DNA from: Deltaproteobacteria bacterium
GTDB taxonomy: Bacteria; Desulfobacterota; Desulfuromonadia; Geobacterales; Pseudopelobacteraceae
Length of the DNA: 64,000 nt
NCBI GenBank assembly: GCA_019162745.1
Contig: JAFLLC010000029.1
Coordinates: 62,001 to 126,000, forward strand
Reading direction: 5' to 3'
Shown here: piece after piece, positions 1 to 64,000 of the stretch
How the letters are laid out: each line of letters starts with the position of its first letter
Position numbering within the stretch: the first letter of the stretch is position 1
Position numbers and translations under genes: made by a program
Notes under the pieces: generated by a model
Database searches by the model: none
Seen by the model: the letters and a program-made list of their open reading frames with translations, nothing else
Told to the model about the DNA's origin: nothing

Positions 1-1078
1 CGCTTTCGATCGCCTCCACCCGCCGGTTTTCGTGCGCCGTCATCAGACTCAGCGCCAACCCCTGCTCTCCGGCGCGCCCTGTACGGCCGATGCGGTGGGT
101 ATGAATCTCCGGGTTGCGCGGCAGCTCATAGTTTATAACCGCCGTGAGCTCCTTGATGTCGAGACCGCGCGCGGCGACATCTGTGGCCACCAGCACCGAC
201 GTACTCTTGTTGGCAAAGCGCACCAGCACCTGATCGCGCTCCCGCTGTTCCAGGTCGCCATGGATAGCCAGCGCCGCGAAGCCGACCTTGGCCAGAGCGG
301 CGGCCACCTCCTGACACTCCACTTTGGTATTGCAGAAGACCAGGGTCGATTCGGGGCGATAATGCCTGAGAAGCCGCACTACCACTGTTGTCCGTTCATC
401 CGGAGCCACCTCGTAGAGAACCTGCTCGATCGCGTTTTCGTCATGGGTTTCATCGACACTGACCTCGACCGGTTCGTGCTGGAGGTTCGCGCTTAACTCA
501 GTAATCGCCGCAGGGTAGGTGGCGGAGAAGAGCAGCGTCTGTTTTTTTGGCGGGGTGGCGGCGATAATCGCGCCGATCTCTTCCTGGAAACCCATGTCGA
601 GCATGCGGTCGGCCTCATCGAGGACGAGCGTCTGCAGGGATTCGAGATGGAGAGTCCCGCGGCGCAGGTGGTCGAGGAGGCGGCCGGGGGTGCCGACCAC
701 CACATGGGCGCCATGTTCCAGCGAGCCGAGCTGCGGAGCAAAAGGGACGCCGCCGCAGAGGGTCAGGATCTTGATGTTGTCGGTAAAGCGGGCCAGGCGG
801 CGTAGCTCTTTGCCGACCTGATCGGCCAGTTCGCGGGTCGGGCAGAGTACCAGCGCCTGCACGTTCGAGGAGGTTACCTCCAGGTTCGTCAGCAGGCCGA
901 TACCGAAGGCGGCGGTCTTGCCGCTGCCGGTCTTTGCCTTGGCGATCACGTCCTTGCCGGCGAGAATCAGCGGTAGAGCGTGGGCCTGAATGGGTGTCAT
1001 CTCAGTATAACCGAGTGAAACCAGGTTTTTGAGCATGGTTGGTTTAAGGTGGAGCGCGGAAAATGCTTTTATGGTCAT
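1..1078 (-). CDS. dbpA: ATP-dependent DEAD-box RNA helicase, DbpA-like (partial, 3' end beyond window edge)
   Basis: Manual minus-strand translation from ATG at 1078: MTIKAFSALHLKPTMLKNLVSLGYTEMTPIQAHALPLILAGKDVIAKAKTGSGKTAAFGIGLL...LDEADRMLDMGF...RIGRTGRAG; helicase motifs Q, I, II, VI present. Missing from the ORF track because it runs off the edge. Confidence 0.93.
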   Translation of the reverse strand, partial: MTIKAFSALHLKPTMLKNLVSLGYTEMTPIQAHALPLILAGKDVIAKAKTGSGKTAAFGIGLLTNLEVTSSNVQALVLCPTRELADQVGKELRRLARFTDNIKILTLCGGVPFAPQLGSLEHGAHVVVGTPGRLLDHLRRGTLHLESLQTLVLDEADRMLDMGFQEEIGAIIAATPPKKQTLLFSATYPAAITELSANLQHEPVEVSVDETHDENAIEQVLYEVAPDERTTVVVRLLRHYRPESTLVFCNTKVECQEVAAALAKVGFAALAIHGDLEQRERDQVLVRFANKSTSVLVATDVAARGLDIKELTAVINYELPRNPEIHTHRIGRTGRAGEQGLALSLMTAHENRRVEAIES

Positions 1079-1238
1079 GGGGGCTCTCTTTTTGGCTGAT
1101 TCATTTATTTATTGGTTCAACGGTGCGGGAGAGGCAGTATGTCGTTATTTGAAAGGCCGGTCCAGTAAAATTGCTTGTATCGGCTTGTAAACCTGATTTA
1201 TGAAGGCTACAAAGAGAATATACGAATCAAAGGCTTTA

Positions 1239-1367
1239 ACGCAAAGACGCTAGGCCGCGAAGACGCCAGGAGCGGCGAAAAGCTTTAAAGGGGTAAACCA
1301 AAAAAATGATTCTGGCCTTGCCTTTGATTCTCCCTTGCGTCTTCGCGCCTTGGCGCCTTGGCGTCCT
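1239..1367. repeat. Two inverted copies of a GC-rich 'acgcaaagacgc..ggccgcgaagacgcc' intergenic repeat
   Basis: 1239-1270 acgcaaagacgctaggccgcgaagacgccagg and reverse-orientation copy at about 1333-1367 ccttgcgtcttcgcgccttggcgccttggcgtcctt. Confidence 0.6.
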
Positions 1368-1573
1368 TGTTTGATGCGTTGAAGAATCTGACACCATTGC
1401 ATACTGGCGCCGATTGAACAGATAAATCTGCTTGAGGTTTTGTCTGCGGAGGGGAGTAGCCGTTTATTATGTAGTAACTTTTAAAACGGCTGACCATGTT
1501 GCACCCATAGTTTTTTCCTCGACATCGGTGCAGATGGTATGGCAAAGTCCGAAAAAGAATAAAACCTTCAGGG

Positions 1574-2038
1574 GTGATTAATATGGAAAAACAACATTTT
1601 GAGATTTTGCTGGAAAATATGGAACTCAATATTAAAATGATGCATGAAGGCTTTGCAGGCCTGAGTGATACGATTAAAGCCGAATCTGCTGAACGTAAAG
1701 CGGAAAACAAACTTTTGGATGAAAAAATTTCAGCATTGAGCAATCGGATTGGTTCCGTTGAAACTAATCTGAATGCCAAAATTGATTCTGTTGAAACTAA
1801 TCTGAACCTTAGGATTGATTCTGTTGAAGCCAATCTGGGAGCCAGAATTGATTCTGTTGAAGCCAATCTGGGAGCCAGGATTGATTCTGTTGAAGCCAAT
1901 CTGGGAGCCAGGATTGATTCTGTTGAAGCCAATCTGGGAGCCAGGATTGACGCCGTGCATTCCGATTTAATTGACCATCGCAATAATTCTGAAATGCACA
2001 GAGCTCCACGCAGAAGTAGTATTAAAAAAGTAGCATAA
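1574..2038 (+). CDS. Coiled-coil protein with 11-residue tandem repeats
   Basis: 154-aa ORF; repeated RIDSVEANLGA units, heptad/hendecad-like hydrophobic pattern. The start may be the second Met (MEKQ). Confidence 0.7.
   Translation: MINMEKQHFEILLENMELNIKMMHEGFAGLSDTIKAESAERKAENKLLDEKISALSNRIGSVETNLNAKIDSVETNLNLRIDSVEANLGARIDSVEANLGARIDSVEANLGARIDSVEANLGARIDAVHSDLIDHRNNSEMHRAPRRSSIKKVA
1748..1945 (+). repeat. 33-bp tandem direct repeat, 6 units
   Basis: Units start at 1748, 1781, 1814, 1847, 1880, 1913; units 4-6 (attgattctgttgaagccaatctgggagccagg) are identical and unit 3 differs by 1 nt. Confidence 0.95.
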
Positions 2039-2155
2039 ACTTGACTGACAATATTTGTCACTACCTCATGCCGGAAATGGGTTGAAATGAGACAGACAGT
2101 GTGGGGGCGGGTTTTGTTTTTGTATAATTACGATTAGTTGCAAAAATAGTTGCTC

Positions 2156-2172
2156 TTGGTCTTGATATTGCG
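2156..2172 (+). promoter_or_regulatory. Candidate sigma-54 (-24/-12) promoter of pilA
   Basis: TTGGTCTTGATATTGCG: GG (2158-2159)-N10-GC (2170-2171), 67 nt upstream of the pilA ATG. Confidence 0.6.
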
Positions 2173-2238
2173 TATTAGTATGGTAACTTCGCAACCAAGC
2201 TCTGATTCTAGAGCACAAACCATGAAAGGAGATACATT

Positions 2239-2463
2239 ATGTTCAACAAGCTTCGTAGCAAAAAAGGTTTCACCCTGATCGAGCTGCTGATCGTTGTCGC
2301 GATCATCGGTATTCTGGCAGCTATCGCCATCCCGCAGTTTTCGGCCTATCGTGCCAAGGCCTATAACTCGTCGGCCAACTCTGACTTGAAAAATATGAAG
2401 ACAGGTATGGAGGCCTTTATGGCAGACAATCAAGTGTATCCTACTAGCGTACTTTACCAATAA
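2239..2463 (+). CDS. pilA: Type IV pilin, short Geobacter-type PilA-N
   Basis: KKG/FTLIELLIVVAIIGILAAIAIPQFSAYRAKAYNS prepilin cleavage motif and very short 64-residue mature protein; closely resembles the G. sulfurreducens e-pilin. Confidence 0.95.
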   Translation: MFNKLRSKKGFTLIELLIVVAIIGILAAIAIPQFSAYRAKAYNSSANSDLKNMKTGMEAFMADNQVYPTSVLYQ

Positions 2464-2488
2464 CTATTAAATTAAAAGGAGATGTATT

Positions 2489-2878
2489 ATGTTGAAAATA
2501 TTATCAATTATTACTACGATGGTTCTGTTTATGTCATCAGCGGCCTTTGCTGCCGATAACATCAAAATGGTTTCGCCTTTGACTGCAGCTACAACAGGCA
2601 AGTCGGTATTTGCCACTGCAACCGCCACTGCTCCTACTGGTACTGCTCAAGAATTAATTGGCAAAACATCTACAGGTGTTGGAGTTGGTCTTTTGACTTC
2701 TTCCTTGGGGTATTGTCTTGTAACCCAGCATATTAACGGTACAAAGGCTTTTGGTTCAGCACATGACAGTACTTCCATATTTGCAATAAATGTAACAACC
2801 GTTGGTACACCTGCATTAGATGTCCCTGGTGCTATTGGTGTTGTCCCAGTTAGTGGTGCTGGTTGGACCTCAATGTAA
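2489..2878 (+). CDS. PilA-C / short pilin chaperone-like protein
   Basis: 129-aa secreted protein (signal peptide MLKILSIITTMVLFMSSAAFAA) directly downstream of pilA, the position of the PilA-C/Spc gene in Geobacter. Confidence 0.75.
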   Translation: MLKILSIITTMVLFMSSAAFAADNIKMVSPLTAATTGKSVFATATATAPTGTAQELIGKTSTGVGVGLLTSSLGYCLVTQHINGTKAFGSAHDSTSIFAINVTTVGTPALDVPGAIGVVPVSGAGWTSM

Positions 2879-2898
2879 TTTTTCTACAACAGATCAGT

Positions 2899-2933
2899 AA
2901 AAAAGCGGGATGTTTCGACATCCCGCTTTTTTT
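2899..2933 (+). terminator. Rho-independent terminator after the pilin genes
   Basis: AAAAAAGCGGGATGtttcgaCATCCCGCTTTTTTT perfect stem with T-tract. Confidence 0.93.
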
Positions 2934-2964
2934 GATTCTAGCAAGAGGTATATTTGGAGTAAAA

Positions 2965-3792
2965 ATGTTTTTTTTGATTAAATGTATGAAAAAAATCAAG
3001 CCTTATTTACCATTAGACGTTATTAGAGCTTTGAATTATATTTATTACAGAGGTTATATAAAATTAATATGTAATTTTCAGGACTATTATGAGCGTAAAT
3101 ATTGTAAAAAATATGGTTATCCAAAGGCATCTTTGCGTTACCGTGTCAATGGTACGCCTGAAATAGAAACTTTTTTGTCCGAAGGGGATCGTTGTAGTGG
3201 TGATCTAGAAAAGGCTCTAAGTAGAAATAACAGGCATATGGCCTCATTCCGAAATATTCTTGATTTTGGATGTGGTTGTGGAAGAACGATTCGTAATTTT
3301 GAAAAATATGCTGCTGTATCTTCATTCAACGGTACCGATATTGATTCTGCTGCCATTGATTATTGTCGGCGGCGTTTTAAAAATATGCAGTTTTCGGTTA
3401 ATCAACCGTTACCCCCTTTAGAATATCCATCAAATAAATTCGATTTAGTATATTCAATATCAGTATTTACTCATATTAACGAAGAATACCAATACCTGTG
3501 GTTAGCTGAACTTGCACGTATCGTTAAACCGGGTGGACTGGTTCTTCTTTCGGTTCATGGGAGCAGTAGTTGGAAAACGTTGCCTTCGGAGTATGTTGCC
3601 AAGATCCGCACAAATGGTTTTTTGTATATTTCGGAAAATATCTGGAAAGGTATTTTCCCCGACTGGTACCAGACCGCATTTCATAGCGAAGAGTATATTC
3701 GGGCTCAGTTTCCGCGGTTTTTTACCGTTAAAGAATACATACCACAGGGAATCAGTTCTTTTCACGATTTAGTTGTTCTTAAAAAACAATGA
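2965..3792 (+). CDS. Class I SAM-dependent methyltransferase
   Basis: Motif ILDFGCGCGRTIRNF and LARIVKPGGLVLLSVHG; ORF track start 2863, more likely start at 2965 (MFFLIKCMKK). Confidence 0.8.
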   Translation: MFFLIKCMKKIKPYLPLDVIRALNYIYYRGYIKLICNFQDYYERKYCKKYGYPKASLRYRVNGTPEIETFLSEGDRCSGDLEKALSRNNRHMASFRNILDFGCGCGRTIRNFEKYAAVSSFNGTDIDSAAIDYCRRRFKNMQFSVNQPLPPLEYPSNKFDLVYSISVFTHINEEYQYLWLAELARIVKPGGLVLLSVHGSSSWKTLPSEYVAKIRTNGFLYISENIWKGIFPDWYQTAFHSEEYIRAQFPRFFTVKEYIPQGISSFHDLVVLKKQ

Positions 3793-3920
3793 ATTGGTAT
3801 GCATAATCATGCGTAACTGCGAAGTGTTATAAATGATTCGACTCTTCGCCGGCTGGTTTGATATTCGCTCTGTAAATTGTCGAAAATAGAATCGTATTAA
3901 CAACAGGAGGTCGTTAAAAC

Positions 3921-4712
3921 ATGACGGCAATTATACGTATCACCCTGAAAGGGATCTTCCGTGACCGGGTTTTCCAGGGCATTATGGTGACTGGGTGTGC
4001 ATTCCTGTTGATCCCGGTTGTGGCGTCGCTTTCCATGCGCCAGGTGACGGAACTTTCTCTGACACTGTCCCTTTCGCTGATTTCATTCATTCTGCTGCTG
4101 CTGGCGGTGTTTCTGGGCGGCACATCGCTCTGGAAAGATATAGAACGGCGCTATACGTTCAGCGTTCTGGGTCTGCCGATTTCTCGGCAGAGCTACATGA
4201 TCGGACGCTTTGGCGGAGTAGCACTGTTTTTACTGCTGGCTGCCGCTGTTCTCGGGGTGGCCGCTTTTGCCGTGGTTCTGTATTCTGCTACCATTTATCC
4301 GCCAGACAAGCCGATTGTCTGGTCTAATATAGCACTCTGCATTCTGTTTGACGCACTCAAATATATCCTGCTGATTACGGTCGCCTTCCTCTTCTCAACC
4401 GTCAGCACATCATTCTTTCTGCCGGTCTTTGGTGCTATAGCCACCTTTCTGGCTGGCGGCGTTACCCAGCAGGTGTATGAATTTGTTAATTCTCCGGCAT
4501 CTAAAACTCTTTCCCCATTCGTCAAGCAACTTGCCAAAGGTCTCTACTACATTCTTCCCAACTTTGGAGCCTTTGATCTTAAGGTGAATGCGATCTACGG
4601 TTTGCCGCTCCCAGCAAACGGCCTTTTCCTGACCGTCGCCTATTTTGCTGTGTATATCGGTCTGCTGTTATCCGCTGCGGCAGCTATCTTTGCCCGGCGG
4701 GAAATGAGGTAG
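3921..4712 (+). CDS. ABC-2 type transporter permease
   Basis: 263 aa, ~6 hydrophobic segments, 'GIFRDRVFQGIMVTG..LWKDIERRYTFSVLGLPISRQSYMIGRF' typical of ABC-2 permeases. Confidence 0.8.
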   Translation: MTAIIRITLKGIFRDRVFQGIMVTGCAFLLIPVVASLSMRQVTELSLTLSLSLISFILLLLAVFLGGTSLWKDIERRYTFSVLGLPISRQSYMIGRFGGVALFLLLAAAVLGVAAFAVVLYSATIYPPDKPIVWSNIALCILFDALKYILLITVAFLFSTVSTSFFLPVFGAIATFLAGGVTQQVYEFVNSPASKTLSPFVKQLAKGLYYILPNFGAFDLKVNAIYGLPLPANGLFLTVAYFAVYIGLLLSAAAAIFARREMR

Positions 4713-4715
4713 GTC

Positions 4716-5567
4716 ATGATGCGGACAGCCTCAAGCGGAGTTATATGCCTGGTTTTGTATGTGGCGTTGATTATTCCCTTCACCACCTATCTCAAGAACA
4801 AGCCGTTCGTGGAAAAACTCGGCTATGTGCCGTCAGTCACAGCTCTCAAGGCCGTTGCCGCCGATCATAAGGAGCTGGTAGCAGCAACGCTGGTGCTGAA
4901 GGTGCTGATGTACTTCGGTGGACTTGTTGAAAAGGCGCAAAATCAGGTGGTCGTTCCTCCGGACTATATATCCATGTCCCGGTTTCTGCATGGCGCGGTG
5001 AAGCTTGATCCGTACAATATGGATGCCTACTATTTTGCCCAGGGTTTTCTGACCTGGGATGTCAAACAGTTTAAGCTGGCCAACGATCTTCTGGATTACG
5101 GCATGAAGTACCGCACCTGGGATTGGTATCTTCCTTTTTTTGCCGGGTTTAACAGTGCCTATTTTATGAAAGATTATGCTGCGGCAGCGAGGTATTATCA
5201 GCATGCCGGTGATCTTTCCGGTTCTGATCTCAGCAAGCTTCTGGCTGGGCGCTATATGCAGGAATCAGGGCAGACTGAGCTGGCGATTGTTTATTTATCC
5301 GCCATGGCAAAAGGAGAGAGAAATCCTGCGCTCAAAAAGATTTATTACCTGAGGCTGACAGCGTTTAGAGAAACCAGGCGTATTGAATTGGCTCGTGATC
5401 ACTATCGGGAAACACGGGGAACCATGCCGAAAACGGTCGAACAACTTGTTAGCGAAGGATTCCTTTTCCCACCTCCCAAAGATCCCTATGGCGGGCAGTT
5501 TTATCTGGAGGCGGATGGGAAAGTTGCAACCACGAGTAAGTACGCTTTTGCCGGGGTGAAGAAGTGA
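4716..5567 (+). CDS. Membrane-anchored TPR-like protein
   Basis: N-terminal TM segment, repeated helical TPR-like units (AAARYYQHAGDLSG..., ELAIVYLSAMAKGE...); sits 3 nt after the permease. Confidence 0.6.
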   Translation: MMRTASSGVICLVLYVALIIPFTTYLKNKPFVEKLGYVPSVTALKAVAADHKELVAATLVLKVLMYFGGLVEKAQNQVVVPPDYISMSRFLHGAVKLDPYNMDAYYFAQGFLTWDVKQFKLANDLLDYGMKYRTWDWYLPFFAGFNSAYFMKDYAAAARYYQHAGDLSGSDLSKLLAGRYMQESGQTELAIVYLSAMAKGERNPALKKIYYLRLTAFRETRRIELARDHYRETRGTMPKTVEQLVSEGFLFPPPKDPYGGQFYLEADGKVATTSKYAFAGVKK

Positions 5568-5647
5568 TTGGTTGTTTTGTGGTATGATTTCTTATCTCGC
5601 TTGCGTTTGTATGAAAAACGCAGTAGTGTCGATTTTGGAGGTGTGAT

Positions 5648-5896
5648 ATGCCATCATTGCAAGTAAGAGAATTACCTGAGAATATATATCTTCAGCTCTG
5701 TCGTGAGGCTGAGATACAGCATAGATCTATAGCACAACAGGCGGTTGCGATTCTTGCCCGTGGGCTTAAACTGGAGCTTGATCCCAAGTCACGCCGGGTA
5801 GCCCTGTTGGCGCAGATCAATGCAAATCCCATTAAACTGAATGTAATACCACCTGTTGACCCGGCGCAACTCATCCGGGAAGATCGTGAACGATGA
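5648..5896 (+). CDS. FitA/RHH-type antitoxin
   Basis: MPSLQVRELPENIYLQLCREAEIQHRSIAQQAVAILARGL; overlaps the following PIN gene by 4 nt. Confidence 0.8.
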   Translation: MPSLQVRELPENIYLQLCREAEIQHRSIAQQAVAILARGLKLELDPKSRRVALLAQINANPIKLNVIPPVDPAQLIREDRER

Positions 5897-6291
5897 TTAC
5901 TATTCTCGATGCCAGTGCCGCAGTTGCTATTGCGATGAATCTTGCCGAGTCGGCAAAATTTCTACCGAATATCGACATATCCGATATGGTAATTGCTCCG
6001 GATCTCTTCGTGGCTGAGGTTTCAAACGCGATATGGAAGTACGTCCGTGCCGGGATCCTTGATTCAGATCAAGGTAGTAATGTGCTTGAGCGCGCGGTAA
6101 GCCTTGTTGATACATTTGAACCAGGGCAGGGGCTGTACAAGGAAGCGTTTGCCTTGTCAGTTGACCATATGCACCCAGTGTATGATGCTCTTTATCTGGT
6201 TTTAGCCCGCAGACACAACGGTGTCTTAGCAACACTTGATAAACGTTTGGCAGAGTTGGCATCGAAACTACATATCAGATTGGTACAATAA
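5893..6291 (+). CDS. PIN-domain toxin (VapC family)
   Basis: ITILDASAAVAIAM...PDLFVAEVSNAIWKY...HPVYDALYLVLARRHNGVLATLDKRL with PIN acidic residues. Confidence 0.85.
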   Translation: MITILDASAAVAIAMNLAESAKFLPNIDISDMVIAPDLFVAEVSNAIWKYVRAGILDSDQGSNVLERAVSLVDTFEPGQGLYKEAFALSVDHMHPVYDALYLVLARRHNGVLATLDKRLAELASKLHIRLVQ

Positions 6292-6311
6292 TATGACTGG
6301 AGTTGTGCTGT

Positions 6312-7178
6312 ATGAACGCCATTGAGATAACAGGACTATGCAAGCGGTTTACCGGCAAGCGCATGACAAAGGTCGATGCTCTGAAGGGGCTTGACCTCAC
6401 TATTGAAGCGGGTGAAGTATTCGGCTTTCTGGGACCGAACGGCGCCGGCAAGAGTACCACTATCAAGCTGGTGATGGGCCTGTTACGACCGACCTCCGGG
6501 ACCGCACAGATCATGGGGATGGATGCTGGTCAGGCAGAATCCCGCCGTCATGTCGGCTATCTCCCGGAAAACCCGGCTTTCTATGATTATCTGAGCGCCG
6601 AGGAATATATTGTTTTTGTCGGCTCGCAATTCAAGATGGAAAAGTCACTGCTAGCGCAGCGTTCAGAAGAGGTTCTCCAAAGGCTGGATCTGTGGGAGGC
6701 GCGTAAACGTCCGATGCGTGGCTACAGCAAAGGAATGGTGCAGCGGGTTGGGTTGGCGCAGGCGCTTGTTCATGATCCGGAGGTGTATATCCTGGACGAA
6801 CCGATGAGCGGTCTGGACCCTATTGGACGTGCCCTGGTGAAGGATATCATTCTCGACCTGAAGAAGCGGGGCAAGTGCGTCTTTTTCAGTACCCATATTA
6901 CCGATGATGTAGAAAAAGTTTGTGATCGGGTAGGAGTGATTAACAAGGGGGAATTGCTTGTTGTTGACCGCGTTGAAAACATTCTCCAGCGTGGTGTTGA
7001 AGGGTATACCGTGCTAGTGATAAATCCGGACAAAACAAAAGAAGAACAATTTGTGAAAAAAACTGACTTGCAGGAATTTATTCAGCAGTCAGTTATGAAT
7101 CAGCAGTCCATTGAAAAAATTGAGCCGCGCCGTAAAGATATGGAGGCGTTCTTTCTTGAGATCGTGGCCCAGCAATAA
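6312..7178 (+). CDS. ABC transporter ATP-binding protein
   Basis: Walker A GPNGAGKST, signature YSKGMVQRVGLAQALVHDPEVYILDEPMSGLDPIGR. Confidence 0.93.
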   Translation: MNAIEITGLCKRFTGKRMTKVDALKGLDLTIEAGEVFGFLGPNGAGKSTTIKLVMGLLRPTSGTAQIMGMDAGQAESRRHVGYLPENPAFYDYLSAEEYIVFVGSQFKMEKSLLAQRSEEVLQRLDLWEARKRPMRGYSKGMVQRVGLAQALVHDPEVYILDEPMSGLDPIGRALVKDIILDLKKRGKCVFFSTHITDDVEKVCDRVGVINKGELLVVDRVENILQRGVEGYTVLVINPDKTKEEQFVKKTDLQEFIQQSVMNQQSIEKIEPRRKDMEAFFLEIVAQQ

Positions 7179-8868
7179 TCCCCTGTATCACCCGCTGTTA
7201 GCCCCGGTACTGTTGATTGCCGTGATCCTGGCTGTTTACTACCCGGCCATGCTTAGCGGTATCCATCCCGTCGATGATCCCGGTATCATATCCCGCTATT
7301 CTACATCTCTTCCCTTGTCTCAGATTGTACTTCCCGGCAATAGTTATTATTATCGTCCGATCATAGAACTTTCTTTCTGGCTTGATAACCGTTTGTGGGG
7401 GATGGAAGCATCCGCAATGCACCTGGAAAATATCCTGCTGCATATCGCAAATACTCTGCTGATATTTTATTTGGCACGCAGGATTTCCAGTGTGGATGGC
7501 AGCCCGTTGATTCCGCTGCTGGCTGCACTGTTATTTGCTCTGCATCCGATAAATGTGGAAGCGGTAGCCTGGATTGCCGGGCGTACCGATCTACTGCTTG
7601 CCGTCTTTGTGCTTGCATCACTGATTTACTGGCTGCGCTGGCTTGCAACACCACGCTTGAAGGATATTACCGTTGCTCTGCTGCTGTTTGGCGCCGCCCT
7701 GCTAACAAAAGAAACGGCGCTTGCGTTTGGTGCTGTTATCGTTCTGTTTGTGATGTTCTGGCCTGGGACAGCTACGCTTCGTCAACGGATATCGGCTGCA
7801 GGCATAATGGTGCTGCCTGTTGCGCTGCTGGTCGTTATTACTCTTGTTTTTAAAAATGAGACCAGTGGGTTAGACAGGTTTCTGGCAGGTGCCAATCTCC
7901 ATATAGTGCAGGGTATCAGGGACGGAATGGTGGCCTTTGGTTTTTATGTAAAAAAACTGTTTGAGCCCTATCCCCTTAATTTTGCAATTTATCAGGTACA
8001 ACCTGCTTATGCCCTCGTCAGTCTGGCTCTTTTTCCGCTTTTATGGCTGCTGGTGCGGCGTCATCGCCTGGCAAGTATCTTTTTTATTTCGTCTCTGCTC
8101 TTTATTCTGCCGGCTGTTTTGGTTGCAGTTGCGCAGATTGCCTGGACCCCGCTAGCTGAACGATATCTCTACGTTCCATCTGCCTTTTTTATGGTTGGTC
8201 TATCAATTAGCGCTTCGAGTTTTTGCTGTAAACAAAAAAAAATACTGTACTCAACGGCACTCTGTCTTGCCGGGGTTTTTGCAGTAATAAGTTTCCAGAG
8301 AACCATGCTGTGGAATGATAAACTGGCCTTTTTTCAGGATGCAGTTGCCAAATCACCGGAGTTTGGTTCTGTATACCATTCATTAGGTGGTCAGTTGCTG
8401 CAAGCAGGGCAGGTTGGGCGTGCTGCGGAAGCGTTTGCAGCTGCTGATCGACTGAATAAGCGTGACTCAATGCGTACTCATATTAAAGCAGCCATTATGG
8501 GAACAAAAATAGCGAAAGGTGAGATGCTTGAGGCAAGAGGTTATTTCTTTAAGGTTTTTACTGAAAAGCAGGATGCTTCGGCGGATTTTCTTGAATTGCT
8601 GTATAAAGCTGACGGCGCTAGAATAGTAAACCTTACCGGTCAAGATAAAGCCCTTTTGGCGGAAGATCTGCTGGAAACACTTGGATTACTTTATCTGAAG
8701 AAACCGGACCCATTCTGGCTCTACCGAAGCGGACAGTTTGCGATGAATACCGGGGATAAAAATAGGGCTGCTGATTTCTTCCATAGAGCGCATAACGCTG
8801 CCCCGATGGATGCACATTATAAAGCTTCCGCCAAAACATATTATCTGAGGCTGGAATCCGGAAAATGA
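7111..8868 (+). CDS. Multi-TM glycosyltransferase-like protein with C-terminal TPRs (GT39/TMTC-like architecture)
   Basis: ~9-10 TM segments, YYRPIIELSFWLDNRLWGMEASAMHLENILLHIANTLLIFYLARRI and ALHPINVEAVAWIAGRTDLL, then TPR-like units; N-terminus overlaps the ABC gene and the true start is uncertain. Confidence 0.75.
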   Translation: MKKLSRAVKIWRRSFLRSWPSNNPLYHPLLAPVLLIAVILAVYYPAMLSGIHPVDDPGIISRYSTSLPLSQIVLPGNSYYYRPIIELSFWLDNRLWGMEASAMHLENILLHIANTLLIFYLARRISSVDGSPLIPLLAALLFALHPINVEAVAWIAGRTDLLLAVFVLASLIYWLRWLATPRLKDITVALLLFGAALLTKETALAFGAVIVLFVMFWPGTATLRQRISAAGIMVLPVALLVVITLVFKNETSGLDRFLAGANLHIVQGIRDGMVAFGFYVKKLFEPYPLNFAIYQVQPAYALVSLALFPLLWLLVRRHRLASIFFISSLLFILPAVLVAVAQIAWTPLAERYLYVPSAFFMVGLSISASSFCCKQKKILYSTALCLAGVFAVISFQRTMLWNDKLAFFQDAVAKSPEFGSVYHSLGGQLLQAGQVGRAAEAFAAADRLNKRDSMRTHIKAAIMGTKIAKGEMLEARGYFFKVFTEKQDASADFLELLYKADGARIVNLTGQDKALLAEDLLETLGLLYLKKPDPFWLYRSGQFAMNTGDKNRAADFFHRAHNAAPMDAHYKASAKTYYLRLESGK

Positions 8869-9704
8869 CAGCTTACCTGACCATGCTGCGGCCTACCCAG
8901 TGGCTGAAGAATTTGATGCTGTTCTTTCCTCCCTTTCTGGCCGGTCAGATGTTGTTGTCGGGAGTCTTTAGCAGAGGGGTGGTGCCATTTTGCGCCTTTT
9001 GCCTGGTCTCCAGTGCCGGATATGTCTTCAATGATCTGTTGGATCGTGACAGAGATGCACATCATCCTCGGAAGTGCTTGCGACCGATCCCTTCCGGTGC
9101 TGCCAGTTTGCTTGGCGCAAGCATACTCTCTGCCATTCTGCTGCTGAGCGGTCTGCTGCTGGCAGGTTTCATATCTTCCCGCTTTTTTTTGATGCTGGCC
9201 GGTTACGCCGCTATTACCGCCTCTTATTCCTTGCTTCTTAAAACCATACCAGTCGTTGATCTCTTCTGTATTTCTGCCGGTTTTTTGATCCGTCTTCAGG
9301 CTGGAGGTGAGTTGTTTCATGTGCCAATATCGCCGTGGCTGTTTTTAACTGTTTTTTTGTTGGCCATCTTTCTCGGTACTGGTAAACGTGTAAGTGAGTC
9401 ACACTCGTTGGGTACTATGGCCGGTGAACACCGCACAAGTCTGGCACACTATCCGCCCGGGTTTCTGGATGGCACTATGTATATGACCGGTGGGGCTGTA
9501 TTGCTTACCTATGCAATGTACACGTTGAATAGACATACGCTCATATACAGCGTTCCACTCTGTCTCTTTGGATTACTTCGTTATATGTTTCTGGTTAGCT
9601 CAGGGAAGGGTGGGGATCCGGCTGAATCACTGCTGAAGGATTTGATGCTGTTTGTTGTTGGGCTGTTGTGGGTGATGATGGTGGCCTGGAGCATCTACCC
9701 ATGA
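8865..9704 (+). CDS. UbiA-family prenyltransferase (decaprenyl-phosphate phosphoribosyltransferase-like)
   Basis: LRPTQWLKNLMLFFPP...VSSAGYVFNDLLDRDRDAHHPRKCLRPIPSG (NDxxDxxxD motif). Confidence 0.87.
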   Translation: MTAYLTMLRPTQWLKNLMLFFPPFLAGQMLLSGVFSRGVVPFCAFCLVSSAGYVFNDLLDRDRDAHHPRKCLRPIPSGAASLLGASILSAILLLSGLLLAGFISSRFFLMLAGYAAITASYSLLLKTIPVVDLFCISAGFLIRLQAGGELFHVPISPWLFLTVFLLAIFLGTGKRVSESHSLGTMAGEHRTSLAHYPPGFLDGTMYMTGGAVLLTYAMYTLNRHTLIYSVPLCLFGLLRYMFLVSSGKGGDPAESLLKDLMLFVVGLLWVMMVAWSIYP

Positions 9705-10681
9705 AACGGGTGTTTATTATTCTTGTTAACTGGAACGGCTGGCAGGATACAATTGAATGTTTGGAAAGTCTGCTGCTCCTGGAATACCCCGATTTCCGGA
9801 TTGTTATCTGTGACAATGGTTCCGGCGATGATTCTTTGCAAAAGATTATACACTGGGCGGTTCGTCACGAAATAAGTTGTACTGAGTATCAGCGTAACGA
9901 GGCTGAGGCAGGCGGTTCACCGACTGCTGACCCACTGCTTACATTGATCCGCAACGACGAGAACCTGGGTTTTGCCGGTGGCAACAATGTTGGGCTGCGT
10001 TATGCGTTGGCACGCGGTGATGCTGAATATTGCTGGTTGTTGAACAATGATACGGTAGTGGAACCGGATGCCTTGAACCACCTGGTTATCAGAATGGAGA
10101 TGCAGCCGAACATCGGGATATGCGGCTCCACAATCCGGTTGTATCATAATCACAAGCGGGTTCAGGCGCTGGGCGGAGGCCACTATTGCCGTTGGATCGG
10201 TCTTCCCTGGCACTACGGTCGTTTTACTCCGTGGAGCAAAACGATTAATCAGAGGCGGGCCGAGGCGCGGATGAACTATGTTGAGGGCGCTTCGATGCTT
10301 GTATCACGGAAGTTTCTTACTGAGGTTGGTCTGCTTTGTGAGGACTATTTTCTCTACTTTGAAGAGGCTGACTGGGCGATCCGGGCTAAAGGTCGCTTCG
10401 TGTTGGGATATGCGTCTCAGAGCATTGTGTATCATAAGGTTGGCGGCAGTATCGGCACCAGCAGTAATCCGGCTAAAATGAGTTATACCAGCGACTATTA
10501 CAATATCAGGAACCGTCTTCTGTTTACCAGACGGTTCTATCCGGCGGCATTGCCGACTGTTTGGATGGTCATTGTCGGGGCTCTTCTGTTGCGTCTTTGC
10601 CTTGGTAAATGGGATAGGGTTGCGATGATCTTCCGGCTGCTGTTTAATAGAGATGACCAGCCTCACAGCGTAAAACCATGA
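9701..10681 (+). CDS. Glycosyltransferase family 2 (rhamnosyltransferase-like)
   Basis: MKRVFIILVNWNGWQDTIECLESLL...NNDTVVEPDAL...YFLYFEEADWAIRAK. Confidence 0.9.
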   Translation: MKRVFIILVNWNGWQDTIECLESLLLLEYPDFRIVICDNGSGDDSLQKIIHWAVRHEISCTEYQRNEAEAGGSPTADPLLTLIRNDENLGFAGGNNVGLRYALARGDAEYCWLLNNDTVVEPDALNHLVIRMEMQPNIGICGSTIRLYHNHKRVQALGGGHYCRWIGLPWHYGRFTPWSKTINQRRAEARMNYVEGASMLVSRKFLTEVGLLCEDYFLYFEEADWAIRAKGRFVLGYASQSIVYHKVGGSIGTSSNPAKMSYTSDYYNIRNRLLFTRRFYPAALPTVWMVIVGALLLRLCLGKWDRVAMIFRLLFNRDDQPHSVKP

Positions 10682-11391
10682 GCGGCAACGGCAGGATATC
10701 GGTTGTCACGGTGGTCAAGAATGGCGTTTCCCATCTTGAAGAGACAATCCTGAGCGTCATTGAGATGAAGACTACCACAGATATTGACTATCTAATCATA
10801 GATGGCGGTTCAACAGATGGTACGACAGACATCATCAGAAAATACTCCGATCAAATTTCATACTGGATCAGTGAACCGGACAGCGGAATTTATGATGCGA
10901 TGAACAAAGGATGGGCAGTTGCTGCGGAAAATAGTTTTATTCTGTTTCTCGGCGCCGGTGACAGAATCATCTCGCTTCCGGATACCACGAGTTTCCATAA
11001 AAATGATGTGGTGTATGGTGACGTCTTGCTGGGTGAGAAAACAGTTTTTAAATCCAGAGCGGACTTCCACCTGAATTTTTACAATTCGCTACATCATCAG
11101 GCGCTCTTGGTGAACAAGTCGTTTTATCCTTCTCCACCTTTCAACGGTTGTTACCGGATATACGCTGACTTTGATTTTAACCAGCGACTTAAAAAACTCG
11201 GGGCAAACTTTATCTATTCACCGGGTTTTATTGGATACGCCCACCCCGGTGGTGTTAGCGACCGTGGCTGTTTTTCAGAGTCATTAACTGTAATTTCAGC
11301 TAATTATGGCTTTATGTGGGCAACAGTGGCACTGTCAGGCTATTATGCAATGAAGCTATGCCCTGTTCTGAAACGATTTCGTCCCTTTTAG
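10678..11391 (+). CDS. Glycosyltransferase family 2
   Basis: ISVVTVVKNGVSHLEETILSVIE...IDGGSTDGTTDIIRKYSDQISYWISEPDSGIYDAMNKG. Confidence 0.9.
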   Translation: MSGNGRISVVTVVKNGVSHLEETILSVIEMKTTTDIDYLIIDGGSTDGTTDIIRKYSDQISYWISEPDSGIYDAMNKGWAVAAENSFILFLGAGDRIISLPDTTSFHKNDVVYGDVLLGEKTVFKSRADFHLNFYNSLHHQALLVNKSFYPSPPFNGCYRIYADFDFNQRLKKLGANFIYSPGFIGYAHPGGVSDRGCFSESLTVISANYGFMWATVALSGYYAMKLCPVLKRFRPF

Positions 11392-11512
11392 CAAGTCAGA
11401 GAAACATGTCGTTGCTATGGATAGCATCAGACGAACTCATAAGATGTTTTTGACAATAAAACTGATATGAGTCATGATGATTCTCAATGAATCAGCGGGA
11501 GGTTAATATTAT

Positions 11513-11782
11513 ATGCGTCAGATGACTTTGAGAGATATACCTGAAGAAATAGAGATGGTTGTACGAAACGAGGCAAGCAAGAAAGGTGTTAGCCTTAACA
11601 AGGCGTTTCTTACACTGCTTCGCAAGGGCACACAGCAGGCAGTAGTTCAATCACCCGCTGTAAACAGGCAGCGTAAAAGCCGCTTTTTACGTTTTTGCGG
11701 CATCTGGTCTGAAGAAGATACTGTTGAATTTGACACGGTACTCTTGGAACAACGTAAAATAGATAACGAGGCGTGGCAATGA
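11513..11782 (+). CDS. FitA/RHH-like antitoxin
   Basis: MRQMTLRDIPEEIEMVVRNEASKKGVSLNKAFLTLLRKG; overlaps downstream PIN gene. Confidence 0.75.
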   Translation: MRQMTLRDIPEEIEMVVRNEASKKGVSLNKAFLTLLRKGTQQAVVQSPAVNRQRKSRFLRFCGIWSEEDTVEFDTVLLEQRKIDNEAWQ

Positions 11783-12171
11783 AGCGAATACTCCTTGATA
11801 CTTCGGCGTATTCGCATCTGATGCGTGGAAATAAGGATATTGCCAAATTGCTGGATGAAGCCGATGAAGTGTTTTTGCCTGCTATTGTTATTGGTGAATT
11901 GCTTGCCGGTTTTAAAAGTGGCTGCAGAGACCAACAGAATAAATCAGTTTTGCATGACTTTTTATCTGTAGAGAGTGTGGGGCTTCTTTGTATAGATGAT
12001 GAGACTGCAGAACGGTATTCAGTAATTCATGCGTACCTTAAAAAAAGTGGAACTCCCATACCCACTAACGATATATGGATCGCTGCAAGTGCCATGCAGC
12101 ATGGCTTGATATTAATTACATCGGATCAACACTTTTCAGTTTTACCTCAAATAGTATCTGAAATTATGTAA
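11773..12171 (+). CDS. PIN-domain toxin (VapC family)
   Basis: MKRILLDTSAYSHLMRGN...IVIGELLAGF...IPTNDIWIAASAMQHGLILITSDQHF. Confidence 0.87.
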   Translation: MAMKRILLDTSAYSHLMRGNKDIAKLLDEADEVFLPAIVIGELLAGFKSGCRDQQNKSVLHDFLSVESVGLLCIDDETAERYSVIHAYLKKSGTPIPTNDIWIAASAMQHGLILITSDQHFSVLPQIVSEIM

Positions 12172-12223
12172 AAATAAGGTCCTTGTATGGCAGGCAGTTC
12201 TGTAAGAGGTTCAGAAAGAGAAC

Positions 12224-13063
12224 ATGATCAGAGATGAGATGGCACAACAGGAACTGCTGATCGAGCCGAACCGTCCGGTACTCCATTACTGGCGCGATGT
12301 CTGGCGATATCGGGAGCTGTTCTGGTTTCTTGTCTGGCGGGATATTCTCGTTCGTTACAAACAAACGGTGATTGGTGTTGCCTGGAGTGTTATCAGGCCG
12401 CTCGCAACCATGCTCGCCTTTACGGTAGTTTTTGGCCTATTGGCCAAACTGCCTTCCGAAGGAGTACCTTATCCGTTGCTGGTTTTTGCGGCGATGCTAC
12501 CTTGGAATTTTTGTGCCAATGCCCTTTCTGAAAGTTCCGGCTCGCTGATCGGTAACGCCAACCTGCTTACCAAGGTTTATTTCCCCCGTATTATCATTCC
12601 TGTCAGCAGTATTATTGTCAGTTTGATAGATTTTGCCATTTCCTTGATAATCATGGCGTGTATCATGATGTGGTATGGGTATCTGCCGGACTGGCGGATT
12701 GTTACAGTGCCGATCTTTCTAATGCTGGCTTTTTTACCCGTAGCCGGCGCAGGTCTCTGGTTTTCTGCCTTAAACGTCAAGTATCGTGATTTCCGGTATG
12801 TTGTTCCCTTTATGCTCCAGTTCGGCCTGTATGTCTCCCCGGTCGGCTTTGCCAGCAGTATTGTTCCGGAAAAGTGGCGTTTGTTGTATGCACTGAATCC
12901 GATGGTAGGGGTGATTGACGGTTTCAGGTGGGCCTTATTAAACGGTAGTGTTGAACTGCACTGGCTGGGAATAGTTCTTTCAACTGTTCTGTCTCTGCTG
13001 CTGCTGGTATCCGGGCTCTGGTTTTTTAGAAGGACAGAGCGTATACTTGCAGATGTTATATAG
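12224..13063 (+). CDS. Polysaccharide ABC exporter permease (Wzm-like)
   Basis: YRELFWFLVWRDILVRYKQTVIGVAWSVIRPLATMLAFTVVFG...LNPMVGVIDGFRWALL. Confidence 0.92.
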   Translation: MIRDEMAQQELLIEPNRPVLHYWRDVWRYRELFWFLVWRDILVRYKQTVIGVAWSVIRPLATMLAFTVVFGLLAKLPSEGVPYPLLVFAAMLPWNFCANALSESSGSLIGNANLLTKVYFPRIIIPVSSIIVSLIDFAISLIIMACIMMWYGYLPDWRIVTVPIFLMLAFLPVAGAGLWFSALNVKYRDFRYVVPFMLQFGLYVSPVGFASSIVPEKWRLLYALNPMVGVIDGFRWALLNGSVELHWLGIVLSTVLSLLLLVSGLWFFRRTERILADVI

Positions 13064-13094
13064 TTTGCGTAATAATGCATGAAAAGGAGTTTAT

Positions 13095-13298
13095 ATGAAA
13101 AATACTTCTAAAATAAATAACACACCGTTGTCAGGATTGGATGAGACTGATCGAATGTTGGCAAAAATATCCAATGACTTTAAGAAAGTCTTGCGTGTAA
13201 AAGCTTTAGTTGGGAAAAAAACATTGAAGCTCGCACTGCAAAATGAAATGAACCATGTGCATGAAAACATGGAGCGACTCATACATGGAAAAGCCTAA
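13095..13298 (+). CDS. Small protein preceding zeta-like kinase; candidate antitoxin
   Basis: 67-aa ORF after an AAAGGAG RBS, overlapping the downstream start. Confidence 0.55.
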   Translation: MKNTSKINNTPLSGLDETDRMLAKISNDFKKVLRVKALVGKKTLKLALQNEMNHVHENMERLIHGKA

Positions 13299-13896
13299 GT
13301 TGCTTATTATAGCCGGGCCTAATGGTTCCGGCAAAACGACATTTACAAAATTGTTATTGGGCCACTATTGGTCTGCAGATTGTCTATTCATTAATCCTGA
13401 TGAAATTGCACAAAACGAATTTGGTGATTGGAATTCGCAAGAATCAGTAATTAAAGCGGCTAATAGGGCTAAGGAACTACGCGAGCAATGCCTGTTTGAC
13501 AAGAAAAGTATGGTTGTAGAGACCGTTCTCTCAACAGAAGAGAAAATAATATTTATTCGTAGAGCAAAAGAGGCTGGTTTTTTTGTAAGAGTCTTTTTTA
13601 TTGGTACGGACAGCCCCGAAATAAATGCTTCCCGTGTTGTACGCAGAGTTATGGAAGGTGGACACGAAGTTCCTATTAACAAAATCATTAAAAGATATTT
13701 CAGCTCAATGCAGATGTGTGTATATGCTGCTGCACTTGCCGACAGGCTGTATGTAAATGATAACTCGGTTGACGGTTTGCCACCAGAACTGATCTTTAGA
13801 ACCCGTGATGGTAGGCTCTATAAGAAGTATCCTGGGATTTCAAAGCACGATTGGGCAATAGAAATTTTCAAGCAGTTGCGTGGACGTAGGGTTTAA
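13285..13896 (+). CDS. Zeta-toxin-like P-loop kinase
   Basis: MEKPKLLIIAGPNGSGKTTFTKLLL...FINPDEIAQ...VVETVLSTEEKIIFIRRAKEAGFFVRVFFIGTDSPEINASRVVRRVMEGGHEVP. Confidence 0.83.
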   Translation: MEKPKLLIIAGPNGSGKTTFTKLLLGHYWSADCLFINPDEIAQNEFGDWNSQESVIKAANRAKELREQCLFDKKSMVVETVLSTEEKIIFIRRAKEAGFFVRVFFIGTDSPEINASRVVRRVMEGGHEVPINKIIKRYFSSMQMCVYAAALADRLYVNDNSVDGLPPELIFRTRDGRLYKKYPGISKHDWAIEIFKQLRGRRV

Positions 13897-13899
13897 TAA

Positions 13900-15168
13900 A
13901 TGTCCACCGTCATCACAGTCCAAAACCTTGGCAAAAAATACACCATCTCTCACCAACAGCGCGAGGAGTATTCTTCTCTGCGTGATGTCATCACCAACAG
14001 TGCTTTTTCATTAGGAAGAAAGTTAATTCGCCCTTTCAGAAGTTCCCTTGAACCATTGCCACTTGCCCCTGCCTCCGAAGACTTCTGGGCACTTAAAGAT
14101 GTCAACTTTGAAGTGAAACAAGGTGACCGGATCGGTATCATTGGCAGAAATGGTGCTGGAAAGTCTACGCTCCTCAAGACCCTGAGCCGAATCACTGAAC
14201 CAACAACCGGCAGCATCAGGATCAAGGGGAGAGTGGCAAGTCTGCTGGAGGTGGGCACCGGTTTTCATCCGGAATTGACCGGCCGGGAAAATATTTTTCT
14301 GAACGGTGCTATCTTGGGAATGAGGCGGGAGGAGATCAGGAGGAAGTTTGATGAGATCGTTGATTTTGCCGAGATTGAACGGTTTCTCGACACACCGGTA
14401 AAACATTATTCATCCGGCATGTACGTCCGGTTGGCTTTTGCTGTGGCGGCTCATCTGGAACCGGAGATTCTGATTGTCGATGAAGTTCTGGCGGTGGGCG
14501 ACGCACAATTTCAGAGAAAATGCCTCGGAAAAATGGAAGAGGTCGGACAGGAAGGACGCACGTTGCTTTTTGTGAGTCATCAACTTGGTGCCATACAAAA
14601 AATATGCACCCACTGTTTCCTGCTGGGAGATGGTACCGTCCAACGCTCGGGAAAAACGAGCGAGGTGGTTGAGGAATACCTGAGCGGATGCCGGCCGGGC
14701 ACGGCACTGGCTTCGGTCCGCAAAGGGACCGGCACAGTCACTTTCGCGGATTTCCATGTCGGAGAGATCGATGGTAAGTTGAAAGAGCAGTTCTTTATGG
14801 GCGATACGATCTATGTGTACTTTTCGCTGGCCGGCCGGGAATCTCTGGCCACTATTGACGTGAGTCTGGAACTGCGTGATGTTTATGGAGATTCTGTTGC
14901 ACACATATCAAACGAAGATGATGGGGCTGTTATATCCTGTAAGGGTGAAATGCGGAGTGATTTCTGTGTAGCTATCCCTGAATGTAGCCTTGCGCCAAAG
15001 AACTACTTCATTTCATTATGGGCCGGCAAGCTTGATGAAACGTATGATCACCTGATTGATTGTATTGAGATTACGGTGTTGCAAGGGGGGATACTGAGTC
15101 GGAAAAATCCGTATCCTGAACATATGAAATGCTATGTACCCTCACGGTGGTCTGAAGTTAATGGCTGA
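13900..15168 (+). CDS. Polysaccharide ABC exporter ATPase with C-terminal Wzt-type domain
   Basis: GRNGAGKSTLLKTLSRITEPTTGSI, HYSSGMYVRLAFAVAAHLEPEILIVDEVLAVGDAQFQRKCLGKM; ~170-aa C-terminal extension. Confidence 0.93.
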   Translation: MSTVITVQNLGKKYTISHQQREEYSSLRDVITNSAFSLGRKLIRPFRSSLEPLPLAPASEDFWALKDVNFEVKQGDRIGIIGRNGAGKSTLLKTLSRITEPTTGSIRIKGRVASLLEVGTGFHPELTGRENIFLNGAILGMRREEIRRKFDEIVDFAEIERFLDTPVKHYSSGMYVRLAFAVAAHLEPEILIVDEVLAVGDAQFQRKCLGKMEEVGQEGRTLLFVSHQLGAIQKICTHCFLLGDGTVQRSGKTSEVVEEYLSGCRPGTALASVRKGTGTVTFADFHVGEIDGKLKEQFFMGDTIYVYFSLAGRESLATIDVSLELRDVYGDSVAHISNEDDGAVISCKGEMRSDFCVAIPECSLAPKNYFISLWAGKLDETYDHLIDCIEITVLQGGILSRKNPYPEHMKCYVPSRWSEVNG

Positions 15169-15940
15169 CAGTACAATAAAAATATCTGCGGTGTTATGCA
15201 CGATTAACGAGGATCATTATCTTGAAGAGTGCATGCGCTCACTGGCATGGGCTGATGAAATCATTCTGTGTGATATGGGTTCTACAGACCGTACCGTTGA
15301 AATAGCTCAAAATTATGGATGTACTATTTACAAAGTAGATAGGGTGCCGTATGTCGAATTGCTGCGTAAAAAGGCAATTGGCTTTTGTAATAACGACTTG
15401 ATATGTTTTGTAGATCCTGATTTTATCCTTCCGGATGGTTTTGCCGATATTGTTCAACGGGAGTTTTTGCATTGCCAGGACATTGCCTGTCTGTACATGG
15501 CATATGTAAACCATTATAAAAATAGGCCAATTCGGCATGGTAGGTGGGGTACGGTAGGGTATTATCCAATCCTTTTTCATAAAGAAATGATAAAAATACT
15601 TCCTGTTCTGCACGGAGGATTTGAAATCACCGGTGGGATACAACGTTTTCTTCCCCAAGATATATATATTCGACATATGTGGGTACGAGATGAAGAACAC
15701 TTCTACCAAAAGCATACAAGGTACCTTTGTCACGAGGGAGAAAGAAGAGTGGCTCTTGGCTGGAAACCGTCACTCCTGAGACAGTTTAAGTCCGTGCTGA
15801 AGCTGCTTAAGGTGTATATAACTGATGGATATAGGGATGGTACCATCGGTTTTGACTTGATGAAAAAATCAATCTGGTACGAACTTATTGCTGAACAAAA
15901 GCTCAAAGAAAGCTATATAACTCACTGTAAAACCTTATGA
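15161..15940 (+). CDS. Glycosyltransferase family 2
   Basis: ISAVLCTINEDHYLEECMRSLAWADEIILCDMGSTDRTVEIA. Confidence 0.87.
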   Translation: MADSTIKISAVLCTINEDHYLEECMRSLAWADEIILCDMGSTDRTVEIAQNYGCTIYKVDRVPYVELLRKKAIGFCNNDLICFVDPDFILPDGFADIVQREFLHCQDIACLYMAYVNHYKNRPIRHGRWGTVGYYPILFHKEMIKILPVLHGGFEITGGIQRFLPQDIYIRHMWVRDEEHFYQKHTRYLCHEGERRVALGWKPSLLRQFKSVLKLLKVYITDGYRDGTIGFDLMKKSIWYELIAEQKLKESYITHCKTL

Positions 15941-16842
15941 AGATAAGCATAGTAACTCCTTCTTACAATAAAGTAAAATATATCTCTGAGACGATTAAGA
16001 GTGTTATGTCTCAAAAAGGAAATTTTTATATTGAATATATTGTTATTGATAACTGCTCAGATGATGGAACAATACCAATTCTGAAAGAATACGAAGAGCT
16101 ACTTGGCAACAACGCTTTTCCCGTCAGATGCCTGGGAGTATCCTTTCGGTGGTTGTCTGAGACCGATTCTGGGTTGTATCATGCGATTAACAAAGGTCTT
16201 TCAATGGCAACAGGTGACGTTTGTGCCTGGATCAATGCCGACGACATATATATCCCTGGCGCTTTGGCGTTGGTGGCACAAAGTTTTCTTCAGTTTCCGG
16301 ACATTGCATGGCTGAAAGGGATTACTGCATATATTGATGATTCATCACTGCCGACTTCATCAGGTTGCTGCTATCTCTATAGCCAGGCGTGGCTTCACGA
16401 TGGAACATACGGCAGAGAAGCATATTTCGTTCAGCAAGACAGTGTGTTTTGGCGTGCTGAGTTATGGCGGAAATGTGGTGTGACTCCTAGTAACATACGC
16501 TTGGCAGGTGATTACTGGCTATGGATACAATTCTCCCAATTTACCCCTCTTTATTCGATTAATCGAACCTTCAGCTGTTTTAGGAAATCCATCGGACAGC
16601 TGAGCGAGGATGTTAATTCCTATACGGAAGAATGTCGCATGATAGCGTATGGCACCATGAACTATGACCTATTTAAGCGGAAACTTTTCTTTTATATAGA
16701 AAGACTGTTTCCTGTCTGCGCAGGAAGCAACGTGCTGTACCGCCTTTTCTGGGCGCGCCGGACTCATCAGTATATTGATGCCACCGATCCACTGAAACTG
16801 GTGATGCGTACAACAAAGGGGTATTTCGTGGAAGGTGTTTGA
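15937..16842 (+). CDS. Glycosyltransferase family 2
   Basis: MKISIVTPSYNKVKYISETIKSVMSQ...VIDNCSDDGTIPI...SETDSGLYHAINKGLSMATGDVCAWINADD. Confidence 0.9.
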   Translation: MKISIVTPSYNKVKYISETIKSVMSQKGNFYIEYIVIDNCSDDGTIPILKEYEELLGNNAFPVRCLGVSFRWLSETDSGLYHAINKGLSMATGDVCAWINADDIYIPGALALVAQSFLQFPDIAWLKGITAYIDDSSLPTSSGCCYLYSQAWLHDGTYGREAYFVQQDSVFWRAELWRKCGVTPSNIRLAGDYWLWIQFSQFTPLYSINRTFSCFRKSIGQLSEDVNSYTEECRMIAYGTMNYDLFKRKLFFYIERLFPVCAGSNVLYRLFWARRTHQYIDATDPLKLVMRTTKGYFVEGV

Positions 16843-16845
16843 GCT

Positions 16846-17796
16846 ATGCCGCTTCTGTGTCCCATCTGTAGCTCAGAATATTGCCACGTCTGCTACGTTC
16901 TAAGTGACGACAGGCATGGCTACCCCGGCACATTCCCGCTGATAAGTTGTTATTCCTGTCGCCACCGTTTTCTGGAGGCTACGTTTGATCAGGCTCAGAT
17001 AGTGGAACAGTATACCTGCTATTATCCGCGCCGCAGCTTCACGCTTGAAGACTATCAGCCAAGCGTGGAGGTTCGTGGAATTGCCGCCTGGTTTAACGGT
17101 GCTTCGCGGTCAGCCTACAGCCGAGTTCCCCGGAATGTCCGGGTTCTGGATATAGGGTGCGGGTTTGGCGAAACAGTGGGTTATCACCAGGGGAGGGGAT
17201 GCGAAGCCCACGGAATGGAAGCGGATGAAAATGTCCAGCGCGTAGCAGACCGATTCGGCCTGAATATCAAAACAGGAATGTTTGATCCCGAGGCATATGA
17301 GACAGATTACTTCGACTATGTTACTCTCGATCAGGTTCTGGAACACATGACCGACCCCTGCGCGGCACTGCTCGACATTAAAAGTGTGTTGAAGCCTGGC
17401 GGACGGATTATCATAAGCGCACCCAATGTCGAAGGGTGGGGGGCGCGCCTATTTCGCAAACGCTGGATTAATTGGCATGCGCCGTATCACCTCCACCATT
17501 TTTCCCGGCGGTCGTTGCGCCTGGCAGCTGAACAGGCCGGCCTTGTCCTGGAAAGAACAGAGACAATTACCGCCTCGGAGTGGCTCCATTATCAATGGGC
17601 CCACTTGGCAACATATCCGGAGAGTGGCGTCCCGTCGGTATACTGGACGCCGTCGGCAGAGCAGAGCCATGCCATCAGAGTAGTGCTGAAAGGATTGCTG
17701 CTCCTGCGTAGAACCGGGATCAATCACCTGATAACGCGGTTCTTTGATCTGTGCGGAACTGGCGACAATTGTCTGTATTTTTTGAGAAAACCATGA
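16846..17796 (+). CDS. Class I SAM-dependent methyltransferase
   Basis: N-terminal CPICSSEYC Cys pair; RVLDIGCGFGETVGY...TLDQVLEHMTDPCAALLDIKSVLKPGGRIIISAPN. Confidence 0.9.
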   Translation: MPLLCPICSSEYCHVCYVLSDDRHGYPGTFPLISCYSCRHRFLEATFDQAQIVEQYTCYYPRRSFTLEDYQPSVEVRGIAAWFNGASRSAYSRVPRNVRVLDIGCGFGETVGYHQGRGCEAHGMEADENVQRVADRFGLNIKTGMFDPEAYETDYFDYVTLDQVLEHMTDPCAALLDIKSVLKPGGRIIISAPNVEGWGARLFRKRWINWHAPYHLHHFSRRSLRLAAEQAGLVLERTETITASEWLHYQWAHLATYPESGVPSVYWTPSAEQSHAIRVVLKGLLLLRRTGINHLITRFFDLCGTGDNCLYFLRKP

Positions 17797-18656
17797 CGGA
17801 TCAGATCTACATCCTGTTGCCGGTGCATAATCGTAAAGAAGTTACCCGGCGTTTTGTAGCGTCACTGCAACGGCAGACATATTGCAATTATAACCTTGTC
17901 CTGATCGATGACGGCTCCACCGATGGCACCGCGGAAATGGTTGCTGAGGCAATTGCCGATTGTACTGTTATCAAGGGGGAAGGTCACTGGTGGTGGGGTG
18001 GGGCCCTGCAGCAGGGATATCTCTGGTTGAAGGGAGCGGATGTTGCTTCGACGTCCCTGGTTCTGATCATGAACGATGACACCGAGTTTGCCGACGACTT
18101 TTTGGAACTGGGAGCCTCTCTTCTTGATGATCGGGAAAAGGCGCTTCTCCTCGCCCACTGTTACAGTAAGCAGAATGGTAGCCTCATTGATGCGGGGGTT
18201 CATGTGGACTGGCGACGGTTTACCTTTGCACAGGCGGAAGCACCGGAAGACATCAACTGTTTCTCAACGAGGGGACTGTTTATGCGGGCGGGGGATCTTG
18301 CGGCAATCGGCGGCTTTTATCCGTTTCTGCTGCCGCATTACGGCTCCGATTATGAATTCACAATTAGGGCAGGCCGCCGGGGGATGAGCCTCATGACTCA
18401 CCCGTCGTTATCCCTTGTCCTGGATGAAGAAACGACCGGTTATCAGTCCTTTGCTGCGGACAGCCGGAGAGAAAGCTTCCGCCGGCTCTTCTCCTGCCGG
18501 TCGGTTCATAATCCACTAGTATGGTGCAGTTTTGTCATGCTGGCCTGCCCCTGGCCATGGAAAATTGTTAATCTAGGGCGGATTGCCAGAGGGTTCATGC
18601 AGCATGTACGCGAAATTATCCGTGGAAACCCGACGTCAATTCCGGATGCGCGTTGA
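17793..18656 (+). CDS. Glycosyltransferase family 2
   Basis: MTDQIYILLPVHNRKEVTRRFVASLQRQTYCNYNLVLIDDGSTDGTAEM...LIMNDDTEF. Confidence 0.9.
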   Translation: MTDQIYILLPVHNRKEVTRRFVASLQRQTYCNYNLVLIDDGSTDGTAEMVAEAIADCTVIKGEGHWWWGGALQQGYLWLKGADVASTSLVLIMNDDTEFADDFLELGASLLDDREKALLLAHCYSKQNGSLIDAGVHVDWRRFTFAQAEAPEDINCFSTRGLFMRAGDLAAIGGFYPFLLPHYGSDYEFTIRAGRRGMSLMTHPSLSLVLDEETTGYQSFAADSRRESFRRLFSCRSVHNPLVWCSFVMLACPWPWKIVNLGRIARGFMQHVREIIRGNPTSIPDAR

Positions 18657-18685
18657 CGGGGAAAGTCGTTCCTTAGAGTGTAACT

Positions 18686-19906
18686 ATGCGTTTGATGATC
18701 ATCACAAACTCGTATCCTTCGTATCTGGCGCATCTATATACTGCTCATCCGGAGCTGAACAGCCGTTCCTATACCGAGCAAAAGGCGGTTCTGGATAACG
18801 ATTTCTTTGCCTGGTCTGACAGTTGGTCCGTAGCTATGGCTCCACTCGGATACAGTACGTGGGAAATAACCCCCAATGCTCTGTTTATGCAGAGAGCGTG
18901 GTGTCACGAGAACGGCCTGAAATTTGATCCGACCCTGTCTGGTTTAAGAAATACTGTGTTGGCCCAGGCGCAGCAATTTCGTCCCGAAATCATCTGGTTC
19001 AACGATTATGATGATAAACTGCTGGAAATGTTGCGATCCGGACTCCCATCGCTCAGCCTTGTCCTTGGCTGGGTAGGCAGCGCCATTCCACCAACGGAAG
19101 TCTGGCGCAGGATGGATTTGGTTCTTTCCTGCGCGCCGGAAGCGGTGGCTGCAATGGAGGACGCCGGAGTTACAGCGGAACATTTCCCACATAGCTTCGA
19201 TCCAAGGATTAATAACCTGATTGAAGTACGGGAGAAGAACCGTGCCCTGTCGTTTGTCGGACACCTGATGCGACTCAGCCAGTTTCATCTGCAGCGGGAA
19301 GAACTTCTTGAAGCGTTGTCATCAGCTGTTCCATTGGACATATATACACCCAGTGCTGAATTTGGATGGCAGGAAGAGGTTAAAGGCCTTATAAAACTTG
19401 GACTAACCTATTGTGTTAGTTTGCTTCGAGTCTTTGGAGTTTCAGATCTTTATTTGAAAAGTTTGCCGATAATTGGAAGCGCAACAGACTGGGCTCCTCG
19501 ATACGTTCGACCGACTAATCTCCGCTTGAAACCGTTTTTTCATCAGCCAGTTTTCGGGTTAGAGATGTATCAGGCGGTACAGGAATCTTTGGTAACGCTC
19601 AATATCCATGCTGACTCATCGCCGCACTTTGCTTCCAACATGCGTCTCTATGAGGCAACTGGAGTGGGAACCTGCCTGGTTACCGATTGGAAAAAAAATA
19701 GTGAAAATATATTTGCTCCTGATCAGGAAGTTGTTGTCTACAAGAATGCAGAGGAGTGCCGGGAAAAGGTGATGTGGTTACTTGATCATCCAAAGGAAGC
19801 TGCGGAAATTGCTCTGGCAGGCCAGAAGCGAACGCTACGAGAATACACATTTGCTCATCGGGCTGAGTTATTGCACCGGATTATAGGAAAAGCGTTGTCA
19901 TCATGA
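18686..19906 (+). CDS. CgeB-like glycosyltransferase
   Basis: C-terminal NIHADSSPHFASNMRLYEATGVGTCLVTDWKKNSENIFAPDQEVVVYKNAEECREKVMWLLDHPKEAAEIALAGQKRTLREYTFAHR. Confidence 0.83.
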   Translation: MRLMIITNSYPSYLAHLYTAHPELNSRSYTEQKAVLDNDFFAWSDSWSVAMAPLGYSTWEITPNALFMQRAWCHENGLKFDPTLSGLRNTVLAQAQQFRPEIIWFNDYDDKLLEMLRSGLPSLSLVLGWVGSAIPPTEVWRRMDLVLSCAPEAVAAMEDAGVTAEHFPHSFDPRINNLIEVREKNRALSFVGHLMRLSQFHLQREELLEALSSAVPLDIYTPSAEFGWQEEVKGLIKLGLTYCVSLLRVFGVSDLYLKSLPIIGSATDWAPRYVRPTNLRLKPFFHQPVFGLEMYQAVQESLVTLNIHADSSPHFASNMRLYEATGVGTCLVTDWKKNSENIFAPDQEVVVYKNAEECREKVMWLLDHPKEAAEIALAGQKRTLREYTFAHRAELLHRIIGKALSS

Positions 19907-20736
19907 TATTATCGGCAGTTGTAAATACGATGCTGCGGGAACCGATTACTTGGTGCAGGCGCCTGATGACAGATAGGGATTATCGTACCCTTTTGTCTCT
20001 TCAGATGAAACTGGGAGGAATACCGCGGTTTACGGAGTGTCGGTTAAAACTATATGACTGGGAGTTGGTAATTCCTGATGCGGCCTCGTTTCTATCCACC
20101 TACGCCGAGATATTCGTCGAACAGATCTACAAGATCCGGTTTACCGGCGATTCGCCGTATATTCTGGATTTTGGAGCAAACATCGGTCTGAGTGTGCTCT
20201 ATCTGAAGAAACTTTATCCAGATGCACGGATTACAGCCTATGAAGCTGATCCTCGCATCTTTTCTTACCTAGAGCAGAATATCAAAAGCAACGGTTACAG
20301 TGATGTGCTCCTTGTCAATAAGGCCGTTTGGCATGAAAATGCCGTTCTGCAGTTTAGTCCGGAGGGTGGTGATGGCGGCCGCGTTGCGTGGGATGGAGAG
20401 AATAGTACGGTTGAGGTGCAGGCTCAGAATATCCTGGATCTGCTGAAGGGGCGTACAGTAGATTTTTTAAAGATGGATATTGAAGGGGCGGAAGATTTGG
20501 TTTTGCCGGTATGTAAGGAATATCTCCATGCGGTTCGCAAAATATTCGTAGAGTATCATTCGCGGGCCGACGAGTGTCAACAGCTGGACAAAATTGTTTC
20601 GGTGCTGGCTGGCGCAGGATTTAGGCTGCACCTGCAGAGCGCTTTCTGTTCCCCGTCACCCTTCGCGGAACGTCGGGTCCATTCGGGCTATGACCTGCAG
20701 CTAAACATTTTCGGTTGGAGAGAAGATGATCTCTGA
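19903..20736 (+). CDS. FkbM-family methyltransferase
   Basis: ILDFGANIGLSVLYLKKLYPDARITAYEADPRIFSYLEQNIKSNG...VDFLKMDIEGAEDLVLP. Confidence 0.9.
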   Translation: MILSAVVNTMLREPITWCRRLMTDRDYRTLLSLQMKLGGIPRFTECRLKLYDWELVIPDAASFLSTYAEIFVEQIYKIRFTGDSPYILDFGANIGLSVLYLKKLYPDARITAYEADPRIFSYLEQNIKSNGYSDVLLVNKAVWHENAVLQFSPEGGDGGRVAWDGENSTVEVQAQNILDLLKGRTVDFLKMDIEGAEDLVLPVCKEYLHAVRKIFVEYHSRADECQQLDKIVSVLAGAGFRLHLQSAFCSPSPFAERRVHSGYDLQLNIFGWREDDL

Positions 20737-21412
20737 GCTCAATAAATTATTGACCCGGAAAATTAGTCCGGTGAATTTTCCGGACTTTTACAGGGTTGCA
20801 CCGGTCAGCCCTATGTTTGGTCTGGATAGAGGTACTCCAATTGACCGATACTACATTGAAAAATTTCTGAAAGCTAATTCCGGATATATTGCCGGGCGAG
20901 TTCTTGAGGTGGGTAGCAGCCATTACAGTAAACGTTTTGGGAGTGCTGGGATAACCTGTGAGGTACTCCATGCACAAGAAGATAATCCAGATACGACGGT
21001 GGTCGGCGATCTGACAGACTGCGCCACTCTACCCGGAAATGCTATGGATTGTTTTATCTGTACTCAGACGCTGAATTTCATATTCGATGTAGGGAGAGCA
21101 GTCGAAGGAGTCCACCATGTCCTCAAACCGGGCGGAGTACTGTTAGCAACTGTGGCTGGCATCAGTCAGATCAGCCGCTATGATATGGAGCGCTGGGGCG
21201 ATTATTGGCGTTTTACGACAGCTTCTCTTCAGAAACTGTTTGAACCTGTTTTCCCCGGTGTCGTTGAGATCGGCATTCATGGCAATTCGCTGGCTGCCTG
21301 TGCTTTCCTGCAGGGATTGGCGGTCGAGGACCTTCCAACTCCTAGTCTGCTTGATCAGAGCGACCCTGATTATCAACTGCTGCTGACAATTACCGCAAGA
21401 AAAGAGGTCTGA
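20726..21412 (+). CDS. Class I SAM-dependent methyltransferase
   Basis: GRVLEVGSSHYSKRFG...DCFICTQTLNFIFDVGRAVEGVHHVLKPGGVLLATV. Confidence 0.83.
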   Translation: MISELNKLLTRKISPVNFPDFYRVAPVSPMFGLDRGTPIDRYYIEKFLKANSGYIAGRVLEVGSSHYSKRFGSAGITCEVLHAQEDNPDTTVVGDLTDCATLPGNAMDCFICTQTLNFIFDVGRAVEGVHHVLKPGGVLLATVAGISQISRYDMERWGDYWRFTTASLQKLFEPVFPGVVEIGIHGNSLAACAFLQGLAVEDLPTPSLLDQSDPDYQLLLTITARKEV

Positions 21413-22389
21413 TGCTCAATAACGCCCACCATCTGCTTCTTTCGCCATTCAGGACGACCAGGAAGTGGCTTGTGAACCGTTCCAACGCGCCGGTGATCAC
21501 ATTGTTGTACCACCGGGTTACTCGCCTTGAGTCGGATCCCCAGCAGTTGTCGGTAACACCGGAGAACTTTCGTTCCCAGATGCGCTATCTGAAAGACAAT
21601 TTTCCAGTGGTTCGGCTGGACGCAGAGTGGTCAGGCATCGCGCGCCCCTCGGTTGCCGTGACCTTTGATGACGGCTATGCGGATAATGTGAACGAGGCGC
21701 TGCCGATTCTGGAGGAACTTGGCGTCCCGGCAACCTTCTTTATCTCCACCGGCTTTATCGGCTCACATCAGGAGTTCTGGTGGGATGATCTGGAGCGGAT
21801 AATTCTTAAAAATGAAAATGTACCCACACGGTTCACGATTGAAACTGGAAGTGAAATGAGAGAATGGGCGACAAAATCAGCAGCGGAGCGTGCCAGACTA
21901 TACCGTGATTTTCATGTCCTGATAAAAAAACTGACGCCCGAACAACGGGGACAACAGATGGCCTGGCTTCGTACCTGGGCAGATGTGGCAGAGCAGGGGC
22001 GAACAAGCCATCGGGTCGCGACGCTTGATGAAGTGAGGCGGCTAGCACAAAGTGAACTTGTGACCATTGGCGGGCATACGGTCAGCCATACTCGGTTATC
22101 AGCCCTTTCCGGTGATCGGCAGTGTGAGGAGATTACCGGCTCGGTTAGTCAGCTTGAAAGCTGGTGCGGACGCCAGGTGATTGTGTTCTCCTATCCCTTT
22201 GGTAGCCGAGATGACTTTACGGCAGAAACTATTGAAATATGCCGCCAGGCCGGTCTGTTCAGAGCAGTGGTGAACATTCCGGGACAATATCACCAGTGGA
22301 CAGATCCGTATCAGATTCCCCGTAATATAGTCCGTAACTGGGAGCTACCGATGTTCAAACGTAAATGTGCCAGCTTTTGGCTGTCATGA
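21412..22389 (+). CDS. Polysaccharide deacetylase family protein
   Basis: VITLLYHRV...VAVTFDDGYADNVNEALPILEELGVPATFFISTGFIG...TIGGHTVSHTRLSAL. Confidence 0.93.
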   Translation: MLNNAHHLLLSPFRTTRKWLVNRSNAPVITLLYHRVTRLESDPQQLSVTPENFRSQMRYLKDNFPVVRLDAEWSGIARPSVAVTFDDGYADNVNEALPILEELGVPATFFISTGFIGSHQEFWWDDLERIILKNENVPTRFTIETGSEMREWATKSAAERARLYRDFHVLIKKLTPEQRGQQMAWLRTWADVAEQGRTSHRVATLDEVRRLAQSELVTIGGHTVSHTRLSALSGDRQCEEITGSVSQLESWCGRQVIVFSYPFGSRDDFTAETIEICRQAGLFRAVVNIPGQYHQWTDPYQIPRNIVRNWELPMFKRKCASFWLS

Positions 22390-23645
22390 AAGTCCTGTTC
22401 ATAAATACTCACTATATGCACGGCGGAGCCGGTCGTGCCGCCGGCCGGTTGCAGATCGCCTTGAAAAACATCGGGGTGGATGTGAAACAGTTGGTACAAA
22501 ACGGGTTTGGCGATAGACACGACTTAATAATTGGCCCTCTGAGCCCTCTGGATAAGGGGCTGGCCCTGTTGAAACCGGCTCTGGATACGTTGCCCCTCTA
22601 CCTTTACAAAAAAAGAAGTGGCCTGCCGTTTTCCACGTCCTGTCTGCCTGATATTATCGTATCGAAGGTTAAGGAACTAAATCCGGATATTATCCATCTC
22701 CACTGGACGTGTACAGGGTTTGTCAAAATTGAAACGTTGAAAAAACTGAATAAACCACTTGTCTGGACACTCCATGACTCATGGCCGTTTACCGGCGGCT
22801 GCCATATTCCACTGGATTGCGTGGGCTATAAGGACAGATGCGGTATGTGCCCAACCCTTGGATCAACGTGTAACCGTGATCTCTCCCGCTGGATATGGAA
22901 TAGGAAATCAAAGGCGTGGAGCGGTCTGGATATTAGTATTGTCACTCCTAGCAACTGGCTTGCCGAATGTGCTCAGTCAAGCTCGCTCTTCAAGGGAAAA
23001 CGTGTTGAGGTGATTCCAAATGGGCTTGATCTGGGGGCGATACGCTGTGTCGATAAACGGTTGGCGAGGAACATGTTTTCTCTCGATCCGGACAAGAAGT
23101 ACATTCTTTTCGGTGCGGTAAATGCGACAAGCGATAAAAACAAGGGGTTCCAGTACGTTGTAAGTGCCCTGAGAACAGTTGCACACGAGTTGGCGGCGCT
23201 TGACTGTGAACTGTTGGTGTTTGGGGGGTACGAACCGGTGGACTCTGCTGATTTCGGACTGAAAGTGCATTATGTCGGATATATGCATGATGAAGTGAGT
23301 ATGAACCTGCTATATTCGGCGGCAGATGTATTTGTAGCCCCGTCCCTTCAGGAAAATCTTCCGAATACAATCATGGAAGCCATGGCGCACGGGGTCCCGA
23401 CGGTGGCCTTCTCGGTCGGCGGGATTCCGGATCTTATTCATCACAAACAGAATGGGTATCTTGCTGGGCCTTATAATACTGCAGACCTCGCACAGGGACT
23501 TTTGTGGGTTTTATCAGGTAGCCCGTCATGGGAGTATCTCTCTCGCGCGGCCCGTGATACGATACAGGTAAAATTCAGCATCGATGATGTTGCCGGTAAG
23601 CATTATGATCTCTACAGCGAGATCGTGGGGAATTCCGGTGCGTAA
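22386..23645 (+). CDS. Glycosyltransferase family 4
   Basis: MKVLFINTHYMHGGAGRAAGRL...FVAPSLQENLPNTIMEAMAHGVPTVAFSVGGIPDLI. Confidence 0.93.
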   Translation: MKVLFINTHYMHGGAGRAAGRLQIALKNIGVDVKQLVQNGFGDRHDLIIGPLSPLDKGLALLKPALDTLPLYLYKKRSGLPFSTSCLPDIIVSKVKELNPDIIHLHWTCTGFVKIETLKKLNKPLVWTLHDSWPFTGGCHIPLDCVGYKDRCGMCPTLGSTCNRDLSRWIWNRKSKAWSGLDISIVTPSNWLAECAQSSSLFKGKRVEVIPNGLDLGAIRCVDKRLARNMFSLDPDKKYILFGAVNATSDKNKGFQYVVSALRTVAHELAALDCELLVFGGYEPVDSADFGLKVHYVGYMHDEVSMNLLYSAADVFVAPSLQENLPNTIMEAMAHGVPTVAFSVGGIPDLIHHKQNGYLAGPYNTADLAQGLLWVLSGSPSWEYLSRAARDTIQVKFSIDDVAGKHYDLYSEIVGNSGA

Positions 23646-23767
23646 GGGTGATCTCCTGAAATATCTTGACCCGCTTGCGGGGAGATTTCTGGCATAGCTT
23701 CTGCCGTGTCTGGTACTAGAGTCGGTTCATGATATTCGTACCATTCTTATTATTGAGCCTCATAAAA

Positions 23768-24080
23768 CCCCGTCCTCTGGGCGGGGTCAGCGTCCGTTGG
23801 TTTTGCCTGTAGATTGCCCATCTGCTACACCTAGACTTGAGTTGTCTCCATAATTCAAATTAAAAGGAGCGGCAGATGAGCAGGTTTCAGAAGTTATCTC
23901 ACGTACTATGGCACTGTCAATACCACATTGTTTGGGGGGGTGTGCGACAAATTTATGGGAGCCATTATCAAGCCGCCTCTCGATGCTCCCAGCAAAAACG
24001 CAGCAAAAACGGTGTCACCCATTAAAAGGCTGCTGTCAACGGCAAAAACGTTCCCTATGCAAGAAAAATAGATTTTTCAA
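23768..24080 (+). mobile_element. IS200/IS605-like element remnant (left-end hairpin and truncated tnpA)
   Basis: Hairpin CCCCGTCCTCTGGGCGGGG at 23768, then ATG at 23876 encoding MSRFQKLSHVLWHCQYHIVW (IS200 TnpA N-terminus), which degenerates after VW. The right limit is a guess. Confidence 0.65.
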
Positions 24081-24197
24081 GCCAAACTTTCTCTAGTCAC
24101 CGACACCAATACCATTCCCGTTATTTCTATCTATTTCGATGTCAGCCTTTGCTGCACCAGTCACCCATCAGGATTAAGGCTTGTTGTTGAAGTAAAG

Positions 24198-25053
24198 GAA
24201 AAAGTGGGGTCAGGCTTTAAAGATTGAAACTATAGCAACTTGATGCTACTATTACCCCCATGGCTAGAAAACCCCGACTACATTATCCTGGCGCATTATA
24301 TCATGTAATACTTCGTGGAAACGCCAGGCAGGACATATTTATTACCGATGAGGATCGCTATCGTTTTTACCTTTTTGTGCAAGAAGGTCTTGAACGATAC
24401 GGACATCGCGTACATGCATTTTGCCTGATGACAAACCATATTCATATGGCAATTCAGGTTGCTAATGTGCCTTTATCACGTATCATGCAGAATCTTACCT
24501 TCCGCTATACTCGTTGGTTCAATTGGCGATTAAAAAGAAACGGCCATCTTTTTCAGGGTAGGTATAAAGCAATTCTTGTGGATGCCGACTCGTATCTTCT
24601 CGAGCTTGCTGCATACATACACCTTGAAAAAGTGGGGTCAGGCTTTAAAGGTTGAAAGTATAATAACTTGATGCTACTATTTCTCCTATGGCTCGAAAAC
24701 CCCGACTACATTATTCTGGCGCATTATATCATGTAATTCTTCGCGGAAACGCCAGGCAGGACGTCTTTATCACCGATGAGGATCGTTATCGTTTTTACCT
24801 TTTTGTGCAAGAAGGTCTTGAACGATACGGACATCGCGTACATGCATTTTGCCTGATGACAAACCATATTCATATGGCAATTCAGGTTGCTAATGTGCCT
24901 TTATCACGTATCATGCAGAATCTTACCTTCCGCTATACTCGTTGGTTCAATTGGCGATTAAAAAGAAACGGCCATCTTTTTCAGGGTAGGTATAAAGCAA
25001 TTCTTGTGGATGCCGACTCGTATCTTCTCGAACTTGCTGCATACATTCACCTT
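24198..25053 (+). repeat. 428-bp tandem duplication of RAYT 5' region
   Basis: GAAAAAGTGGGGTCAGGCTTTAAAG... begins at 24198 and again at 24626; ATGs at 24260 and 24688 (exact 428-nt period). Confidence 0.95.
24260..24655 (+). pseudogene. Truncated RAYT / Y1-type transposase (first copy)
   Basis: Near-identical to the N-terminal ~122 aa of the downstream copy (HUH signature NHIHM), then diverges at ...YIHLEKVGSGFKG where the second copy begins. Confidence 0.88.
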
Positions 25054-25665
25054 AACCCGGCCCGTGCTGCAATGGTTGAAAAGGCTGAAGATTATGAGTG
25101 GAGCAGCCACAAGGTATATTGCGGCACAGAGCAGATCGCATGGCTGAACACGGAATATATCCTCTCTCACTTTTCGGCGGATCATTCTATTGCGAGCAAA
25201 CTGTTTTCCCGATACGTTTCTGATCGCAGTAATGACGGTCATCGGGAAGAATTTTACGGTAAAGCCAGTCTGGACAGCCGTGTTATGGGTGAAGACAACT
25301 TTGTTGAAAATATGCTTGCACAAAACGAGGAGCTTCAATCTCGTAAACCTTCGCTTGAACAGGTGCTTGAAGCGGTTCTGAGGATTTACAATTTGAAAGA
25401 GGAAGATCTGGCTTCAAAAGGACAAAAACGGCAGCCATCCGAAGCACGCAGCATGGCGGCGTGGGCAGTTCTGGAGCTTACTGATGCAACTCTGACTGAA
25501 TTGGCAACCAGAATGAACAGGGACGTTTCGACAATGAGCGCTGCGGCAGCACGTTTTGAAACGTGTCGACAAAGCAATATGGACTGGGCAAAGAAGCTGG
25601 AAATGTTCCGGCGGGAACTTGATCTTGTTCCACCTCAGTCGGAATCTGACTTTCAGGCGGTTTGA
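24688..25665 (+). CDS. REP-associated tyrosine (Y1/RAYT-like) transposase
   Basis: MARKPRLHYSGALYHVILRGNARQDVFITDEDRYRFYLFVQEGLERYGHRVHAFCLMTNHIHMAIQV...GRYKAILVDADSYLLELAAYIHLNPARAAMV. Confidence 0.93.
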   Translation: MARKPRLHYSGALYHVILRGNARQDVFITDEDRYRFYLFVQEGLERYGHRVHAFCLMTNHIHMAIQVANVPLSRIMQNLTFRYTRWFNWRLKRNGHLFQGRYKAILVDADSYLLELAAYIHLNPARAAMVEKAEDYEWSSHKVYCGTEQIAWLNTEYILSHFSADHSIASKLFSRYVSDRSNDGHREEFYGKASLDSRVMGEDNFVENMLAQNEELQSRKPSLEQVLEAVLRIYNLKEEDLASKGQKRQPSEARSMAAWAVLELTDATLTELATRMNRDVSTMSAAAARFETCRQSNMDWAKKLEMFRRELDLVPPQSESDFQAV

Positions 25666-25735
25666 ACCCGGTGGAATAATCACATATCAGCTCCATCCCT
25701 GGTTTTGGGTGAAACGTAAGCGGCAAAATTTAAAC

Positions 25736-26182
25736 CTACGCGGCTTTTTTCATGTCATCACTGCTCCATCCTTTACATGCAAGAGCTACCACACGGGGTA
25801 CCGGCCTGGCTCCGGTGCGGTATTGGCTGATGGTACGGCGGGAAAGTCCAATGGCTTTGGCCGCTTCAGCAAGAGAAAGTGCGTGGCTGTCCTGCCACTG
25901 GCGAAAGCGGACATTTTCAATCATGTCGGATTGTTCAAGAGATAGCTCAAAAAAACGGTCGCAATCAAGAGACATGCCGCAGTTCCATTCCAGGGTAAAG
26001 CCCCAATCGACAATCTGGGCAGTGGCACACTCCTCGGCGGATTCCAGCGGTGCAAAGGCCGGATAGTTTTTTATTACATCACGCATGGAAACGGTTGCTG
26101 TTCTTCCATCAGTAAAGGTTGCGGAAACAACAAGATCAGGAAGGACGGTCACGCTCTGTAGTCGGGGTGTCTGTTTTTTCAT
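25736..26182 (-). CDS. DUF2442 domain protein with C-terminal HTH (candidate antitoxin)
   Basis: VTVLPDLVVSATFTDGRTATVSMRDVIKNYPAFAPL (DUF2442-like) followed by SLAEAAKAIGLSRRTISQYRTGARPVPRVVALACKGW (HTH). Confidence 0.78.
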   Translation of the reverse strand: MKKQTPRLQSVTVLPDLVVSATFTDGRTATVSMRDVIKNYPAFAPLESAEECATAQIVDWGFTLEWNCGMSLDCDRFFELSLEQSDMIENVRFRQWQDSHALSLAEAAKAIGLSRRTISQYRTGARPVPRVVALACKGWSSDDMKKAA

Positions 26183-26185
26183 TTC

Positions 26186-26422
26186 TTACCTCTTTTCTGG
26201 GTTTCCCATCGCTTGCCAGGCTGCCAGTACGATGGAACTGTTATCGGCGACCCATGCAGCAGCTTCGGCAAGAACACGGGATGGGACACCGGAGTTGATT
26301 ACGGTGCCGTCAAGGAATAGTATGGCTTTACCGTCAGGATGAAGCAGGTGGACATGCACCGGCGGATGTTCCGCCCCTTGCACTTTAAGTATCCACCCAT
26401 TGCCGGTAAGTATTTTTCCCAT
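26186..26422 (-). CDS. DUF4160 domain protein (candidate toxin partner)
   Basis: MGKILTGNGWILKVQGAEHPPVHVHLLHPDGKAILFLDGTVINSG; 'EHPPVHVHL' typical of DUF4160; 3 nt upstream of the DUF2442 gene. Confidence 0.75.
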   Translation of the reverse strand: MGKILTGNGWILKVQGAEHPPVHVHLLHPDGKAILFLDGTVINSGVPSRVLAEAAAWVADNSSIVLAAWQAMGNPEKR

Positions 26423-26429
26423 GTGAAAA

Positions 26430-26458
26430 ATAATAGAGAAATTATTTCTCTATGTCAA
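26430..26458 (-). promoter_or_regulatory. Sigma-70-type promoter with embedded operator palindrome for the DUF4160/DUF2442 pair
   Basis: Minus strand TTGACA-N17-TATTAT, with ATAGAGAAA-TAA-TTTCTCTAT (perfect 9-bp arms, 26433-26453) occupying the spacer. Confidence 0.8.
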
Positions 26459-26484
26459 TATACTTCGAACAGCAACAATAAATA

Positions 26485-26610
26485 CGTTTCGACAATGAGC
26501 ATCGCGGCTGCACGTTTTGATAAGCGTCGGCAAAGCAATGTGGACTGGGCAAAGAGGCTGAAAATGTTACGGCAGGAACTTGATCTTACAACCTTGCAAG
26601 CCTGACACCA
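26485..26610 (+). pseudogene. RAYT transposase C-terminal fragment
   Basis: VSTMSIAAARFDKRRQSNVDWAKRLKMLRQELDL vs intact copy VSTMSAAAARFETCRQSNMDWAKKLEMFRRELDL. Confidence 0.85.
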
Positions 26611-26767
26611 GGTTTCCACATCATCTTTACCCCATTTTCCGGCCAAGGTTATTGTGATTTATATTCAGCGCCATCTTTTTTTTAAACCTGCCAAGTTTGT
26701 AGCTACCGGGTTACAATATGAACAATTTATGGTTGATATTTAGCCACTGAATGGTTAATATACCACC

Positions 26768-28006
26768 ATGATAACAAGAAATATTACCCCTAAAATTATT
26801 GAAGCCCTTTCTGATACTCCTGTCGTCATGCTAAACGGAGCGAGGCAGACCGGGAAAAGTACCCTGGCAAAAGCCATCATTAACCAAAAGCATATTGGAC
26901 GCTATGTAACTTTGGATGATGCTACTGTGCTTGCTGCGGCAAAGCATGATCCTGTGGGGTTTCTTTCCGGGTTGGGCGAATCTGTTGTGATTGATGAGAT
27001 TCAACGTGCGCCGGAGCTTTTTGTTGCTATCAAGGCTGATGTTGATCAGAATCGCAAACCTGGGCGCTATCTGCTTACCGGGTCGGCAAACGTACTTCTT
27101 CTGCCTCGTCTTTCGGAATCTTTGGCAGGCAGGATGGAGATATTTACCTTATGGCCGCTGTCTCAAGGTGAGTTTTCGGGTGTCAGGGAAAGATTTATTG
27201 ATACTCTGTTTTCTGAAAACGTACCCACTCAAGTATTGAACAGTGGTGATAACGATGCAACCCTCATTGAAAGAGCCATAAGGGGAGGGTATCCGGAGGC
27301 TGCTGCGAGAACTTCAGAGTCACGTCGTCGTGCCTGGTTCGAATCCTATATCACCACTATTTTGCAGCGTGATGTGCGTGACATAGCTAATATTGACGGT
27401 CTTGCCGCAATGCCGCGTCTGCTTGCCATGCTTGCAACCAGATCTCCATCGCTGCTAAATTATTCGGAACTTTCAAGAACGACCGGTCTTCCCCAAAGTA
27501 CGTTGAAGCGCTATATGTCCCTTTTTGAAATGATATTTCTGATTGATCATCTTCCTGCCTGGTATTCATACCTCGGGAAGAGGCTTGTTAAAACCTCCAA
27601 GCTGATTATGAGTGACACCGGTCTACTGACAACATTGCTTGCAGTTGATGCCGTCAGGCTTGAAAACACGCCGTTATGCGGCGCTGTAGTAGAAAACTTT
27701 GTGATAATGGAGCTGAAAAAACAGATTTCATGGAGTGATACAAAACCTGCGATGCTCCATTTTCGTACACAGGCAGGGCAGGAGGTTGACGTTGTTCTTG
27801 AAGATCGTGCCGGAAGGATTATCGGCATAGAAATTAAATCGGCAAAGAGCGTTGGCGGTCAGGATTTCCGTGGACTACATGCTCTTGCTGAAGCTGCTGG
27901 AAACCAGTTTCTCAGAGGTATTGTACTGTACGGTGGCAGCGAAATCGTATCCTTTGGCAGTAACCTTCTTGCTATGCCTATCAGCTCTTTGTGGGACAGA
28001 AATTAA
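26768..28006 (+). CDS. AAA ATPase, DUF4143-type
   Basis: MLNGARQTGKSTLAKAI..., VVIDEIQRAPELFVAIK, RYLLTGSANVLLLPRLSESLAGRMEIFTLWPLSQGE, C-terminal DVVLEDRAGRIIGIEIKSAKSV. Confidence 0.93.
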   Translation: MITRNITPKIIEALSDTPVVMLNGARQTGKSTLAKAIINQKHIGRYVTLDDATVLAAAKHDPVGFLSGLGESVVIDEIQRAPELFVAIKADVDQNRKPGRYLLTGSANVLLLPRLSESLAGRMEIFTLWPLSQGEFSGVRERFIDTLFSENVPTQVLNSGDNDATLIERAIRGGYPEAAARTSESRRRAWFESYITTILQRDVRDIANIDGLAAMPRLLAMLATRSPSLLNYSELSRTTGLPQSTLKRYMSLFEMIFLIDHLPAWYSYLGKRLVKTSKLIMSDTGLLTTLLAVDAVRLENTPLCGAVVENFVIMELKKQISWSDTKPAMLHFRTQAGQEVDVVLEDRAGRIIGIEIKSAKSVGGQDFRGLHALAEAAGNQFLRGIVLYGGSEIVSFGSNLLAMPISSLWDRN

Positions 28007-28103
28007 GCGCAACCCGAGATTATGAATGGTATTGAGATTTGTTCCGGAATCAGAATTCCGTTGTGGCGGTTTGGATCTTTGTATTGAAAGGCCGTAAACA
28101 TCT

Positions 28104-29460
28104 ATGAAAATTATCATCCTTGGTGCCGGTCCCTGTGGTCTGGGCGCTGCCCATCATCTCAACAAGCTTGGCCATATTGACTGGCAACTTTTTGAACGCA
28201 ACGATCATGTCGGCGGTCTGTCCGCTTCATTTCGTGATGACAACAGCTTCACCTGGGATGTTGGCGGTCATGTTCTCTTCTCCCATTATGATTATTTTGA
28301 CAAAGCTGTTGCTGAATCACTTGGAGATAACTACTTCGAGCATCAGCGGGAAAGCTGGATCCGTATCCTGCAATGTTGGGTGCCATATCCTTTTCAGAAC
28401 AATGTCAGATATCTTCCAGATGATGCGCTCCGTGAATGTGTCTCCGGATTGCGAGAGTTGTCAGGTTCTCCTGACAAAACGACAAACTTCAGGGATTGGA
28501 TGAATACGGTCTTCGGCTGCGGTATCGTCAAGTACTTCATGGAACCCTACAACAGTAAGGTATGGAGCGTGCCCGCTTAAATACATGAGTAAAGGGTGGA
28601 TCGCCGAGCGGGTGAGTGTGGTCGATCTTGATCGTATTGAACGCAATATTGCTGAGCAGCGCGATGATTTGGGCTGGGGGCCGAATAACATCTTCAAGTT
28701 TCCGAAATATGGTGGTACGGGTGCTATTTACGAAGGTATTGCTAAGCCACTACTTGAAAAAATTCATCTGCAGCATGAGATGATGGAGATAAATCTGGAG
28801 CAGAAGACAGTGGCTTTTTCCAATGGAAGGCTCGAACGGTATGATGTCCTAATCAATACATCACCACTTGACCTTCTTGTGGCAAAATGTCGTAATATTC
28901 CAGAGTCGATAGCAGATGCTGCTGGTAATCTGATTCACAATGGTGGCCTGATCGCCGGACTTGGATTTGAAGGCAAGCGTGATGACTCAAAATGCTGGAT
29001 GTATTTCCCTGAAAACAATTCACCCTTTTATCGTGTCACCAACTTTCACAACTATTCCCGTTTCAATGTCCCTGATGGCGATGCAGAGCGGTATTTTTCG
29101 CTCATGTGCGAGACGACCTATTCGTCACATAAGCCTGAAGATAAAACAAGAATTGTTGAATCTACAATCCAGGGGCTTGTGAACAGTGGCATGATTGATG
29201 AGGGGCAAAAGGCATACATTGCAAGTCGTTACCTTATCGATATTCCGTATTCCTATCCGGTGCCGACGTTAGGGCGTGACAAGTCACTTGCCACAATTCA
29301 GCCGTACCTTGAATCCAGATCAGTCTATTCCCGGGGCCGTTTCGGCGCCTGGAAATACGAGGTTGGCAATATGGACCATTCCTTTATGCAGGGGGTAGAG
29401 GTGGTTGAGCGGTTGTTGAAGGGCACAGACGAAAGTACATTGTTAGGTGCCGCAGGGTGA
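28104..29460 (+). pseudogene. FAD-dependent oxidoreductase (UDP-galactopyranose mutase/protoporphyrinogen-oxidase-like), split by a 1-nt frameshift
   Basis: ORFs 28104-28580 and 28585-29460 join as ...EPYNSKVWSVPA|KYMSKGWIAERVSVVD if one T at about 28577-28578 (GCTTAAATACATG) is removed. Confidence 0.85.
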
Positions 29461-30596
29461 ATATCAAGGCTATGAAACTGTTTGACTCCGCCATTGGCCG
29501 GACTGCGGCGTCCGTTATCCCTGAACCGGAGCAAAGAGAACCTCACTCAATGCTCACATCCGTCCTACTCATCCGCCCCGGCGGCATTGGTGATGCGGTA
29601 CTGCTTGCGCCTGCCATCAGTTCAGTAAAAAAGGCATACCACCAAGCTCGGATTACCATTCTTGCCGAGCGCCGCAATGCAGGAGTATTTTCAATAGTTC
29701 CGGGAGTAGATGAAGTTCTCTGCTATGACTGTCCGCGAGAGTTACTACAGGTCATGCGCTGCAGTTACGATGTGGTGATTGATACTGAGCAGTGTCATCG
29801 GTTGTCGGCCGTGGTGGCGCGGTTTGCAGCGGCACCGGTCAAAATCGGCTTCGATACCAACGAGCGCCGACGGATGTTTACCCATTCGATTCCTTATTCG
29901 CATAATGATTATGAAACGCTCAGCTTTATTAACCTCCTGAAGCCGCTGGGGATCGAAGCGGGGGGAGTGGAGACAGAGATTCCATTTCTGTCTGTTCCAG
30001 ATGCAGCCTCTGCAAAAATTGCTGGTCTGCTGGAATCACTGAATAATGAGCCATTTGTGACATTTTTTCCTGGTGCCAGTATTGCGGAGAGGCGCTGGGG
30101 TGCGGATCGTTTCCGGCAGGTGGCTGAAGTGCTGTCAGCTTTTGGCATCAGGACGGTTGTCGTGGGGGGAAAAGAAGATCGTCGGCAGGGCGAGGTGATC
30201 GCCGACGGAGGATTGGGGCTTAATCTTGCCGGTTTGACTTCGTTATCTGAAACCGCTGCCGTGATTCAAAAGAGTTCTCTATTGCTGAGTGGTGACTCCG
30301 GGGTGCTGCACATTGCCGTTGGTCTTGGAGTACCGACGGTATCTCTTTTCGGACCTGGAAGGGTAAAAAAATGGGCTCCGCGTGGGGATCGTCACATCGT
30401 GATCAACAAGGAATTGTCCTGCTCTCCCTGTACCACGTTTGGAACAACGCCACCCTGCTTGAATGAAACCAGATGCATGAGTGATATTACCGTTGATGAA
30501 GTAGTTAATGCCGTCACAATGCTGTTAACCAGCGTGGGAGCCATGCCGTCCCAGTGTTGCAAACGGGATTGGATTGAAATAAAGTGTAAGTCTTGA
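29457..30596 (+). CDS. Glycosyltransferase family 9 (heptosyltransferase-like)
   Basis: VLLIRPGGIGDAVLLAPAISSVK...VTFFPGASIAERRWGADRFRQVAEVL...LLLSGDSGVLHIAVGLGVPTVSLFGPG. Confidence 0.93.
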   Translation: MNIKAMKLFDSAIGRTAASVIPEPEQREPHSMLTSVLLIRPGGIGDAVLLAPAISSVKKAYHQARITILAERRNAGVFSIVPGVDEVLCYDCPRELLQVMRCSYDVVIDTEQCHRLSAVVARFAAAPVKIGFDTNERRRMFTHSIPYSHNDYETLSFINLLKPLGIEAGGVETEIPFLSVPDAASAKIAGLLESLNNEPFVTFFPGASIAERRWGADRFRQVAEVLSAFGIRTVVVGGKEDRRQGEVIADGGLGLNLAGLTSLSETAAVIQKSSLLLSGDSGVLHIAVGLGVPTVSLFGPGRVKKWAPRGDRHIVINKELSCSPCTTFGTTPPCLNETRCMSDITVDEVVNAVTMLLTSVGAMPSQCCKRDWIEIKCKS

Positions 30597-30682
30597 TCAT
30601 TTTCCCCTTCGATTATTCTACTCATTAAGAAGCCTTCTGTTGCTAAATAGTATGAAAAATAGTATTACTTAAATATGAATAG

Positions 30683-30946
30683 TTGGAGGTGGTCATGTAC
30701 AAAACAGTATCAGAAATTGATCGCGTCACCATTTCTCTTCCCCATGCCATTGCCTGTGAAATTGAGACATTGCGAGCTCAGCTGAATATATCACGATCAG
30801 AGATATTCAGGCTGGCAGTAGAGCGGTTTATTGAAGAACAACAGCGGAGCCGATTGCAGACAATTGCTGCTGAAATGTCAGAAGAGTATCGTTCCAACCG
30901 TGAGCTGGTTGTCTGTACGGCTATTGATGCTGAGGATTTCGCATGA
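30683..30946 (+). CDS. RHH antitoxin
   Basis: RVTISLPHAIACEIETLRAQLNISRSEIFRLAVERFIEE; overlaps the toxin start. Confidence 0.83.
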   Translation: MEVVMYKTVSEIDRVTISLPHAIACEIETLRAQLNISRSEIFRLAVERFIEEQQRSRLQTIAAEMSEEYRSNRELVVCTAIDAEDFA

Positions 30947-31284
30947 TGCAGTGTGAAATATGGCTGGTCAATCTTGACCCGACTGTTGGTGCCGAAATAA
31001 AAAAGAACCGCCCTTGCGTTATTATAAGTGATAATGCCATTGGTGCCCTGCCGCTTAAGATTATTGCCCCCCTTACTGACTTTAAGGAACGCTATCGCGT
31101 TGTCCCATGGATGGTTGTTCTTGAACCGGACTCTCACAACAATCTTTCAAAAACATCAGCACTTGATCTGTTCCAAGTGAGATGTGTCGCTGAAGAAAGA
31201 CTGATTCGCAGAATAGGCAGAATTGATGAAGGTGCCCTTCTTAAAGCCAAGTCAGCACTAAAAAAAGTTTTTGGGATCAGGTAA
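30943..31284 (+). CDS. MazF/PemK-family toxin
   Basis: CEIWLVNLDPTVGAEIKKNRPCVIISDNAIGALPLKIIAPLTDF. Confidence 0.92.
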   Translation: MMQCEIWLVNLDPTVGAEIKKNRPCVIISDNAIGALPLKIIAPLTDFKERYRVVPWMVVLEPDSHNNLSKTSALDLFQVRCVAEERLIRRIGRIDEGALLKAKSALKKVFGIR

Positions 31285-33063
31285 ATGTTCCGTATAGTTA
31301 CTACTCTTCTGCTTTTTCTCCTGATTTCAACGTTCTGCTCACCCGCCCTGTCTTTTACCTGCCCAGAAATTACCACAGTTGAAGCCAACCAACAGATGAT
31401 CTCTTTGGGAAACGATATCCGTCACCATAATCGGCTTTATTATGAGAAGGCACAACCGGCTATCAGTGATGCGGACTATGACCGGTTGTTTGCGAAGCTG
31501 GTCCGGCTTGAGGGATGCTTTCCGGCGATGGTCGCTGCAGATTCGCCTACCAGTACAGTGGGCAGCGGTACGGGAGGTGGAACGCTGAAGGTGAAGCATG
31601 AGCAGCCAATGCTCAGCTTGTCATCTTCAACCGGTTCGGAGGCGGTACGAGCGCTGTTTAAAAGGATTGCAACGGCCGGAAAAGTGCCGTTGCTGGTACA
31701 GCCGAAGGTTGACGGGCTGCCGGTGGAACTGACTTATGTTGCCGGCCGGCTGGTTTCTGCGTCGACGCGCGGGGATGGTCGTGTCGGCGAGGATGTGACG
31801 GAACGGGTTCGTGGAATCCATGGTATTCCGCATCTGTTGACCGGTATGTTTCCAGATCGGGTGGTGGTTCGTGGCGAAGTCTATGCGGATCTGCAACTGC
31901 TTCAAAGCTATGGGAAGGGGGCCGGAGCGGAAAAGTATGCTACCCCGCGTCATGCCGCAGCGGGAGTGTTAAAAGCGCAAAAACAAGATCCAGCGGCGGT
32001 GGCAATCCTGCGTCTGTTCCCCTTTGAACTGGTGACCACCGGACAGGTACGCTCCGACCTGTCGGCACTGCAGTTGCTATATGATTGGGGATTTACGGTT
32101 TCTTTTGAACATACCAAACAGGTGAAAAAATTTTCTGAAGTGCAGGCCGTTTACCGGACATACCTGGCTAATCGTGATCAACAGCCATTTGCCATGGACG
32201 GGATTGTGGTGAAAGTGGATGATCTGTCTCTTCGCCTCCGGTTGGGGGAGGGGGAACGTGCGCCTTTCTGGGCGGCGGCTTGGAAATATCCGCCGGATAC
32301 GGCCATGACCCGGGTACTTGAGATCCGCTGGACAGTAGGTCGTACCGGCCGCCGAACTCCAATAGCCGAGGTGAAACCGGTGCGCCTTGGCGGTGTGCAG
32401 GTTTCACGGGTTTCGCTGCATAGCGCTGCCGAAATTGCCAGGCTTGATATTGCGGCCGGGGATCAGATAGTGATCGCGCTGGTGGGAGATGTTATTCCTC
32501 AGGTACAGGAGGTGGTTGGGAGAGTCCCACGGAAATTCGTTACCGGATCAGCTACGAGAGAGGTTCCGGAGTCTTCCCTGGATGCGTGTCTGCGCGATTC
32601 ACCCGTATGCCGGGATCAGTTCCTGAGTAAAACAGCTTATTTTACGTCGAAGTCAGGGCTTAATATTGATGGCTTGGGGCGAGGGCGTCTGCAAAAGTTG
32701 GTTGAGGCGGGTCTGGTTACTGATATCCCCTCATTATTTTTATTGAAAGAAGAGGCGGTGGCTGCTGTTCCGGGGTTTGGTATGAAAACGGCGCGGCATC
32801 TGACGGTGGCAATCCGTGCCGCCAGTCACCCCGATTCTTTTCAACTTGCTGCCGCACTTGGTGTCCAAGGTGTCGGGCTGAAGTCGATACAGCGGTTGGC
32901 ACGACGGTTTATCTCACTGGATAAGCTGCTGGCGGTTGAGGATGATCAACTGGCCGCTCTTGCTGCTACTGATAGACGTGCAGCAAGAGCCCTTCGCACG
33001 TTCTTTAAGTCACCAGGAGGACAAGAGCTGCTGATAAAATTCCGTATATTGGAAATTCTGTAG
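31285..33063 (+). CDS. ligB: NAD-dependent DNA ligase, LigB-like, with predicted N-terminal signal peptide
   Basis: VQPKVDGLPVELTYVAGRLVSASTRGDGRVGEDVTERV (KxDG catalytic Lys), OB-fold and HhH region, no obvious BRCT; N-terminus MFRIVTTLLLFLLISTFCSPALSF. Confidence 0.83.
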   Translation: MFRIVTTLLLFLLISTFCSPALSFTCPEITTVEANQQMISLGNDIRHHNRLYYEKAQPAISDADYDRLFAKLVRLEGCFPAMVAADSPTSTVGSGTGGGTLKVKHEQPMLSLSSSTGSEAVRALFKRIATAGKVPLLVQPKVDGLPVELTYVAGRLVSASTRGDGRVGEDVTERVRGIHGIPHLLTGMFPDRVVVRGEVYADLQLLQSYGKGAGAEKYATPRHAAAGVLKAQKQDPAAVAILRLFPFELVTTGQVRSDLSALQLLYDWGFTVSFEHTKQVKKFSEVQAVYRTYLANRDQQPFAMDGIVVKVDDLSLRLRLGEGERAPFWAAAWKYPPDTAMTRVLEIRWTVGRTGRRTPIAEVKPVRLGGVQVSRVSLHSAAEIARLDIAAGDQIVIALVGDVIPQVQEVVGRVPRKFVTGSATREVPESSLDACLRDSPVCRDQFLSKTAYFTSKSGLNIDGLGRGRLQKLVEAGLVTDIPSLFLLKEEAVAAVPGFGMKTARHLTVAIRAASHPDSFQLAAALGVQGVGLKSIQRLARRFISLDKLLAVEDDQLAALAATDRRAARALRTFFKSPGGQELLIKFRILEIL

Positions 33064-33065
33064 GA

Positions 33066-34586
33066 TTACTCCTCGATCCTCGGAAAGAGCGCCTCGGCCT
33101 TTGTTACCGTCGTTCCCCCTTTCAAACCGCCCCAAACAAGCCCCTCTTTAGAGACAGTTTCATTCCACCCCAAAGATGCCAGTGCCTTTTCCGATGTTGT
33201 CGGTAGAAAAGCAGATAAGATGCATTGTGTGACGCGCTGCGATTCGAGCAGGGTGTACATGACCGTGGCAAGGCGCTCGCTGGCGGCCGGATCTTTGGCC
33301 AGTGTCCAGGGGGCGGTCTCATCGATGTATTTGTTGCCGGCGGAGATGACCTCCCATATTGCCTGTAGTGCCTTGCTGAAGGCCAGCTCATCGATAAATT
33401 TATCGACAATCGCTACCATCTCCTCAGTTTTAATCTTCAGAGCCTGATCGATTTCCGCCATTTCACCAGCAGCAGGAAGGATGCCGGCAAAGTATTTAAC
33501 CGCCATGGCGGTTGAGCGGCTGAGCAGGTTGCCGATGTCGTTGGCCAGGTCGGAGTTGATCCGCTGAACGAGGGCGGTGTGGGAAAAATCGCCATCCAGG
33601 CCGAAAGGTACTTCGCGCAACAGGAAGTATCTGACGGCGTCTACGCCGTATTTGTCGATCAGCATGTTCGGTTCGACGACGTTCTGCAAGCTCTTGCTCA
33701 TCTTCTGCCCTTCAACCGTCCACCAGCCGTGGGCAAAGACCTTCTTCGGGAGCGGCAGTCCGGCTGCCATCAGAAAGGTCGGCCAGTAAACGGCGTGGAA
33801 ACGGAGGATATCCTTGCCGAGCAGGTGGACATCGACCGGCCAGTAGCGGCCGTAGTTGCCGGACTCATCTGGATAGCCGAGAGCGGTGATGTAGTTGGTC
33901 AGGGCATCGAACCAGACGTAGATGATGTGACGGTCGTTTCCTGGTACCGGGATGCCCCAGGAAAAGGTGGTGCGGGACACCGACAGGTCGCGCAGCCCTT
34001 CCTTGATAAAGGAGATGATCTCGTTGCGCTTGCTCTTGGGCTGGATGAAGTCCGGATTGGCTTCAATATGGGCCACCAGCTGCTCCTGATATTTGCTCAT
34101 GCGGAAGAAATATGATTCCTCCTTTAGCTTGTCTACCGGACGGTTGCAGTCGGGGCAGCGTCCTTCGTTCAGCTGGGTCTCGGTCCAGAAAGTTTCACAG
34201 GGGGTGCAGTACCAATCTTCATACTCGCCGAGGTAGATGTCCCCCTTGTCGAGAATGTCTTTAAATATTCTGCTGACGCCGTTTTTGTGGCGTTCCTGAG
34301 TCGTGCGGATAAAGTCGTTATTGGAGATCCCCAGCCGCTCCCAGAGTGCCTGAAAACGCTTGACCACTCGATCAGCCAGTTCCAACGGCGTTTCTCCTGC
34401 GGCTGTAGCGGCTTTTTCCACCTTCTGACCATGTTCATCGCTGCCGGTCAGGAAATAGACGTCGTACCCCATCAGGCGTTTGTAGCGTGCCAGGACATCG
34501 CCGGCAACAGTGGTATAGGCATGACCGATATGCGGCACATCATTCACATAATAGATCGGGGTGGTTACATAAAAGGTCGGTTTCAT
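33066..34586 (-). CDS. metG: Methionyl-tRNA synthetase
   Basis: MKPTFYVTTPIYYVNDVPHIGHAYTTVAGDVLARYKRLMGYDVYFLTGSDEHGQKVEKAA, KMSKSLQNVV; real start at 34586 rather than the ORF-track start 34925. Confidence 0.95.
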   Translation of the reverse strand: MKPTFYVTTPIYYVNDVPHIGHAYTTVAGDVLARYKRLMGYDVYFLTGSDEHGQKVEKAATAAGETPLELADRVVKRFQALWERLGISNNDFIRTTQERHKNGVSRIFKDILDKGDIYLGEYEDWYCTPCETFWTETQLNEGRCPDCNRPVDKLKEESYFFRMSKYQEQLVAHIEANPDFIQPKSKRNEIISFIKEGLRDLSVSRTTFSWGIPVPGNDRHIIYVWFDALTNYITALGYPDESGNYGRYWPVDVHLLGKDILRFHAVYWPTFLMAAGLPLPKKVFAHGWWTVEGQKMSKSLQNVVEPNMLIDKYGVDAVRYFLLREVPFGLDGDFSHTALVQRINSDLANDIGNLLSRSTAMAVKYFAGILPAAGEMAEIDQALKIKTEEMVAIVDKFIDELAFSKALQAIWEVISAGNKYIDETAPWTLAKDPAASERLATVMYTLLESQRVTQCILSAFLPTTSEKALASLGWNETVSKEGLVWGGLKGGTTVTKAEALFPRIEE

Positions 34587-34587
34587 A

Positions 34588-35697
34588 TCAGGCTCCTGAT
34601 GATGGTGTCGGTGTGCCGCTGTCCGGTGTGGACCCGGATGGCTTGCGATTGGCATGTTTGCGGGACCGGTGTTTCTTGCGCGGTAGTCCGGTTTTAGGTG
34701 CATCAGTTGGAGTTGTGTCAGTCGTGTTTTCCTGGCGGACTGGTTGCGCAGGAGCTGCTTTTGCGTTGCTTTCCGCTTGAGTATATGATTCGAGGGAAGT
34801 TTTTTCCTGCTTGCGGCGCTGATCGGGGCGCCTTTCGCGGGGGCGCTGGGGTGCCCGTAATGGTGCCGGAGCTGCAGCAGCAACCGGAACTGCGGCGGGA
34901 GCGCCATCACCAAGGATTTCATCACGTTTGATGACGATTATCTTGTTGTCGTCAAGTTTGAGCGTGATGTTTCCGGTCAGGATATTGACTTTATCAACCA
35001 CTCCGACCGCGGTGACGGTGCGGACCCGTTTTCCTGATTTCGGGAAGTTTTTGCGCAGACAGCAATAGGTCTCATATTCATAATCAAGGCAGCAGAGCAG
35101 CCGCCCGCATTGCCCCGATATCTTGTTCGGATTCAAGGCCAGATTCTGCTCTTTGGCCATCTTGACGGAAACCGGCTGGAATTCTCTCAGGAAAGAGCTG
35201 CAGCAGAGTTCGCGGCCGCAGATCCCGATACCGCCGGTCATTTTGGCTTCATCGCGCACCCCGATCTGACGCATTTCGATACGGGTATGAAAAGAGTGGG
35301 CGAGATCTTTTACCAGGTCACGGAAATCAACCCGGCCATCAGCAGTAAAGAAAAAAACCGCCTTGCTGCTATCGAACTGATATTCGACACGTACCAGTTT
35401 CATCGGCATGGTGCGTTCGATAATCCGGTTGACGCAGAAGCGGTACGCCTCCTGTTCTTTCTGGGAAATACGCTCAACTGTCGCCATGTCTTCGGCGGTA
35501 GCCTTGCGCTTGACAAGCGCCAGAGAACCGGTCGCGCCGTCCTCTTTTTCTACCGGCGGTTTGACCAGCTGTCCGACTCCTACACCCCGCTCTGTTTCAA
35601 CAACAACGTGGTCTCCCTTGGCAAGATCAAGGGAGCCGGCGTCAAAATCAAACATCTTGCCGGCTTTGGTAAATTGAATGGTTACGATATGTGACAA
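34588..35697 (-). CDS. ricT: PSP1/RicT (YaaT)-family protein
   Basis: IGICGRELCCSSFLREFQPVSVKMAKEQNLALNPNKISGQCGRLLCCLDYEYETY. Confidence 0.92.
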   Translation of the reverse strand: MSHIVTIQFTKAGKMFDFDAGSLDLAKGDHVVVETERGVGVGQLVKPPVEKEDGATGSLALVKRKATAEDMATVERISQKEQEAYRFCVNRIIERTMPMKLVRVEYQFDSSKAVFFFTADGRVDFRDLVKDLAHSFHTRIEMRQIGVRDEAKMTGGIGICGRELCCSSFLREFQPVSVKMAKEQNLALNPNKISGQCGRLLCCLDYEYETYCCLRKNFPKSGKRVRTVTAVGVVDKVNILTGNITLKLDDNKIIVIKRDEILGDGAPAAVPVAAAAPAPLRAPQRPRERRPDQRRKQEKTSLESYTQAESNAKAAPAQPVRQENTTDTTPTDAPKTGLPRKKHRSRKHANRKPSGSTPDSGTPTPSSGA

Positions 35698-35732
35698 AAA
35701 GACCTCCTGAAAGTAGTATCTCTATTCCCGGG

Positions 35733-36710
35733 TTACCTGCTGCCAGCCATGGTCATAAACAGATGATCCAGAGCCAGCTTGGGATTTGCATTGCGCTGGA
35801 CATCTCGTTTGGTTTCATAGATCCGTTCCAGCAGCGCAAGGTTACGAGGCAGCGATCGCCTGGTTGCGATGGATTCGATCGCTGGTCTGACTGAGCGGTT
35901 GACAATTTCTCCGCTCCCCGCTCCGAGATGAACCGCATCACGATAGAAAGAGAGCAGCATGTCGAGCAGTTCGAGTGTCGTGTCCCGGTTGCCGGACAGC
36001 TCCTCGGCGGCATCAAAAACGGTTGATATCTGGTGAATATTCAGCTGTGATACTCTGGACAATACTGCTTCACGTCGCGCAACCAGTGATTCGTTGTCCA
36101 GTTCCAAAGCCCTCTGCAGACTCCCTCCCGACATCGGTGCAACAAGCGCGGCAGCATCAGGCGCCATTCCGCTCCGCTGGAGGAGTAACAGCAAGTGTTC
36201 GGGAGAAAGCGGCGCAAATCTGATCAGTTGACAGCGGGAACGGACCGTTGGCAGCAGCAGTCCGGCATTTTCGGTCAGCAGTATAATCAGGGCATTGCCG
36301 GGCGGCTCTTCCAATGTTTTCAGCAGGGAGTTGGCAGCGCTCACGCTCATCCGTTCGGCCGGGTCAATTATACAAGCCTTGCGGGGGGCTTCGTAAGGGC
36401 GTAAAGACAGGTCGTGCTGCATCTCCCGCAACTGCTCGATGCTGATGTCGCGTTTATCCGGCAATGGTGCGATCAGATGTATATCAGGATGGTTGCCGCC
36501 GTTAATTTTACGGCATGAAGGGCAGGCCCCGCAGGCATCATCCGGCAGAACTGTGCAGAAAAGAGCCTGAATCAGTGCTGATGCTGTCTTTTTCCGCCCG
36601 CATCCGGGCACACCTTCAAACAGGTAGGAGTGAGCGGTTTTACCGCTCCGCAGTGAGCGGCGCAGAACCTCAATGATTCGATCATGTCCGGAGATGTCAG
36701 CAAAAGGCAC
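35733..36710 (-). CDS. holB: DNA polymerase III delta' subunit
   Basis: VPFADISGHDRIIEVLRRSLRSGKTAHSYLFEGVPGCGRKKTASALIQALFC...CGACPSCRKINGGNHPDIHLI; GTG start at 36710 overlaps tmk. Confidence 0.92.
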   Translation of the reverse strand: MPFADISGHDRIIEVLRRSLRSGKTAHSYLFEGVPGCGRKKTASALIQALFCTVLPDDACGACPSCRKINGGNHPDIHLIAPLPDKRDISIEQLREMQHDLSLRPYEAPRKACIIDPAERMSVSAANSLLKTLEEPPGNALIILLTENAGLLLPTVRSRCQLIRFAPLSPEHLLLLLQRSGMAPDAAALVAPMSGGSLQRALELDNESLVARREAVLSRVSQLNIHQISTVFDAAEELSGNRDTTLELLDMLLSFYRDAVHLGAGSGEIVNRSVRPAIESIATRRSLPRNLALLERIYETKRDVQRNANPKLALDHLFMTMAGSR

Positions 36711-37362
36711 TCGCGGCCTCCGGAATCCGTGCCAACAGTTGTGTGGAAATGGTGGAAAATATCTCTTCAATTGTAGCAGCGCCGTTGATAACCAAAAAAC
36801 GGTTTGGCTCGTCAGCCGCCAACTGCAGGTACCCGGCGCGGACTTTCTGATGGAAGGGGAGTGACTCCAGTTCAAAGCGTTCCTCACGTGGTCCGCTACT
36901 CGCCTCGATTCTGCGCCTTGCCCGCTCCAGGCCGATGCGTGGGTCACAATCGACAAGAACCGTCAGGTCGGGTGAAATCCCCTGGCACGCCTGAAGATTA
37001 AGGGTGTCTATAACGCCCCGATCGATGCCACGCCCGAAGCTCTGATATGCCACCGTCGCATCACTGAAACGGTCACAGAGCACTATATCTCCAGTATTCA
37101 AGGCCGGAATGATGACCTCGCTGACATGCTGGGCTCTGGCGGCAGCATACAGCATCAGTTCTGCCAGAGGAGAAAGAGCGCGGTTCTCGGCATCAAGCAG
37201 GATTGAGCGGATTTTATCAGCAATCGGACAGCCGCCCGGTTCGCGGGTCAGAACCGTGTCTATACCGTGAGCCGAGAGAAACTCTGACAGCAGCTTGATC
37301 TGGGTGGTTTTACCGCACCCTTCAACGCCTTCAAATGTAATGAAATAACCCACGTGCATCAC
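36697..37362 (-). CDS. tmk: Thymidylate kinase
   Basis: YFITFEGVEGCGKTTQIKLLSEFL...VLTREPGGCPIADKIRSILL...VLCDRFSDATVAYQSFGRG. Confidence 0.96.
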   Translation of the reverse strand: MMHVGYFITFEGVEGCGKTTQIKLLSEFLSAHGIDTVLTREPGGCPIADKIRSILLDAENRALSPLAELMLYAAARAQHVSEVIIPALNTGDIVLCDRFSDATVAYQSFGRGIDRGVIDTLNLQACQGISPDLTVLVDCDPRIGLERARRRIEASSGPREERFELESLPFHQKVRAGYLQLAADEPNRFLVINGAATIEEIFSTISTQLLARIPEAASAFC

Positions 37363-37523
37363 CTTGATCTGCAGAGTTGATTCTACGGCTAAATTAAATG
37401 CAGGATTATAGGCAAGCGCCCCTGAATTATCAACCTAAATTCCCACTCTTCTCCTTCTTTCAATGACTTTCGGTTGCCAAAAACTGATATGGTGGCTATA
37501 GTCATAGTGTTTTGAGGTGTTCT

Positions 37524-38234
37524 ATGACTATCAATGTTCATCAACTAGAGCAACAGCTCCAATACCCGTTTCGTGATCAGAGCCTTCTCCTTCAAGCGCT
37601 GACGCACCCATCTTATCTGCATGAAGTCGGTGGAAACGATGGGGGGGACTACCAGCGCCTTGAATTTCTGGGTGATGCGGTATTAGGTCTGTTGTTGGCT
37701 GAAATGCTGTATATCCGTTATCCGGATTGGGATGAGGGTGCACTGTCGCAATTGCGCTCCCGCCTGGCTGGTCAGGATTTATTGGCCGATCGGGCAAGGA
37801 AGTTGGGAATCGGCAGCTTTATCCTGCTCGGGCGTGGTGAGGAACAGAGTGCCGGTCGGGAGAAGGATTCGATTCTTGCCGATGTCATGGAGGCTCTGAT
37901 TGCTGCTCTGTATCAGGATGGCGGTCTTCAGGCAGCGCGGGCTCTGGTTGAACTGATGTTTGAAGAGTTGGCGGCCGCTCCGGAGTCGCTTGTTTTGGGA
38001 CGTGATTTTAAGAGTGAACTGCAGGAATATCTATCATCAAGCGGCTATCCTGCCCCGGAATATCGTCTGCTGGAGGAGTCCGGTCCGCCTCACGACCGTT
38101 CTTTTGTTTTTCAGATTATGGTCGGCGACAAGAGTGCCGGAGTTGGTCAGGGAAAATCGAAGAAAATTGCCCAGCAGACTGCTGCTGCCGAGGCTCTTGA
38201 TAAACTTCAGTCGGCTGCCGGTCAGATCGTGTGA
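37524..38234 (+). CDS. rnc: Ribonuclease III
   Basis: LLLQALTHPSYLHEVGG..YQRLEFLGDAVLGLLLAEMLY, C-terminal dsRBD. Confidence 0.96.
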   Translation: MTINVHQLEQQLQYPFRDQSLLLQALTHPSYLHEVGGNDGGDYQRLEFLGDAVLGLLLAEMLYIRYPDWDEGALSQLRSRLAGQDLLADRARKLGIGSFILLGRGEEQSAGREKDSILADVMEALIAALYQDGGLQAARALVELMFEELAAAPESLVLGRDFKSELQEYLSSSGYPAPEYRLLEESGPPHDRSFVFQIMVGDKSAGVGQGKSKKIAQQTAAAEALDKLQSAAGQIV

Positions 38235-39280
38235 AACTGGTTACCGTTCCCTTCTTCATCAGTCATCAGGGGTGTCCGCACACCTGCATTTTTTGCGATC
38301 AACGTGCGATTTCCGGTGCAAACGGCACTCTTCCAACCGCCGGGCAGATAACTGCTAAAATTGATCTCTGGAGGTCGGCAGCGGGGGGGCGCTCTCTGGA
38401 GATCGCTTTTTTCGGCGGCACCTTTACCGCCCTCTCGCAAAAAATCCAGGAAGAACTGCTGGCTCCATTGCAGCCGTTACTGGAGGCCGGCACGCTTGAT
38501 TCGGTGCGAATCTCGACCCGTCCTGACTGTATAGATTCTGGTCATGTAGCGTGGCTGGCGGATATGGGCGTGCGTACGATAGAGCTGGGGGTGCAGTCTA
38601 TGGACGACACTGTCCTGGCGGCATCCGGGCGCGGCCATTCAGCCGCAGAATCACTCGACGCTATCAGCTGTATCAAAAGCCTGGGGCTTCGCGCTGGAGC
38701 CCAGCTTATGCCGGGGCTGCCGGGTGATACACCGTCTTCCTCGCTTGCTTCACTGGAGCAGGTCATTTCCGCTGGTGCAGATTTTATCCGCATCTATCCG
38801 ACTGTTGTGCTGCAGGGGACAGAATTGGCGCGGCGTTATGCGGTTGGTGACTTCACCCCTTTATCTCTTGGTCGTGGTGTATCTCTTTGCAAACTGCTTC
38901 TGCAGCGTGCCATGCAGGCGGGCATACCGGTTATCCGCATTGGACTGCAGGCCGATGAGGGGCTTAATGCTGAAAGTATATTGGCCGGTTGCTGGCATCC
39001 AGCCTTGGGGCAGCTGGTCCGTTCGCAGCTTTATGCGGATCTTGTCAGCCGTTTTGTACCGCCCGGCCAGCAGGTGACGGTGTATTGTCATCCGGCGCGG
39101 CTCTCTGATGTCGTGGGGTTGAAGCGGAGCGGCCTGCAGAGTCAGACCGAGCGAGGGGTAAGTATGCGGGTTGCTCCAGACGTCACTCTCACACGGGAAG
39201 AGCTTAAAGTAGAAACGGAAGGTTTAAGTATTATCTATTCAATTATTAATGATATAAACTATTCCATTCACGAGGTGTAA
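38231..39280 (+). CDS. Radical SAM protein
   Basis: VPFFISHQGCPHTCIFCDQRAISG (CxxxCxxC), LEIAFFGGTFTAL. Confidence 0.92.
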   Translation: MKLVTVPFFISHQGCPHTCIFCDQRAISGANGTLPTAGQITAKIDLWRSAAGGRSLEIAFFGGTFTALSQKIQEELLAPLQPLLEAGTLDSVRISTRPDCIDSGHVAWLADMGVRTIELGVQSMDDTVLAASGRGHSAAESLDAISCIKSLGLRAGAQLMPGLPGDTPSSSLASLEQVISAGADFIRIYPTVVLQGTELARRYAVGDFTPLSLGRGVSLCKLLLQRAMQAGIPVIRIGLQADEGLNAESILAGCWHPALGQLVRSQLYADLVSRFVPPGQQVTVYCHPARLSDVVGLKRSGLQSQTERGVSMRVAPDVTLTREELKVETEGLSIIYSIINDINYSIHEV

Positions 39281-39283
39281 CCG

Positions 39284-40369
39284 ATGCGCAAAGAATCACT
39301 CAAATTTCTTGAACAACTGCTTGACGCCCCCAGTCCCTCCGGTTATGAACAGCCTGCCCAGCGTGTTTTCAGAAGTTATGTGGCCCCGTTTTGCGACGAG
39401 CTGACAACCGATGTCATGGGCAATGTTTTCGGCTATATCAGTGGTAAGGGCATCGGCAAGGGGAAGAGTCTGCCGCGGGTAATGATTGTTGGTCATACCG
39501 ATGAGATAGGACTCCAGATCAAGTATATTGACGATCACGGCTTTCTCTATTTCGCCGCTGTCGGAGGAGTAGATGCCCATCTGACTCCGGGGAAACGGGT
39601 TGCGGTGCATACAGCAAACGGAGCGCTGCCGGGGGTGATCGGGAAGAAGCCTATCCATCTGATGGACACGAAGGATCGCGAAACGGTCGTCAAGTTTGAA
39701 GCACAGTATATTGATATCGGTGCTGTTGACAAGAAGGAGGCACAGAAGCTGGTCAGGGTAGGGGATGCGGTGACTTTTGAGAGTTCCTTTACCCGCTTGC
39801 AGGGTGATCGGGTCGCATCACGCGGTTTTGATGACAAGGCCGGCTGCTTTGTGGTTGCCGAGGTGCTGCGACTGGTGGCAGCTTCCGGTAAAAAACTGGC
39901 TATTGACTTGTATGGCGTTTCTTCGGTTCAGGAGGAAATTGGTCTGCGGGGCGGGACTACCAGTTGCTACACGGTCAGCCCCGATGTCGGTATCTGTGTT
40001 GAGGTTGATTTCGCCACCGATCAGCCGGATGTGGAGAAAAAGCACAATGGCGAAGTTGCTCTCGGCAAAGGTCCAATTCTTGCCCGTGGCGCCAATATCA
40101 ATCCGCACCTGTTTGAACTGTTGGCGGCAACGGCCGGCAAAGAAAAGATTGCGATCCAGCATACCGCCACCCCCCGCGCCACCGGCACAGATGCCAACGT
40201 CATGCAGATTTCGCGAGGCGGAGTCGCTACAGCATTGGTAAAGATACCGCTCCGCTATATGCACACTCCGATCGAGACCCTCTCTCTTGCCGATCTGGAA
40301 GATGCCGCCAAATTGATTGTCGCAACGCTCGGCCGGATTAGCTCCAGAGAGGAGTTTATACCGCAATGA
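39284..40369 (+). CDS. M42-family metallopeptidase
   Basis: LDAPSPSGYEQPAQRVFRSYV...MIVGHTDEIGLQIKYIDDHGFLYFAAVGGVDAHLTPGKRV...FDDKAGCFV...SVQEEIGLRGG. Confidence 0.92.
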   Translation: MRKESLKFLEQLLDAPSPSGYEQPAQRVFRSYVAPFCDELTTDVMGNVFGYISGKGIGKGKSLPRVMIVGHTDEIGLQIKYIDDHGFLYFAAVGGVDAHLTPGKRVAVHTANGALPGVIGKKPIHLMDTKDRETVVKFEAQYIDIGAVDKKEAQKLVRVGDAVTFESSFTRLQGDRVASRGFDDKAGCFVVAEVLRLVAASGKKLAIDLYGVSSVQEEIGLRGGTTSCYTVSPDVGICVEVDFATDQPDVEKKHNGEVALGKGPILARGANINPHLFELLAATAGKEKIAIQHTATPRATGTDANVMQISRGGVATALVKIPLRYMHTPIETLSLADLEDAAKLIVATLGRISSREEFIPQ

Positions 40370-40483
40370 TTTAACTGGTGGATATTTGTCTAATAAGTAT
40401 ACGTGTCATCCTGACCATTTTTCTTGACTTGGCTCTTGTGCCGTACTAACTTCTTAAAAATTTACATCAGCAAGGAGTTGTCC

Positions 40484-41953
40484 ATGCAATATGACAAACT
40501 AACCGAAGGGCTGACCTTCGATGACGTTCTGCTTGTTCCTGCCCATTCACTGATTCTCCCCCGCGATGCCGACCTTACAACCCGAATCTCCCGAAATATA
40601 CATCTGAATATCCCGCTGGTGAGTGCAGCCATGGATACCGTTACCGAAGCTCGCAGCGCTATCTGTATGGCGCGTGAAGGTGGGCTCGGCATAATTCACA
40701 AGAATCTCTCGATCGCGGCTCAGGCATATGAAGTAGACAAGGTTAAAAAGAGCGAATCAGGCATGATCGTTGATCCGATTACCATGCGGCCGACGCAGAA
40801 AATCAGCGAAGCGCTCGATATCATGCAGCGCTATCGCATCTCCGGTGTTCCGGTCACCAAGGCCAACGGCAAACTGGTAGGTATTCTGACCAACCGGGAT
40901 CTTCGCTTTGAAACCGATTTTGATCTGCCGATCTCGGCTCGCATGACCAAGCGCAATCTGGTGACGGTGGCGGTCGGGACAACACTGGAGCAGGCCAAAG
41001 AGATCCTTAAGCATACTCGGGTGGAAAAGCTGTTGGTGGTGGATGACGCCCGGTTTTTGAAGGGGCTGATCACCATCAAGGATATCGAGAAGGTCAAAAA
41101 ATATCCCTTTGCCTGCAAGGACAGCCTGGGACGTCTGCGGGTCGGTGCGGCGGTCGGGCCAACTGATGAAATGGAAGCACGCATGGAAGCGCTGATCAAA
41201 GCCGGGGTTGACGTGATCGTGATTGACACCGCGCATGGCCATTCTCAGGGGGTCATTGAAGCGGTGCAGCGGGCGAAGGCAACATTCCCGGGTTGTGAAA
41301 TTATCGCCGGCAACATCGCTACTGCCGAGGCGGCTGAGGCTTTGATCAAAGCCGGTGTTGACGGTATCAAGGTCGGAATCGGCCCCGGCTCAATCTGCAC
41401 GACCCGCATCGTGGCAGGTGTCGGAGTCCCTCAGATTACCGCAATCCATGAATGTTCCCGTATGGCTCACAAATATGATGTTCCGGTTATTGCCGACGGC
41501 GGCATCAAATATTCAGGTGATCTTCCCAAGGCTGTAACGGCAGGCGCCGACTGCATCATGATCGGCTCACTATTCGCCGGAACCGAGGAGTCACCTGGCG
41601 ATACGGTTCTGTACCAGGGGCGTACCTATAAAAGTTATCGCGGTATGGGTTCCATCGGGGCGATGAAAGACGGCAGCAAGGATCGTTATTTCCAGTCCGA
41701 TGTCGGTGAGGACGTCAAGCTGGTTCCGGAGGGAATCGAAGGGATGGTGCCGCTGCGCGGGCCGCTCTCGGCTAATATTCACCAATTGCTCGGAGGATTG
41801 CGCTCCGGAATGGGGTACACCGGCTGTGGCACTATCAAGGAACTGCAGGATAAGGGGCGTTTTATCCGCATCACCGGGGCCGGACTCAAGGAATCTCACG
41901 TCCACGATGTTACAATAACAAAAGAAGCGCCAAACTATCGGGTGAGCAACTAG
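40484..41953 (+). CDS. guaB: Inosine-5'-monophosphate dehydrogenase
   Basis: [68 protein letters not shown] pair; [20 protein letters not shown]. Confidence 0.98.
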
Positions 41954-41985
41954 CGGTCGGATGAAGTTTGAGTGAATTTATTTGG

Positions 41986-42027
41986 CCCCGCATTTTATTC
42001 CAATGGAAGATGCGGGGTATTTTTTTT
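41986..42027 (+). terminator. Rho-independent terminator after guaB
   Basis: CCCCGCAT...ATGCGGGG followed by TATTTTTTTT. Confidence 0.88.
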
Positions 42028-42176
42028 GATTTCACCTATGTTTTAATTGCAATAACGCCGTATATTTGGACTTTAAAATGCGTCGATTAAGGTATATGTT
42101 CCTTAAAAGATCAACTAATGCGGAGTTGAGTCCTGATTAGTCTCGTAATGAGCAGGTAACCAATATTTTAACAGAA

Positions 42177-42896
42177 GTGATGATACGGGGACGAGAAAAG
42201 ATGTTCACACAAGACCATCTAAGACAGGCAACCACAGCAGAACGATCATTTTATGAAGAGAAGCTCTATCCATTACAGGATAAAGCACTTTCTCTGCTAC
42301 AGACCGACATGTTCTACCTTAGCGGCGGCACTGCCCTGTCGCGCTGGCATTATGAACACCGCTATTCTGATGATCTCGATTTTTTCTTTCGTGGTGACGC
42401 TTTTCCAAAAGAAGAATTTTCGGTTGTTTACAGAGAAATTGTTGCTCGACTGGCAGTAGAATTTAGGATCGAAGCCGTTATTGATGGTGAATATTTTAAG
42501 CGTATCTTCATCTTGCACAATGGCACTTCATTGAAAATAGAATTTATATTTGAAAATTATCCTCACTGCGGTGAATATTTGAAATCAAATAACTGTTTGA
42601 TAGATTCATCTGAAAATATTGCAGTAAACAAGATAACTGCTGTTCAGGACAGAAAAACCGCCAAGGATTTTGTGGATCTTTTTTTCCTATTGAAAGATTT
42701 TGAACTTGACCTGTTGCTGCTTGATGCCGCGAAGAAAATTGTGCCACTGGATTATGAAGGCACCGTTATGGCTTTTGCTGATTCCGTACCGGAAGGGGCA
42801 GCGCTGTTGAAGCTTCCCGTTACGGTTGATGAATTGAATCAATTTTCTCGTGCGTTGATTAAGAGGTTAATAAACTATGCCCGTAATTCAAAATAA
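42177..42896 (+). CDS. AbiEii-like nucleotidyltransferase (putative toxin)
   Basis: DMFYLSGGTALSRWHYEHRYSDDLDFFF (GG-x-DxD-type NTase core), VNKITAVQDRKTAKDFVDLFFLL. Confidence 0.83.
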   Translation: MMIRGREKMFTQDHLRQATTAERSFYEEKLYPLQDKALSLLQTDMFYLSGGTALSRWHYEHRYSDDLDFFFRGDAFPKEEFSVVYREIVARLAVEFRIEAVIDGEYFKRIFILHNGTSLKIEFIFENYPHCGEYLKSNNCLIDSSENIAVNKITAVQDRKTAKDFVDLFFLLKDFELDLLLLDAAKKIVPLDYEGTVMAFADSVPEGAALLKLPVTVDELNQFSRALIKRLINYARNSK

Positions 42897-43137
42897 GTAT
42901 TTCTGGGATGGCTCTGAAAACCTTTCCACCCGCTTTAAGGTGCAAAGGATTATTGAATATGCATCATTTCCGGATATGATTAATTTTCCTTTCAAGGAGT
43001 TTCAGAAGGGAATTGAAACAATCGATCCAGAAAAACTTCGAACGTCAGAGAAGCGAAAAAGGTTCGTAATCATGGCAAAGCCTTATATTGCCGGTTCTCA
43101 AAGCTGGGAAGAGATCGTGGAAAAGATGATTGCATAG
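42877..43137 (+). CDS. Small partner protein of the AbiEii-like nucleotidyltransferase
   Basis: 86-aa ORF overlapping the end of the NTase gene by 20 nt. Confidence 0.65.
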   Translation: MPVIQNKYFWDGSENLSTRFKVQRIIEYASFPDMINFPFKEFQKGIETIDPEKLRTSEKRKRFVIMAKPYIAGSQSWEEIVEKMIA

Positions 43138-43265
43138 GAGTCCGTTGAAACATCTGTTATACCCGCCTAAAAGACGGTTGGCCAACTTCATGCCCGGTAT
43201 AAACAGAACCTAAAAAATAGAGTGTCCTAAAATGGCCACTATTAACTCATGAGGATAAAAATCAT

Positions 43266-44828
43266 ATGAATGCCGACATTCACAGCCAAAAAATTCTGAT
43301 CCTTGACTTCGGTTCCCAATACACCCAACTGATCGCCCGCCGTGTTCGTGAAGCCCATGTTTATTGCGAGCTGCACCCTTTTGATATGGATCTTGCGGCG
43401 ATACGCGCCTTTGCTCCAAGCGGGATCATTCTTTCGGGTGGCCCCTGCTCGGTCTATGACGATGGTGCTCCTTCCGTCGCTGAGGAGCTGTTCGAGCTTG
43501 GTGTTCCGGTACTTGGTATATGCTATGGCATGCAGCTGATGAGCCGCCATTTCGGTGGTGAGGTAGTGCCGGCCGGCAAGCGTGAATTCGGTCATGCCGA
43601 GCTGCACTCTGTCGGACAGCCGGGGCCGCTTTTTGACGGTTTCTTCGTCGATGGTTCCAGTCCTGTCTGGATGAGCCATGGTGACCATGTTGCCAGGGTA
43701 CCGGACGGATTTGAGGTCGTTGCTAAAACAGCTAACGCACCGGTCTGCGCCATCCAGAATGTCGGCAGAAATCTCTACGGAGTGCAGTTCCATCCCGAGG
43801 TCAATCATACGCCGCGCGGCGAACAGTTCATCGATATGTTTGTGCGGAAGGTTTGTGGCTGTAGCGGGAAATGGACTCCCGGTCAGATTATCGAAGATTC
43901 CATTGAACGTATCCGCCATCAAGTCGGCAGTGATACCGTCATTCTTGGACTCTCAGGCGGAGTTGATTCATCTGTTGCCGCAGCCTTAATTCACCGTGCC
44001 ATCGGCGCACAGATGACCTGCGTCTTCGTCGATAACGGACTGCTGCGTCTGGGGGAGGGGGATCAGGTTATGGCAACCTTTGCCCGGAATCTGGGGGTCA
44101 AGGTTATCCGGGTCGATGCCGAGGAGCGCTTTTTGTCCGCTCTGGCCGGTGTTTCTGATCCTGAAAAGAAGCGCAAGATAATCGGCGGCCTGTTTGTTGA
44201 CATTTTTGAAGAGCAGTCTAAGCTTATAGCGGATGCAAACTGGCTGGCTCAGGGTACCATTTATCCGGATGTCATAGAATCCGCCGGCGCAAAAACCGGT
44301 AAGGCACATAATATTAAAAGCCATCACAATGTTGGCGGTCTGCCTGATTATATGAAACTAAAGCTGCTGGAACCACTCAGGGAGCTTTTCAAGGATGAGG
44401 TGCGGGCAATCGGCGAAGAGCTCGGCCTGCCTCGCCAGATGGTCTGGCGTCACCCATTTCCCGGGCCCGGTTTGGGCGTGCGGATTCTTGGCGAAGTGAA
44501 AAAAGAATACTGCGATATCTTAAGGCGGGCTGATGCCATTTATATTGAGGAACTCTACGCCTCAGGTCATTATGACAAAATCAGTCAAGCATTTGCGGTG
44601 TTCCTGCCGGTCAAGAGTGTCGGCGTCATGGGCGATGGCCGGACCTATGAGTACGTTGTTGCACTCCGGGCGGTAGAGACCAAGGACTTTATGACCGCAG
44701 GCTGGTACCCGATGCCGTATGAAGACCTGGCCCGTATAAGCGGCCGCATTATCAATGAAGTGAAGGGTATTAACCGGGTCGTTTACGATATTTCCAGCAA
44801 GCCTCCGGCAACGATCGAGTGGGAATAG
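43266..44828 (+). CDS. guaA: GMP synthase (glutamine-hydrolysing)
   Basis: [29 protein letters not shown]...GICYGMQLM...[21 protein letters not shown]. Confidence 0.98.
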
Positions 44829-45036
44829 CTTTGTCCTTACGGATAGTTCCAGGGATTACTCTGGAGCTATCCGATTGCCGTTTCTACACTTTGCCAAGCC
44901 GGGCTTGATATAATCGATCTCACTCCTGTTTTATATTATTCCACACCTGTCCCTGGGAAAAATAGCTTGACAGAGTAAATGTCTCCATATACAACAGAGC
45001 AATCGGACCTAATTTATCTTGTGAAAGAAGGTATGC

Positions 45037-45261
45037 ATGTTGTCAAGGCCAAAACAGCTGTATCTTTTTTATCGAGATGGCTTCCGTTCAATGGTCATCG
45101 GGCGAACCTTATGGAAGATCATTATCATAAAGCTGTTTATTATTTTTGCCGTCCTCAAGTTTTTTTTATTCCCCAATTATCTCCAAAATAATTTTAAGAC
45201 CGAGCACGAGAGGGCCGGGCATGTACTAGAAAACATGACCAGAACTTCGCCAGACCGTTGA
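45037..45261 (+). CDS. DUF4492-like small membrane protein upstream of cydA
   Basis: LYLFYRDGFRSMVIGRTLWKIIIIKLFIIFAVLKFFLFPNYL; matches the DUF4492 pattern seen next to cytochrome bd genes. Confidence 0.8.
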   Translation: MLSRPKQLYLFYRDGFRSMVIGRTLWKIIIIKLFIIFAVLKFFLFPNYLQNNFKTEHERAGHVLENMTRTSPDR

Positions 45262-45348
45262 TGCTTACCGGCCTGCATTCGTTTTATCTGGCAGTTATAA
45301 ATCAAGGCGGGACATAGTGTCGCCGTCATCACACTCAAGGAGGGTATT

Positions 45349-46878
45349 TTGGAAGATCAAATCTTAAGCACGGTAGATTGGGCCAGGGCGCAATTTGCGC
45401 TGACCGCCATGTATCACTGGATTTTTGTGCCGTTGACACTGGGGCTCTCCTTTCTTGTTGCCTTTTTCGAGTCGATCTACGTCAAAACAGGCAACGAAGA
45501 ATGGAAAAAACTGACCAAATTCTGGATGACGCTCTTCGGCGTCAATTTTGCCATCGGTGTTGCCACAGGCATCATTCTTGAGTTCCAGTTCGGCACCAAC
45601 TGGTCCAATTATTCCTGGATGGTGGGAGATATCTTCGGTGCGCCCTTAGCCATCGAGGGTATTTTTGCCTTCTTTCTCGAAGCCACTTTCTTTGCCGTGA
45701 TGTTTTTCGGCTGGCACCGGGTTTCCAAGGGTTTTCACCTGTTTTCCACCTGGATGGTGGCGGTTGGCTCCAGCCTCTCGGCGGTCTGGATTCTGGTCGC
45801 CAATGCCTGGATGCAGTTTCCGACAGGCATGGCCTTCAACCCTGATAGGGCCCGCTTTGAAATGCAAAGCTTCTGGGACGTTGCCCTCTCTCCTGTGGCT
45901 GTTCACAAGTTCACTCATACCACAAGCTCTGCTTTTCTGCTCGCTTCGCTCTTCGTTGTGGGCATTTCCTCTCTCTTTCTGCTGCAGAAACGCCATCAGA
46001 AAATGGCCAAGCGGAGCATGGTGGTTGCCGCCGTATTCGGATTCATCGCTTCGATCTTTTGCGCTTTTACCGGCGATGAGGCCGCCTTCAACGTAGCGCA
46101 CAAGCAGCCGATGAAACTGGCGGCCATAGAAGGGTTATACGTTGGGCAGGAAAAGGCGCCGATCATCGCTGCAGGTATCATCAACTCCAGCAAGAAACCG
46201 GGCGATGACCTCCCTGCATTTTATCAGGAGGTGAAAATCCCCGGTCTGCTTTCGCTCCTGGCAAACCGTGATGCTAACAGCTTTGTTCCCGGGATCAACG
46301 ATCTGGTCTTCGGTAATGCCGAGCGTAATATTGTCGGCGCCGAACAGCGCATGGTCACCGGCAAGATCGCCGTGGCAGAACTGACCAGATACAAGAACGC
46401 TAAAGAAAAAGGAGATGCGGCAGCTGCCGCCTCTGCGCTGGCCCTCTTTAACCAGAACAAGGGAGATCTTGGTTACGGTTATCTGAAAAGTCCGGCTCAG
46501 GCTGTACCACCGGTGGCCATAGCATTCTACAGTTTTCATATCATGGTGGTGCTGGGTACACTGTTCCCGCTGATTTTTCTGCTTGTACTCTATTTTGCCT
46601 TCAAAGGGACTCTCGAGAATCAGCGCTGGCTGAATCTGGCGTGCCTCCTTTCCATCTTTTTAGGCTATGTGGCGCAACAGGCCGGATGGGTCGTGGCCGA
46701 GGTGGGACGGCAGCCGTGGGCCATTCAGGGGCTGCTGCCGGTGAATGTGGCAAGCACAAACATTGCCACGGGCAACGTGCAGGCCACCTTTTTCATCTTC
46801 CTGGCCCTGTTTACCGCACTGCTGCTGGCTGAAATTCGTATTATGCTGAAGCAAATCAAGACCGGACCGGAGGCATAA
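45349..46878 (+). CDS. cydA: Cytochrome bd ubiquinol oxidase subunit I
   Basis: WARAQFALTAMYHWIFVPLTLGLSFLVAFFESIYV...GVATGIILEFQFGTNWSNYSWMVGDIFGAPLAIEGIFAFFLEATF. Confidence 0.97.
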   Translation: MEDQILSTVDWARAQFALTAMYHWIFVPLTLGLSFLVAFFESIYVKTGNEEWKKLTKFWMTLFGVNFAIGVATGIILEFQFGTNWSNYSWMVGDIFGAPLAIEGIFAFFLEATFFAVMFFGWHRVSKGFHLFSTWMVAVGSSLSAVWILVANAWMQFPTGMAFNPDRARFEMQSFWDVALSPVAVHKFTHTTSSAFLLASLFVVGISSLFLLQKRHQKMAKRSMVVAAVFGFIASIFCAFTGDEAAFNVAHKQPMKLAAIEGLYVGQEKAPIIAAGIINSSKKPGDDLPAFYQEVKIPGLLSLLANRDANSFVPGINDLVFGNAERNIVGAEQRMVTGKIAVAELTRYKNAKEKGDAAAAASALALFNQNKGDLGYGYLKSPAQAVPPVAIAFYSFHIMVVLGTLFPLIFLLVLYFAFKGTLENQRWLNLACLLSIFLGYVAQQAGWVVAEVGRQPWAIQGLLPVNVASTNIATGNVQATFFIFLALFTALLLAEIRIMLKQIKTGPEA

Positions 46879-46881
46879 AAA

Positions 46882-48018
46882 ATGATAGGAAACCTGGATC
46901 ATACAACCCTGCAGCAACTCTGGTGGCTGATCACTTCCGTAGTCGGGTCTCTCTTTCTCTTCCTGACCTTTGTTCAGGGTGGGCAGACACTGATTTTTAC
47001 TACGGCAACCACTGAAGAAGAAAAAACCCTGATTATCAATACTATGGGGCGTAAATGGGAACTGACCTTTACCACACTGGTCCTTTTCGGCGGCGCCCTG
47101 TTCGCAGCCTTCCCGCTCTTTTACGCCACCAGTTTCGGCGGCGCCTACTGGGTCTGGATGCTTATTCTCTTTACCTTTATCCTCCAGGCGGTCAGTTATG
47201 AATACCGCAAGAAACCGGACAACTTTCTCGGCGCACGGACCTATGAAATTTTCATGTTCATTAACGGCAGCGTGGGGATTCTCCTGATTGGTGCAGCTGT
47301 GGGTACCTTTTTTACCGGCTCCAGTTTCAGTCTGGATATGTTCAATTCTGTCAAATGGGGGACTTCGTACCACGGACTGGAAGCGGCGCTCAATCTGTTC
47401 AATCTTTCCTTCGGCCTGTTTCTGGTGTTTCTTGCCAGAACCCTGGGAGCCATGTACATCGTCAACCACGTTGACCATGACGCCTTGGTTTTACGGGCTC
47501 GCAAAGCGACCTGGATAAACCTTGTGCTGGCTCTCCCCTTTCTGTTGATCATCCTGTTCAGCCTTGTCACCATGGACGGTTTTTCAGTCGATCCTGTTAC
47601 AGGTAAAATCTTCATTGAGAAGGGTAAATACCTTCATAATCTGCTGGGGATGCCTGCTGTGCTGGTCATGCTGCTGGGTGGCCTGATTTCCGTGATCTAC
47701 GGTGTGCTTGCCACCGGATTTCTTGGTAAAAACAGCGGTATCTGGTTTGGCGGATTAGGCACCGTGCTGGTAGGTCTGGCGATATTCTCTCTGGCCGGCT
47801 ACAACAACACCGCCTTTTACCCATCGGTGACCGATCTGCAATCAAGCCTTACCATCTACAATGCCTCAAGCAGCAAGTATACCCTCACCGTCATGAGCTA
47901 TGTGGCCCTGGCCGTTCCTTTTGTTCTTGGCTATATTGCCTATGTCTGGAAGCTGATGGATGCGAAAAAACTGACCCTGGCCGAGTTGACGAGCGAAGAT
48001 GCCAATGAGATGTACTAA
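46882..48018 (+). CDS. cydB: Cytochrome bd ubiquinol oxidase subunit II
   Basis: LQQLWWLITSVVGSLFLFLTFVQGGQTLIF...RKWELTFTTLVLFGGALFAAFPLFYATSFGGAYWVWM. Confidence 0.95.
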   Translation: MIGNLDHTTLQQLWWLITSVVGSLFLFLTFVQGGQTLIFTTATTEEEKTLIINTMGRKWELTFTTLVLFGGALFAAFPLFYATSFGGAYWVWMLILFTFILQAVSYEYRKKPDNFLGARTYEIFMFINGSVGILLIGAAVGTFFTGSSFSLDMFNSVKWGTSYHGLEAALNLFNLSFGLFLVFLARTLGAMYIVNHVDHDALVLRARKATWINLVLALPFLLIILFSLVTMDGFSVDPVTGKIFIEKGKYLHNLLGMPAVLVMLLGGLISVIYGVLATGFLGKNSGIWFGGLGTVLVGLAIFSLAGYNNTAFYPSVTDLQSSLTIYNASSSKYTLTVMSYVALAVPFVLGYIAYVWKLMDAKKLTLAELTSEDANEMY

Positions 48019-48039
48019 ACGGAAAAAAGGAGTTCTGAA

Positions 48040-48132
48040 ATGAATGCGATTCTTCTTGTAAGCTGGCTGCTGGTACTGGTTGTATCGTACCAGGGAGCTA
48101 TTATTATACTCAAAAAGACCGATCTGCTGTAA
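48040..48132 (+). CDS. 30-aa single-TM ORF after cydB (CydX/CydS-like candidate)
   Basis: MNAILLVSWLLVLVVSYQGAIIILKKTDLL with AAAAAAGGAG RBS, 21 nt after cydB stop; absent from the ORF track. Confidence 0.75.
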   Translation: MNAILLVSWLLVLVVSYQGAIIILKKTDLL

Positions 48133-48298
48133 CCAATAGCGAACTGTGTCAGGCCAGACAGGCGCGGGAGAATATCCTGCGCCTGTCCTGTTTTATGGCA
48201 GGATAAATGCGGTCGATATTAAAAGTCTTGTTGAATTTGTCCTTGCGGTGAAATAGAATACCGAAATTATACATAAATTTATTCTGGAGGGTGTCGGT

Positions 48299-48796
48299 TT
48301 GGCTACTATTTCGTTTGAAGAAATCATGTTTACCATCATGTCAGCGACTCAGGATACGTTCAAAAGTTATATGAATATCGACCTGCTGGCTGGTAAGGTT
48401 GAAAAAAAAGTAGAGCCTGTTGATTCGGATGTAACCGGTATAGTCGGCATTGCCGGTGACCGGGTTGGCTACATCATCATTGCCACCGACAAGGCAAGTG
48501 CACAGTGTGTTGCTAAAGAGCTGCTGATGGTGGATGAGGCCGATGAAGAGTGTATTCGTGATGCGATGGGGGAACTGGCAAACAATATTGCCGGTGTTTT
48601 TAAAACCAAATATCATGAACAGTACGGGAGTGTCGCTCTCGGCCTGCCGCTGGTTGTCTCCGGCCGACTGCGTGCCATATCAGAGCCTCCCGATGCAAGT
48701 GAAGCCTCGAGCATTAATGTTCAGTGCAAAGGTGTGACAATACCTTTTAAAACAATCGACGGCTCAATTTCGATTACCGTTATGGTGTACATGTAG
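48299..48796 (+). CDS. CheX-like chemotaxis phosphatase domain protein
   Basis: TTG start; MGELANNIAGVFKTKYHE...LGLPLVVSG (CheX/CheC-type ExxN motif). Confidence 0.75.
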   Translation: MATISFEEIMFTIMSATQDTFKSYMNIDLLAGKVEKKVEPVDSDVTGIVGIAGDRVGYIIIATDKASAQCVAKELLMVDEADEECIRDAMGELANNIAGVFKTKYHEQYGSVALGLPLVVSGRLRAISEPPDASEASSINVQCKGVTIPFKTIDGSISITVMVYM

Positions 48797-48800
48797 CACC

Positions 48801-49466
48801 ATGGAAGCGCTGCTGGATCGTTATGGTGAATTGTTGGGTGAGGTGGACGCCTGGTTCCAGCGATGTTCTGAACGGCACACGGATCTGATTGCGTGTCATC
48901 ACGGCTGCTCAGCCTGCTGCCGTGGCTTGTTTGATATAACCCTGCTGGATGCATTCTATCTTAAACGCGGCTTTGACAGGCTCCCCGAACCACTGAAAGC
49001 GGAAATATTTGCTGCGGCGACTCAGCGTCTGGAAATACTGTCCGGGGTCAATCCCGCATTTGTCGAGCCATGGCTGTTGAACGGAATTCCGGAGGGTGAT
49101 TGGGATGCGCTTATGCCGGAAGAGGATGAGACTCCCTGTCTGCTGTTGTCAAAAACCGGCGGCTGTCTGGTCTATACACACCGGCCGATGACCTGCCGCT
49201 TGAATGGTATTCCGTTGATCGATGTTTCCGGTGAAGAGTTGTTTGATGAGTGGTGCACTTTGAACTTTACTGAAGAGGATCCTCGGAAGTTTGCGGATCT
49301 CCGTTTTGCTTTCACGGATTTGTTTAACCGTGAACTGCTCCTGTTTCGGGAGCTTCTTCTCTTCCTGACCGGCACTGCACTCAATGAGGTTGATCTGTTT
49401 ATACCGGCAGCAATTGTTATGGATCATAAAAGAATCGTACCTGCAGTTATTGCGCTGAACAATTAG
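48801..49466 (+). CDS. YkgJ-family cysteine cluster protein
   Basis: CHHGCSACCRGLFDITLLDAFYLKRG...CLVYTHRPMTCRLNGIPL. Confidence 0.83.
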   Translation: MEALLDRYGELLGEVDAWFQRCSERHTDLIACHHGCSACCRGLFDITLLDAFYLKRGFDRLPEPLKAEIFAAATQRLEILSGVNPAFVEPWLLNGIPEGDWDALMPEEDETPCLLLSKTGGCLVYTHRPMTCRLNGIPLIDVSGEELFDEWCTLNFTEEDPRKFADLRFAFTDLFNRELLLFRELLLFLTGTALNEVDLFIPAAIVMDHKRIVPAVIALNN

Positions 49467-49568
49467 TCAACAACAACCGGTATGTATAGCAATTGCCCTG
49501 TCTGCCGTCGCTTCTTCCCATTTAATATCAAATAGTTGTATTCAGTTAGCTCCGAAAGGTATAGGTGT

Positions 49569-50471
49569 ATGTCCAGTTCATTGCCGTTCAATACATCCAC
49601 AATCCTCGACTTGTTCACGCCGCTTCCGCCTGATCTGGAGCAGGATGATACTTCGCCCGGATTCTGGGCTGTTTTACAGGGGTATTCTCTTTTATTGCCT
49701 GCGGAATCGGAGCAGGTACAGCTGCCGGAGGGGGCGCTGCCGGCAGACATTATTCCGGAAGAAGCGCCGTTGAGGATCGGTATCTGGCAGGGAAAACCGT
49801 TGCGGGCTGTACGCATAGTCGATGGCGCTGCACTGCCGGCGGGGTATGAAGCACTTCCATTCCAGGGTCAGGATATCCGTTTGGACAATGCTCTGGCAAC
49901 CATAGCCGGCCGGGCTGCCCAGATACTCCATTGGGAGCGGCGCAGTCGCTTCTGTTCGCACTGCAAAGGTGAGCTGATCAGAATTCCTGCAAGCTGGGGC
50001 AAGCGTTGTCCGTCGTGTAGTGAAGTTCACTTCCCTCATATTCACCCCTGCATCATTGTACTGGTCAGGAAAGGCACCGAACTGCTGCTGATCCGCAATG
50101 CCGCCTGGAATCCGGGGCGTTTCAGCCTGGTAGCAGGATTTGTAGATTTTGGAGAATCCCTTGAGGAGTGCGTCCAGCGTGAAGTGCGTGAGGAAGCGGG
50201 GATAGAGGTTGCCAATATCCGCTATGTGGGGAGCCAGTGCTGGCCCTTTCCAAGTCAGCAGATGATCGGGTTTCTGGCCGACTATGCCGGGGGAGAAGTC
50301 AGGCCTGACGGTGTGGAAGTTGCCGAGGCAGAGTGGTTTAGTGAGGATGCCATGCCCGCGTCACCCGGCAGCAAGCGGAGTATTTCCCGCTGGATTATGG
50401 AGACTTACAGTAAAAACAGGGACAGCTGCTTAATCAGTAATCATGTCTTGAATCGCTCTATTTCTTCCTGA
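49569..50471 (+). CDS. nudC: NAD+ diphosphatase (NudC-like Nudix hydrolase)
   Basis: RFCSHCKGELIRIPASWGKRCPSCSEVHFPHIHPCIIVLV...GFVDFGESLEECVQREVREEAGIEV...SQCWPFPSQQMIGF. Confidence 0.93.
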   Translation: MSSSLPFNTSTILDLFTPLPPDLEQDDTSPGFWAVLQGYSLLLPAESEQVQLPEGALPADIIPEEAPLRIGIWQGKPLRAVRIVDGAALPAGYEALPFQGQDIRLDNALATIAGRAAQILHWERRSRFCSHCKGELIRIPASWGKRCPSCSEVHFPHIHPCIIVLVRKGTELLLIRNAAWNPGRFSLVAGFVDFGESLEECVQREVREEAGIEVANIRYVGSQCWPFPSQQMIGFLADYAGGEVRPDGVEVAEAEWFSEDAMPASPGSKRSISRWIMETYSKNRDSCLISNHVLNRSISS

Positions 50472-52132
50472 AGGGCATCTATCTGCCGGGCCAGTTTAAC
50501 CAGAACCTCGTCCATGACCAGGGTTGAGGTAACGTGCACATCGGTTGATTCCTCAAAATCCTTCAATGATTCGCCGATCCTCCTGGCGCTGGCCGTCTGG
50601 AGGATGGATGCTTCACAAATCTCTGCAACCATAATATTGATTTCTTCATTGGCGTTTACAACCTGGGCTGCTGAATTTTGATGGGTGCTTATGGAATGCA
50701 TGACCTCCCGGGTTAGTTCTCTCATGCGCTCAACTGCCGAAGTTATCAACTCACTGCCGTTGCTCTGTTCCTGTGTTGCGCGGGCGATCTGCTCCACCAT
50801 TTCGGCAACACGGTCCATCGCCGCTCTCATGGCCTTGCTTGCTTCCGCCTGGTTGACAGCCGTACGGTTTATTTCCATCATCTGGCTGCTGGCAGCCTGT
50901 ATGCTGTCAACAATCTTCAGCAGAGCCTCGCCGGAGCGTTGCGATAGTGCACTCCCTTCGGAAATGCGCTTTTCAGAAAGTGTGATGGCCTTTACCGCCC
51001 GATCTGTCTCTTCTCTGATCCCCAATATTATTTCGGATATCTCCCTTGTGTTGCTTCCGGTCCGCTTCGCCAAATTTTTTATTTCTCCGGCGACCACCGA
51101 AAAACTTTTACCGCTTTCTCCTGCCTGTGCGGCAATAATTGATGCGTTAAGAGCCAGAAGATTTGTCTGTTCGGCGACCTCATCGATAACAGAGAGGATC
51201 GTACCGATATTTGCCACCCTTTTGGACAGATTCTCTATGGCGTCAAAGGTAATGGCTGATGATGATCGGATCTCGTTGATACCGGCAATCGTCGCATCGA
51301 CCGCTTTCCACCCTTCCTCAGCATCATTTCTGACCGCTTCGGCTATGCGGGAGGTATCAGCAGCCTGGGATCCAATCTGTTTGATGGCACTGTCCATTCC
51401 GCTGACAAGTTCTGCAGTTTTTGTTGTGTCTTTCGCGAGTATGGCGGCGTTCTCCTCAATCTGACGCACGGTTGCCGCCATTTCAATGATTGATGAGCTG
51501 ACCTCTTCAACCGAAAGTACAAGAGATTCAAGGTACAGCGTAGTTGATTCAAGGCTTTTTGACATGCAGGTCATTGAGTCGGTATTGCTTGACGACAGGT
51601 TGGACATGGTGACGACGGATTCTGAGATACCCGTGATGGAACGGTTGATTTCGCGAATAGCTGTTGAAGTCCGCTTGAGACCATCGGATTGTACGGCGGC
51701 CGAGGAGACCCCCTTTTCGGAAAGTTGGCTGATGGTCCCGGAGATGTTTCTGAGCTCATGAAGCGATGAATGGACTTTGGTGATAGCGCCGGCCAACCGC
51801 TCCATCATGGAGTTGAAGTTTTCGGCCAGCAGGGACATCTCCGACTCACCCATGAAACTTACCCGTTCCGTCAACTCCCCATCGGCAGCCCTGTTCATTG
51901 CCCCGGCAATCTGCCTGATGCGGACAACCAGTTTGCGGGCAGCCAGAATCCAGACCACCGCTACAATAAAAATGATGTTGAACGCGTAAAGGAGTGCAAG
52001 AAAAGCCCGGTTGGGAGTTTGCAGCGTCAGTGAGGTGAGGATACCTGTCAGGGAAAAAATAATTCCAAGCGCCAGGAGCGTTCGGATGAGGTTTGTACCT
52101 GTCTTCAACTTTTTCATGCAGCATCCTTCCAC
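50441..52132 (-). CDS. Methyl-accepting chemotaxis protein
   Basis: Two closely spaced TMs, HAMP-like region, hairpin tip EVAEQTNLLALNASIIAAQAGESGKSFSVVAGEIKNLAKRTGSNTREI. Confidence 0.95.
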   Translation of the reverse strand: MEGCCMKKLKTGTNLIRTLLALGIIFSLTGILTSLTLQTPNRAFLALLYAFNIIFIVAVVWILAARKLVVRIRQIAGAMNRAADGELTERVSFMGESEMSLLAENFNSMMERLAGAITKVHSSLHELRNISGTISQLSEKGVSSAAVQSDGLKRTSTAIREINRSITGISESVVTMSNLSSSNTDSMTCMSKSLESTTLYLESLVLSVEEVSSSIIEMAATVRQIEENAAILAKDTTKTAELVSGMDSAIKQIGSQAADTSRIAEAVRNDAEEGWKAVDATIAGINEIRSSSAITFDAIENLSKRVANIGTILSVIDEVAEQTNLLALNASIIAAQAGESGKSFSVVAGEIKNLAKRTGSNTREISEIILGIREETDRAVKAITLSEKRISEGSALSQRSGEALLKIVDSIQAASSQMMEINRTAVNQAEASKAMRAAMDRVAEMVEQIARATQEQSNGSELITSAVERMRELTREVMHSISTHQNSAAQVVNANEEINIMVAEICEASILQTASARRIGESLKDFEESTDVHVTSTLVMDEVLVKLARQIDALQEEIERFKT

Positions 52133-52266
52133 AAATCTTCACTAAAGCGACTGTCAGGTAATATCACCTATTCAGCGGATGTAACCAAGTAAAAAACTGT
52201 TCCTCAGATAAAATTGTACACAAATAGGAGACACGGGGATGATTTTAACCCCCAAAAAGGTTTATC

Positions 52267-53469
52267 CTACACAATATGAAAATTGGCATGAATGATTTTC
52301 TGCAGCTCTTCAATCTTCATCATGGCGTGACGGATCTGCTCACGTTCTGCAGTTGTAAGCTGGTAGGGGTTGAGATAGTACGAATCGTTCTGGATTCCTT
52401 TAAGGGCCTTGATCTGGATTAGAATCCGCTGTTTGGTCAGAATGTGATAGGCATCGATAAGATCGCCTGCGAAGGAGGAGGAAAAACTCCCTTCCGCTTC
52501 CAAAAGTGAAATGCGTTCCAACGTACTCGTAGCAGGAATACTCTGACTGATGGCCAGAATCCGGACATTCATAACAAGTGGAGCCCAGGCCAGTAATTTT
52601 AAATTAAATTCATCTTTATGTTCGCCGGTTCCCTCCGTCCAGATGCGCTTCATGAAGCCGAGGGCCAGCTTCATCTCAGTTGCCGCCTTTGCCATCCCCC
52701 AGAGAACCTGAAAATAATCCCGTTCCATATCTCTTATCATTTCGATCAATTCAGCCGCTAACCCCTGATCGCCGACAACATAGCGGGCATCAGAGAGTAC
52801 GATCAGATCCATGGTGTTCTTACCAAGATCCTCTACCTCGTACCTGACAATAGAAAAAAGTCGCTTGCGCCACTGACTGTACGAGCCGCGCCAGGTCTGA
52901 TTGATCGGCATGATACCGCCTGTGCAGCGTTTGAAACCCGCCTCTTCAAGGCTGTCGACCAAACGGGCAGCAAATTCTATAAAGTAGCCGTCAGCCTCTT
53001 CACCACCGCCATCGCCATAGACAAGCAGGTTGTCCTGATCTGTAATAAGAGTCTGCTCTTCACGGCCGTCACTCCCCATGCTGATAAGAGCAAAAGGTAC
53101 CGGCGGGCGCACGAATCCGGCTGAATCCATACCTGAAATAACCGTATCCATGACACGGGAAGACAGAAGATCCCGATATTCCGTACATGACCGGTGCAAT
53201 CCAATTACTGAAGGAACCACCAGGAAGCGTTCCATTTCAAGCTGGTTGAGGTTCTCATGGATAGTTTTAAGCGGGGGACCTTCTGTTTGTTGTATCGACG
53301 CAACAAGCTGCTCTTTTTTGCAACGCCACTCTACAATGCGGTTATTGTCATTTTCAACAGTTTCTAAAATCATCTGCAGGAACGCTTCAATATCTTCAAA
53401 CCGGCAATATCTCGTGATATCAGTCAGATCTGGTAATTCTGTGGGGGTATTGTACGCAGCCAGGCTCAT
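52267..53469 (-). CDS. DUF294-type nucleotidyltransferase domain protein
   Basis: PFALISMGSDGREEQTLITDQDNLLVYGDG (GSxGRxEQxxxTDQDN). Confidence 0.88.
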   Translation of the reverse strand: MSLAAYNTPTELPDLTDITRYCRFEDIEAFLQMILETVENDNNRIVEWRCKKEQLVASIQQTEGPPLKTIHENLNQLEMERFLVVPSVIGLHRSCTEYRDLLSSRVMDTVISGMDSAGFVRPPVPFALISMGSDGREEQTLITDQDNLLVYGDGGGEEADGYFIEFAARLVDSLEEAGFKRCTGGIMPINQTWRGSYSQWRKRLFSIVRYEVEDLGKNTMDLIVLSDARYVVGDQGLAAELIEMIRDMERDYFQVLWGMAKAATEMKLALGFMKRIWTEGTGEHKDEFNLKLLAWAPLVMNVRILAISQSIPATSTLERISLLEAEGSFSSSFAGDLIDAYHILTKQRILIQIKALKGIQNDSYYLNPYQLTTAEREQIRHAMMKIEELQKIIHANFHIV

Positions 53470-53718
53470 ATCTTAGGCTCCAAATGAGTAGATAAATCGG
53501 CCGAAGCCAGAATAGACTATAGCATAACCTTCGCTGAATTTAATGTCTTTCTTATTTTACTATACAGGCGCCATAGCGGTTCACATAAGAGGTCGTTAGG
53601 TCGTTTTCCCGCTTGACTCGCCACTCCGCCCGTGCTATCTAAAAAAACCTGTAAATACGAACTGTTATACTTGTTGTTATGTTTCAGTATACGAAATATT
53701 ATTTGATCGGAGATTCTC

Positions 53719-55377
53719 ATGTCCCAACAACTCACTCTCACCATCGGCAGCCTTCTGGACGACATGGCTCGCCGTTACCCCGACAATGAAGCGGTGGTTT
53801 ACCCTGAGCGCAACCTGCGCTATAACTACAAACAGTTCAACGACGCCTGCCGTCAGGCAGCCAAAGGCCTGTTGCGAATGGGGATCAAAAAGGGGGATAA
53901 TATAGCCGTCTGGGCCTACAACGTCCCTGAATGGCTGCTCCTTCAATTTGCCTCAGCCAAGATAGGTGCCGTCCTCGTTACCGTAAACACCAGTTATAAA
54001 TCAGCTGAACTTGAATATATACTGGGTCAATCCGACTCAACATCACTCTTTATGGTCGGCTCCTTCAAGGACACGGACTACGTCGAAACCCTCGCCAGCG
54101 TTGTTCCCGAACTGGTGACATCAGAACCGGGAAAACTGGTCAGCCCCAAACTGCCGTATCTGAAAAACATCATCTTCATCGGCGGAGAAACTCCCGCCGG
54201 CATGTTCAATTTCGACAGCATCATACAAATGGGGGAGGGGGTGCCAGACTCTGAACTGGACATCGTAGAAGCCACTCTCGACTGTTTAGATACCATTAAT
54301 ATGCAATACACCTCAGGCACTACCGGTTTTCCCAAAGGGGTCATGCTCACCCACTACAACCTGGTGAACAACGGTTTTCAGATCGGTGAATGTATGAAGT
54401 TTACCGAACATGACCGGCTCTGTATTCCAGTGCCGTTTTTCCACTGCTTCGGCTGTGTGCTCGGGGTGATGGTCTGTGTTACTCACGGCTCTACCATGGT
54501 GCCAGTGGAGATATTTGATCCGCTGAAAGTGCTGCAGACCATCGAGAAAGAGAAATGTACCGCCGTTCACGGTGTTCCCACCATGTTCATCGCCGAGCTT
54601 GAACATCCGGACTTTGCGAAATTCGATCTCTCCAGCATGAGAACCGGCATTATGGCCGGTTCAGTCTGCCCGATCGAGGTGATGAAGCGTGCCGTCAGGG
54701 ATATGCATGTCACTGAGATTACCAGCGTCTATGGGCAGACCGAGTCCTCACCGGGCATTACCCAGACCCGAACCGATGACGCCATCGAACTGAGGGTGGC
54801 GACAGTGGGTCGTGCTCTCCCCGGTGCAGAGGTAAAGATAGTGGACATCGAAACCGGAGCGACTCTGCCTCCCGGGAAGCAGGGGGAACTCTGTGCCCGT
54901 GGCTACATGGTAATGAAAGGTTACTACAAGATGCCGGAGGAAACTGCCAGTGTGATCGACGCTGACGGCTGGCTCCATACCGGTGACCTGGCCATTATGG
55001 ATGAAAACGGCTACTGCAAAATCACGGGACGCATCAAGCAGATGATTATCCGTGGCGGAGAAAACATCTACCCGCGTGAAATTGAAGAATTCCTTTATAC
55101 CCACCCGAAAGTCTCCGATATTCAGGTTTACGGTGTCCCTGACAGGAAGTACGGAGAACAGGTTATGGCCGCCATTATCCTCAAAAAGGGGGTGGAAATG
55201 ACCGAAGATGAAGTTCGCAGTTTCTGCCGGGGAAAGATTGCCAACTATAAAATTCCGAAATACATCAAATTTGTTGATGGCTATCCGATGACCGCCTCCG
55301 GCAAGATTCAAAAATTTAAAATGAGAGAAATGGCAATCAAGGAGCTGCAGCTGGAGGATATGGGCGCAACCGCCTAG
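53719..55377 (+). CDS. AMP-dependent acyl-CoA synthetase/ligase
   Basis: [79 protein letters not shown]. Confidence 0.95.
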
Positions 55378-55406
55378 GGATCGTCCGTTTCGCTTGCTGT
55401 TTGGTA

Positions 55407-55451
55407 TTTCATGGACCTTTAAGGTTTTTAAAACCTTAAAGGTCCATGAAA
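55407..55451. repeat. Perfect 22-bp-arm inverted repeat
   Basis: TTTCATGGACCTTTAAGGTTTT-T-AAAACCTTAAAGGTCCATGAAA. Confidence 0.95.
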
Positions 55452-55586
55452 CATAGTGTCATTTGATTGAATTTGTTTTTTGAACGTCAGTATCACCCCG
55501 CCTGAAATCAATATTTAACCAATTACATTCGAATACTTTCACAATATCCCCCGTAATCCACACCGTTTAAATACTCACTACAGTTT

Positions 55587-55755
55587 TTTGCAATTATGCA
55601 AAAACAAAAAGTCTATTCGCAGATATGCAAAGCTGATGCTTTTCTGTGTAAACGCCTCTATTCACCTGTAAAAACAGCGTATATAAGCCTGATGGTCCAC
55701 CTCTAAGTGGTGTCTGGAGACGGGTGTAGATCCAAAAGATTTGCATGTCTGCAAA
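55587..55755. promoter_or_regulatory. Cluster of three TTYGCA-N4-TGCAAA palindromes (candidate enhancer/UAS)
   Basis: TTTGCAATTATGCAAA (55587-55602), TTCGCAGATATGCAAA (55616-55631), TTTGCATGTCTGCAAA (55740-55755). Confidence 0.75.
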
Positions 55756-55830
55756 TGTATGCTTTTGAGATAAGTGGTGCCTAAGTTTATAACATGCTGT
55801 AATTCTTAATATAATTAACGCAGCTGCATT

Positions 55831-55847
55831 TTGGCACAGCATGTGCT
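55831..55847 (+). promoter_or_regulatory. Sigma-54 promoter
   Basis: TTGGCACAGCATGTGCT: GG (55833-55834)-N10-GC (55845-55846), perfect TTGGCAC -24 element, 36 nt upstream of ATG 55882. Confidence 0.83.
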
Positions 55848-55881
55848 GTATACACTATGAAATATGTCAATTGAGGGAAAC

Positions 55882-56076
55882 ATGATATCTGAAACTATCT
55901 GCCCATTTTATGGAAAAAACGATGATCAATGTGATGTCGGATGCGGTTATATCTCCCCGCATGACGTGAATATGATCATCCGCTACTGTCATGGGCGTCA
56001 TATACACTGCATCAAATACCTCGAGCTGTCTGATCGCTTTCCTGTGGAAAGCCGGTGCAGCGAAGTAACATATTAA
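55882..56076 (+). CDS. Small cysteine-rich protein (6 Cys)
   Basis: MISETICPFYGKNDDQCDVGCGYISPHDVNMIIRYCHGRHIHCIKYLELSDRFPVESRCSEVTY; GAGGGAAAC RBS; the ORF-track start 55864 is less likely. Confidence 0.75.
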   Translation: MISETICPFYGKNDDQCDVGCGYISPHDVNMIIRYCHGRHIHCIKYLELSDRFPVESRCSEVTY

Positions 56077-56107
56077 TAAACCTTACAAGGTTAAAAGGGA
56101 GAACGAT

Positions 56108-56230
56108 ATGCTGTATCACTTCGCACTTAATTATAGTCACATAAATATTGCACCGGCCGTATTTATCAGCACACTTTTTGTTGTACTACTAATTGTCAAG
56201 GAGAGAAAAAATGAGCGAAAGAGAGCTTGA
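56108..56230 (+). CDS. 40-aa small membrane protein (unannotated sORF)
   Basis: MLYHFALNYSHINIAPAVFISTLFVVLLIVKERKNERKRA; GGGAG RBS; overlaps the next start by 20 nt. Confidence 0.6.
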   Translation: MLYHFALNYSHINIAPAVFISTLFVVLLIVKERKNERKRA

Positions 56231-56462
56231 ACTACTGAATAGAATAGAAGAACTGGAACGCCATACCTGGCGAAACAGTGCCATTCTTCGTTCGGTTGCC
56301 ATGGTAGCCTTCACAGCAATAATTGGATTTGTGATCGCTTCCGGTGTTGTGGGTGGTGGCCATGGCAGCCACTGGTCCGGCCCGGCCTGGAATACAATGT
56401 GGCTGTACGGCCTGTTTGCCGCTAACGCGGTGTCGATGTTTTGGACCACTCACAAGGAATAG
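56211..56462 (+). CDS. Small membrane protein with N-terminal coiled-coil
   Basis: MSERELELLNRIEELERHTWRNSAILRSVAMVAFTAIIGFVIASGVVGGGHGSHWSGPAWNTMWLYGLFAANAVSMFWTTHKE; AAGGAG RBS just upstream. Confidence 0.75.
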   Translation: MSERELELLNRIEELERHTWRNSAILRSVAMVAFTAIIGFVIASGVVGGGHGSHWSGPAWNTMWLYGLFAANAVSMFWTTHKE

Positions 56463-56475
56463 GGAGAATACGCTC

Positions 56476-57525
56476 ATGCCAATGAAAATTACTCATGCAA
56501 TTATGCTTCTGGCGGTCTGCGTTATCTGCGCAGCCTTTAATATGCAGCTCTTCGGTGGTCTGGACGAAATGATGGGTGACCAGTACTGGGTCATTGACAC
56601 GACACAGGGCGACCACGGTTGGTACGCCATGGGTCTCCTGCCGCACGTACAAAAAGTGCCTAAAGATGTAGTCAAGGCTGCTAATACCGACGTCGACCCG
56701 ACCAACAACTATGCAATATACTCACAGAGCGGCGACTTTGCCGGTAAGTCGGTCTACGGCATCTGCTTCGGTATTCCCTTGATCATGTACCTGATCTGGT
56801 TCGCTTTCATCATCGGCTTTCCGGACAGAGTTGATCCATACCTCCTGCCGCGCAAAATATTTACCATCGCAGTCATTATCTCCTGCTCAGTGATTGCCAA
56901 TCTGTTCCTTATGCGTATTGCCGGCGACTTTGCCCGCGACCCGATGGCCCGCATCGCCAATGTGGCGGGTAACCATGCTTCGCTCCTGTTTCATAACGCC
57001 GGTATCTGGTTCGCCATCCTTTTCTCGGCACTCGGCACCCACAGCCATTCATTTGATGAGGTTAAAGCGCCAGACAGCCGTAACTGGCAGACACAAGCAA
57101 ACGAAAAATTCAACTGGATGTTTACATTGCTGGGTGTCGTGACCGTACTTGAGGTCGTACTGGTTAAAAACAAGCTGGCTTTACCGGATGCGGCTGTGGA
57201 CTACTCAGTCTGGGTTATCTGGGTGGTTATTTTCATGCGTATGTACGGTTTCTCCCCCAAGTACTGGATCAAGCGCCCTACCGGCATCGCCATCATGGTC
57301 GTCGGCACGTTGCTGACGCTGCCAGTGTTCTATCTGCTTGAGAGGATGACAGGCACACTGGGAGCCGGCTTTGCCTCGCCGATTCTGGCCAAGGCGCTTG
57401 GTGCCGAAAACCAGAATGTTGGTCTTTCGCTGATGGTGTCGATCTACCTTGTGTTCTGGATGGAATTTGCAACCGCCATCCGTATGAACGGCCCGGATAA
57501 GAAATTTGCGGTTCAGAAATCTTAG
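56476..57525 (+). CDS. Multi-TM membrane protein of unknown function
   Basis: ~350 aa, ~8 hydrophobic segments, conserved-looking H/D/R residues; start MPMKITHAIMLLAV at 56476; RBS AGGGAG. Confidence 0.8.
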   Translation: MPMKITHAIMLLAVCVICAAFNMQLFGGLDEMMGDQYWVIDTTQGDHGWYAMGLLPHVQKVPKDVVKAANTDVDPTNNYAIYSQSGDFAGKSVYGICFGIPLIMYLIWFAFIIGFPDRVDPYLLPRKIFTIAVIISCSVIANLFLMRIAGDFARDPMARIANVAGNHASLLFHNAGIWFAILFSALGTHSHSFDEVKAPDSRNWQTQANEKFNWMFTLLGVVTVLEVVLVKNKLALPDAAVDYSVWVIWVVIFMRMYGFSPKYWIKRPTGIAIMVVGTLLTLPVFYLLERMTGTLGAGFASPILAKALGAENQNVGLSLMVSIYLVFWMEFATAIRMNGPDKKFAVQKS

Positions 57526-57601
57526 GTTCTTTAATTGTAAAAAGTAACTCCGTTAAATAAATTATCCTGTTTATAATGGCTAGCCCAGAGGGGATTAAAT
57601 A

Positions 57602-58963
57602 ATGACTGATATCAAGAATAAGGGTTGGACCGTAGTCTCTGCAGGTCTTGCCATCAATCTGGCGCTTGGTGTGCTTTATGCCTGGAGCGTGTTTAAAGGT
57701 GCCATCAAGGCATCAATAGAAAAGGGTGGTCCGGACGCGTTTCAGTGGGATATTGCTTCCATCAACGACCCTTATGCCGTCTGCTGCCTGGCCTTTGCCT
57801 TCTCAATGATTTTGGCCGGCAAGTGTCAGGACAAAATCGGCCCGGCCCGTACCGCACTTATCGGCGGTGTGCTGGTAGGGGCAGGTTTCATGCTGATGGC
57901 ATTTTCCAGCACCTATATGTCCTGGGTTCTCGGTTTTGGCATCCTTGCGGGTAGTGGCTTCGGTTTTGGTTACTCCGCCGCCACTCCGCCTGCACTGAAA
58001 TGGTTTTCACCCTCAAAGACCGGCCTTATCGCAGGAATTGTTGTGGGTGGCTTCGGAATAGCGCCGGTCTACATTGCACCGCTTGCATCCTATCTGATCG
58101 GCGCCTTTGGCATCCCAAAGGCCATGATGTTCCTTGGGATCGGATTCACGATAGTTGTCTGTAGCCTTTCTTTTGTTCTTGCCAACCCTCCGCAGGGTTT
58201 TGTGCCGGCGGAACCTGCTGATCCAGGCCCTCTGGCCAAGCTGAATGCTTCCAAGCCGGCCGTAAATGCTTCGGTCAGTGAAATGCTGCGTAACTACAAA
58301 TTTTATGTACTCTGGGTAACCTTTTTCATCGGTTCCGGGGCCGGATTAATGGTTATCGGCAGTGTTGCTGGCTTGGCCAAGAGCAGTATGGGGTCTATGG
58401 CCTTCGTCGCTGTTGCAATTATGGCCATCGGAAATGCCGCTGGCCGTGTTGTGGCTGGGGTGCTATCCGACAAGATCGGACGACGTGCCACTCTTTTCAT
58501 CATGCTGTCGTTGCAGGCTGTGATGATGTTCATTGCCATGATGGTTATCAACTCCGGTAGTGCAGTACTGCTGGTACTGCTGGCTTCTTTTATCGGCTTC
58601 AACTACGGATCCAATCTTTGTCTCTTCCCCTCCTTCGCCAAGGACTACTGGGGAACAAAAAACTATGGCCTTAATTACGGCGTCCTCTTTACCGCCTGGG
58701 GTGTCGGCGGTTCCGTTATGGGCAAGGTGTCCGAGATGATCAATGCCCAGCCTGGCGGTCTTGGCAAATCGTTCATGCTGTCCGGACTTCTGCTGGCGGG
58801 CGGAGCAGCAATGACCATTTTCCTCGCTGAACTCAAGCCTGTTGCCGCCAATGAAACAGAACCTTCCCAGTGGAAAGAATTCTGGGCTGAGTTTATGCTG
58901 GGTGCCAAAGTTTTCGTCGGATTCGAGCAGGCTCATATTCGTGTGCCACGCAAAATAATGTAA
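57602..58963 (+). CDS. MFS transporter, oxalate/formate antiporter (OFA) family-like
   Basis: GWTVVSAGLAINLALGVLYAWSVFKGAI...GSGFGFGYSAATPPALKWFSPSKTGLIAGIVVGGFGIAPVYIAPLASYLI. Confidence 0.92.
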   Translation: MTDIKNKGWTVVSAGLAINLALGVLYAWSVFKGAIKASIEKGGPDAFQWDIASINDPYAVCCLAFAFSMILAGKCQDKIGPARTALIGGVLVGAGFMLMAFSSTYMSWVLGFGILAGSGFGFGYSAATPPALKWFSPSKTGLIAGIVVGGFGIAPVYIAPLASYLIGAFGIPKAMMFLGIGFTIVVCSLSFVLANPPQGFVPAEPADPGPLAKLNASKPAVNASVSEMLRNYKFYVLWVTFFIGSGAGLMVIGSVAGLAKSSMGSMAFVAVAIMAIGNAAGRVVAGVLSDKIGRRATLFIMLSLQAVMMFIAMMVINSGSAVLLVLLASFIGFNYGSNLCLFPSFAKDYWGTKNYGLNYGVLFTAWGVGGSVMGKVSEMINAQPGGLGKSFMLSGLLLAGGAAMTIFLAELKPVAANETEPSQWKEFWAEFMLGAKVFVGFEQAHIRVPRKIM

Positions 58964-58994
58964 ACAGTTATGATGGAGTTGGTTTTTGCCGCAA

Positions 58995-59030
58995 AAAACA
59001 AAGCCCGGAGTTAGTCCGGGCTTTGTTTTT
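58995..59030. terminator. Bidirectional rho-independent terminator between convergent MFS and response regulator genes
   Basis: AAAACAAAGCCCGGAgttagTCCGGGCTTTGTTTTT. Confidence 0.95.
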
Positions 59031-59053
59031 ACATAATAGCTGTCAAGTCAACA

Positions 59054-60445
59054 TCAGTAATTTTCTCTTTTGATGCCGTACCTCTTAATCTTTCGATACA
59101 TGGTTGCCATGTTCATACCGGCTTCACGCGCAGCCAGATCGATGTTGCCGCTGTGCCGTTTCAGAAGTCCTGTCAATAAATCTGCTTCAAAACGCTCCAA
59201 AGCCGTTGTAAAAGGCACGTCATCGTTCACCAGCTGCGCTTCGGATGAAACAGCACACCTGTCAGGGTCAGCCTCAATAAACTGAGCTAATGTGTCTTTG
59301 GATATATATTCTCCAGTTTCTATTGCCATACAGGCTTCAATGACATTTTTCAGCTGCCGGATATTCCCTGGCCACCCATACTCGCTCAAAATCTTCATGG
59401 CTTCGCTCTCAAATCCTTTGATCGCAGTTTTAAACTTCTGGTTCTGAAGGAGTATAAAGTGGGCAGCAAGAAGCGGGATATCGCTGCGGCGTTCCCGCAG
59501 GGGGGGGAGATGAATTGTCACAACATTCAGGCGATAGTAAAGGTCTTCACGGAAAACTCCTTGTTTTATAGCTTCTTTAATATCCGAGTTGGTAGCCGAG
59601 AGAATCCTTACATCCACACGTGTAGGGGTCGTATCTCCGAGACGGTTGAATTCCTTCTCCTGGAGAAAGCGGAGCAGCGTTTTCTGAACATTCATCGGCA
59701 GGTTGCCAACTTCATCCAGAAAAAGGGTGCCGCCATTGGCCGCCTCCAAAAGCCCGCAACGGTTCTCCGTTGCTCCGGTGAAGGCTCCTTTTTTATAGCC
59801 GAACAGTTCACTTTCCAACAGATTTTCCGGTAAAGCGCCGCAGTTGATGGCAACAAATCTTTTCTCATGACGTGGAGAGTTGTAATGGATCGCCTGTGCG
59901 ATCAACTCTTTACCGGTTCCGGATTCACCGGTAACAAGGATTGAGGTATCCCTGACGGCAATTTTGCCGACACGCTCCAAAACACTCTTCAACCCTTCGC
60001 AGGCTCCTATGATGTTTTCAAAACGAAACTTATTTTCAAGTTCTGCCCGCAGTTCGCGGTTTTCTTCGAGCAACTGTCGTTGCTGCAGGGCATTTTTTAC
60101 TCTGTAAACAAGCTCGTCAGGCTCGAACGGCTTGGTAAGCATGTCGTATGCACCCTTACGAAGTGCCTGGATTGACATCTCAACAGTTGCGTATGCGGTG
60201 ATCATGATGACCGGAATATCATGCTGTTTGGCTTTAATAGCCTGCAATACCTCAATTCCACTCATACCGGGCATTTTAATGTCGCTGATGACCAGATCCC
60301 ACGCGGCGGCCTTGAACTCTTCTACCGCTTGGCGGGGCGACGTGAAGGATTGCGTCAAATATCCGTGGTCGAGCAGAATCTGCTCCATCATACGGCAAAG
60401 TCCCGCTTCATTATCAATAAGTAGAATACGTTTTTTATCCCCCAT
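59054..60445 (-). CDS. NtrC-family sigma-54-dependent response regulator
   Basis: REC domain, GESGTGKELIAQAIHYNSPR, GAFTGATENRCGLLEAANGGTLFLDEVGNLP, C-terminal Fis-type HTH. Confidence 0.97.
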   Translation of the reverse strand: MGDKKRILLIDNEAGLCRMMEQILLDHGYLTQSFTSPRQAVEEFKAAAWDLVISDIKMPGMSGIEVLQAIKAKQHDIPVIMITAYATVEMSIQALRKGAYDMLTKPFEPDELVYRVKNALQQRQLLEENRELRAELENKFRFENIIGACEGLKSVLERVGKIAVRDTSILVTGESGTGKELIAQAIHYNSPRHEKRFVAINCGALPENLLESELFGYKKGAFTGATENRCGLLEAANGGTLFLDEVGNLPMNVQKTLLRFLQEKEFNRLGDTTPTRVDVRILSATNSDIKEAIKQGVFREDLYYRLNVVTIHLPPLRERRSDIPLLAAHFILLQNQKFKTAIKGFESEAMKILSEYGWPGNIRQLKNVIEACMAIETGEYISKDTLAQFIEADPDRCAVSSEAQLVNDDVPFTTALERFEADLLTGLLKRHSGNIDLAAREAGMNMATMYRKIKRYGIKRENY

Positions 60446-62401
60446 CTAAAGTTCCTCTCGCTCTGTTGGCAACGTGACGGTAACGCGTGTACCACTGCCG
60501 ACAGTGCTGTCGATATGGATCTCGCCATGGTGCTGTTCTATGATCTGCCGGGTGATTGCCAGGCCAAGTCCCGTACCGCTGGCTTTGGTCGTGTAGAATG
60601 GCTCGAAAATCTTTTCCAGACTTTCTGCCGGAATACCAGCGCCGCTGTCGCTGAATAGTATGTTTACATGCGTGGAATCAGCCGCTTCTGTGCTGACGGT
60701 GAGGTTTCCACCATCCGGCATGGCTCCTCCGGCGTTAAGGATCAGATTTATAGCGACCTGGCGCATCTGGTCACCATCCAGTTCCACCAGAGGCAGATCG
60801 TTTGCGAAGGAGGTGCTGACCGTTACTCCGCGCATATCGGTATGGTTGGCGGCAAAATCAACAATCTGCTGCAGAAGACTATTGAGATCTGTTGGTTCGA
60901 GAGTCGGGCGTGGCGTACGGGCGTAAGATAGCAGGTCCTGAACAATTTTTTTGCACCGCTTGCTTTCCCGCTTTATTTCGTGGATGTACTGATAGTTGGG
61001 GTTGTCTTCACCCATCTTGCTTTCAAGATAGCCTGCATATCCGAGTATAACCCCAAGCGGGTTGTTTATCTCATGGGCGACACCTGATGACAACACACCC
61101 AGCGATGCCATTTTGCACTGCTGGGCCAGATTCGATTCAAGGGCCTTGTTACGCTGAATAATATCGGTCATGCGATTAAAGGCACTTCCCATCTCGGCCA
61201 GTTCATCTTCACCGCTGACGGTGATCCGTTCGTCCAGATTGCCACGTTTAATACTTTTTATGACTGTCATCATGTGTGTGATCGGGCTGGTGATAATTCT
61301 TGAGACCTGGACAACAAGAGCCGTTGCTGCCGCACCTACCACAAGTATCAGAAGCGTCATGATAAGGAAAATATATGTTTTGATCTTGTTTGCTTCCTGA
61401 TAAAATTCATCCTCGTACGATCCGGCAGCAACAATCCAGTCCCATGGTTCAAAGTATTCATACCGTACAATTTTCATCCGGGCGGCTTTATCACCACTGT
61501 TTTTCCAGGGATAGCGAATCCAGCCGCTTTTATTAGTGCACATCTCCCTGATAAAGCTGTTTCCATCCAGATCCTTCTCGTTGATCCGGTTTTTCCCTTC
61601 GGAATCGGGGTGGATCGTAAAGGTGCCTTTGCTGTCCATACAAAATATATAGCCGGTCGTACCGACTTTTTTGGCTCGTATGCTCTCTTTAAGTTTAGCA
61701 AATGCCTGTCGCTCAAAGGCGGCATCTCCGATAGCTTCACTCGGATAACTGCCGGATGCAATTATCCAGTCCCATTCGCGGAAATATTTGTAGGCAACAA
61801 CTTTGGTGCGCGGTTTTTTATCCCCCAAGACCGCATTGCGCCAGGGATAGGTTATGAACAGTGTTTCGCCCGGTTTGCTGGCCCGGGCTGCCGCACACAT
61901 TTCACGAATGAAGTAGCGGCCGTTCTCATCTTGCTCGTTAAAAACATTTTCACCTTCACGAGCGATATGGGCCTGAAGAACACCACGGCTGGTCATGGCG
62001 TATATATAGCCGCTTTCGCCGACGTTTATTTTCCTCAACGCCAGTCGTGCTTCATTTTTGGCTGTTTTCAGATCAATTTTTTCCTGTGCATACAGGTGGT
62101 TCTCGGCGGCAACAAGGTTATAGGAAAGTGCGGTCAACGTCGCCAGTTCATTGTTGAGATTCTGAGCTTTGTCCTGTTTGTAGACCTGGAACTGCTGGTA
62201 GTGGGAATTGAGGAGGTCGATGCAGAATGCGGAAAGATGCTGAAGGTCGTCCTTGCTGGTTTTGGTTATGCCCAGATAGGCCTGCTGGTTGGCGATGAGG
62301 CCGATTACTCCGGCAACGACAAAAATTGGAATTATAACAAGCGGCAGGACCAGCGCCAGCAATTTACCGCGAAGTTTGAATTTATTGAGGAATGAATACA
62401 T
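60446..62401 (-). CDS. Sensor histidine kinase with tandem Cache-like sensor domains and HAMP
   Basis: Two related sensor repeats, HAMP, LGVLSSGVAHEINNPLGVILGYAGYLE (H-box), DSGAGIPAESLEKIFEPFYTTKASGTGLGLAI. Confidence 0.95.
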   Translation of the reverse strand: MYSFLNKFKLRGKLLALVLPLVIIPIFVVAGVIGLIANQQAYLGITKTSKDDLQHLSAFCIDLLNSHYQQFQVYKQDKAQNLNNELATLTALSYNLVAAENHLYAQEKIDLKTAKNEARLALRKINVGESGYIYAMTSRGVLQAHIAREGENVFNEQDENGRYFIREMCAAARASKPGETLFITYPWRNAVLGDKKPRTKVVAYKYFREWDWIIASGSYPSEAIGDAAFERQAFAKLKESIRAKKVGTTGYIFCMDSKGTFTIHPDSEGKNRINEKDLDGNSFIREMCTNKSGWIRYPWKNSGDKAARMKIVRYEYFEPWDWIVAAGSYEDEFYQEANKIKTYIFLIMTLLILVVGAAATALVVQVSRIITSPITHMMTVIKSIKRGNLDERITVSGEDELAEMGSAFNRMTDIIQRNKALESNLAQQCKMASLGVLSSGVAHEINNPLGVILGYAGYLESKMGEDNPNYQYIHEIKRESKRCKKIVQDLLSYARTPRPTLEPTDLNSLLQQIVDFAANHTDMRGVTVSTSFANDLPLVELDGDQMRQVAINLILNAGGAMPDGGNLTVSTEAADSTHVNILFSDSGAGIPAESLEKIFEPFYTTKASGTGLGLAITRQIIEQHHGEIHIDSTVGSGTRVTVTLPTEREEL

Positions 62402-62529
62402 TGTGCCTCTGTATTTGAAATTGCCTCTTCACTGCGTTTCGGTTTATAAGGTATGTCCGGATTAAAAGCAATAGCGACAAGGTATGAGAGTTTATTGCAG
62501 TACAGTAAATATGCTCCCAAGGGTATAAA

Positions 62530-63792
62530 ATGTCCAGTAAACGTGTTGTCATCGCCGGAATGGGTTTTGGCGGGTTACAGGCCTCTAAAGCACTGGCTGG
62601 AAGCGCTGTTGAATTGACCATGGTTGACCGTAATAATTACCATCTTTTCCAGCCGCTCCTGTATCAGGTAGCAACCGCAGGGCTTGAACAGGAAGCGATC
62701 GCTTATCCTCTGCGTGGCCTGACCCGCCGCTGGCGGGGCGCTTCGTTCCTGCTTGCTGAAATCAGCGGCATCAACCTGGCCGGAAAATTAGTTCTGACTG
62801 ATGCCGGCGCCGTTCCTTATGATTATCTGGTCGTCGCAACCGGCAGCCGCACCAACTTTTTCGGCATGGAAAGCGTCGCCGCACATGCCTTTGACCTCAA
62901 ACAGCTTGATCAGGCTGAAGATTTACGCAACAATATTCTGCTTATGTTCGAACGAGCTTCCCGGGAGACGGACCCGGAGCGAAGATCTGCACTGCTGACG
63001 TTCGTGATCGTCGGTGGCGGTCCGACCGGGGTCGAGTTTGCCGGAGCGCTGAGAGAGTTGATCGTATACGTTCTTTCGCAAGATTACCCGGCTATTTCCG
63101 TTTTAGAAACCAGAATAATTCTGATTGAGGCTGCCGCTTCGCTGCTGACTGCCATGCCGGCCGACCTCCGGGAGTACGCATATCTGAAACTGCTCTCCAT
63201 GGGCGTTGAAGTGCTGCTTGAAAACAGGGTTGTCGGAGCGACCGCTGAATCAGTCGAACTCCATGGAGGAACCGTCATCGCTTCACATACGCTGTTCTGG
63301 TCTGCCGGGGTAGCTGCAGCGGAAGTGGCGGAATATATCGAAGGGGCTGAGCGCGGCGCTGCCGGGAGGATCGTGGTTCAGCCTGATCTCAGCATCAAAG
63401 GGCATCCGGAGGTGTTTGTCGTTGGCGACATGGCATGCTTTCTTGAGGAGGGGGTGCCATTACCGATGATGGCACCGGTGGCAATTCAGCAAGGTGCTCA
63501 TGTTGCCCGGGCCATTCTTGCGCGTGAACAGGGCCGGATATCCCCCCCTTTTCATTATTGTGACAAGGGTTCGATGGCGACTATCGGCAGGAGTTGTGCC
63601 GTAGCTGCCGCAGCAGGTTTCAAATTCCGCGGTTATATCGCCTGGCTTGCCTGGCTGCTGCTCCATTTGTACTACCTGATCGGTTTTCGGAACCGTTTGG
63701 TCGTCATGATGAACTGGACGTATGCATATTGGTTCCACGAACGGCAGGTCCGGCTTATTACGGCAAAAAAACGCCGGGCGGCTTCATTGTAG
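62530..63792 (+). CDS. FAD-dependent oxidoreductase, type II NADH dehydrogenase-like
   Basis: VVIAGMGFGGLQASKALAGSAVELTMVDRNNYHLFQPLLYQVATAGLEQEAIAYPLRGL...FVIVGGGPTGVEFAGALREL. Confidence 0.93.
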   Translation: MSSKRVVIAGMGFGGLQASKALAGSAVELTMVDRNNYHLFQPLLYQVATAGLEQEAIAYPLRGLTRRWRGASFLLAEISGINLAGKLVLTDAGAVPYDYLVVATGSRTNFFGMESVAAHAFDLKQLDQAEDLRNNILLMFERASRETDPERRSALLTFVIVGGGPTGVEFAGALRELIVYVLSQDYPAISVLETRIILIEAAASLLTAMPADLREYAYLKLLSMGVEVLLENRVVGATAESVELHGGTVIASHTLFWSAGVAAAEVAEYIEGAERGAAGRIVVQPDLSIKGHPEVFVVGDMACFLEEGVPLPMMAPVAIQQGAHVARAILAREQGRISPPFHYCDKGSMATIGRSCAVAAAAGFKFRGYIAWLAWLLLHLYYLIGFRNRLVVMMNWTYAYWFHERQVRLITAKKRRAASL

Positions 63793-63943
63793 CAATCCGG
63801 CACATCACCGTTTACCCTGTTCCCGGTTGATCTTGACTTTTATGGTTTTAATCTCGTATTGTTTAACGAAGTCTGTTGAAATATTTGAAATAATAGCCCG
63901 AATAAATTTGGCGTTCGAAAAATGTCAAGCGGAGATAACTCAT

Positions 63944-64000
63944 TTGAAGGCATTTGTTGTCATACCAACCTATAACGAAAAGGATAATGTAAGACCTTTG
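63944..64000 (+). CDS. Start of polyprenol-phosphate mannose synthase-like GT2 (partial)
   Basis: TTG start after GGAGA RBS: (M)KAFVVIPTYNEKDNVRPL, running off the edge. Confidence 0.7.
   Translation, partial: MKAFVVIPTYNEKDNVRPL

Follow-up and report, generated by a model that had tools for sequence, protein, structure and literature searches.

We describe a locus in a 64,000-nucleotide stretch of Geobacterales DNA (hereafter the window) that probably forms a regulon for sensing and taking up acetate-class monocarboxylates, one that includes a putative complex of three membrane proteins, M349, P83 and TM40. Taken by itself, the regulon part of this reading is very probable on the sequence evidence; a two-component system dedicated to short monocarboxylates, with acetate the likeliest of them, would have its chief target here. 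Our best reading of M349-P83-TM40 is a carrier, or the partner of a carrier, for the same acids. More tentatively, the three may be subunits of an undescribed monocarboxylate carrier family, nearly confined to the Geobacter order and induced by an acetate-class sensor via a dedicated sigma-54 operator.

Gene content and order are as the initial annotation had them, with every gene it listed found in place. The operon, on the forward strand, opens with a small Cys protein of 64 aa (55882-56076). Its conserved start is 55882, not 55864, and of the six cysteines first counted only five (Cys 7, 17, 21, 36 and 43) are invariant among orthologues. TM40 (56108-56230), a small single-TM protein with a basic C-terminal tail, comes next, and its stop overlaps the start of P83 by 20 bp, an arrangement that recurs among TM40 orthologues. 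The pN/pS of TM40 is 0.37 in its own frame and 0.82 and 1.32 in the other two; judged by its coding sequence, TM40 is a genuine gene, evolving as a protein. Constraint is very strong on P83 (56211-56462; pN/pS 0.09), an 83-aa membrane protein with a near-invariant WSGPAWNTMWLYGLFAANAVSMFW segment. The run is completed by M349 (56476-57525), a 349-aa, eight-TM protein of an orphan family, and by an OFA-like, SfMCT-type monocarboxylate transporter of the MFS (57602-58963). On the reverse strand, an NtrC-type response regulator (59054-60445) and a histidine kinase with two periplasmic Cache (sCache_2-like) modules (60446-62401) converge on the operon across a shared bidirectional hairpin terminator, as had been proposed. 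The hairpin, recognised by eye at about 58995-59030 between the transporter and regulator genes, reads AAAACAAAGCCCGGA-GTTAG-TCCGGGCTTTGTTTT.

On the other side of the operon, an acyl-CoA ligase gene (53719-55377; NCBIfam subfamily NF009233, 852.5 bits) lies upstream, and a DUF294 gene is found nearby (52267-53469). A perfect palindrome, CATGGACCTTTAAGGTTTTTAAAACCTTAAAGGTCCATG (55410-55448), sits between the ligase gene and the operon and occurs once within the window. The ligase, likewise upstream in several relatives (L070, L072, L079-L081, L086, L090 and L097), is a possible activating enzyme for the imported acid.

A sigma-54 -24/-12 promoter, TTGGCACAGCATGTGCT, occupies positions 55831-55847 on the forward strand. 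A sigma-54 match is kept upstream of 71 of the 77 orthologous operons, where about 2.6 would be expected from shuffled sequence, in support of the sigma-54 control first suggested. Farther upstream lie three dyads: TTTGCAATTATGCAAA (55587-55602, exact) and TTCGCAGATATGCAAA (55616-55631, one mismatch), both conserved in position in orthologous operons, and TTTGCATGTCTGCAAA (55740-55755, exact), about 90 bp upstream of the promoter. Their shared pattern, TTTGCA-N4-TGCAAA with a variable centre, is our candidate operator, present in up to three dyads per core upstream region. The exact form occurs in 64/77 core upstream regions (0.04 expected from shuffled sequence), and both copies found in the 4.5-Mb window genome stand before the operon. 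Across the order, exact dyads were found in 66 of 77 genomes, with a reversed control pattern near zero. Allowing one mismatch in the window's own genome gave 19 matches against 11 for the reversed control, and we therefore restricted the genome-wide evidence to exact copies.

Away from the core, dyads are followed in most loci examined by orthologues of the MFS transporter or by SatP/YaaH genes. Such sites usually have a sigma-54 match as well, and where one was found the dyads lie about 205-245 and 100-110 bp upstream of it, a layout near-identical to that of the window. A minority of dyads have no assignable target (L151, L156-L158, L180 and L200, plus L184, L188 and L196). The last three are orthologous intergenic exact dyads near oxidoreductase-like membrane genes, with no sigma-54 match, and possibly mark either a further regulon site or another use of the dyad. 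One genome has a dyad before the kinase gene as well (L215). The regulator itself has the hallmarks of an NtrC-type sigma-54 activator, namely a receiver, an AAA+ domain with GAFTGA, a Fis-type HTH, and dyads with a -24/-12 promoter at its target, and TTTGCA-N4-TGCAAA is likely to be its operator.

What the kinase senses can be narrowed from its periplasmic half. Its second Cache module matches 2QHK/4EXO, 5G4Y and 4K08 by sequence; the ligand is acetate in the 4K08 structure and pyruvate in 4EXO, while the ligands of PscD (5G4Y) are acetate, glycolate, propionate and pyruvate, and propionate too has been seen in a structure of this kind (PMC5062169, PMC3831638). The Tyr, His, Tyr, Trp and Lys that contact the carboxylate in the single-Cache C2/C3 sensors PscD and Adeh_3718 are all present in the window kinase, and they are invariant in both Cache modules of 35/35 kinase orthologues. 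Unlike those sensors, the window modules are in tandem and on a histidine kinase, not a chemoreceptor, and one pocket Trp is Tyr or Phe. Given the invariant contact residues and the sensor matches, a C2/C3 monocarboxylate is our best guess for the ligand, and the pocket could be compatible with acetate, propionate, pyruvate or lactate.

Carboxylate carriers under Cache-kinase/NtrC/sigma-54 control are already known, with DctBD, MifSR and the Desulfovibrio lactate regulators as examples. In DctB-DctD, a sensor kinase and an NtrC-type regulator turn on a carboxylate transporter. MifS-MifR is reported to be built alike (PMC4482717); relative to these two systems, the one in the window has another ligand class, and its regulon adds an undescribed four-gene membrane/Cys module. 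The Desulfovibrio sigma-54 lactate regulators are similar in being two-component enhancer-binding proteins over lactate metabolism and transport genes, but their regulon content is unlike that described here, and the TGCAAA operator was not found in the text of that paper (PMC4641369). The novelty lies in the operator, in the regulon and in a membrane module that is strongly conserved but belongs to no described family. A search of the open-access literature found no description of the operon or operator.

The genes that the dyads precede can be named in part. The window MFS protein, first called OFA-type, is an OFA-like MFS carrier, but at 216.5 bits it falls below the TIGR00890 (OFA) cut-off of 374.85 and is instead assigned to SfMCT (NCBIfam NF049980; 404.8 bits, cut-off 320). 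SfMCT (PDB 6HCL, 6G9X) is an L-lactate transporter in which Arg280, Asn276, Tyr119 and Tyr331 bind the carboxylate and His250 is the proposed proton acceptor (PMC6573034). Equivalents of Tyr119, Asn276, Arg280, Tyr331 and Leu28 are kept in 40/40 MFS orthologues, whereas His250 is Ser in all 40; in the window protein Leu145 is also Phe and Phe335 is Leu, so that the pocket is reshaped. Because of the Ser at position 250, we claim neither L-lactate specificity nor the same proton coupling for this transporter, which could carry acetate, propionate, lactate or pyruvate.

In Geomonas and its relatives the gene of the SatP/YaaH acetate transporter (PF01184) has this operator upstream; SatP is unrelated in sequence to M349 and absent from the window genome. 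An MFS orthologue, SatP or both are present in 47 of 50 core-positive genomes, and neither in three. With a Cache pocket on the sensor and both SfMCT-type and SatP transporters under a shared operator, the theme of carboxylate sensing and uptake put forward in the initial annotation appears to be well founded. In nearly all SatP loci of the regulon, SatP is followed by a conserved, convergently oriented membrane ORF of 153 aa (L050 and L090, about -1650 to -1190 from M349; L185-L187, L189, L190, L194 and L197-L199).

M349 was found in 50 of 58 near relatives, in single copy and at 74-96% identity, one of these genes being cut by a contig end; its apparent absence from G003 is due to a contig end (L214). 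It is present in 82/195 genomes of the class and, among the phylum sample, in one genus only outside it, and a search for distant relatives in class and phylum returned very strong matches or none. Gene order was compared over 80 named loci, mostly MAGs and including Geomonas, Geotalea, Citrifermentans, Trichlorobacter, Pelotalea and Geobacter argillaceus. P83 stands directly upstream of M349 in 77/77 loci and the Cys gene upstream in 74 of these 77, while TM40 is recognisable in most loci and not in Geomonas. The expected conservation of the neighbourhood was seen for Cys, P83 and M349; the MFS gene is directly downstream of M349 in only 28/74 loci, and on this synteny we rejected it as a core member. 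The conserved core is Cys-TM40-P83-M349, with the MFS gene an optional neighbour.

The kinase and regulator genes lie within 10 kb of the core in 28 of 55 loci. In Geobacteraceae the usual order is kinase-regulator-Cys-TM40-P83-M349, all co-directional, and in a genus of another class (L145 and L146) kinase, regulator, Cys, P83, M349 and MFS genes form one co-directional run, which suggests transfer as a unit. Downstream of the core, Geomonas and Citrifermentans loci (L127-L130, L132, L133, L135, L137-L139 and L148) carry two ActP-like sodium:solute symporter genes and a DUF294 gene, a set placed at +2.2 and +6.0 kb from M349.

Searches of Pfam and NCBIfam returned no match to M349 above threshold, and no PDB relative was found by sequence or profile, bearing out the initial impression of a protein without a recognised family; the Pfam hits MSL2_3 and SYS1 were rejected as sub-threshold matches of membrane composition. 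Hydropathy gives eight helices. The first loop, of 68 residues, is acidic, aromatic-rich and outside by the positive-inside rule, and conserved charges are buried at R147, E226, R255, E289 and E330. Helices, loop and charges of this sort are typical of ion-coupled carriers, though they prove nothing. An AlphaFold2 model made with 61 orthologues is poor (mean pLDDT 54) and serves only for a rough helix count, which hydropathy repeats; its fold search against the PDB gave no match with E below 0.001. With a poor model and an empty fold search, the carrier reading rests on context and the conserved buried charges.

The same context would also suit an accessory complex, one in which M349-P83-TM40 is not itself a carrier but keeps the MFS or SatP transporter stable, energises it or gates it. 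The regulon is shared with two unrelated transporter types, the MFS gene does directly follow the core in the 28 loci counted above, and SatP lies upstream of the core in loci without the MFS gene. Most core operons, however, have no transporter next to them, and the three core-positive genomes with neither type leave such an accessory without either partner. A single accessory for two unrelated folds would be unusual. M349 is also a large protein, and it and P83 are conserved more strongly than the rest of the system. We consider this reading unlikely, if credible. The small proteins may, as the initial annotation inferred, work with the MFS transporter, but in most orthologous core operons that gene is not adjacent, some genomes have SatP in its stead, and P83-M349 is kept in genomes that have no kinase.

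The direction of transport raises another alternative, that the system serves export or tolerance of short acids, the sensor detecting accumulated acid and the carriers running outward. MFS monocarboxylate carriers and SatP can transport in both directions, and several of the hosts (Pelotalea, Trichlorobacter) live by fermentation or syntrophy, but the operon is also present in Geomonas and Citrifermentans, which are respiratory. YaaH-type (SatP) genes, moreover, were up-regulated in several Geobacter populations with acetate and propionate as carbon source (PMC6246609), which argues for uptake and makes export improbable.

Patterns of loss separate the signalling genes from the membrane proteins. 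Of 58 genomes, 46 have both the kinase and the Cys protein, 10 have neither and 2 have just one of them (46/1/1/10); the Fisher p of 2e-9 is indicative only, because the genomes are related. Three genomes of one family (G037, G043 and G045) are without kinase and Cys protein and have 0-1 exact dyad, yet keep P83-M349, from which we infer that the Cys protein belongs to the signalling branch and that P83-M349 can stand alone. Together with the shared operator, this co-loss backs the adjoining kinase and regulator as the probable controllers, as first supposed. Extra Cys-protein copies (L181, 4553-4723; L182, 8243-8428; L194, 2922-3062) occur after kinase-regulator genes that have dyads of their own, by themselves with a dyad, or beside SatP, which suggests that the Cys protein acts on the signalling side and not for the membrane complex.

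Some kinases, DctB and DcuS among them, are controlled by transporters, and M349-P83-TM40 might similarly be a co-sensor or signalling partner controlling the kinase. It adjoins the kinase and regulator genes and is apparently co-regulated by them, and TM40 and P83 are small, like many modulators. A role of this sort is nonetheless highly improbable, given that P83-M349 is kept in genomes from which the kinase and the Cys protein are gone, together with most or even all of the operators, and that it is the Cys protein, not M349, that follows the kinase. The membrane redox (electron-transfer) module also raised in the initial annotation is scarcely credible: the hosts are related to metal reducers and a Cys-rich small protein is present, but M349 has no haem-binding CxxCH, its single invariant in-membrane His (H173) leaves no bis-His haem site visible, no flavin or quinone family match was found, and those co-regulated genes that can be assigned encode carboxylate carriers.

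Promoter, operators, regulon membership, sensor-pocket residues and conservation support, at the level of sequence, the following scheme for the regulon. The Cache kinase would bind a C2/C3 carboxylate in the periplasm and phosphorylate the NtrC-type regulator, which would in turn bind directly to TTTGCA-N4-TGCAAA dyads, two or three in number, that lie some 90-110 and 205-245 bp before the sigma-54 promoter. So bound, it would turn on the window operon and, elsewhere, separate MFS-transporter copies or a SatP-type acetate transporter. M349, P83 and TM40 would form one inner-membrane complex, which most likely acts alongside the MFS or SatP carrier as a proton-coupled carrier of these acids.

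In aquifers, the respiration of Fe(III), U(VI) and electrodes by Geobacter-type bacteria is governed by the supply of acetate, and how these bacteria sense acetate and switch on its uptake is poorly described. Here, a Geobacter-type sensor pair appears to respond to small acids such as acetate by switching on known acid transporters together with unrecognised conserved membrane proteins, which probably help in the uptake of the same acids. With one sensor pair, one operator and few genes, the question of acetate sensing becomes directly testable, and the locus points to a membrane complex that evolves very slowly and has no known relatives.

Follow-up and report, generated by a model that had tools for sequence, protein, structure and literature searches.

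Three copies of a 16-bp palindrome lie in a single intergenic region of the window, the whole 64,000-nucleotide stretch of Geobacterales DNA examined in this paper. Sequence comparisons indicate that these copies very probably form the enhancer (UAS) of a sigma-54 promoter, and that the response regulator encoded at 59054-60445 would bind them and switch on a carboxylate-uptake operon. The copies, TTTGCA-ATTA-TGCAAA (site 1, 55587-55602), TTCGCA-GATA-TGCAAA (site 2, 55616-55631, 29 bp from site 1), and TTTGCA-TGTC-TGCAAA (site 3, 55740-55755, 124 bp from site 2), have no assigned strand, and their positions are kept in relatives. The original prediction had named three occurrences of TTYGCA-N4-TGCAAA in this region, and all of them were recovered as exact matches at the given positions. 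With the predicted transcription start near 55857, the site centres fall ~110, 234, and 263 nt upstream, in agreement with the distances proposed earlier and inside the range of ~80-300 bp expected for the repeated palindromic activator sites of a UAS. From site 3 to the promoter hexamer the distance is 92 bp.

The exact motif is confined to this array in its own genome. A scan of the whole 4.5-Mb genome (237 contigs) for exact TTYGCA-N4-TGCRAA, as had been suggested with the prediction, returned 3 matches, all of them here, compared with 1 for the reversed-pattern control; the motif is not scattered. When one mismatch was allowed, 41 matches were counted genome-wide versus 33 for the reversed control. 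Because these counts are close, the weaker matches elsewhere are background; the one-mismatch sites were dropped as extra targets, and no additional target is claimed in this genome, in which the only array-bearing target is the p64-p351-SfMCT operon. Elsewhere in the 64-kb window there is no one-mismatch relative of the palindrome, and the intergenic region on the kinase side contains no site at up to 1 mismatch, unlike that of many relatives. The base composition of the 504-bp intergenic region that carries the array predicts ~1.4e-4 matches by chance, and the Poisson probability of at least 3 is ~4e-13, a value that refers to a pattern picked after the sites had been seen.

Downstream of the array, a candidate sigma-54 promoter, TGGCACAGCATGTGCT, is located at 55832-55847 on the forward strand, with the -24 GG at 55833-55834 and the -12 GC at 55845-55846. 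It has one mismatch to TGGCAC-N5-TTGCW, and its GG-N10-GC spacing is perfect and kept in relatives. Matches of this promoter class show no enrichment in the window, with 34 observed versus 38 expected, and the support for TGGCACAGCATGTGCT therefore rests on its conservation. Among 91 distinct upstream regions of the operon in Geobacterales, at least 1 site, defined as having at most one mismatch, was present in 84, at least 2 in 76, and 3 in 47. In an alignment of nine close relatives, invariant columns made up 27/36 of the site cores and 9/11 of the promoter, compared with 3/12 of the spacers and 22/286 of the other positions; the site logo is partly circular, as the search used the consensus, and this footprint alignment is not. 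Across Geobacterales, the array is conserved jointly with the -24/-12 promoter, in agreement with the sigma-54 enhancer reading. A few operon promoters have degenerate sites only (L231, L264, and L259). Those of L231 and L264, NTCGCA-N4-[TC]GCRAN, lie ~38 bp apart and ~200-250 bp upstream of p64 with the promoter intact, and are possibly co-evolved operators. In G266, one of the two degenerate-site genomes, the regulator match contains a stop codon.

The spacing of these elements also follows a pattern. The start of the last site precedes the promoter by 89-93, 100-103, or 109-116 bp in operon copies, while the usual interval between sites 1 and 2 is 29-33 bp, and sites 2 and 3 are separated by 123-126 or 133-139 bp. 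Spacing looks to tend toward whole helical turns: successive distance classes differ by roughly one turn (R 0.57 at 10.5 bp for site to promoter, with kinship included), and counting each distance once gives p ~0.04 and 0.07, a weak signal. In SatP operons the sites lie ~102, 204, and 225 bp before the promoters and are mutually in phase. This apparent helical phasing had been missed by the original prediction, as had the carboxylate-transport function of the target operon and the further regulon members in the order.

The proposed binder is encoded on the reverse strand at 59054-60445. It has the domain content of an NtrC/AtoC-type regulator, with a receiver (Response_reg), an AAA+ sigma-54 domain (Sigma54_activat) whose translation contains GAFTGA, and a Fis-type helix-turn-helix (HTH_8). 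An adjacent sensor histidine kinase gene (60446-62401, reverse strand; dCache_2 - HAMP - HisKA - HATPase) ends at 60446, and the regulator begins at 60445; both genes are convergent to the operon. The sequence relatives of the kinase sensor region are Cache-type chemoreceptor structures, and sensor domains of this type often bind C2-C4 carboxylates. In the proposed mechanism, the dCache kinase would supply the input, probably by sensing a periplasmic C2-C3 monocarboxylate, and phosphorylated dimers of the regulator would bind TTTGCA-N4-TGCAAA. The sites at ~-234 and ~-263, about three helical turns apart, and the site at ~-110 would occupy roughly one face of the DNA. The regulator would then oligomerise, loop the DNA, and remodel the sigma-54 RNA polymerase at 55832-55847, by which the p64-p40-p83-p351-SfMCT operon would be turned on. 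The same system would, in other Geobacterales, also control an acetate transporter of the SatP type, additional SfMCT transporters and, in many genomes, its own kinase gene.

The neighbouring regulator had been proposed as the natural candidate, and it is unlikely, given the distribution of the sites, that a true sigma-54 UAS is present here but is bound by a different enhancer-binding protein encoded in the genome. Such a binder would have many sources, as the genome encodes ~30 or more sigma-54 activators. Most of 58 related genomes encode an ortholog of the regulator, at identities of 69-95 percent. In 65 orthologs the recognition helix is nearly invariant, with the sequence N-M-[AV]-T-[MIV]-Y-R-K-x-K-[KR]-Y in nearly all, and this helix was not seen among 25 other sigma-54 activators of the window's own genome whose C-termini were read. 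The presence and absence of sites also track the regulator and kinase. By our tally of the first set, sites were found in 46/46 genomes with regulator or kinase and a testable p351 operon. In G037, G043, and G045 the p351 operon is present, and the regulator, kinase, sites, and sigma-54 promoter are all absent; their congener G040 has regulator and kinase, together with a site and a promoter. Fisher's exact test of site against regulator/kinase presence gives p ~5e-5, uncorrected for relatedness, and the three genomes of one genus may represent one loss event.

The position of the regulator gene bears on both readings. In several relatives it is apart from the operon (for example G014, G015, G016, G017, and G025), in a number of cases on a different contig, which would suit a different binder, and the array remains with the operon. 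In other lineages (L067, L068, L072-L075, and L077) the regulator gene is directly upstream of the array and points at it, and in many genomes sites precede the regulator's own kinase gene. The full regulator is missing from the assemblies of G022, G026, and G033, in which the kinase is present (partial in G022 and G026). In 31 further genomes, TTTGCAN4TGCAAA had 58 matches versus 0 for the reversed control; no exact match was found in the 3 of these 31 that lack both regulator and p351, nor in G257, G262, G272, and G276 despite regulator and p351, and these four may carry one-mismatch sites. One exception also favours a different binder: G019, an assembly 94 percent complete with 9 percent contamination, has two SatP arrays (L177 and contig C130), and its regulator, kinase, and p351 were not found. 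Overall, the co-absence of regulator, sites, and promoter, the persistence of the array when unlinked, and the distinctive recognition helix support the product of 59054-60445 as the very probable binder.

A second alternative treats the palindromes as boxes that act independently of sigma-54, either for a LysR-type protein, an option already raised with the original prediction, or for some other activator or repressor. A T-N11-A arrangement does fit inside the palindrome, but nearly all operon arrays precede a -24/-12 promoter, at clustered distances, no gene of the LysR type was seen next to the array within the window, and the operon copies of G037, G043, and G045 that are devoid of sites are devoid of the promoter too. 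A LysR-type binder is therefore very improbable, and LysR boxes were rejected. AT-rich DNA yields short palindromes by chance, but chance repeats or a mobile repeat family deserve almost no weight and were ruled out: here the exact matches are genome-unique, the cores are conserved while spacers and flanks have diverged, and the array recurs across families of the order.

The target of the UAS would be an operon of five genes on the forward strand. Its first gene, p64 (55882-56076; 64 aa), is an open reading frame conserved in the order; it was listed from an upstream start at 55864, and the ATG at 55882 is preceded by a GAGGG Shine-Dalgarno sequence. The product is a small Cys-rich protein, CPFYGKNDDQCDVGCGYISP. 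By BLAST, p64 is absent from 3 operon copies that are also without sites and promoter (L167, L168, and L172). The next two open reading frames are p40 (56108-56230; 40 aa), a small membrane-type protein 37-85 percent identical in relatives, and p83 (56211-56462, listed from an upstream start at 56193; 83 aa), with one hydrophobic stretch and ~87-100 percent identity in relatives. The fourth gene, p351 (56470-57525), encodes a multi-span membrane protein with conserved orthologs, present in 50/58 related genomes, with identities of 70-96 percent throughout the order; over 57 orthologs the column identity averages 85 percent. In a class-wide sample, all listed matches of p351 fell within the order of the window (107/277 genomes), and the named genomes bearing it include Geobacter, Geotalea, Geomonas, Citrifermentans, Trichlorobacter, and Pelotalea. 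No Pfam or NCBIfam family was found for p64, p40, p83, or p351, and when the Pfam threshold was relaxed, the matches of p64, p83, and p351 were all weak and chance-like. The AlphaFold2 model of p351 was poor (mean pLDDT 51.6, pTM 0.41).

The last gene (57602-58963) encodes an OFA-type MFS monocarboxylate transporter. Its product scored 404.8 bits against the SfMCT L-lactate transporter model (NCBIfam NF049980, cut-off 320 bits) and 167.8 bits against the L-lactate transporter structure PDB 6g9x, and is a predicted carboxylate transporter of the SfMCT L-lactate family. The conserved p64-p40-p83-p351 module is the least understood part of the system. It is a tentative suggestion, more doubtful than not, that this module and not the known transporter is the core target and could be a new small-carboxylate uptake or membrane-energy module. 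Behind this suggestion are its lack of any Pfam or NCBIfam family, its restriction to the order among the class members searched, and its nearly frozen sequence. If so, the order-wide dCache/sigma-54 switch could match expression of the module to substrate supply. An acyl-CoA synthetase gene lies on the upstream side of the array; the 22-bp perfect inverted repeat just behind it (1-nt loop; 55407-55451) is probably a terminator. Additionally, two open reading frames at 45349-48018 resemble the CydA and CydB subunits of cytochrome bd oxidase, by eye and with a CydB-like translation.

Further members of the regulon can be observed elsewhere in the order. In 18 genomes outside the family of the window, 77 exact sites were found, whereas the reversed control gave 8. 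Of the 77, 61 stand in front of one of four targets: the p64-p351 operon, a SatP gene (GPR1/FUN34/YaaH), a gene of the SfMCT type, or the kinase gene. Another 6 inspected sites precede none of these, and 10 were outside the inspected set. In many genomes, of Geomonas and others, a site is located 88-200 bp ahead of the kinase gene, a placement that suggests autoregulation there. In the close relatives G027 and G034 (L046:11600-13300), a satP operon that has a separate array of three sites is placed between the acyl-CoA synthetase gene and the p64-p351 operon, and the window is without this segment. Upstream of the Geomonas-type satP (L147:3335-3452 and L146:3163-3280), a 102-bp site pair is kept, with no strict -24/-12 match. 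A published result for Geobacter sulfurreducens was counted against the model: GSU2490, an oxalate-formate antiporter and a candidate ortholog of the MFS targets, is up on RpoN overexpression and has a predicted sigma-54 promoter, while primer extension located an RpoD-type start (PMC2725144).

The proposed system is a sigma-54 two-component regulon, a known kind, and no earlier description of its motif or of the regulon was found in the open-licence literature on Geobacter RpoN, acetate transport, SatP, AtoC, and LuxO. The sites of LuxO, likewise an NtrC-family regulator with sigma-54 target promoters, are TTGCA-N3-TGCAA upstream of the Vibrio qrr genes (PMC10328515), with half-sites TTGCA/TGCAA near-identical to those here. 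However, all three sites here have a spacer of 4 instead of 3 and an extra outer T/A, the target genes are unrelated, and LuxO serves quorum sensing as opposed to carboxylate uptake; the regulator also scores 359 bits against the LuxO equivalog cut-off of 800. Escherichia coli AtoSC (atoDAEB) is the best NCBIfam relative of both proteins, and short-chain acid metabolism is common to the two systems. The AtoC site, GCTATGCAGAAATTTGCACA, occurs as paired sites ~145-185 nt before the start (PMC3118216); this palindrome is unlike the site described here, where the sensor input is dCache_2 and the targets are transporters. Scores of 453 versus 714 bits for AtoC and 254 versus 646 bits for AtoS are far below the equivalog cut-offs. 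Enteric NtrC sites are TGCACC-N5-GGTGCA. Domain order, UAS-looping mode, and TGCA-type half-sites are shared with enteric NtrC, whereas site and targets differ, and the ntrC model score is 416 against a cut-off of 559. A study of Desulfovibrio vulgaris, using the same type of inference in another order, reported reconstructed sigma-54 regulons of mostly one to four operons each, and its main text spells out no TGCA-containing motif (PMC4641369).

On the sequence evidence given above, one of the numerous orphan sigma-54 activators in Geobacterales would gain an assigned operator, and the prediction is testable in cultured Geobacter and Geomonas. The operon copies also provide an evolutionary series for enhancer-promoter spacing that appears to change by helical turns. 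Small organic acids, acetate above all, are what Geobacterales live on, and the uptake of these acids is a control point for metal reduction and electricity production. What is gained is a concrete candidate regulator, a 16-bp operator, and a short list of putative targets, comprising an uncharacterised membrane module and transporters of the SatP and SfMCT types.
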